34,064 nucleotides of DNA from Candidatus Bathyarchaeota archaeon. GTDB lineage: Archaea; Thermoproteota; Bathyarchaeia; Bathyarchaeales; Bathyarchaeaceae. This document shows, piece by piece, positions 1 to 34,064 of this stretch. The notes below the pieces were generated by a model. The model did not search any database. It had not been told where the DNA came from and saw nothing but the letters and a program-made list of their open reading frames with translations. Each line of letters begins with the position of its first letter. The first letter of the stretch is position 1. The stretch covers positions 1 through 34,064 of the forward strand of contig JAUWZP010000012.1 of assembly GCA_030615265.1 (NCBI GenBank), in the 5' to 3' direction. Made by a program: the position numbers and the translations under genes.

Positions 1-48
1 ATGCTTCTTCTTAGTGAATCTTTTAGCCAAATCGAATGCTGATGACAT
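1..48 (-). CDS. N-terminus of a minus-strand CDS running off the window (MSSAFDLAKRFTKKKH...)
   Basis: ATG at 48 on the minus strand, open to the window edge, with purine-rich GAGAAAG upstream. Confidence 0.35.
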   Translation of the reverse strand, partial: MSSAFDLAKRFTKKKH

Positions 49-143
49 CTTTCTCTTCGCTGGGATTCAATCTTGAACCTCATGTAGCCTCAGAAGAGAG
101 GAATTAGGCTTATTAATTTTTCACCGCGCCCTTTAGATAAACA

Positions 144-2192
144 ATGCTTAAAGGCTTAGACCTCTCTCACATTTTTAGGGGGACAAAAGTGAAAGCAGAG
201 TTAACGAGCTTCGACATTGCTGTCATCGTTTTCGAGCTTAACCAGAGGATAAAGAATGTGCATATAGGAAAAATCTACCAAATCAACCCTACTACGCTGC
301 TTCTGAAGCTTCGCCGCCCCAATGAGCCTCCATTTCATTTGCTTATCGAATCTGGAAAACGCATACATCTAACTTCGTACGTTCTTCCAAAGCCCTTAAG
401 ACCACCAAACTTTTGCATGGCACTTCGCAAAAACCTTGGAAACGGCAAAATCACAGATATACAACAGCACGAATTCGAACGCACAATCACCATTAAGGTT
501 CTTAAAAAGGAGGGAGAATTTCAACTTGTAATCGAGCTTTTCGGTGAAGGCAACATCATCCTTGTAAGTCCGGAAAACAAAATTCTTCATGCACTTGTCT
601 ACAAAAGAATGCGAGACCGCAACGTTTTACGAGGAGAGAACTTTCAGTATGCGCCTCCAAGGGGCAGAAACCCCTTAGAAGTAAGACGAGAAGAAATTAA
701 TGAAATCAAGAATTTCGGGCAACTAATGATCGTGAAGGGACTTACAAAATTTCTAAGCATCGGCGGACTATACGCAGAAGAAATCCTCCTAAGAGCCGAA
801 ATCGACAAGAACTCACCGTGCGAAGCTTTAGGAAAACAGGAGTTTGACAAGATTTTTACTCAACTACAGCTCGTTCTTTCTTCTTTAACAGCTGGAAACA
901 CTGAACCTTGCATTATAGTTGACGAAAATGGCAAGGGCGTTGACGTCACCCCAATTCGACTGAAAAAACACGAGCATCTGCAAGCGAAGGCTTTTGGAAA
1001 GTTCAACGAAGCTATAGATGAATTCTACATGGAAACAAAGCTGAAAACAGACACGACTCAAGCTGCACGAGTGTTCAAGCGTCAACTTGCGAAGCTTCAG
1101 CGAATCTTAGAAAAACAACAGAAAGCACTAGAAGACTCGAAGATGGAGATACCGCGAAACAAGAAGCTTGGAGAGTTAATTTATGCACATTTGGGTGAGC
1201 TTCAACTTCTCCGACAAAGAATCATGAAGGAAAAGGAAAATGGCAAGCCGTGGAAACGGATCATCTCAGACTTCCAAAGAGAAAAGAAAAACGGAATCAT
1301 CTCAGCACGGTACTTCCAAGCCTTAGACTCGAAGCATCGCATTCTCACCGTTTCGATAGAAGACTCAACGCTTCAACTGGACCTAAACCGTTCAATTCAA
1401 GCCAACGCAGCTAAATTCTATGAGAAAGCGAAAAAGGCGCAAAGAAAACTGGAGGGCGCACAAAAGGCATTACAGGGAACTCGAACCAAAATTGAACAGT
1501 TGCACAAAAAGAAGCCGCAAATTGTGAAAGTGCAGAAGCCGCCGCCTGTTAGAAGAGAGAAGGCTTGGTACGAAAAATTCCGATGGTTCTACTCTTCAAG
1601 CAACCTGCTGGTGATTGGCGGAAGAGATGCTACGACCAACGAAGTTCTAATCAAGAAACATATGGAACCGCACGACGTCGTTTTTCACGCTGACATCATA
1701 GGTGCCCCATTCGTTTTGATTAAGACAGAGGGAAAAACACCCTCAGAGCAATCTTTGAAACAGGCTGCCCAGTTTGGGGCGTCTTACTCTCGAGCGTGGA
1801 AGGAGATGTTTGGCGCAATAGATGTCTATTGGTTTCATCCTGAACAGGTGAGTAAAAGCCCGCCGTCTGGACAACACTTGAAAAAAGGCTCCTTCATAAT
1901 TCGTGGAGCCAAGAATTTCATTCGAAAAGTCCCGTTGGCAGTTGCCATTGGAGTTCAAATTGAAGACCCCGCCAGAATTATTGGTGGTCCGCCAGAAGCC
2001 ATCAGCAAACATACGAAGGTTTATGTCATAATCGTTCCAGGCGAACATAAGAGCAGTCAGCTCGCAAAACAAGTACGCCGCGTATTAGCTGAAAAGGCTC
2101 CAAAGGACTGGCGGAAACAAATCCTTGAAACACCGTTAGAAGAGATACAAAGCTTCATACCTTCAGGCAAGGGCAACATTAAATCCGTCTGA
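144..2192 (+). CDS. rqcH: RqcH/NEMF-family (fibronectin-binding-like, NFACT) ribosome quality control protein
   Basis: 682-aa ORF with NFACT-N-like N-terminus (ELTSFDIAVIVFELNQRIKNVHIGKIYQ), central coiled coil, and NFACT-R-like C-terminus (KWYEKFRWFYSSSNLLVIGGRDATTNEVLIKKHM). Confidence 0.9.
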   Translation: MLKGLDLSHIFRGTKVKAELTSFDIAVIVFELNQRIKNVHIGKIYQINPTTLLLKLRRPNEPPFHLLIESGKRIHLTSYVLPKPLRPPNFCMALRKNLGNGKITDIQQHEFERTITIKVLKKEGEFQLVIELFGEGNIILVSPENKILHALVYKRMRDRNVLRGENFQYAPPRGRNPLEVRREEINEIKNFGQLMIVKGLTKFLSIGGLYAEEILLRAEIDKNSPCEALGKQEFDKIFTQLQLVLSSLTAGNTEPCIIVDENGKGVDVTPIRLKKHEHLQAKAFGKFNEAIDEFYMETKLKTDTTQAARVFKRQLAKLQRILEKQQKALEDSKMEIPRNKKLGELIYAHLGELQLLRQRIMKEKENGKPWKRIISDFQREKKNGIISARYFQALDSKHRILTVSIEDSTLQLDLNRSIQANAAKFYEKAKKAQRKLEGAQKALQGTRTKIEQLHKKKPQIVKVQKPPPVRREKAWYEKFRWFYSSSNLLVIGGRDATTNEVLIKKHMEPHDVVFHADIIGAPFVLIKTEGKTPSEQSLKQAAQFGASYSRAWKEMFGAIDVYWFHPEQVSKSPPSGQHLKKGSFIIRGAKNFIRKVPLAVAIGVQIEDPARIIGGPPEAISKHTKVYVIIVPGEHKSSQLAKQVRRVLAEKAPKDWRKQILETPLEEIQSFIPSGKGNIKSV

Positions 2193-2296
2193 AAGAGGGC
2201 ACCAACTAGAAGCCTTCTTTGTTCTTCTCGTCAGAAAATTCAACAACAGTTTAATACACCCTTTTGATTTATCTTCGTGTGGAGGGAAAACCTGCA

Positions 2297-2872
2297 ATGG
2301 CAGACATGGGCATCAGAGGAAAAATGGTTGTTAAAGACGTTATGTCAAGCCCCGTGGTTACTGTTAACGAAAAGGAAGTCGTCACTAAAGTGGCTCAACT
2401 TGTAAGCAAGCACGAGTTAGGCTGCATAATTGTAACAGGAAAAGACGGCAAGCCTTTAGGTATAATCACTGAAAGCGACCTTGTTGCAAGGGTTTTAGCT
2501 AAAAACAGACCACGCTATAAAATGGCTGCCAAAGACGTCATGACCGCCCCTCTCATCACAATTGACCCCGACGAAACTCTCAGTGAAGCCGCGCGGAGAA
2601 TGAGCCAGCTAAATATTCGGAGATTTGGAGTCATGTACAAGGGGAAACTCGTCGGAATAATCTCCAGCAAAGACATTCTAGCAATTACACCAGAACTTAT
2701 CGAAATCACGCAGGAGAAAGCCAAGATCGAAGGCAAAACTGTAGCTGAAGAGGAATATCCCCAGATGACAGGATACTGCGACCGCTGCAGGCAGTGGTCC
2801 GACGCACTTGAGGAAGTAGAGGGCTCTTTCATCTGCGAAAACTGCAAAAGCGAGATGAAGAATGAATACTGA
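2297..2872 (+). CDS. CBS-domain pair protein with C-terminal zinc ribbon (CDRCRQW...CENCKSE)
   Basis: Two CBS repeats (VKDVMSSPVVTV, AKDVMTAPLITI) and a CxxC...CxxC tail; likely start ATG 2297 rather than the 2264 ORF start. Confidence 0.85.
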   Translation: MADMGIRGKMVVKDVMSSPVVTVNEKEVVTKVAQLVSKHELGCIIVTGKDGKPLGIITESDLVARVLAKNRPRYKMAAKDVMTAPLITIDPDETLSEAARRMSQLNIRRFGVMYKGKLVGIISSKDILAITPELIEITQEKAKIEGKTVAEEEYPQMTGYCDRCRQWSDALEEVEGSFICENCKSEMKNEY

Positions 2873-2881
2873 GGCGACGGT

Positions 2882-3667
2882 TTGCGTGTTCAGGACATAG
2901 CAGACAGAAAATATCCCTTCATCTATGCAGATGAGCTTGCGACAAAGGCTCGAGCTGTTCTTCGCGAAAGAGGTTTACGTATCCTTCCAGTGATAGATGA
3001 AAACAAACGTTTACTGGGAGTAATCACCCGCAGCGACATGATGGCAATCACTTCGTCGGTTTCTCCAATTCGAGTCAAAGGAATCATGTCAACTCCACGA
3101 TTAACTGCAACCCCTGACACGGATGCACGCTCCGTTGTGAAAAAGATGCTTCACCTAGACGAATGGTACGTTCCAGTTGTACAGTCTCCTCAAAACAAAA
3201 CGTACATTGGAATGATTGGACTAGAAAACTTCATCGCCGCTTACTTAAAGAAAGAAACTTCCAAGCTTTCTATTCCGCTTGTTGAGGTTATGTCAACTGA
3301 ACTTTTCGTTTGCTCAGTTAATGATGAAGTAGACAATGTTTGGCGTTCAATGCAGGAAAAGTCTTTCTCTGGATGCCCAGTTGTGGCAAAGGGAAAACTT
3401 GTCGGCGTGTTAACCCAAGCCAACCTCCTTGAGAGCAGCATGGCTTTCCCTGCTTTCGAATCGAAAAAGGGTCGATTCAAGGCTCCCACAAAAATCTCTT
3501 CCATAATGAAAGTGCCCGCCATCTCTTTAAAGCCCACAAACACTGTTAAGGACGCAGCTGAACTCATGCTTAAGAAGGGCATCGGACGAGTGCCAATTGC
3601 AGACCCGAAAGGGAAACTCATGGGCATCGTAGACCGCGAGGACATCGTTCAAGTACTAATCAGATAA
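2882..3667 (+). CDS. Multi-CBS-domain protein
   Basis: 261-aa ORF with about four CBS motifs (VKGIMSTPRLTATP, LVEVMSTELFVC, ISSIMKVPAISLKP). Confidence 0.85.
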   Translation: MRVQDIADRKYPFIYADELATKARAVLRERGLRILPVIDENKRLLGVITRSDMMAITSSVSPIRVKGIMSTPRLTATPDTDARSVVKKMLHLDEWYVPVVQSPQNKTYIGMIGLENFIAAYLKKETSKLSIPLVEVMSTELFVCSVNDEVDNVWRSMQEKSFSGCPVVAKGKLVGVLTQANLLESSMAFPAFESKKGRFKAPTKISSIMKVPAISLKPTNTVKDAAELMLKKGIGRVPIADPKGKLMGIVDREDIVQVLIR

Positions 3668-4596
3668 TGAGAGGATGTTTAAAAGTGACAGCAAGACGAG
3701 AAACTTTTCGTCGGCGTCTTCGGGAAAAAGGATCATTAGAATTACGGGGGCATCCTTCCAAAAAGCGAGAAGGGGAAATCATGACCATTGCGAAGAGCCC
3801 TGTGGTTACTATGGCACCCACAACTCCGATTTATGATGCGATCAAAATCATGGTTCAGAAGGGATTCCGCCGAATGCCAATTGCTGACCCTGGAACGCAA
3901 AGGCTACACGGCATAATAACAGCGACAGACCTCGTCAACTATTTTGGCGGAGGAGAAAAATATCAGCTGATCCAGCGCAAGTATTCAGGTAACTTCTATA
4001 AGGCAATCAACGAGCCAGTGCGGTCCATCATGACCACCGATGTGGTTTGGGTTTCCACCTCGGCTAAAATCAGCGATGCTTTGCGGATTATGAAGAAACA
4101 TAACGTTGGAGGACTGCCAGTAGTGAACAAGGAGAAGTGTGTTCGGGCTATTATTACTGAACACGACATTATCTCATTGTTCTCTGGGAAAATCAGCGGA
4201 GTTAAGGTTTCAGATGTTATGACCCGAAAAGTTGTAACCGTTACTCCGCGAATTTCAATCTATGAAGCCGCAAGATCGATGGTCGAGCATGGATTTAGAC
4301 GGTTACCCGTGATCTTAGACAGCAAATTTATCGGCATGGCTACGAATAGGACCCTTCTCCGCTTTTTCGGTTCAAGTCAAGTTTTCAAGCACTTACAGTC
4401 AAGAACAATGGCTCAGGTTTTGCAGACATCCGTGCTGGAGGCTACTCGAAAGAGTGTTACTACAGTTGAGCCAAACGCGGATGTCGGCGAAGCAGCAAGG
4501 CTCATGCAGAAGAAAAATGTGGGTTCATTACCGGTCGTACAGAACGAGAGGCTTGTCGGAATAATAACTGAACGAGACTTCTTCAAACTGATATAA
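3667..4596 (+). CDS. Multi-CBS-domain protein
   Basis: 309-aa ORF, start overlaps upstream stop (TAATGA); CBS motifs VRSIMTTDVVWV, VSDVMTRKVVTV and others. Confidence 0.85.
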   Translation: MRGCLKVTARRETFRRRLREKGSLELRGHPSKKREGEIMTIAKSPVVTMAPTTPIYDAIKIMVQKGFRRMPIADPGTQRLHGIITATDLVNYFGGGEKYQLIQRKYSGNFYKAINEPVRSIMTTDVVWVSTSAKISDALRIMKKHNVGGLPVVNKEKCVRAIITEHDIISLFSGKISGVKVSDVMTRKVVTVTPRISIYEAARSMVEHGFRRLPVILDSKFIGMATNRTLLRFFGSSQVFKHLQSRTMAQVLQTSVLEATRKSVTTVEPNADVGEAARLMQKKNVGSLPVVQNERLVGIITERDFFKLI

Positions 4597-4723
4597 ATTC
4601 GAAAAGAACGAGAAGCCATATTCTTCGCTTTCCAATCATGAATTAAGAAACAGGCACGCACCAACCCAGCAATCCTTATAAGTATAAAACTAATTGAACT
4701 GAATAAATTGGGAGACGGAAAAG

Positions 4724-4903
4724 TTGGAAGAAAAAGAACAAATGGTGCTCAAAGCCATGGAAAAAGCTGGAAAACCAGTGAGACCAGGAGAGGTTGCGAA
4801 GATGGTCGGTCTAGCCAGCGACGAAGTGTCCAAGATCATAAAAAGCTTGAAAAAGAAGGGAAAGGTTACTTCTCCTAAAAGATGCTTTTACGCGCCAGCA
4901 TGA
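4724..4903 (+). CDS. Small winged-helix/HTH protein (59 aa), TTG start
   Basis: TTG start translates to LEEKEQMVLKAMEKAGKPVRPGEVAKMVGLASDEVSKIIKSLKKKGKVTSPKRCFYAPA*; not in the ORF track; GGGAGA SD-like sequence upstream. Confidence 0.7.
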   Translation: MEEKEQMVLKAMEKAGKPVRPGEVAKMVGLASDEVSKIIKSLKKKGKVTSPKRCFYAPA

Positions 4904-5002
4904 TAATAACTTAGCTCTACGCGGGGCATAGCCAGGAAGTTTTAATCATAGAGAAAATAAGGGAAGGGCGCGACTAAGTTTTTCAGAATTCTCAGAAATC
5001 AT

Positions 5003-5245
5003 CTATCTGCCCTTCACCGCCTGAACAGCTTTCACGAATGTTAGTTTCGACTTATTTTTCAGCTTGAAAGTCTGCATCATCTTCTGCACAATCAATTTTT
5101 CTATTATTTTTGACCCTTCTTCTCCTAAGAGAAATGTTATTGTCTGCTTGAAAACTTCCGGGTGTTCAGGTATCTCCTCCTTTCTCAATTGAGCATTCTT
5201 CTCGATATAGTGATATATGACATGTTCAGCGCGTTTGCCTAACAC
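5003..5245 (-). CDS. Conserved-looking small protein of unknown function (N-terminus uncertain)
   Basis: 80-aa ORF HVIYHYIEKNAQLRKEEIPEHPEVFKQTITFLLGEEGSKIIEKLIVQKMMQ; the frame stays open upstream of the GTG start. Confidence 0.5.
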   Translation of the reverse strand: MLGKRAEHVIYHYIEKNAQLRKEEIPEHPEVFKQTITFLLGEEGSKIIEKLIVQKMMQTFKLKNKSKLTFVKAVQAVKGR

Positions 5246-5466
5246 CTGTAAGCTGTCGTCTATGCATTTAATGATCCTTTGATTTAGACTGATCGATGTT
5301 GACAGTACGCATCACCAAAACTTCACATCAATCATTTGCTTGGACTTTCCACAACCATTGTAGATTTTGACGCCGAAGTTTCCTCAGTTTCGAAGAGGGA
5401 ATAGTTTATTTTGTACGAAATAAAGATAAGTTTTTCGCATGTTTTAAAAATGCAGGAGGTGAATCT

Positions 5467-5652
5467 TTGAAAAGAATAATCGTTCTCGCTCTTGTCCTCG
5501 TTGTCTTCATGTTTGCTACCACCATTGCAACGGCAACGATCAGCATGCCTGAAGTAAACATAGATCAGGCTTTAAGCACAGAAAAGAGTATCCTTTACGC
5601 CGACCCAATCGACGGAGGACCACCAGGAAGAATCACCGGAGTGAAAAAGTGA
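5467..5652 (+). CDS. Small secreted peptide precursor (61 aa)
   Basis: Strong SD (GGAGGTG) then TTG; KR + hydrophobic signal peptide (MKRIIVLALVLVVFMFATTIATA) and short polar tail. Confidence 0.65.
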   Translation: MKRIIVLALVLVVFMFATTIATATISMPEVNIDQALSTEKSILYADPIDGGPPGRITGVKK

Positions 5653-5688
5653 AGTCTTATAAGTCTTTAAGAACGCAAAATATGACGA

Positions 5689-6795
5689 TTGGTGTTGCAG
5701 CCAAAACTTGACTCTCTAGACATGAAGATTATAGCAGCCCTGGTGGCTTGTGGTCCTAGAAACCTCGCTGAAGTTTCGAGAAGAACAGAAATATCTCCAA
5801 CGACGATTCAGTACAGACTAAAAACCCTTTCTTCCCATTTTTCTTTAAGATTCTTCACCAACATTTACCATGTAAATTTGGGTCTCAAAAAAGCCATAGT
5901 CATGCTGGAGGCCGAACCTGGGCGAGAAGAATTACTGCTGGAATGTCTGAAAGTTAATGGTTTTTGGATTTATTTGGCTCCAATCTATGGTGCGACCCAA
6001 GGTTACATAGGGGTTTACACGATCCCATTAAATTACACTGCCGAATTTGAAAGATTTCTCGGTGAACTTAAGAAGTTAGGCGTAGCCCGAAGCGTCCAAC
6101 ACATATGGACCACATCGCTGCGAAGAGTCAACTTAATAGGAACATGGTTTGATTACGCGACTGAGAAATGGACATTTCAATGGGAGAATTGGGTTAATGA
6201 GATTCCAAGTCAACCAACTAAACTTCCATACACCTTGGAAGACCCTAAGCAATTTCCCATCTTGGCTGATGGGCGTGACATGTTCATTCTTAAAGAACTC
6301 GAGAAAAATGCAACGGTTTCCTTTAGTGGACTTGCAGAGAGGCTTGGAATCACGCCGCCCGCAGTGAGATACCGTTATCAGAAACTCATAAGACTTAATT
6401 TGATCGAAGGTTTCGAGATCCACTTATATCAGTTCCAGACGATGCCCTTTGAAGCCTTCTATTTTGTTTTCACTTTTGCGAACTATGAAAAATATGCTAG
6501 ATTTGCCGCGTCGCTTCTCGATAAACCTGTCGTTGTTTCGTTAGGTAAGATTTTAGGTCAAAACTCGATGATTGCATTTCTGTATATCCCTATGCAAGAA
6601 TTCAAGGGGTTTATGAAAGCCCTGTCCAGACTGAGAGCAATGGGATGGCTTCAGAACTACTTCTATGTTCATCTAGACCTCGACAAAGACTGGAGGCAAA
6701 CCTTCTCGTATGAATACTTCAAACAAGGGTCATGGATTTACGATCACAAGGAGCACATTAGAACTCTGCGAGCACTCTCATCTAAGATGAGTTAA
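5689..6795 (+). CDS. Lrp/AsnC-type transcriptional regulator with two HTH domains
   Basis: Two HTH motifs (LAEVSRRTEISPTTIQYRLKTL and FSGLAERLGITPPAVRYRYQKLIRLNLIEGFEIHL). Confidence 0.75.
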   Translation: MVLQPKLDSLDMKIIAALVACGPRNLAEVSRRTEISPTTIQYRLKTLSSHFSLRFFTNIYHVNLGLKKAIVMLEAEPGREELLLECLKVNGFWIYLAPIYGATQGYIGVYTIPLNYTAEFERFLGELKKLGVARSVQHIWTTSLRRVNLIGTWFDYATEKWTFQWENWVNEIPSQPTKLPYTLEDPKQFPILADGRDMFILKELEKNATVSFSGLAERLGITPPAVRYRYQKLIRLNLIEGFEIHLYQFQTMPFEAFYFVFTFANYEKYARFAASLLDKPVVVSLGKILGQNSMIAFLYIPMQEFKGFMKALSRLRAMGWLQNYFYVHLDLDKDWRQTFSYEYFKQGSWIYDHKEHIRTLRALSSKMS

Positions 6796-6946
6796 CAGAA
6801 TATCGAGATCAAATTCTCCTGAAAAAATTGGGCGTTAGCCAGTAGAGATCTTCACAATACTTTTCGTGTGGTCTTACTGAAACTTCTGAACCTATCGGAG
6901 CCTTAAGGAGCTGGCGACGTTATATCTTCGGAGCTTTTTTCTTTAC

Positions 6947-8845
6947 CTATTTGAACCAATCGGAGAGTTTCATCTCTTTTTCCACTTCAAACTTTATGTT
7001 CATGGGCTCAAAAGTCTGGTTTAGAGCTGTTGTTAAGTTCCGTATGTAGTCTTCAATGTTTATCTCCGAAACACTGCGTGTATGCTCAACTGGTTTAACC
7101 GTGAACCTTCTTCCTTTAAAATCAAAAGGCTTAACCTTGATGAACGTAACAGTATCCCGTTTCTTAACCGCTTTTCCAGCCGCAATTAGCTGAGCAGCAC
7201 ACTGGTAGGGTTGAGGCAAAACTTTCGAGCGAAGTTTTACAACGGGATCATGATACAGCCTAACCGAGTAGACCATGTCTTTAAGATCAAAAATTCCATT
7301 CCTCAAATCTCTTATGGCCCTTTGAACAATCTTTATGATTCTCTCCTTTGACAACTCGTATTCCTGCGCGTTCTTTACATGACTTAGCTCTTTAACGCAG
7401 TTTTGGAACACGTTTTGAATAAAGTTAGGTGAGTTAGACTTTACCGCCGTGAGCCCCTTCAGGTCGGCTGAGCCGTCTTCAAAGATGCCGAAATACGCCT
7501 TTTTGGCTTTGGGCAAAACACAAACAGAGTAATGCTTTTCAACTGCAAGGTCTAGTTTAAGCTTCACTTTCACGGTGTTTATCAGCCACCTAACCTTCTC
7601 TGGAGACGCGTTTTCTAGGAATATCGAGTCGGTGTCTCCGTAGACTGGGTGTAACCCACTTTTTTCAGCTAGTTTCCATGTAGTTTTAAGCGCATAACGA
7701 CCGTAGCCGGTGATGGATTCAGCCAAAGGTGGGCAGGCTAGTCCGTGGATTCGCACGGTAACGCCGTAGCTGGACACTGTTATGAGTTTCAGAAGTTTAG
7801 CTAATGCTTCTGCTTGTTGTTTTGCTTTCGCTGAGATGTTGCTGCTTTTTGAAAGAGGCTTGAACCAGTGTATCCGAAGGTCTTTGAGTGCACCGATTAG
7901 TAGGGAGAGAAAGCCGCGCCTTTTTGTGCAGATGTGATGCCCAACTTCGGAAACCCTGTTGCCCTTGCACGTTTCATGGTTGCAGTCAACGGTTTCATAA
8001 GACAGATTGTAGCTGTCGATACAACTCGGATACAAGCTTTCAAAGTCGGCTACAACCGTGTTAAAGTAAACTCCGCTTTTCGGCGCGACAGTTAAGGCGC
8101 CTGCAACAACATAGGGTTCATAGCCTTTCCTCAGCTCTTTCGAAGTTGGAATTAAAACACCGTTTTTTCTGAGATAAGTATACATCATTGACTTCAACCA
8201 GTCGCTTACCCTTCGGCTAGTGTAGGCTTCCTGAACTGGCAAGTTGACAAGCCTTGAAAGCATGAAAGCAAAGTAGTATCTTTCTTGGTCGACTTCATCA
8301 CTGATGCCTAACAGTTCAGCTCTGATTTGCGGCACTGGCTGATGCAACAATGTAAACCAGCGTTCAAGTTGACTGTACTTAAGCATGTCAAAACTCTTCA
8401 CCGCGCCAAAAGCGCTTTCAAACTTGTCTTGAAGGCTTTCAGGAAAACTCAGAACAGGCGTGAACCCATTGTCTTTCATGGCATGAAGGGCACCGAAGAC
8501 TAGACCGTGGTCATAGGCATAACTACGAGCGAATTCTATTTCGTTTTCCCAGGATTTTTCGAATTTTTTTGCGGCTTTTCGCACGAGAATCGGGTTTAAA
8601 AATTTAACCTTAGCGAATTCTCTCTCTTCTTCGGTGAACAAGTCGCGTTTTCTGACAACTTCAATTTCTCCTTGAAAACTGCTCGCTGTATCTTCATCTT
8701 GTTTGCTGAGCGGGTAAGGAACTAAAAGGTAAGACTTGTAGGTGTTGTCTTGAAACTCCACTAGTTCGTTTTTTGATGAATCGTAAAATTTGAGTTTAAC
8801 CTCGTTGCCTTCAGCTTTGGCATCGATAAGGTATAGGGTCTCCAA
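6947..8845 (-). CDS. Family-B DNA polymerase, short form without a recognisable 3'-5' exonuclease domain
   Basis: Motif A DFESLYPSCI, motif C YGDTDS, motif-B-like KLITVSSYG; no Exo I DxE; Cys/His insertion DCNHETCKGNRVSEVGHHICTKRRG; C-terminal PIP-like EMKLSDWF. Confidence 0.85.
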   Translation of the reverse strand: METLYLIDAKAEGNEVKLKFYDSSKNELVEFQDNTYKSYLLVPYPLSKQDEDTASSFQGEIEVVRKRDLFTEEEREFAKVKFLNPILVRKAAKKFEKSWENEIEFARSYAYDHGLVFGALHAMKDNGFTPVLSFPESLQDKFESAFGAVKSFDMLKYSQLERWFTLLHQPVPQIRAELLGISDEVDQERYYFAFMLSRLVNLPVQEAYTSRRVSDWLKSMMYTYLRKNGVLIPTSKELRKGYEPYVVAGALTVAPKSGVYFNTVVADFESLYPSCIDSYNLSYETVDCNHETCKGNRVSEVGHHICTKRRGFLSLLIGALKDLRIHWFKPLSKSSNISAKAKQQAEALAKLLKLITVSSYGVTVRIHGLACPPLAESITGYGRYALKTTWKLAEKSGLHPVYGDTDSIFLENASPEKVRWLINTVKVKLKLDLAVEKHYSVCVLPKAKKAYFGIFEDGSADLKGLTAVKSNSPNFIQNVFQNCVKELSHVKNAQEYELSKERIIKIVQRAIRDLRNGIFDLKDMVYSVRLYHDPVVKLRSKVLPQPYQCAAQLIAAGKAVKKRDTVTFIKVKPFDFKGRRFTVKPVEHTRSVSEINIEDYIRNLTTALNQTFEPMNIKFEVEKEMKLSDWFK

Positions 8846-8867
8846 CGGTTTTCCTTCTCAGTAAATT

Positions 8868-9866
8868 CTAACCGTGTTGCTCCTTTATTTCCCTTATCTC
8901 TTCTGGCAAAGGGTGCCTAGGATAGTTGTATAATGGCCCGCCTGGACGTTCATTGTAGTAGGGACGGTTGCAACCGGGACAACCCGAAGTCAAAAACGGA
9001 CTGCCGCTTCCAACAACTTGTTGAAGCAGACTCTCTGGAACTCCATAGTCGATAAGCCGCTCATCGTCGTCGAATTTCATGTTTTCAAACCGCGTGTTTC
9101 CGTGAACAATAAGGTAGTGCGCCAACTGAACCCGCCTGTAAGTTGCGACGGAAGGTTGAGGCAAAGTTTCAAAAGTGGTTCCAGGAATAGGAGTGAAAGC
9201 GAAAAGGCTTGGATATACACCGAAATCGTTGCACCATTGAATTGTTTGAATGATTTCCTTTTCGGTTTCTCCGAGGCCCACGATAAGATGTGTGTAAACA
9301 CGGTTTGCGCCGAAAACCTGCACAGCTTTCATTAATGTTTCTCTCTGCGCTTCCCACGTATATGGACTGCTAGCTAATGGTCCCTTGACCCTGTCAAACA
9401 ACTCTTTGGTCGCAGCGTCCAATGCAATACTGATTCTATTAACTCCAGCCGTCTTCAACAGGTTCATTTGCTTCAAGTTGAAGGGTTGACAGGAAACCGA
9501 AAGAGGCACGTCAGCTCGCGACCGTATCTCTTTGGCAAGAGCCAACACATCGTTAAACACTCTGGGATAGTTTAACGCTTGAATGCAAACGCGCTTTACA
9601 GTGGATTTCTTGCTCTCGGTTTCAATTTTCGACATAACCTGCTCAGTTGGAAACGTTGGCCACGTTACGCGAGACAGCATGTCCGCTCGGCTCTTGCTCG
9701 TTTTGGCTTGGGGGCAGAAGCCACAATTGGCTAAGCATTTGCCATAGGAGTAGGTGAGTAAATATATCGTAGTTGGCTCAGCGTCTAACCTTCCATGCAT
9801 CAATCCAAGCACAATGGCTGAGCCTACTGAAACTCTGATTTTTTCAGGCAATTGTGCAGTTGTCAT
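8868..9866 (-). CDS. Radical SAM protein (biotin-synthase-like; candidate LipS-type)
   Basis: CLANCGFC [4Fe-4S] motif, VGLGETEKE glycine-rich stretch, additional C-terminal CPGC. Confidence 0.8.
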   Translation of the reverse strand: MTTAQLPEKIRVSVGSAIVLGLMHGRLDAEPTTIYLLTYSYGKCLANCGFCPQAKTSKSRADMLSRVTWPTFPTEQVMSKIETESKKSTVKRVCIQALNYPRVFNDVLALAKEIRSRADVPLSVSCQPFNLKQMNLLKTAGVNRISIALDAATKELFDRVKGPLASSPYTWEAQRETLMKAVQVFGANRVYTHLIVGLGETEKEIIQTIQWCNDFGVYPSLFAFTPIPGTTFETLPQPSVATYRRVQLAHYLIVHGNTRFENMKFDDDERLIDYGVPESLLQQVVGSGSPFLTSGCPGCNRPYYNERPGGPLYNYPRHPLPEEIREIKEQHG

Positions 9867-9964
9867 TGTTCAGCCTCAGCTTGTTTGCATTATGGTTTCT
9901 TAAACGTATAAATAATTAAAATGGTGCAGTCTTAATACTTATCCGTTAGCTATGGTGTGCCACC

Positions 9965-10978
9965 TTGTCGAATTGGAAAGACAATTACGAACAACTGCTT
10001 TACGCGGATGAAACAGAACTTAAAGAAGCCTTAGCCGAGGCTCAGAGTTTAAGCTGGAAAAATTTTGGAAAAAGAATCAAATTTTACGCTCCAAGTTTCA
10101 TGTATTACAAAACAGGATATTTTCACTCTTCACCGGCCGCTTTTCCGTCCATCTCTGTTACTGGTCGATTCTGCGCTTTGAAATGCAAACACTGCGGCGG
10201 AAAAGTCTTGAACACAATGCTGCCAGCGGTTACTCCAGAACAGCTAGTTAGCTTGTGCACGCAGTGGAAGCAGAAGGGTGCAGTAGGATGCTTAATAAGT
10301 GGTGGATGCCTCCCAGACGGGTCGGTTCCACTGGGCAGGTTCATAGACGCCATTGCCGAGGTGAAGCGAGACCTAGGTTTAACAGTAGTTGTGCACACCG
10401 GAGTTATCGAGTTATCTATGGCTAAGAGATTGAAAGACGCAGGAGTAGACGCTGCTCTCATCGACATTATCGGTTCGGATGAAACAATAAAGGAAATTTA
10501 TCAGCTAAACGTGGAAGTTCAAGATTTCGACAGGTCCCTGAAAGCGCTACATGAGTCTGGAATCCCCTTTGTGCCCCACGTACTTGTGGGACTTCACTAT
10601 GGCAAGCTTAAGGGCGAACTTAAGGCGTTGCACATGATTTCAAAATATGAGCCTTCCGCGGTTATCGTTATAGCCCTCATGCCTATACATGGAACCCCTA
10701 TGGAAGATGTTCCCCCTACAACATCAACCGACATAGCCAAGGTGTTGACAATAGCGAGGCTAACGATGCCTGATACCCCTTTAGTTTTGGGATGCATGCG
10801 TCCAAAGGGCAGGGGCAAAGGGGAGATCGATGTCCTTGCTGTTGAGGCTGGTGTAAACGCTATCGCGTTTCCAGCGGAGGAAGCCATTAAGCAAGCGGAG
10901 TCTCTTGGTTTAGAAATTAGTTTTTCATCTTTGTGTTGTTCACAAATCTACGAGGATATTCGGCGTAACCTATGGTAA
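9965..10978 (+). CDS. Radical SAM protein (candidate partner LipS-type)
   Basis: CALKCKHC motif, TIM-barrel-like sequence, GLHYGKLKGE; TTG start. Confidence 0.8.
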   Translation: MSNWKDNYEQLLYADETELKEALAEAQSLSWKNFGKRIKFYAPSFMYYKTGYFHSSPAAFPSISVTGRFCALKCKHCGGKVLNTMLPAVTPEQLVSLCTQWKQKGAVGCLISGGCLPDGSVPLGRFIDAIAEVKRDLGLTVVVHTGVIELSMAKRLKDAGVDAALIDIIGSDETIKEIYQLNVEVQDFDRSLKALHESGIPFVPHVLVGLHYGKLKGELKALHMISKYEPSAVIVIALMPIHGTPMEDVPPTTSTDIAKVLTIARLTMPDTPLVLGCMRPKGRGKGEIDVLAVEAGVNAIAFPAEEAIKQAESLGLEISFSSLCCSQIYEDIRRNLW

Positions 10979-10989
10979 GTGTAGCCGCC

Positions 10990-11232
10990 TCAGAAGCCAA
11001 TTACGAGCGATTCAGTGGATAAAACGCCTGAGGTAGCTCTTATTTTGTCGGTGATAATTCTTGCAAGCTCTTCTAAATCCGAGGCTTCAATCTGCACTAT
11101 TAGGTCGAATCTGCCGAAGACGCCGTAGACTTTTGTTACGCCTTCTATTTTCATCATCTCCTCTTTCGCGGACTTTGCAAAGTTCAATTGTTCGCCTGTT
11201 CCGACCTTGATGAGAACAAAGGCTGTGATCAT
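10990..11232 (-). CDS. Stand-alone Lrp/AsnC ligand-binding (RAM) domain protein
   Basis: 80 aa ITAFVLIKVGTGEQ...GVTKVYGVFGRFDLIVQIEA, no HTH. Confidence 0.85.
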   Translation of the reverse strand: MITAFVLIKVGTGEQLNFAKSAKEEMMKIEGVTKVYGVFGRFDLIVQIEASDLEELARIITDKIRATSGVLSTESLVIGF

Positions 11233-11288
11233 TTATGATTCCTCCTTTCCAGAAATAACGACATATGAAATTTAACGGTTACTGTTGT

Positions 11289-11645
11289 CTATTCCAGGTT
11301 TACGATCGGCTCCCAATCGCCAGAGCAGATAGTTAAAGCCAAAAAAACAGTGGTTTCATCCGGCAATATCAACTTTGGATCGCTGCGTACATTCAGGAAC
11401 CTTTCTAATTTCGAATGAGCGGTTAAGGCTACATGGTTGTAAAACCTTTTCTCAAACGGATGATAAGTCAGGTGGAGCAGGCTTCTGCAACCAGCAATTG
11501 GAAATCTTCCCTTTTCCAGTATGATCTCGTCTACTTTTCTGATGACGTCAACGATATTGGCTGAAGGCTCCATTGATAATTCAAGCTCGTTGCCCACGAT
11601 TTTGTTTAAATCCGGGTCTCTCAGGATCAACCTGACCCTTTTCAC
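11289..11645 (-). CDS. Conserved hypothetical protein (possible beta-grasp/ubiquitin-like fold)
   Basis: GTG start at 11645 with SD TGAGG just upstream; track ORF extends to TTG 11741; C-terminal LPDETTVFLALTICSGDWEPIVNLE. Confidence 0.55.
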   Translation of the reverse strand: MKRVRLILRDPDLNKIVGNELELSMEPSANIVDVIRKVDEIILEKGRFPIAGCRSLLHLTYHPFEKRFYNHVALTAHSKLERFLNVRSDPKLILPDETTVFLALTICSGDWEPIVNLE

Positions 11646-11700
11646 CGTGTGGTCCTCAGTTAAGAAGAGGATGTGCCAGGTTAAAAACCGTTTTGAACGT

Positions 11701-12005
11701 CTATCTCCAGCTTCTCGAGGATTGTTTGAACGTGTTTTCAACGTTATCTTTTAAAGCAGCAATTTGAGCGCTTATTCTCTTTGCGTCGTGCTTCGCCATT
11801 CCCTGTTTTACTAGCTCTTTTTCAAAGGCTCGCCGTATAGGCATACGCTTGCCCTTACTAGCCGTAGAGAGGTGGCCACCTCTGCGTAGTCAGGGTTCTC
11901 CAAGATGATAGCTTCTAAGGTGCCGCGTCTCCTCATAATTAGGTCCAGCTTCCTGCTCAACTCATCAAGAGCTTCAGTTTTCTTTTCTTCACTCATCAAT
12001 TGCAC
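11701..12005 (-). CDS. Small hypothetical protein, apparently frameshifted at about 11811
   Basis: 0-frame ORF ends ...[11 protein letters not shown]; the -1 frame continues ...[41 protein letters not shown]. Confidence 0.45.
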
Positions 12006-12122
12006 ACACTAAAGCCGTTGACAACAACTGTAATCCTTTAACTATTTTAAGCAACCGAATCGTTTTGCTCTTAGATTTCTTGAGCAGTAGATTAAGGATT
12101 TATATATCACATAGGGGAAACC

Positions 12123-12818
12123 ATGAATGAACGAGGGAGCTTAGTGGTTTTTGAGCAGCCGTGGCTCGACGTGCTCATCGCTGGAGGCGCAATTGCAGTT
12201 GCCGTTATCGTGCTTTATGCCATGAGGAGCAGAAAAAAGCCTATTGAAAAAAGCTTGGAGAATCAGGTTGAGACAAGGAAGAGCTGGCTGCCATTTAAAT
12301 CCCAAAGAACGGTGACCCGTGAAGAGGCGAAGAAATCCAAGGAAAGACTGAAAAGATTAGAGTTGGAAAGAGAAATTCTCAGTTACGCCATAAGACGCCT
12401 CTATGAGGCTCAAGCAGAGGGCAGAATATCAGAAGAGGAACGTGAAAGCTTAGCGCATAGATACAAAACCAGAATGATGAAGGTTCGAGACTCCATTTCA
12501 AACAGCGAATCCGTTGTGGCGCTGCAAGAACTCGAAACCATGCAACAAGACCTCATCAAACTTTTCAGCGAACGCTTCGATGAACTGGGCGATAAAGTTG
12601 AGGAATTAAGAACACGCCTTGAAGTGGAACCAGTAAAGGAAGTACCCATACCTGCCCCGACAACTAAAGAGATGGAATCGCCAATAAAAGAAAGAAGAAA
12701 AGGTCGAAAGCGACCAGCGGCTCCGCGTAAAACCGATGCTGAGAAAAGAATTGAAGAGATTAGGGCAGAAGTGGAGAAAGTTTTAGAACGGCTGGGACAA
12801 ATTGAAGTTGAAAGCTAA
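12123..12818 (+). CDS. N-terminal TM, charged coiled-coil protein
   Basis: TM AGGAIAVAVIVLYAM followed by long charged helices; TATA-like TTTATATATCAC about 25 nt upstream (leaderless-type). Confidence 0.65.
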   Translation: MNERGSLVVFEQPWLDVLIAGGAIAVAVIVLYAMRSRKKPIEKSLENQVETRKSWLPFKSQRTVTREEAKKSKERLKRLELEREILSYAIRRLYEAQAEGRISEEERESLAHRYKTRMMKVRDSISNSESVVALQELETMQQDLIKLFSERFDELGDKVEELRTRLEVEPVKEVPIPAPTTKEMESPIKERRKGRKRPAAPRKTDAEKRIEEIRAEVEKVLERLGQIEVES

Positions 12819-13515
12819 AAGTTCAAGCTGGATAGAGAAAGCCAAAGAGAGAGCAGCCCTAGAAGCAGTAAAACATGTAAGAGACGACTACATTGTCGGA
12901 CTTGGAAGCGGCAGCACCGCAGCGTACGCCATTAAAGAAATGGGAAAAGTAACCCGACAAAAAAATTGGCAAATTCTCGGCGTTCCAACATCATACCAAG
13001 CCATGCAGTTAGCTACGGAGTATGGCATTAAAACTACAACTCTCTCACAGCACCCGCAGCTTGACCTAACCATCGATGGCGCAGACCAAATTGACAAGGA
13101 GCTAAATTTGATTAAGGGAATGGGCGGCGCTCTCACAAGAGAAAAAATAGTGGCTTCGGCTTCCAAAAAAATCGTGATAGTAGCAGATGAAAGAAAACTG
13201 GTGGAGAAACTGGGCACGAATCATCCTGTGCCAATTGAAGTTTTGCCTTTTGCTGTTGCCATGGTTATGTTGAAAATTCGGAAGATGAAGGGAAAGCCGC
13301 GTCTGCGAGAAACCAGCGGAAAAGTCGGTCCGCTCGTTACCGATAACGGTAATTTCATTCTGGATGTGGATTTTGGAACGTTATACGCTCCGAGCAGGTT
13401 GGATTCTCAACTTCAATCTATCCCAGGCGTGGTTGAAACAGGCATATTCGCTGGCATGGCAGACATCGTTTATTTGGGCACGAAGAACACTGTTCGAAAA
13501 TTAAAGAAAAGATGA
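12802..13515 (+). CDS. rpiA: Ribose-5-phosphate isomerase A
   Basis: VGLGSGSTAAYAI, DGADQIDKELNLIKGMGGALTREKIVA, VADERKLVEKLG. Confidence 0.95.
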   Translation: MKLKAKSSSWIEKAKERAALEAVKHVRDDYIVGLGSGSTAAYAIKEMGKVTRQKNWQILGVPTSYQAMQLATEYGIKTTTLSQHPQLDLTIDGADQIDKELNLIKGMGGALTREKIVASASKKIVIVADERKLVEKLGTNHPVPIEVLPFAVAMVMLKIRKMKGKPRLRETSGKVGPLVTDNGNFILDVDFGTLYAPSRLDSQLQSIPGVVETGIFAGMADIVYLGTKNTVRKLKKR

Positions 13516-13617
13516 TTCAAGATCTTAAACAGTGTAGAAGCACATCGGATACAGCATAATATGCAAGAAGAAGAGAGATAATTGAAGCTAGGGTGACTTT
13601 TGGTTGCCAGTGATCGC

Positions 13618-13851
13618 TCAAGCTTTACTCTGTTGTTTTCTTAAGGCGTCAACGGTGGCTGCTCCTAGTGTCAAGGCAAATATCAAGGACCATATTGCGA
13701 TGGTTCTGACAATGTCGTTTGGGATGGAGAGAAGGAAAGTAAATAGAATCCAGACACCTACCACCACCGTTGGCAGGCTCACAACAATCCAGAGTTCTTT
13801 CCACGTGTAGATGATGAGTAAATCCTTGAGCCATTCAAGCAACGCGTTCAC
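13618..13851 (-). CDS. Small membrane protein, hypothetical
   Basis: 77-aa ORF with two predicted hydrophobic helices. Confidence 0.45.
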   Translation of the reverse strand: MNALLEWLKDLLIIYTWKELWIVVSLPTVVVGVWILFTFLLSIPNDIVRTIAIWSLIFALTLGAATVDALRKQQSKA

Positions 13852-14333
13852 TCGCCATGCCTTTAAAATAATTTACACTAAGATGCCTTTATCTTTTCTT
13901 ATCATCTTCCTTTTGGGGGTAGCCACCTCTATTTAGAGACAGCTTTATCAAGTAACAAACATCAAATGATGACGTTCTTAAACAGCTGCATTAAAGGCGA
14001 AGAGCGAAGTACAAGTACGCAGCCTTTTCCAGTGGGATCTGGGAAACTTGGATATTCCCTAAACCATTCTTATGCCAGAATTTTCTGAAGCGAGGAAGCG
14101 ATTCTGCGCGCTCAGCTATTAAATGCAAAATCAGCCATATTGTTGTTGTCGAAACAGCAGACCCAGAACGAGAAAACGCATAAACAACCACTGAAATATT
14201 ATTTTTAGTTTTAAAACCGTTTTGCTAAAAATGTTTATACAAAGCCGTTGCTAATAGGATATGTACTAAACTGGTCTACTGCTGCAACTGCGACAAAATG
14301 ACTTTGAGAAACGCTGTGTTTGAGGTCTGCTAG

Positions 14334-16157
14334 ATGTGTGGAATATTCGGTTGTGTTCTAAAGAACGGTGACGCTGCACCCTTGATTCATGCAGCATTGA
14401 AAAGGCTAGAATACCGAGGCTATGACTCGGTAGGAGAAGCAATAATTCATGAAGGCAAGCTTTATGTGAAGAAAGACGCTGGCAAGATCGATGATGTCCA
14501 TGCCTTGCTCAACCTTGACGACCTTCCAGGTAAAATAGGAATCGGGCACACACGATGGGCAACCCACGGAGCCCCATACAAAGTGAATGCTCACCCCCAT
14601 ACAGATTGCAAAGAAGAGCTAGCGGTTATTCATAATGGAATCATCGAAAATTTCGCGGAGCTTAGGAAAGAGCTGGAAGACCGTGGACACATTTTAAGGT
14701 CTAAGACAGACACCGAGGTAATTGCTCATCTTATCGAGGAAAAGCTGAAAGAAGGCTTAGGGCTAATAGATTCTGTTCGTAAAAGCATCACGCGGTTAGA
14801 AGGCTCCTATTCTATTGCAGTCATATCAGCAAAGGAGCCAGACAAAATAGTTTGCGCCCGAAACGAAAGCCCCCTCGTATTAGGCATCAGCGAAGACGCT
14901 GTTTTTTGTGCATCTGACATTCCAGCATTTCTACCGTTAGCAAACAAGGTGGTTATAGTTGAAAACGGTGAACTCGTTGTTCTCAATCATAAAGGATATG
15001 AAATTCGTAAACTTGCCGATTGGAGCCTTGTTTCGAGACAGCCAAAAATAATTGATTGGAATCCAGTAATGGCGGAGAAGCAAGGATATCCCCACTTTAT
15101 GCTTAAAGAAATCTACGAGCAGCCTAAAACAATTAGAAACACATTGCGTCTGCAAGACCAGTATTTGGAGTTAATGACAGCCTTCTTAGACCGCGCAGGA
15201 GAAGTCTCCCTCGTGGCTTGCGGAACATCCTATCACGCTTGTCTAGCTGCGTCTTACATGTTCTCAAAACTAGCGTTTTTGGCGACTCACCCAATAATTG
15301 CATCTGAGTTTATTGAGCAACATGGAAGAGCAGTTAACATAGACAGCACCATACTTTTTGTAAGCCAGTCGGGCGAAACAACAGACACTCTTGCTGCTGT
15401 GGAACACGCACGTCTTCGAGCTGCAACTGTTTTAGGATTAACCAACGTTATTGGCTCCACCATAACCCGTGTAGCTCGCGTCTACACATGTCAACAATCG
15501 GGTCCAGAAATCGGCGTAGCTGCCACAAAAACCTTTACTTCACAACTTTCGGTGCTTGCTCAACTCGCCTTGCGACTTGCAAAGAAGAGGGGAAAAGTTT
15601 CTCACACGGAAATAGAGTTTCTTGAAGAGAAACTGGAGCAGATTCCTGATGTTGCTGAAGCCTTGCTGAAAACTCAAAGTGAGAAGATAAGACAGTTATC
15701 CAAGAAGTATCGCGACAAAGGATGCTTCTTCTTTCTGGGGCGGGGAATAAGCTATGCCACTGCTCTTGAAGGAAGACTTAAACTACTAGAGATTGCCTAC
15801 ATTCCTTCAATTGCCTATCCAGCTGGAGAAAGCAAGCATGGACCTATCAGCCTTATCGAGCCTGACTTCCCGGTAATTTTTGTTTGCCCGAAAGACGGCA
15901 CCCACAGGACCATTTTGAGCAATATTATGGAGATGAAAGCCCGAGGCGCTTCCATCATAGCCATAATCGAAGAGGGAGATGAAGAGATCAAAAGGTTTGT
16001 CGACGACTACGTTGAGGTGCCGAAGGGCATGCCTGAAATTCTCTCGCCAATCGTATACGTCATTCCACTGCAGCTCTTCGCCTATTATATGGCTATTGAA
16101 CGGGAACTCAACCCTGACATGCCCAGAAACCTAGCGAAGTCTGTAACAGTGAAATAA
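14334..16157 (+). CDS. glmS: Glutamine-fructose-6-phosphate aminotransferase (isomerizing)
   Basis: MCGIFGCV N-terminal nucleophile, GHTRWATHG, SIS motifs SQSGETTDT, C-terminal NLAKSVTVK. Confidence 0.97.
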   Translation: MCGIFGCVLKNGDAAPLIHAALKRLEYRGYDSVGEAIIHEGKLYVKKDAGKIDDVHALLNLDDLPGKIGIGHTRWATHGAPYKVNAHPHTDCKEELAVIHNGIIENFAELRKELEDRGHILRSKTDTEVIAHLIEEKLKEGLGLIDSVRKSITRLEGSYSIAVISAKEPDKIVCARNESPLVLGISEDAVFCASDIPAFLPLANKVVIVENGELVVLNHKGYEIRKLADWSLVSRQPKIIDWNPVMAEKQGYPHFMLKEIYEQPKTIRNTLRLQDQYLELMTAFLDRAGEVSLVACGTSYHACLAASYMFSKLAFLATHPIIASEFIEQHGRAVNIDSTILFVSQSGETTDTLAAVEHARLRAATVLGLTNVIGSTITRVARVYTCQQSGPEIGVAATKTFTSQLSVLAQLALRLAKKRGKVSHTEIEFLEEKLEQIPDVAEALLKTQSEKIRQLSKKYRDKGCFFFLGRGISYATALEGRLKLLEIAYIPSIAYPAGESKHGPISLIEPDFPVIFVCPKDGTHRTILSNIMEMKARGASIIAIIEEGDEEIKRFVDDYVEVPKGMPEILSPIVYVIPLQLFAYYMAIERELNPDMPRNLAKSVTVK

Positions 16158-16254
16158 CAATTTAAGACGAACTTTTCAACCAGTGTCTTTTGTGCTTTTG
16201 AAGAGCAAAGTCTTAAGCATCGGTTTCTCTTTGTTATTCTCTTGAGGAGGAAAA

Positions 16255-16962
16255 ATGGAAAACAAGGCTTGGGAACAGCTTGTTCAAAGTTTGATTAGAC
16301 AGCGCATTCTTAAGTCGCCTCACGTGATTCGTGCGTTACGCAAGGTTTCGAGGGAGCAGTTTCTGCCTGAACGAGTGAAATCCTACGCGAACGTGGATTC
16401 TCCGTTTCCAATAGGGTTTGGGCAGACGATTTCGGCGCCACACTGCTAGGCTTAGCTACGCCTAGCTGGGCGAAACATGGTTTCAATAATGAATGAAGCC
16501 CTAGAGTTGAAAGCAGGGCACAAAGTGTTGGAGATAGGTGCAGGTTCAGGCTGGCACGCTTCCACCATAGCAGAGACTGTAGCTCCATCGGACATGGCGA
16601 AAGAAAAGTGGGGACATGTGTACACTGTGGAAATCGTTAAAGGACTAGCTGAATTCGCTCGCAATAATGTGGAGCGTGCAGGCTACGGCAACCGTGTCAC
16701 AATTGTTCATGGAGACGGCTCCCAAGGATATGCTGAAAAAGCTCCTTACGACCGTGTTTTGGTGACCGCCGCAGCGCCAGACATCCCCAAACCACTGATT
16801 GACCAGTTAAAAAACGGCGGAGTTCTTGTTATCCCCGTTGGAGGACTCTATCTTTATCAAACCTTGTTTCGAGTTCGCAAGGTTGATGACAAAATTACTG
16901 AGGAGAACTTGGGCGGCGTAGCCTTTGTTCCGTTAACAGGCAAGTATGGACATAGAATCTGA
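16255..16962 (+). CDS. pcm: Protein-L-isoaspartate O-methyltransferase, split by a 33-nt intron-like insertion (exons 16255-16441 and 16475-16962)
   Basis: Exon 1 ...FPIGFGQTISAPH; exon 2 MVSIMNEALELKAGHKVLEIGAGSGWHAS...GKYGHRI; joined CDS is 675 nt, in frame. Confidence 0.85.
16442..16474 (+). other. Candidate archaeal BHB-type mRNA intron in pcm (33 nt)
   Basis: Central helix CGCC(16436-16439)/GGCG(16469-16472), bulges AC^A (16440-16442) and AA^A (16473-16475), inner stem GCTAGGC(16445-16451)/GCCTAGC(16460-16466); contains two in-frame TAGs. Confidence 0.7.
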
Positions 16963-17047
16963 CCTGCAAAGCGCCTCTTTTTTCCTGTTCAAAATGCGTG
17001 CATAAAGCCATAAATCTTATTAAAAATCTCATAGGTACCTACCGTCC

Positions 17048-17446
17048 ATGTTGCTGGTAACTGTTGCCGCGGTTATTCTGCTTGTATTAGCAGTGGATAA
17101 TGCCTACGAGTTTGCAAGTGTCTACAAGGCGCGGGCGCAGAAAGATAAAGCAGATATGGTGAAACCCCATTCAAGAATTGTGGAAACAGGCGAACTCTTT
17201 GGATTCATATTAGCTGGCATCCTACTGTATCTCTCAGCCTTAGACATAATTGCGGTAATCGTTCTCATCGTGGTAGGCCTCTACCATTTGGGCGGAGCGC
17301 TTTCGACCAAGCAAAATCTTTTAGAATTCTCTCAAGAAAAACTAAGGAGATTTCTTACGGTAATAATGATTGTTTGTTTCGCGGAGGTAGCTGTCGCGGG
17401 ATCCATTGTTGTATGGATGGCAAGCAACGGCTGGATAAGCCTGTGA
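17048..17446 (+). CDS. Four-TM membrane protein, hypothetical
   Basis: 132-aa ORF, several hydrophobic segments. Confidence 0.6.
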   Translation: MLLVTVAAVILLVLAVDNAYEFASVYKARAQKDKADMVKPHSRIVETGELFGFILAGILLYLSALDIIAVIVLIVVGLYHLGGALSTKQNLLEFSQEKLRRFLTVIMIVCFAEVAVAGSIVVWMASNGWISL

Positions 17447-17481
17447 AGACGCACGGAAAAATCTGGAAGTTGAAATATTAG

Positions 17482-18531
17482 CTAGGAATTGCTTCCAAAC
17501 CATGCTTCTAAAGTTGTTTTTCCCTTAGTTTTGCGCATACCCACGCTTATTTTTCCCAAGGCTTTGCGAACTCTATCTACGGAAAAGTCGCGTTCCCCAC
17601 ACATAAACTGGATTACGCCTTCTATGTCGGGTTCTTTCCAAGCAAGCCGGTAGTTATCAGTAACCTTTGGATGTAAGAAAATATCTCTTATTCGCTGGAG
17701 GTCAACCGGAAACTCTGCTTTTTTCAATGTTGGCAAAAGCTTTTCGAGGCTTCCATGCTGTTTGACCAGTTGAAGCGCTTTTTTGGGTCCGATTCCCTTC
17801 ACGCCTTTGGGGTTAAAGTCTGTTCCAACCAGAATCCCAATGTCTATGAGCTGCTCATAGGTTATGCCTAACTCCCTCAAAACTTTGTCGAGAACCACAA
17901 TCTCTGGCCTTACCTCTATGTACACGTTTTTTCTTGGCAGTTTCCTCCGCCCACTAAGAGTTACGTTTCGAACAAGCATGGATGCGCCGAACAACAGGCT
18001 GTCATAGTCTTGGCTGGCGCAGAAGTTAGAATCCCCCTTCTTAACAAGATACGCGGCTTGGGCTTCACCTTCAGAAGGCGCCTGAATCCATGGAATACCT
18101 AGCAGCGTTAGAAGGCGTTTTGAGTCGTCTGCCATGTAATCCTTAAGCCTTGACGTCATCTGCGCATACCTACGTGCCTCTTCAACTCTACCGTCCTGCA
18201 AGGCTCTCTCATACTTAACAATGGCTTCCTCCTTAACTCGTGCTCTACGCTTGATTTCAACCTCTTTGAGTGTCGGAGGCACCCCGTCAAAGACGTAGAT
18301 AACCTTTATTTCCATATCCACGAGGTTTGAGGTTCGATAAAGCAAACCGCTCAGATGACTTGTAACTCGGCCCGTTCTGTCCTTAAGCGGAGTGCCATCT
18401 GGCTGGCGAATGATAGCCAAGAATTGATAGAGCGCGTTGTATGCGTCAATAGCTATGGACTTGCCTCTGAGGCTTGTGAGGTCTGTGGTAGTTTTTGGGA
18501 TGAGGTCTCTAAGATTTACGCCCAAAGGCAT
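17482..18531 (-). CDS. fen: Flap endonuclease 1
   Basis: MPLGVNLRDLIP, YVFDGVPPTLK, PSEGEAQAAYL, GTDFNPKGVKGIGPKKAL, C-terminal PIP box TTLEAWF. Confidence 0.97.
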   Translation of the reverse strand: MPLGVNLRDLIPKTTTDLTSLRGKSIAIDAYNALYQFLAIIRQPDGTPLKDRTGRVTSHLSGLLYRTSNLVDMEIKVIYVFDGVPPTLKEVEIKRRARVKEEAIVKYERALQDGRVEEARRYAQMTSRLKDYMADDSKRLLTLLGIPWIQAPSEGEAQAAYLVKKGDSNFCASQDYDSLLFGASMLVRNVTLSGRRKLPRKNVYIEVRPEIVVLDKVLRELGITYEQLIDIGILVGTDFNPKGVKGIGPKKALQLVKQHGSLEKLLPTLKKAEFPVDLQRIRDIFLHPKVTDNYRLAWKEPDIEGVIQFMCGERDFSVDRVRKALGKISVGMRKTKGKTTLEAWFGSNS

Positions 18532-18637
18532 GCACCATTACATAGAACAACGTTTCAATATTTAGGCTTAAACTATTTGAGAACATCATTCATTTCGAAG
18601 ATAGGCAACATAGTAGCGTTTAGGGCAGTTACAGTGG

Positions 18638-18871
18638 CTACTTCTTCTTTATCAGCTCGACTCTTCTCTTGCCTCTTATTACGGATGAAACATGGATTTT
18701 GCCTTCAATTTCCATTCTCATCAGTGTCTGGTTAAGGATGCCGAATCCAATGTCTTCTTGGCTTTCTTTCAGAATGTTAAATAGCTCCATGTCTGTCATT
18801 GGTCCTTTGTTTTGTAACAGTTCGATTATTGTCATGTGAAGCGGATGGGGTTTCCATATCTTAATCGACAT
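18638..18871 (-). CDS. Small winged-helix protein
   Basis: 77 aa, HMTIIELLQNKGPMTDMELFNILKES...LMRMEIEGKIHVSS, wHTH pattern. Confidence 0.6.
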   Translation of the reverse strand: MSIKIWKPHPLHMTIIELLQNKGPMTDMELFNILKESQEDIGFGILNQTLMRMEIEGKIHVSSVIRGKRRVELIKKK

Positions 18872-18888
18872 AGTGTTTTCCTCAATTA

Positions 18889-21060
18889 CTATGAAATTGG
18901 AGTTGCAGGCTTCTTCACCCGTCTAATGGCTTTCATAAAACTCTTGTACCAAGTTTCCATGTCCGACGAGATGGTTGGCCCAATTTTCTCTAGAGCTTTA
19001 TGGAAATCGTTGAGTGATATCTCTTTGGAGTTTATGTCTTGTCTCAAAGCATTCATGGCTGCCTCTCGGCAAACGGCGTCGATGTCTGCTCCAGAATAGC
19101 TTTTGGTGTTGCTGGCCAACTCTGCTTGGTCGATGTCCTTCGCTAAAGGCATGTCTTTGGTGTAGATTTTGAAAATCTCCAGCCTAGCTTTCTCGTTTGG
19201 TTCAGGCACGTAAATCAGACGGTCAAATCTTCCAGGTCGTAGAACAGCTGGGTCAACGATGTCAGGACGATTGGTGGCAGCGACGATCACAACATCTTCA
19301 AGGGTCATTATACCATCCATCTCAGTCAGCAATTGACTAATAACGCGTTCAGTCACGCCACTGTTTGAAAAGCCCATTCCGCGTCGAGGTACAAGCGAAT
19401 CAAACTCATCAAAGAAAATCACGGCTGGTGAGGCCATCCGTGCCTTTCGGAAAACCTCGCGTATGGCTTTCTCTGACTCCCCAACCCATTTTGAAAAGAT
19501 CTCTGGACCTTTAATGCTGACGAAGTTGGCTTCGCTTTCAGTGGCCACAGCTCTTGCAAGCAGGGTTTTGCCGCAGCCTGGTGGTCCATACAGCAAGATT
19601 CCTTTGGGTGGGCGGATGCCCATTCGCTCGAAGAGTTCTGGATTCTTAATGGGCCATTCAACGGCTTCTTTTAACTCTTCTTTAACTTCTTCCAAGCCTC
19701 CGATTTGGTCCCAGTGAACTGTGGGTATCTCGATGTAGACTTCTCTCATGGCGGTGGGGGTTATTTCTTTGTAGGCGTTCAGGAAGTCTTCCATGAGTAT
19801 CTTCATTTTTTCTAAGACGCTTGGGGGAATTCTTTCTTCTTCTAGGTTGATTTCTGGTAGATACCGCCTTAACGCTTTCATTGCTGTTTCTCTTGCAAGT
19901 GCAGCGAGGTCTGCGCCTGTGTAGCCGTGGGTCATCTGTGACAGCTTTTTCAAGTCAACATCTTTAGCTAACGGCATTCCACGTGTGTGAATCTGCAGAA
20001 CTTCGTATCGCCCCGGTTTGTCGGGGACGCCTATCTCAACCTCTCGGTCAAATCTTCCCGGCCTACGTAGAGCAGGGTCAAGTGCACCTGGTCTGTTGGT
20101 TGCACCTATAACGATAACATTTCCTCTTCCGCTTAGCCCGTCCATCAAAGCAAGAAGTTGGGCAACCACTCGTCTTTCAACTTCGCCTGTAACCTCTTCC
20201 CGTTTGGGGGCGATGGCGTCAAGTTCATCTATGAAGATTATACTAGGCGAATTTTGCTGAGCCTGCTGAAAGATCTCACGTAGTCGCGCCTCGGATTCGC
20301 CGTAAAACTTGCTCATGATTTCCGGCCCGTTTATAGACTGGAAATTGACTTCAGACTCGTTTGCCACGGCCCTTGCAAGCAGGGTTTTGCCGCAACCAGG
20401 TGGCCCGTGAAGCAAAACTCCTTTTGGAGGGTCGATTCCCAGTCTCTGAAAGATTTCTGGATGACGTAACGGAAGCTCAATCATCTCTCGGACGCGCTGA
20501 ATCTCCTCCCGTAGTCCGCCTATGTCCTCATAGGTAGTGCGAGGCATACCTTTGGCTTCAGGGGCTGGTTCATTCAGAATCTGTAAGTTAGTATCGTACG
20601 TGATGCGAACAATGCCGTGGGGTCGGGTCTTGGTGACAATGAACGGTATGGCGTGGCCCAGCATCATTACCAGGGTTGTGTCGCCTTCAACAAAGGTGCG
20701 TTCCATGAGTCGGTTCTTGACAAAGTTTGTGAAGTCTTGATCCACGTTGAGCCGCATGTCAACTGGCGCCAAGACAACGCTTGCTGCATTCTTCACTTTG
20801 CCTGATTTTGCGACGACGTATTCGTTTATGGCTACTCCAGCGTTTTTGCGGGTGAACCCGTCGATTCTTATGATGCCGCGGTCTTGGTCTTCGGAGTAGG
20901 CTGGCCATGCAATGGCGGCGGTGGTTCTTTTTCCAACGATTTCAACGACGTCTCCAGCTGATATGCCAAGTTTCTGCATGGTTCGCTGGTCGATTCTGGC
21001 TATGCCTCTTCCTACGTCTCGTTGTCGGGCGTCTCCAACTCTAAGCTGCAATTCACTCAT
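18889..21060 (-). CDS. CDC48/VAT family AAA ATPase
   Basis: N-domain plus two AAA modules ([19 protein letters not shown] / [47 protein letters not shown]). Confidence 0.97.
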
Positions 21061-21187
21061 GGATTTTCACTTCTCATGTGGTTTTAAGCGCGACTTCTAT
21101 GTTCTGAAAGCTTAATTTATTTTCTATTATAGACTGAAAGTAACTTATTTAACACCTAAGTTTTATTTATATCGGTTTTGCTTCGAT

Positions 21188-21215
21188 GCGCGCGATATAC
21201 CGACTTTCCAAATAT
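21188..21215 (+). repeat. 28-bp inverted repeat, left copy (GCGCGCGATATACCGACTTTCCAAATAT)
   Basis: Exact reverse complement at 27056-27083. Confidence 0.95.
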
Positions 21216-21354
21216 GCACATAACACGTTAAGATCGATCGAAGTCCTAGATATTAACTATTATAGTTAAAGGGACGATAGCTGTTTGGTGGGTTGGTGTT
21301 TTGAGTGGTCTTCGTTTGTAGATGACCATAGCAACCGTGAGCAGAATAAATGTT

Positions 21355-23757
21355 CTATAGAGTGCCTTCTGAAGGAAGTGTAGGAGCAGTTGGTGTTGGT
21401 GGCTTTCTCTTCTTTAAGAAGTAGACTGCTCCAGCCAACGCTACGATTCCTACAATTACTATTATCCAGAACCACCACTGCATCCAGAAAGGAACTTGGA
21501 CTACTGCGTAAACATAGTATTGTCCATTATTGTCATCAATTGCATAGTTTCCTGCATTATCGTATGCAATGATTCTGTACTGTACGTTGGTTCCGCCCGG
21601 TAATCCTGGGATTTCTCCTTCGTAGGTGTCTCCGGTCGCCTTGCTCATTGTGACGTTATTCCAAGTTTCACCGTCGTCCGTGCTGTAAGAAAGGATTACT
21701 CCATCAGGGCGGACTCCGGTGTACGCATCAGTCACGTTCACTGAAACTGTTACAGCTTCATCAATGTCAGAAATTTCTGGTGTGTGAATGGGAGTGCCAA
21801 TTACAGGAGGGGTGTTGTCATGTTCAATTTGGAAAATTAGGTCCTTAAGGCTACTGATGGATTGGTTGTTCCAGATCATTCTATCTGGATCGCTGATGTC
21901 TGGTTCTGGTACGGTTCCAGGTCGAAAGATTGTCACTATATGGGTTGCGTTGCTGCCTCCTTCAACTGTTACTTTTAGTTTCTCTCTCTCTCTTGGTGGT
22001 TCGTCTTCGCTTGTGATGTTGAAGAATCTTTCAAGTTTGAAGCTTGTGGCATTTATCCAGTCTAACGGTGGCAGAACTGCAAATCCGCTTACATCGGCTT
22101 CCACCGAAGTCTCGGTTAGGTTGAGGCTCATTTTGAAATTGGTTAAGTCTAGTTGTGTCTCGTTGATGATTCGCAGCTGCGATGTTAACGGTTGCGGTAC
22201 GTCGCCGTAGGTCAGAAACATGCTTTTTATGTAGTTGATTTCGGCGTTGAAATCATCTTGGATGGTAGCGGTTGCGGTGAGGGTTGCCTGCCCGTTCTCA
22301 TAATCCAACGAAACCTCTGCTGAATCAACAGTGCAATACGTGGTATTTAGAATCGACTCTATGAATGATACCAGTTCAGGCGATATTTCAGGTATTTCCG
22401 GCAAGATCGGGACAATGCCGTTAATGAGTTTGGTTATGTTAACAGTGAACACAAGATTCATATCGGCTTCTTTAAGGGCATGTGCGTACGTTAACACGAA
22501 GGAACCGCTTTCAATCAAAGACCACGTCGCATTTAACACTTCAAACATAGAAGCTGGTTGCTCTGTCATATTGACAAACGTCTGAATGAGGTCTCCCTGG
22601 AACTCTGCCTCAAAATCAACCATAGCGCCGATGGTGTTGTACGGCGTGGTCGTAGTGTTTAACCTTGTGCATTTGAATAGCCCCTGTGTCATGTTGTATA
22701 GGGAATCAGGTCCCTGTCCTGGGATTGTGCTGTTGAACTGTTGAAGTAAATCGTCAAGAATCGTTGCGTTTATTTCCCCAAAATCAGGGTAATTACCGAA
22801 GATGACTGTTGAAGAGCCATTGAGGTATACGTAAGTATTGTTTCCTTCGAAGTCCATTTTTATGTCGTCTAGTGGAAAACCGGGCAGTATGTCAACTGTG
22901 ACATTACCATCTACCATGTTGCCCGCGTATTCCCCCATCACCGTGAAGTCCGTAATGTTAAAAGGAAACTCAGAAGCTATACCAGGCGGAAAGATCGTTG
23001 AGCCGCTAATCGTAGTGGTGAGAAGACCATCAGAATATTCTGAGAGCAATTTGAAGGCTGACGAATTGAACGGGAACTGAGACGCTTCTTCCGGTGGAAT
23101 GATTAATGTAAAGTTCGCTGATACCAGAGTCACGGTGTCGCTCTTTTTGATTTCAGCAACTACATACATTGGAGGCTCTGGGTAGGGCGGCTCCATATGA
23201 GTGTAATTCAGTGCGCCCTGCATGACTACTTGGCCGTCGGGGTATACGACAAAAATCGCTTCTATATCTGCAAAGGGTGAATCGAACTGCGTGTATAGGT
23301 ACTCTGTTGATAGAGGAACATCATATACGGAGTCAAGCCAATGGTCTGTGTACTCAAAAGGAGGAACGTACTCTACAGAATAGAGATGTATTCCAGAAAC
23401 GTTCACAGGGTTTAAACCTGAAACGTAGATTGTAGGGCCGTAAAGCGACACATTGACAACTCGTATACCAGCATCAAGGTGCTCAGATTTATGACCTGAG
23501 ACACTGTAAGAAACAGAAGTGGAGTCTCGGAGTCCCGAAATTTCGACTTTATAATCCCCTGGATCAGTAACGTTAACCTCTACGCCCACCTCAAGGTAAT
23601 CGAAGGCTCCATCACCATCAGTATCCACTCCTCTATCGTCTATACTGCCAGTAAGACTTGCCACCGGCTGCGCATGCGCACGCCAGAAAATCGATAAAGT
23701 TGAGAAGGTCAGAAGAGACATCAGCATGATTATTAAGATTCTTTTGCCAATCCTCAT
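21355..23757 (-). CDS. Large secreted/surface protein with C-terminal TM anchor
   Basis: Signal peptide MRIGKRILIIMLMSLLTFSTLSIFWRAHAQP, many N-glycosylation sequons, Ig-like DNTPPVIGTPIHTPEISDIDEAVTVSVNVTDAYTG, TM WFWIIVIVGIVALAGAVYFLKKRK. Confidence 0.75.
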   Translation of the reverse strand: MRIGKRILIIMLMSLLTFSTLSIFWRAHAQPVASLTGSIDDRGVDTDGDGAFDYLEVGVEVNVTDPGDYKVEISGLRDSTSVSYSVSGHKSEHLDAGIRVVNVSLYGPTIYVSGLNPVNVSGIHLYSVEYVPPFEYTDHWLDSVYDVPLSTEYLYTQFDSPFADIEAIFVVYPDGQVVMQGALNYTHMEPPYPEPPMYVVAEIKKSDTVTLVSANFTLIIPPEEASQFPFNSSAFKLLSEYSDGLLTTTISGSTIFPPGIASEFPFNITDFTVMGEYAGNMVDGNVTVDILPGFPLDDIKMDFEGNNTYVYLNGSSTVIFGNYPDFGEINATILDDLLQQFNSTIPGQGPDSLYNMTQGLFKCTRLNTTTTPYNTIGAMVDFEAEFQGDLIQTFVNMTEQPASMFEVLNATWSLIESGSFVLTYAHALKEADMNLVFTVNITKLINGIVPILPEIPEISPELVSFIESILNTTYCTVDSAEVSLDYENGQATLTATATIQDDFNAEINYIKSMFLTYGDVPQPLTSQLRIINETQLDLTNFKMSLNLTETSVEADVSGFAVLPPLDWINATSFKLERFFNITSEDEPPREREKLKVTVEGGSNATHIVTIFRPGTVPEPDISDPDRMIWNNQSISSLKDLIFQIEHDNTPPVIGTPIHTPEISDIDEAVTVSVNVTDAYTGVRPDGVILSYSTDDGETWNNVTMSKATGDTYEGEIPGLPGGTNVQYRIIAYDNAGNYAIDDNNGQYYVYAVVQVPFWMQWWFWIIVIVGIVALAGAVYFLKKRKPPTPTAPTLPSEGTL

Positions 23758-23887
23758 AATATTCACACCTATGACCACGCGTATTATTGATAGAATTATT
23801 TATGTTCTTCGCACAATAGTTATAGGATTAAAACCGATTCAGAGCTCAAAATCAAGTGAAAGGAAGGATTATGCTACGCGAATCACC

Positions 23888-25057
23888 ATGATGTGTCTAA
23901 GAAACCTCCTCCGAAGACGTTTTAGAACTTCACTTTGCCTATTCGGTGTCTCCCTAGCCACTATCTTCATCGTAGCCATAGGCGCAACCACTACAAATTA
24001 CACGGCGGTCATCAGAGAAATGAACATATTTTTCAGTGGAGATGTCGTTGTCGTAGCCGAAGGCGCCATGGTCATTCAAGCTTTTCCTGTTATGGGAGGA
24101 AACCTTCCAGTAAGTGTAGCTGAAAAAGTGCAGCAGGTGAATGGCGTTAAGACAGCAGTTCCTATGTTGGTTAGATTCGGTTATCAAGTTGAAGCCGTTA
24201 TTCAACTTGCTCCAACAAACGTCAGCATCGGAATACCTCCTGGGAACTGGTCTGTTCTGGTGGGTCACACGCCCCTCAAGCCGGGTGGAAATTGGCCATC
24301 AGGGGATCCGGGTAAAAAAGAGGTTGTCGTCGGTCCATCTCTCGCCGGTCAATATGACCTTGCTGTAAGCTCAAAGGTAAAGGTGGAAAACACGAGTTTG
24401 ACGGTGATAGGCATTCTTGACACACGATCTGCTCTTCTTTCTCGATCGATAATCCTACCACTCAAATTGGCCCAACGCCTATACTATGGACACACCATGT
24501 GGATTAACATGGTCGTCGCCAAGCCTGAAGAGTACGGGATACAGGAACAAGTGGCGAATAGAATTGAAGAAGGAATTGAGGGACTTGAGGCTTTAACGAC
24601 TCATGAAAGACACGAAATTATTGAACCTCTTCTTCATGACGTAGAAACTTGGACTCTAGGACTAAATAGCGTGCTTTCCCTCCTAAGTATGATCCTCGTG
24701 ACAACGGTTGCCATGATGAACGTATCTGAGAGGAGAAGGGACTTCGCTACCTTAGATGCAATTGGAGCTCCAAAGAGCGCAATCTTCCGCATGGTCATCA
24801 CCGAAACCATGTTGATAGGGCTGCTTGGTGGGCTAGCCGGAATATTGTTAGGTTCAATAGCCGCGATACTGATAGCCAGCTTTTACACAAACATCCCGCT
24901 CTCAATGTTTTTCTTTGACCTTTTCAACATCGTTTCTCCACTTTTTATGATGAAAATTCTTGCATCCACAGCGGCTGTAAGCTGCGTTGCAGGAGTCATA
25001 CCCGCCATAGCTGCCTCAAGAATGAACATCTCAGAGGTTTTGAGGTCGGAATATTGA
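23888..25057 (+). CDS. ABC transporter permease (FtsX/MacB-like)
   Basis: N-terminal TM, extracytoplasmic MacB-PCD-like region, C-terminal FtsX-like 3 TM (VSERRRDFATLDAIGAPKSAIFRMVITETMLIGLLGGLAGILLG); ORF open from 23726. Confidence 0.8.
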   Translation: MMCLRNLLRRRFRTSLCLFGVSLATIFIVAIGATTTNYTAVIREMNIFFSGDVVVVAEGAMVIQAFPVMGGNLPVSVAEKVQQVNGVKTAVPMLVRFGYQVEAVIQLAPTNVSIGIPPGNWSVLVGHTPLKPGGNWPSGDPGKKEVVVGPSLAGQYDLAVSSKVKVENTSLTVIGILDTRSALLSRSIILPLKLAQRLYYGHTMWINMVVAKPEEYGIQEQVANRIEEGIEGLEALTTHERHEIIEPLLHDVETWTLGLNSVLSLLSMILVTTVAMMNVSERRRDFATLDAIGAPKSAIFRMVITETMLIGLLGGLAGILLGSIAAILIASFYTNIPLSMFFFDLFNIVSPLFMMKILASTAAVSCVAGVIPAIAASRMNISEVLRSEY

Positions 25058-25734
25058 TAGTCGAGACCCAGGAATTGACACGAATGTACCGCCTTGGCGC
25101 GTCCGTCATCATGGCCGTGAACAAGGTGAGTCTGGAGATCAAGGAATCTACTTTCGTTTCGATCGCAGGGCCTTCCGGTTCTGGGAAAACTACGCTTCTA
25201 CACTTGATAGGATTAAATGACCGTCCCACTTCAGGAAAAGTCTTTTTCAAGAACGAGGATACTTCACTTCTAAGCCACAGAGAGCGGAGGGAAATCAGGC
25301 TTCGGAACATCGGGTTTGTTTTTCAAACCTTTAACTTGCTGCCTACACTCACGGCTCTAGAGAATGTTGAACTGCCTATGGCACTAGCAAAGATTCCGCC
25401 AAAGCTGCAAAGGGAAAAAGCTATTCAACTTCTTGAAGCAGTTGGGCTTACTGGCAGGCTTCAACACAGATCCAAAGAGTTGAGCACTGGAGAGATGCAA
25501 CGGGTGGCAATAGCTAGGGCCCTTGCAAACGACCCCCTTTTGATTCTTGCAGATGAACCTACAGGCGAACTTGACTCTGAAACCGGATATGAGATCATAA
25601 AGTTGCTTCTCCGCTTGTGCAGAACACACAAAACCACGGTAGTTGTGGCAACTCACGATGAAAGAGTTGCCAAAGCGTCTGACGTAAAGTACAGTATGCG
25701 GGACGGCTTGATCACGCGAGATGTTGGATTATGA
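25054..25734 (+). CDS. ABC transporter ATP-binding protein (MacB/LolD-like)
   Basis: Walker [10 protein letters not shown], signature [15 protein letters not shown], Walker [14 protein letters not shown]; overlaps permease stop. Confidence 0.9.
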
Positions 25735-25739
25735 GCTTT

Positions 25740-25780
25740 TCACACTAATATGTGTGTGCGCCTCAAGCTGAGGATGCGGA
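25740..25780. terminator. Possible tandem hairpins downstream of ABC ATPase gene
   Basis: CACACtaatatGTGTG and CCTCAagcTGAGG palindromes. Confidence 0.3.
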
Positions 25781-25819
25781 GTATTTTAGCCTGTTTGTTG
25801 GTTAGACCTTGAAGAAGAG

Positions 25820-26950
25820 GTGCTTTCCATCGCAACAGAAGTTAAGCTCTATGAGGGTTATTTTCACGCCATCATGGCCAGGTTCGATCAGTTAGAACAT
25901 AAATTGGAGAGTCTCATCGAAAAGGTCATAGATGAGGTCAAGGATGGGAATGAGCCGAAAGACCTTCCGCTGAACGAGTTCTTCTCTACCTTCTGCGCGT
26001 TGAAGGCTTGGAATGAAAACCACCCAAGCGCCAAAGGGTACAAGTCAAGCTTAAACTGGTTCTTCAGGTTTCTAAGGAAAAGATATCCAGAGGTAAGGAG
26101 CTTGAGAGAATTAACGCCGATCATGATCTCGGAGTACATTAAGTACCACAAAGAAAGGCACATCTTCTCGAAGAGGCACAACCAGTGGGAGAAGCTAAGT
26201 GAGCGTACCATCAACGCGCACATCAAAAAGCTCCGCCACGCCTTAGAAACGGTTGACAGCCGAGGAACCCAAGAGCTTCGAGAACGCCTAATCACCATTA
26301 AGAGACCGAGGTTAAAGAAGAATCTATATATTCCAACAGATGAGGAGCTAACCAAGATCCCTGAACTACTTAAGAGGCTGAGGGAAAGCAGAAGGGAGGA
26401 TTATAAGTACCTCGCTTTCCTAGCCGCAACTGTCTTGCAGTTCTGTGGAAGAACAAACGCCCTCTCGGAGCTTAGGTTTAACATGATCGAGGGGTTAGGG
26501 AATGGCGAGAAGCCAATAGTTTCATACATTGGCAAGCACGGAGTGGAGCAGGTGAAGGGCATAACCAATGAATGGTACAGGGATTTCCTATCGGAGTGGA
26601 AGGAGTACGTTCATCACAGATACGGAAACACGCAATACTTCTTCCCGAGGAAGTGGGACGGCGAAATAGGGCACATAGCCGATGATCAGTTCCGATTGAA
26701 GTTTAAAGAATTCATGAATATGTGCGGATTGTCTCAATTAACAGTTCACAGCGTCAGATACATCTACGCGACTAAGCTCTATCTGAAGGGCGTTCGGAAG
26801 GACGCCATCAAAGACATCCTCGGAGTGGATGAGAGAACACTAAAGTATTATATTAAAGCGATGCAGGAGCGAAAGAAAAAAGTCTTGTTCACCCACCTAG
26901 AAAAGGTAAGTGTACTGCCCAAAAAGAAGGGAAAAACAGGGCTACCCTAA
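25820..26950 (+). CDS. Tyrosine recombinase / integrase
   Basis: SAM-like N-domain (KGYKSSLNWFFRFLRKRYPEV) and catalytic-type motifs GRTNALSELRF, IGKHG, HSVRYIYATKLYLKG, DILGVDERTLKYYI. Confidence 0.85.
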   Translation: MLSIATEVKLYEGYFHAIMARFDQLEHKLESLIEKVIDEVKDGNEPKDLPLNEFFSTFCALKAWNENHPSAKGYKSSLNWFFRFLRKRYPEVRSLRELTPIMISEYIKYHKERHIFSKRHNQWEKLSERTINAHIKKLRHALETVDSRGTQELRERLITIKRPRLKKNLYIPTDEELTKIPELLKRLRESRREDYKYLAFLAATVLQFCGRTNALSELRFNMIEGLGNGEKPIVSYIGKHGVEQVKGITNEWYRDFLSEWKEYVHHRYGNTQYFFPRKWDGEIGHIADDQFRLKFKEFMNMCGLSQLTVHSVRYIYATKLYLKGVRKDAIKDILGVDERTLKYYIKAMQERKKKVLFTHLEKVSVLPKKKGKTGLP

Positions 26951-27055
26951 ACCATAGGGTTCAACTAAAAATCGAACTATTTCCCTTTTCGAGATTTCTC
27001 TCGCGTTGACCGATTGATAAATGGTTCACAGAATCCTAAAGTATATATCATACAT

Positions 27056-27083
27056 ATATTTGGAAAGTCGGTATATCGCGCGC
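27056..27083 (-). repeat. 28-bp inverted repeat, right copy
   Basis: ATATTTGGAAAGTCGGTATATCGCGCGC, exact reverse complement of 21188-21215. Confidence 0.95.
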
Positions 27084-27176
27084 GCAAGAAGATAGGTTAT
27101 GCACATAATCATAGTTATATCACGAAAGTTTGTTGGGTCTATGTCTTCGGTTAGTGCTCCGTTACGTTCTGGACAT

Positions 27177-27458
27177 TTAAGAGACATGTTTAGTCAACTT
27201 ACGCCACGACCACGTTTTCGTGTTTAAAATCCATGTTTGCTGTGGGTCTAATTCCCAATGGCATTGCCGACATATCTTTTCAGGGTGAAATGGTGAACTG
27301 CGGAGATAATAGTCAGACTGTTTATGGCATCTCGGACACTTTCTAGTTTCAACTTCTTTCTTCTTGTGATACTCCATTTCACATTTTTCATTACAGTATT
27401 TTCTCTGTCCCCATCCATAAGTGGGGGGTAGTTCTGTCTGACAGTTTAAACATTTCAT
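27177..27458 (-). CDS. Small zinc-finger protein, hypothetical
   Basis: MKCLNCQTELPPTYGWGQRKYCNEKCEMEYHKKKEVETRKCPRCHKQ...CRQCHW; several CxxC knuckles. Confidence 0.6.
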   Translation of the reverse strand: MKCLNCQTELPPTYGWGQRKYCNEKCEMEYHKKKEVETRKCPRCHKQSDYYLRSSPFHPEKICRQCHWELDPQQTWILNTKTWSWRKLTKHVS

Positions 27459-27510
27459 TAGTCATTCAACCTTCGATGTGCTTTATCCAAAACCTTATAG
27501 TTTATCAGAA

Positions 27511-27588
27511 ACGTTCGTTCACGTTCCACTCTTAAAACGTGAATGTCGTCTTCACGGTAGTATTTGTCGTGCCACTTTTAAAACGTTC
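27511..27588. repeat. Short direct-repeat cluster upstream of the zinc-finger gene
   Basis: CCACTCTTAAAACGT (27526-27540) and CCACTTTTAAAACGT (27572-27586); ACGTTC at 27511, 27521, 27583. Confidence 0.5.
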
Positions 27589-27618
27589 TAATTTATCTGA
27601 AGAAAAGAGCGCGCGCAT

Positions 27619-28458
27619 TCACTTCCTTTGCAAATCTTCGATTGAAAGAGGGGGAAGGCTTTCCGCTGAACTGGGAATCGTCGCAAGCCTGTATTCCTTT
27701 GGCTTTGGAATGAGGTCTTCAATGTGTATGAGTTCTTTTTCCAACTGTCTTTTTGTTATTTCTTCAAAATCCTTTTGCAATTCCTCAAGGCTTTGTGTTA
27801 AATCGGCAACCCAATGTTCGCCGTTTCTTGTTTCAGGTGGATTCTCCTTGATGGTTTCGTTTAGTTTGTTGATGAGCTTTCGGACATACTTGATTGAAGG
27901 CTCTAAACCGAGGAGTTGTTTAAGATACTCCGAGGGAGTTTTATACGGTTTTCCTTCTCTTTCTGCAATCCATCGGGCGAGAATTCGCTCAACTTTCTTG
28001 TTTCTTATACCGAATTTCCGGTATGCTCCAAGCGGAGTCAGCTCAGTTTCTGGCTGTTCAGAATTGTTCACCTTAAAGCCGAATGGATACTGCCGTTCGC
28101 ATGTTGAGCATAGGATGCTGATTGTTGTTGTGAAGCCTCTCTGGCGGATTCTCGTCCAAGTTGTGTTGAACTCGCCTTTGAAAGCATAGAGTTTCTCAAA
28201 GTAATCTACAAAGGATTTTGCTTCTCGATGGATCTGATTCCACTTTTTGGTGAGTTCAGCAGCATCCTTTAATATCGGCCATAAATTTCGGTAGCTTTCG
28301 TTTCCACTGGTGCTTGCGATGTCTTCTTGCTCGATTTTTAGTTTTTCAAATCCACAGCTGCAATGCCACTCAATTAAAGCGCCTAATTTAGGTTTTCTCA
28401 CATGAAGATTTTCAGGTACATCTATTTCAACAGTTAAACCTTCAACTCGAAATTTCAT
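27619..28458 (-). CDS. Hypothetical protein with Cys pairs (accessory)
   Basis: 279-aa ORF; HCSCGF and CSTCERQYPFGF; no recognised family. Confidence 0.55.
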   Translation of the reverse strand: MKFRVEGLTVEIDVPENLHVRKPKLGALIEWHCSCGFEKLKIEQEDIASTSGNESYRNLWPILKDAAELTKKWNQIHREAKSFVDYFEKLYAFKGEFNTTWTRIRQRGFTTTISILCSTCERQYPFGFKVNNSEQPETELTPLGAYRKFGIRNKKVERILARWIAEREGKPYKTPSEYLKQLLGLEPSIKYVRKLINKLNETIKENPPETRNGEHWVADLTQSLEELQKDFEEITKRQLEKELIHIEDLIPKPKEYRLATIPSSAESLPPLSIEDLQRK

Positions 28459-28649
28459 AAAACAACCCAGCCCTTAAGTTGCATCTTCTCGCGAAGAGTT
28501 CGAGGCTCACGTGAAACATGCCTCTTCTCCTCTGGCTCACCGACTGAAGAGACAGCAGGTTTTTCCTTTTTCAGAACAGAATCCATGAAAGCTTTGAATT
28601 GCTGCCCTGACATGCTATCCTTAAGCCTGTGGAATTCAGTATTATTCAA
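28455..28649 (-). CDS. Small hypothetical protein, translationally coupled (ATGA) to 27619-28458
   Basis: 64-aa ORF overlapping the downstream ORF by 4 nt. Confidence 0.45.
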   Translation of the reverse strand: MNNTEFHRLKDSMSGQQFKAFMDSVLKKEKPAVSSVGEPEEKRHVSREPRTLREKMQLKGWVVL

Positions 28650-28678
28650 TGCAATAACTTGCTGGAGCTTCTTTTCCC

Positions 28679-28942
28679 TTGGCTTATCGTGCTGGGGGAT
28701 TATCTGTCTTTGCAGTTCTGGAAAGTTGGGAACCAGAGGAAAAAGAAGGCTTGGTGAGAAATAAGCGAATTCTCAAAATTCATGAAATGTTAATTCAAAA
28801 GCTCAGCAGCATTGGAACTGATTTTCTTGATTCAAAACTGAGGGCAGCATTGAGACTAAGGGTGCGAAATGATCTGGACATGGTTGTAATCGCAGCAGAA
28901 TTCCTTAAATTGTCCAAACGAGGAACTTTCAGAAGAGGCTAA
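28679..28942 (+). CDS. Hypothetical helical protein (start uncertain)
   Basis: Well-behaved C-terminal helical sequence; internal TTG/GTG start near LVRNKRILKIHEML possible. Confidence 0.45.
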   Translation: MAYRAGGLSVFAVLESWEPEEKEGLVRNKRILKIHEMLIQKLSSIGTDFLDSKLRAALRLRVRNDLDMVVIAAEFLKLSKRGTFRRG

Positions 28943-29208
28943 ACTCGGCGAACCGCAATCATTTGGATTTGGCTGACGCCCTCAACTTTTTGAATATTAT
29001 TTTCTATTTCGTCTAAGCCGCCAGATTTATCTTCTGGAAGCAGAATATGCGCAATTAACGCGATGAGTCCAAACGCCACGGGTTCCTCGGCGAACTTGTA
29101 AACCGAAGAGTCAGCGGGCATAGTCTTTTCTATCTTCTGTTTAAGCTGGTTCAGGTCTATATCAGTGCCTGTTGGGAATATCTTCATGGAAACCAAAACT
29201 TTTGCCAT
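28939..29208 (-). CDS. ef1b: Translation elongation factor aEF-1 beta
   Basis: MAKVLVSMKIFPTGTDIDLNQLKQKIEK...EEPVAFGLIALIAHILLPEDKSGGLDEIENNIQKVEGVSQIQMIAVRRV. Confidence 0.9.
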   Translation of the reverse strand: MAKVLVSMKIFPTGTDIDLNQLKQKIEKTMPADSSVYKFAEEPVAFGLIALIAHILLPEDKSGGLDEIENNIQKVEGVSQIQMIAVRRV

Positions 29209-29227
29209 CTGCGTTTCTCCGTGTCTC

Positions 29228-29419
29228 TCATGGTCCTTGAAAGCCGCATTTCGGGCAGCGGTAAGGTCTTCCGAATTTTCGGCATCTACTGCATCGCCAG
29301 ATTACGATCTCTCCACAGTTTGGGCAGGAAAACTTTGTGGGTTCCGTGCCTGGCACTATGATTCTGTGGCATGATGTGCAGATTGGGATGGCTACTGTTG
29401 TGCTGGTTTTTTCAGACAT
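29228..29419 (-). CDS. Zinc-ribbon protein of the HVO_2753 type
   Basis: CTSCHRIIVPG...CPNCGE...CSRCRKFGRPYRCPKCGFQGP; directly upstream of ef1b. Confidence 0.85.
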   Translation of the reverse strand: MSEKTSTTVAIPICTSCHRIIVPGTEPTKFSCPNCGEIVIWRCSRCRKFGRPYRCPKCGFQGP

Positions 29420-29580
29420 TTCGACCCCTTCAAAGCAGTTTCGTTATGGATATTCTGTCTTATATATACTATGTTGAATAGCTGCCTTAGTTTGCATAAG
29501 GATTACAGAGAAAAAGCTTATTGAGAAACGGAGTGTAAGATGCTTGGAAGACACAACTTTATCGTAGAGTTGGCATCCTT

Positions 29581-30012
29581 ATGAAAGCAATTGAAGTCTT
29601 GTATGCCCGTGGACACGTAAATGTTCAGTTGACCCACAAAAGAACTTTCCAGATTACAAAAGAACTTTTCCTCTCCAAACGTGGCGACTGCGTCATTGCA
29701 GTTGGTGCAACCAAAGGAGCCACGGATTTGAGCCCCCAGTTTAGGGAAACAGCTCGGCATAAAAAGGCGCAAATAACAGTAATAATTGAGGTTGGCAACC
29801 TTGAGGAAGTTGTGAAAGCTCGAGGAAACGCTAGACTAATGTTCACTCACCCAAACGATTTGGTTGTGAGAAAAAGCAGGTATGTTTGCGGTCGAACCTT
29901 GGCTGTAAATGCTGATAAAGCAGCTTGCGACTTTTCAAGAAAACTTGCTGAGAGACTGCATAATCCCGAGCAGAGGGTTAAGGTCACGTTAATAGCTGAG
30001 ACCGCTACCTGA
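29581..30012 (+). CDS. DUF371-like conserved archaeal protein
   Basis: VLYARGHVNVQLTHKRTFQITKELFLSKRGDCVIAVGATKGATDLS. Confidence 0.8.
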   Translation: MKAIEVLYARGHVNVQLTHKRTFQITKELFLSKRGDCVIAVGATKGATDLSPQFRETARHKKAQITVIIEVGNLEEVVKARGNARLMFTHPNDLVVRKSRYVCGRTLAVNADKAACDFSRKLAERLHNPEQRVKVTLIAETAT

Positions 30013-31231
30013 CGCGAGCGTCGACTACAACCTGCCAAGTGTAGGGTGCAGTTGCACGAACTGTTCTTGCCATCAAGATTTTCTCAAGGCTTCGACCGGT
30101 CTGCTTAATAGCTTCATCAAAACGGTTTTTTGCGGTTTCCAGCGGATTTGGAGCATTTGTGAATTCGTAGTAATGTATGATGCCGCCTTTCGTCTGTAAA
30201 GCTTCGCAAGCTACGTCTACATATTCTATGGCGTTTTCTGGCAAATTCATGATGATTCGATCTGCAACTCCACTTAGCTTTTCTTGGATTATTTGTCTTG
30301 CGTCGCCTAGAATTGGTGTGACTTTGGCTACAACATTGTTTGCTTTAACGTTTCTCTTTAAGTAGCGAATAGCGTCTGGATTTACGTCGATGGCGTAAAT
30401 TTTCACGTTAGTGCATTTCTTTGCGATTAGAATGGAGAAAGGGCCAACCCCAGCGAACATGTCGATTACGGTCTCGCCTTGTTTAACTTGAGCTGTTATT
30501 CGGCTGTGCTCGTAGGATAGCCTAGGCGAGAAGTAAGCCTTAGCGAGGTCTACATGAAAAATACAGCCGTGCTCTTTATGAACAGTTTTGGTGTTGTCAA
30601 CTCCAGCTATGACCTCAAACTTTCTAACACGATAAACGCCTCCCACAGCGCCCGACTTTGCCAGAACCGTGCTTACCCGCTTATTCGTGGCAAGCATTGC
30701 CTCTCCTATCATTCGCTTATAGTTTTCAAGCTCTGGCGGAATCTCAACGATAGCTACGTCTCCAACAAAATCAACAGCATGAGGAAGACTCACCAAAAGA
30801 TGAGGAGCCAATTTTTCCTCCAACACATCAATTAGTCTTAGCGCATGCCTAGCACGTTCTGAAAATTCATGCGTAGAAACCTCATATTCCAAAAGGTTGT
30901 TTTTGAACTCTTTTAGATCTACACGAAACGGTTTCTGAGTTAAGGGTATGTACAAATGATCTTCCAAACGTTGAATTTTGAAGTCCCGATTGAGAAGGTT
31001 AAGTTTTCTGGCCAGAGCAATGGCCTTTTCACCCTGTGCCTTAGGAACTTTTAAGCATGGAGTTTCAGACAAACGGTGGACCCCGAAATATTCAATACAT
31101 TCAAGCTTAGATGGTGCTTCACTCAAATATAGGATTGAAGCATCCTGAGGCATGGAGAGTATATTGTTGTACGTTTTTGACCCAAAATGATTCCAAAAAC
31201 GGTTCCATTTCGCCTCTAATTCAACCAGCAT
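30005..31231 (-). CDS. trm5: Archaeal Trm5-like tRNA (guanine37-N1) methyltransferase
   Basis: KVYRVRKFEVIAGVDNTKTVHKEHGCIFHVDLAKAYFSPRL, VIDMFAGVGPFSI, MNLPENAIEYVD. Confidence 0.85.
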   Translation of the reverse strand: MLVELEAKWNRFWNHFGSKTYNNILSMPQDASILYLSEAPSKLECIEYFGVHRLSETPCLKVPKAQGEKAIALARKLNLLNRDFKIQRLEDHLYIPLTQKPFRVDLKEFKNNLLEYEVSTHEFSERARHALRLIDVLEEKLAPHLLVSLPHAVDFVGDVAIVEIPPELENYKRMIGEAMLATNKRVSTVLAKSGAVGGVYRVRKFEVIAGVDNTKTVHKEHGCIFHVDLAKAYFSPRLSYEHSRITAQVKQGETVIDMFAGVGPFSILIAKKCTNVKIYAIDVNPDAIRYLKRNVKANNVVAKVTPILGDARQIIQEKLSGVADRIIMNLPENAIEYVDVACEALQTKGGIIHYYEFTNAPNPLETAKNRFDEAIKQTGRSLEKILMARTVRATAPYTWQVVVDARVR

Positions 31232-31243
31232 TTCAAATCAAAA

Positions 31244-31353
31244 TGGCGGGCCCGAGGGGAGTTGAACCCCTGACCATCGGATTAAGAGTTTCAGCCTTGG
31301 CTTAGTCAGAGTTAAGCCCAATCCGCCGCTCTACCTTGCTGAGCTACGGGCCC
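31244..31353 (-). tRNA. tRNA-Lys(CUU), CCA encoded, containing a ~33-nt intron
   Basis: Acceptor GGGCCCG/CGGGCCC, discriminator G, D-arm GCTC..GAGC, T-arm AGGGG TTCAACT CCCCT; anticodon loop TTCTTAA (CUU) after removing 31287-31319. Confidence 0.85.
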
Positions 31354-31543
31354 TTTTGCTTTAGTATTGCACATTCAAATGGTTCTAATAAGCTTGTCTT
31401 TTAAAGATTAGTTTTCAGGGAACTTGTCTTAGTCAATCCTTTGTCAGATAAACTGGATTTTGTTTTTGTTTGAAACTCGTGTCCGAGAGTTTTCGGCTTA
31501 ACCTTTTATATTGTGGTTGCGCAAAAGCTATAGTTGGTTAGCG

Positions 31544-32209
31544 ATGGATGAGCCTTACTTCCACACGGTTTTTCGTCCGAAGTTGGAGAACCCGGTGCTT
31601 GTTGAGGGGTTGCCGGGATTCGGCAATGTAGGTAAGATTGCTGCTCGTCTGCTTATCGAGTTTACCCACGCTAAAGTTTTTGCAGAGTTGTACTCGCCGA
31701 CCTTTCCCGACTATGTTATTGTGAATAAAGATGGGATTTGCCGCGCGCCCCGTTACGAGTTTCACACGGCAACAATGGGAAACACAGATTTTGTCATCTT
31801 AACAGGAGACGCTCAACCTTCTCTTGAAGACCTCAAAGCTCATTACATGCTTTGCGATGAAATCTTAGACTTTGCGGAACAGCACGGCGCTAGATTCCTC
31901 GTAACCATGGGAGGAATGCCCACACCAAAGCCTGCAGAAGAGATCTACGTGGCATCCACCTCGCCTAAGCTTGCAGCCGAAACAGTTGAGAAAGGAGCAA
32001 TTCTTTACGGACAAGGAAGAATCATGGGAGCCACAGGCTTGCTACTTGGGCTGGCAAAAAACAGAGGATGGAAAGGCATCTGCCTACTTGGCGCCACAAC
32101 AGGCTTGAAAGCTGACCGAGGAGCAGCCTACTCGGTTTTCAAATTTCTAATGAAAACCTTGGGAACCAAAGTTCCTTCCAGCCATGGACGCGAAAAGGAA
32201 AAGGGTTAA
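31544..32209 (+). CDS. PAC2-family protein (proteasome-assembly-chaperone-like)
   Basis: VLVEGLPGFGNVGKIAARLLIEF, YSPTFPDYVIV, GGMPTPKP. Confidence 0.85.
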   Translation: MDEPYFHTVFRPKLENPVLVEGLPGFGNVGKIAARLLIEFTHAKVFAELYSPTFPDYVIVNKDGICRAPRYEFHTATMGNTDFVILTGDAQPSLEDLKAHYMLCDEILDFAEQHGARFLVTMGGMPTPKPAEEIYVASTSPKLAAETVEKGAILYGQGRIMGATGLLLGLAKNRGWKGICLLGATTGLKADRGAAYSVFKFLMKTLGTKVPSSHGREKEKG

Positions 32210-32249
32210 GAGCTAAAAAGCAGTTTATTCTCGGTTTGGTTGATGTCTC

Positions 32250-32447
32250 ATGACTAGCGCGCGCGCACGAAGCTTCAAGGTTCTGATTACGCTGGCTTCA
32301 GTTTTCCTCATGTTTGGAGGACCCACCTACCTCATTTATGTTCTCAACGCTATGGAAGTGCCGTATTCCTATGCGACGCTTACTGGGTTGGTTTCTTTTG
32401 TAGCGGGCATAATCATCTTCTTGCGTTTTGTTTCAAAGGAAACCTGA
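32250..32447 (+). CDS. Small two-TM membrane protein
   Basis: 65-aa ORF, two hydrophobic helices. Confidence 0.55.
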   Translation: MTSARARSFKVLITLASVFLMFGGPTYLIYVLNAMEVPYSYATLTGLVSFVAGIIIFLRFVSKET

Positions 32448-32554
32448 ACGTAAGCCGGGGTTTTCAGTTTTTCAAACTTTCAACGTATAAGGTTTGGTTG
32501 CCTTAACAAAAGACATATAAAATATGCCATAAGAAATACTCTGTATGTGAAGAG

Positions 32555-33106
32555 GTGGCAGCAACGTACAAGGAAAAAGAAAAGGCGTCGGTGAAAAGGA
32601 CCACGATTATCCTAGAGGAGGAAGAACGCAGATACATTGACTCTCTCATTAAAGAGGGGAAAGAACCAGGCATCAAGCCCTTAATATCTAAGATGCTTGA
32701 CATCTACCGCAGCATGATGATCTACGATTGGAGATTCCCAGGCGAATATTACTGCGGAGTCAGCCGTGTGGCTTTCGTAAACGTCGAACTCATCAGCATA
32801 TTGCTACAGCTCATTCCTGAACAGAAATGGCGAGAAACCGGCAAGAAACTCGGAGACGCAGCAAGGATTTCTATGGAGGCTACGTTAAATCTTGAAGCCT
32901 CAAACCGGGAAAAATGGCCAGATGTGCTGAAGCGACTGAGAGTGCAGGGCTTCGGCGACTTCTACATTCGAGATAAATACTTGGTAATTAAGGCGCCTTT
33001 TATTAACAATTACGAAGTGTTGCGCGGCTTCTTGGAAAACTTGCTCGGTATTAGTCTAGAGTCGAGAACGACCAATCCACCGTTTGTTTTCGAATTTGTC
33101 GAATAA
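32555..33106 (+). CDS. Hypothetical protein with RHH-like N-terminus
   Basis: VKRTTIILEEEERRYIDSLIKEGKEPGIKPLISKMLDIYRSMMIYDWR followed by an unassigned alpha/beta domain. Confidence 0.6.
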   Translation: MAATYKEKEKASVKRTTIILEEEERRYIDSLIKEGKEPGIKPLISKMLDIYRSMMIYDWRFPGEYYCGVSRVAFVNVELISILLQLIPEQKWRETGKKLGDAARISMEATLNLEASNREKWPDVLKRLRVQGFGDFYIRDKYLVIKAPFINNYEVLRGFLENLLGISLESRTTNPPFVFEFVE

Positions 33107-33217
33107 TCTCAGACAACGACGAGTCCACTTCGAACTTGCTTATTTTGAATGTATATTGTCATTTCATACGTGTTAAATATTATATACACTAAGAGGTTTT
33201 GTCACAAGGTGAAATGA

Positions 33218-33670
33218 ATGTTCAAGATTGCACACTCGAAAAAGGGAATATCACCGATTCTCGCAACACTTCTGTTGATAGTCATAACAGTTGCAGCAGT
33301 TATCGTAACCTACGCCTGGGTCTTAACCTTCACTACAACGCAGACTCAACAGGCTGGAGTGTTATTGACAAAAGAAAACGTATCATGGGGACCTACAAAC
33401 ACCACAATTACTGTTGTAATTAGAAACACCGGAACAAGTAATGGAAAAATCACGGCGGTTTACATGGGCACTTCATTAACAAATCTCGCCAGCATAAATA
33501 GTAGTGATGTGTCTCCAACTCCTGGGAGCGCCTCAGCGACCGTCAATGCGGAGTCATCGACCACATTTACGATAACATATTCGACTCAATGGGCGTCAAA
33601 TACAAGATACTACTTCAAGTTTGCCACAGATACTCCTGCCACACTAGAGTTCTCAGAGAAATCGCCTTAA
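33218..33670 (+). CDS. Archaeal type IV pilin-like protein
   Basis: Class III signal HSKKG^ISPILATLLLIVITVAAVIVTYAWV and Thr/Ser-rich beta C-domain; TATA-like TTAAATATTATATAC upstream. Confidence 0.85.
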   Translation: MFKIAHSKKGISPILATLLLIVITVAAVIVTYAWVLTFTTTQTQQAGVLLTKENVSWGPTNTTITVVIRNTGTSNGKITAVYMGTSLTNLASINSSDVSPTPGSASATVNAESSTTFTITYSTQWASNTRYYFKFATDTPATLEFSEKSP

Positions 33671-33800
33671 AAGAGTGAAGTCTAAGGTAAACTACCATCG
33701 CCAACGGTTCAGAAACTTTCGTTCAATAACCCCCTTACTGTTTAAGTTATAAACTTCTTATTGCAAATATTTCCCCTTAGGAAGAATGGTGAGAGGATAA

Positions 33801-34064
33801 TTGAATGAAACTCTAGACGTTGCCAGAGTTGCCCTTATTCTGTCCTTTCTGGTTTATGCTTCTTGGAGTGACTGGCAAAAGCGTGAAGTAAGCAATAAGG
33901 TATGAGCAGTCTTAGCGCCTTTAGCTTTTCTTTTAACTTCGGTTCAATATGTCTTGTTTGCTGGGGACTTGCTGATTTATGTCATATCATTCGCCGTGAT
34001 GTCCGGCTTGGCAATTGTCCTTTTCTATGCTGGAGCTTTCGGCGGAGCAGACGCAAAGGCGCTT
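33801..34064 (+). pseudogene. A24 prepilin peptidase-like ORF interrupted by in-frame TGA (33903-33905); runs off the window
   Basis: LNETLDVARVALILSFLVYASWSDWQKREVSNKV*AVLAPLAFLLTSVQ...GGADAKAL; both catalytic-type Asp motifs (SDWQKREV and GGADAK) present. Confidence 0.7.

Follow-up and report, generated by a model that had tools for sequence, protein, structure and literature searches.

The pcm gene of a Bathyarchaeia genome is interrupted by 33 nucleotides that are very probably (about 95%, judged by comparison of sequences) an archaeal bulge-helix-bulge (BHB) intron of mRNA, located inside a coding sequence. The interrupted gene occupies positions 16255-16962 of the window, by which we mean the whole 34,064-nt stretch of DNA that was analysed, and encodes the protein repair enzyme protein-L-isoaspartate O-methyltransferase (PCM). 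The window is contig 55 of the source genome (1.86 Mb, 119 contigs, 96% complete). In at least 106 genomes, pcm is interrupted at the identical nucleotide. These cover most of one order of Bathyarchaeia (which we take to be a class within the phylum Thermoproteota), further families, and lineages beyond the class. The insert in the window is therefore not due to chance.

The interrupted pcm gene and its predicted product

A sequence-only reading of the window had described pcm as split into two ORFs by an in-frame 33-nt insert with two TAG codons, whose removal restores a continuous gene. These observations were all confirmed. The ORFs are found at 16255-16449 (64 aa) and 16477-16962 (161 aa), and the frame-1 translation over the insert reads ...GQTISAPHC*A*LRLAGRNMVSI..., where asterisks are stops. 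Without 16442-16474, the codons GCG-CCA-CAC-ATG (A-P-H-M) are restored and the product is a continuous and complete PCM of 224 aa, which matches Pfam PCMT with 215.7 bits (residues 7-219). Taken singly, the two pieces match abutting parts of the PCMT profile with zero overlap (Table 1). Similarly, the spliced protein scores 218.8 bits against NCBIfam TIGR00080 (pimt), above the cut-off of 159.05, whereas each piece alone falls below it. No other obviously split gene was found in the window when the gaps at 4600-5700 and 28190-29600 and ten further ORFs were examined.

Table 1. Features of the interrupted pcm gene, in window coordinates (^ marks the cut).
Feature	Position	Strand	Details and evidence
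Shine-Dalgarno-like GAGGAGG	16244..16250	+	5' of the exon-1 start codon; sequence
pcm exon 1	16255..16441	+	codons 1-62 and base 1 of His codon 63; Pfam PCMT positions 4-60; dN well below dS in close relatives
Central helix, 5' strand CGCC (exon 1)	16436..16439	+	all 4 bp formed in 95/96; CACC/GGTG compensation in relatives
First 3-nt bulge AC^A, predicted 5' splice site 16441/16442	16440..16442	+	NC^N in 96/96
Putative BHB intron, 33 nt, phase 1	16442..16474	+	inside the His63 codon; site common to 106 genomes
Inner stem-loop, CUGCUAGGC / GCCUAGCUG, one U.U mismatch, 8-nt loop	16443..16468	+	two-sided changes at 7/7 tested pairs, 96 sequences
Central helix, 3' strand GGCG (intron)	16469..16472	+	covariation in relatives
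Second 3-nt bulge AA^A, predicted 3' splice site 16474/16475	16473..16475	+	AN^A in 95/96, TT^A in 1
pcm exon 2	16475..16962	+	remainder of His63, Met64 to stop; Pfam PCMT positions 61-208, contiguous with exon 1

An alternative is that pcm is truly split, with exon 1 decaying, or with the two ORFs translated separately, by re-initiation at the exon-2 ATG, and the products assembling. An in-frame ATG does open exon 2 as a full 161-aa ORF, and a Shine-Dalgarno-like site precedes this ATG in 13 of 107 intron-bearing loci. The remaining 94, including the window, have no such site there, whereas 88 of the 107 have one before exon 1, as in the window, where GAGGAGG precedes exon 1 and exon 2 lacks a counterpart. 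When intron carriers were compared in 13 close pairs, dN was well below dS for exon 1 as well as exon 2, which shows that exon 1 is conserved under purifying selection and is not decaying. Moreover, intron-free pcm genes keep the same His-Met codons within a single ORF, and the covarying BHB geometry described below has no role in a split gene. We thus regard a split gene as very improbable.

Distribution of the pcm insert

Nearly all strong pcm matches in the window's own family (28 genomes searched) were interrupted at the same place, while the gene was intact in two genomes (L008 and L010). Across the order and the class, we read 99 intron-bearing loci, representing 96 distinct sequences, together with many intron-free loci; JAFGNM010000027.1 (L063) is one of the contigs in which the intron is present. 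A covariance model built from these introns (R1) was then run on a sample of 400 genomes from the phylum, where it revealed more cases in family f10 as well as cases beyond the class, in the lineages f33, f34 and f43. Families f34 and f43 belong to one class, in which 5 of 7 genomes were positive by the model. All nine matches that were read lie in pcm, at the same base. In the total of 106 genomes, L063 and L136, which are duplicate records, count once, as do the two G074 contigs.

Comparison with the pcm of relatives had been proposed as a check by the sequence-only reading, which named an assembly error as an alternative; this is excluded by the 105 other genomes that carry the insert. The near-palindromic sequence of the insert could also be that of a DNA element, either a small mobile one or a hairpin. 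The covariance model, however, matched only once per genome and, in the window, only once significantly, which means that the insert is not repeated, and its site is common to 106 genomes. As the excess of G-U over A-C pairs reported below also points to RNA rather than DNA, we give an element or artefact of this kind almost no weight.

A conserved and covarying BHB fold

In the window sequence alone, three equal deletions (16442-16474, 16443-16475 and 16444-16476) give the same product, as had been noted. The first of these had been singled out as the BHB register, and every part of the proposed geometry was found there: the central helix CGCC/GGCG, the bulges AC^A and AA^A, the 8-nt loop, and an inner stem consisting of C-G, a U.U at the second inner pair and then GCUAGGC/GCCUAGC. 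The outer helix had been called weak and indeed consists of a single G-C pair in the window.

The relatives distinguish between the three registers. The first bulge follows CCU in 20 of the 96 distinct introns, and with U as its third base the unspliced codon is CUC or CUU, which does not encode His. Where exon 1 ends in CCU-C^U, only the BHB cut yields the His codon CAC, and such relatives thereby fix the register. Excision in this register leads to GCR-CCW-CAC-ATG (GCG/GCA-CCA/CCT-CAC-ATG; Ala-Pro-His-Met) in 96 of 96 introns, as in intron-free orthologues, with exon 1 always ending in GCR-CCW-C and exon 2 always starting with AC-ATG.

When folded, the window segment was more stable than its dinucleotide shuffles (z -2.28; 2 of 200 shuffles as low). 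However, in the isolated MFE structure, a near-equivalent of the BHB, 16441-16442 are paired with 16467-16468, and the first bulge is closed. This preference counts against the BHB reading, as does the U.U mismatch in the window. We consider the register in the window to be settled by the relatives' sequences, and not by the isolated MFE.

Of the 96 distinct introns, 91 have CGCC/GGCG as their central helix, three have CACC/GGTG and one has CGCC/GGTG. The three with the compensatory CACC/GGTG are L046, L110 and L150, and this helix recurs in four more genomes (L217-L220). A broken central pair (CGCC/GACG) occurs once, in L085, and counts against the BHB reading. The only universal pair of the outer helix is a G-C, to which an A-U is added in 35%. 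This also counts against the BHB reading and makes the motif a relaxed one; it fits the HBh' form, which is accepted by broad-specificity tRNA-splicing endonuclease (EndA; PMC6379350).

In the inner stem, changes on both sides occur at all seven tested pairs and up to six pair types are found at a single position (inner pair 6). Of 1148 cells, 95.1% were paired, compared with 81.3% after shuffling, which ignores relatedness, and 20.8-40.2% after sliding, which corrects for it; double changes were found in 212 cells versus 74.2 in the shuffles, again with relatedness ignored. G-U pairs (72 cells) outnumbered A-C (13 cells), which means that it is the sense-strand RNA that folds, under selection. 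In exon 1, the Ala codon is GCG in 93 of 96 intron carriers and in 11 of 23 intron-free pcm genes (p 5e-8, uncorrected for relatedness), so that a synonymous site follows the pairing.

Intron lengths range from 21 to 48 nt, with 24, 44 and 28 of the 96 being 0, 1 and 2 mod 3, respectively, and most of the introns could therefore not be read through. The longest, of 46-48 nt, were found in L121, L150 and L152, in which the apical part of the hairpin is G+C-rich. The lengths bear on another explanation, in which the ribosome passes the insert by translational bypassing or stop-codon readthrough, for example with pyrrolysine at TAG. Known bypass elements have a stable hairpin between the frames, as is the case here, and both stops in the window are TAG. 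Yet 72 of the 96 inserts shift the frame, and TGA or TAA replaces TAG in many relatives, which also led us to reject reassignment of the stop codon. A ribosome hopping from the Pro codon onto the ATG would skip the conserved His, and no landing codon matching Pro precedes that ATG. Bypassing or readthrough is hence most improbable.

We also rejected group I and group II introns, as the insert is 33 nt and their catalytic cores span hundreds of nt (Rfam gave no match in 16200-17000), and an intein, as the insert contains stops and, in those same 72 cases, is not a multiple of three in length.

Tested against what defines archaeal BHB introns, the pcm insert thus has the 4-bp central helix with two 3-nt bulges on opposite strands, an excision that restores the product, covariation at the RNA level, and EndA and a ligase in its host. 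A BHB intron in pcm mRNA, as the sequence-only reading proposed, is supported by the 96 distinct introns, which share one register and a covarying stem and occur in all three length phases.

Evolutionary history of the probable pcm intron

A quick tree of 147 spliced PCM proteins, unrooted and with many weak branches, requires a minimum of 13 switches between the intron-bearing and the intron-free state, compared with 37 for shuffled labels; its starred branches force three changes. Intron-free groups, such as L032-L034, L036/L037, L044/L060 and L010, are nested within intron carriers, which suggests that the intron has been precisely lost several times. Gains may also have occurred on the tree. 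As the site is identical to the base across classes, the distribution fits a single origin followed by vertical descent, loss and some transfer.

Family f10, which is distant from the window's order, has pcm introns of 21-22 nt, among the shortest (L153, L221, L223 and L224), possibly the result of a separate gain or of an old transfer. The intron-bearing pcm of L151 (G202, family f15) clusters with the window's family in the tree, while the genome itself falls outside that family's order; this would be explained by transfer or by a mis-binned contig.

Splicing machinery, tRNA introns and the cbf5 intron

The source genome encodes two EndA-type proteins. One (L154, 185 aa) has the complete Tyr, His and Lys triad, with 2cv8 and the Aeropyrum 3p1z as its best solved relatives, and the other (L155, 191 aa) has a different residue in place of the catalytic His. 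They are predicted to be the alpha and beta subunits of an (alpha-beta)2 EndA, a composition that recognises relaxed BHB motifs with broad specificity (PMC6379350). RtcB is also encoded. There are 38 tRNA matches in the genome, and ARAGORN placed introns of 20-43 nt in the tRNAs for Val, Leu, Arg (two), Cys, Lys and Pro. In the window it reported no tRNA without the intron option and, once introns were allowed, a tRNA-Lys(CTT) at 31244-31353 on the minus strand, with a 33-nt intron between bases 33 and 34.

The cbf5 gene served as an internal control. In the source genome (L251, G000:C32:4400-5700), a BHB intron splits the catalytic Asp codon at G|AT, and introns of 18-40 nt are found at this site there and in most relatives tested (L252-L261 and L264); two relatives, L262 and L263, are intron-free. 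The BHB is canonical or strict in most (outer helix GGGA/UCCC, central helix CCCU/AGGG). As Crenarchaeota have an intron at the same site, for which splicing was shown experimentally (PMC2738675), this lineage carries the well-known archaeal mRNA intron besides that of pcm. The cbf5 introns found here lie outside the orders described in that study. In L264 (G108:C11:291900-294700), cbf5 has, along with its putative intron, a 797-aa open frame containing an in-frame insert of ~1.5 kb that is perhaps an intein.

Proposed splicing of pcm mRNA and comparison with known systems

From these sequences, we infer cleavage and ligation of the pcm transcript in vivo, as well as the identity of the ligase. 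In the transcript, CGCC of exon 1 would pair with GGCG of the intron, leaving each of the opposite strands with one 3-nt bulge. The predicted (alpha-beta)2 EndA would cut AC^A and AA^A, and a ligase, most likely RtcB, would join the exons within the His63 codon, releasing the intron, possibly as a circle. Translation of the joined exons would then yield the continuous PCM, with the junction ...SAPHMV... and a tryptic peptide that would span ...GQTISAPHMVSIMNEALELK.

Standard annotation would label a working, conserved PCM as broken or split in the intron-bearing genomes. A second gene, with more than 100 natural intron variants and nested intron-free relatives, would mean that archaeal pre-mRNA splicing is no one-gene curiosity, and the pcm introns offer a large comparative set for the substrate requirements of EndA and for intron gain and loss. 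More speculatively, pcm and cbf5 could be two of many protein-coding genes with BHB introns in Bathyarchaeia and related lineages, the splicing being kept as an expression gate or as functional mini-circles, although we think this rather unlikely. If gating were true, protein output would depend on EndA/RtcB capacity.

As of 2020, the archaeal mRNA BHB introns on record were that of cbf5, in coding sequence, and one case in a 5' UTR (PMC7714728). A search confined to openly available journal papers found no report of a BHB intron in pcm. By this search, pcm would be the second archaeal gene with a conserved BHB intron inside its coding sequence.

The closest known system is the crenarchaeal cbf5 pre-mRNA intron (Watanabe 2002; Yokobori 2009, PMC2738675). 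Both introns are short, have a BHB within the coding sequence, are in phase 1 and interrupt a codon of a conserved motif. The cbf5 intron likewise has a patchy distribution with repeated loss, and the literature links it to hetero-oligomeric EndA. However, the pcm intron is located in another gene, in Bathyarchaeia and lineages outside it, its outer helix is nearly absent, and its splicing is one that we infer. The intron of Haloferax HVO_1309 (PMC7714728) is also an mRNA BHB and EndA substrate, as is predicted for pcm, but it lies in the 5' UTR, whereas the pcm intron breaks the reading frame and would have to be removed for the protein to be made. Finally, the pcm intron shares with archaeal tRNA introns, of strict or relaxed BHB, the 4-bp helix, 3-nt bulges in which the cut follows base two, and a similar length, which for the tRNA-Lys in the window is the same 33 nt; the difference is that the RNA hosting the pcm intron is an mRNA.
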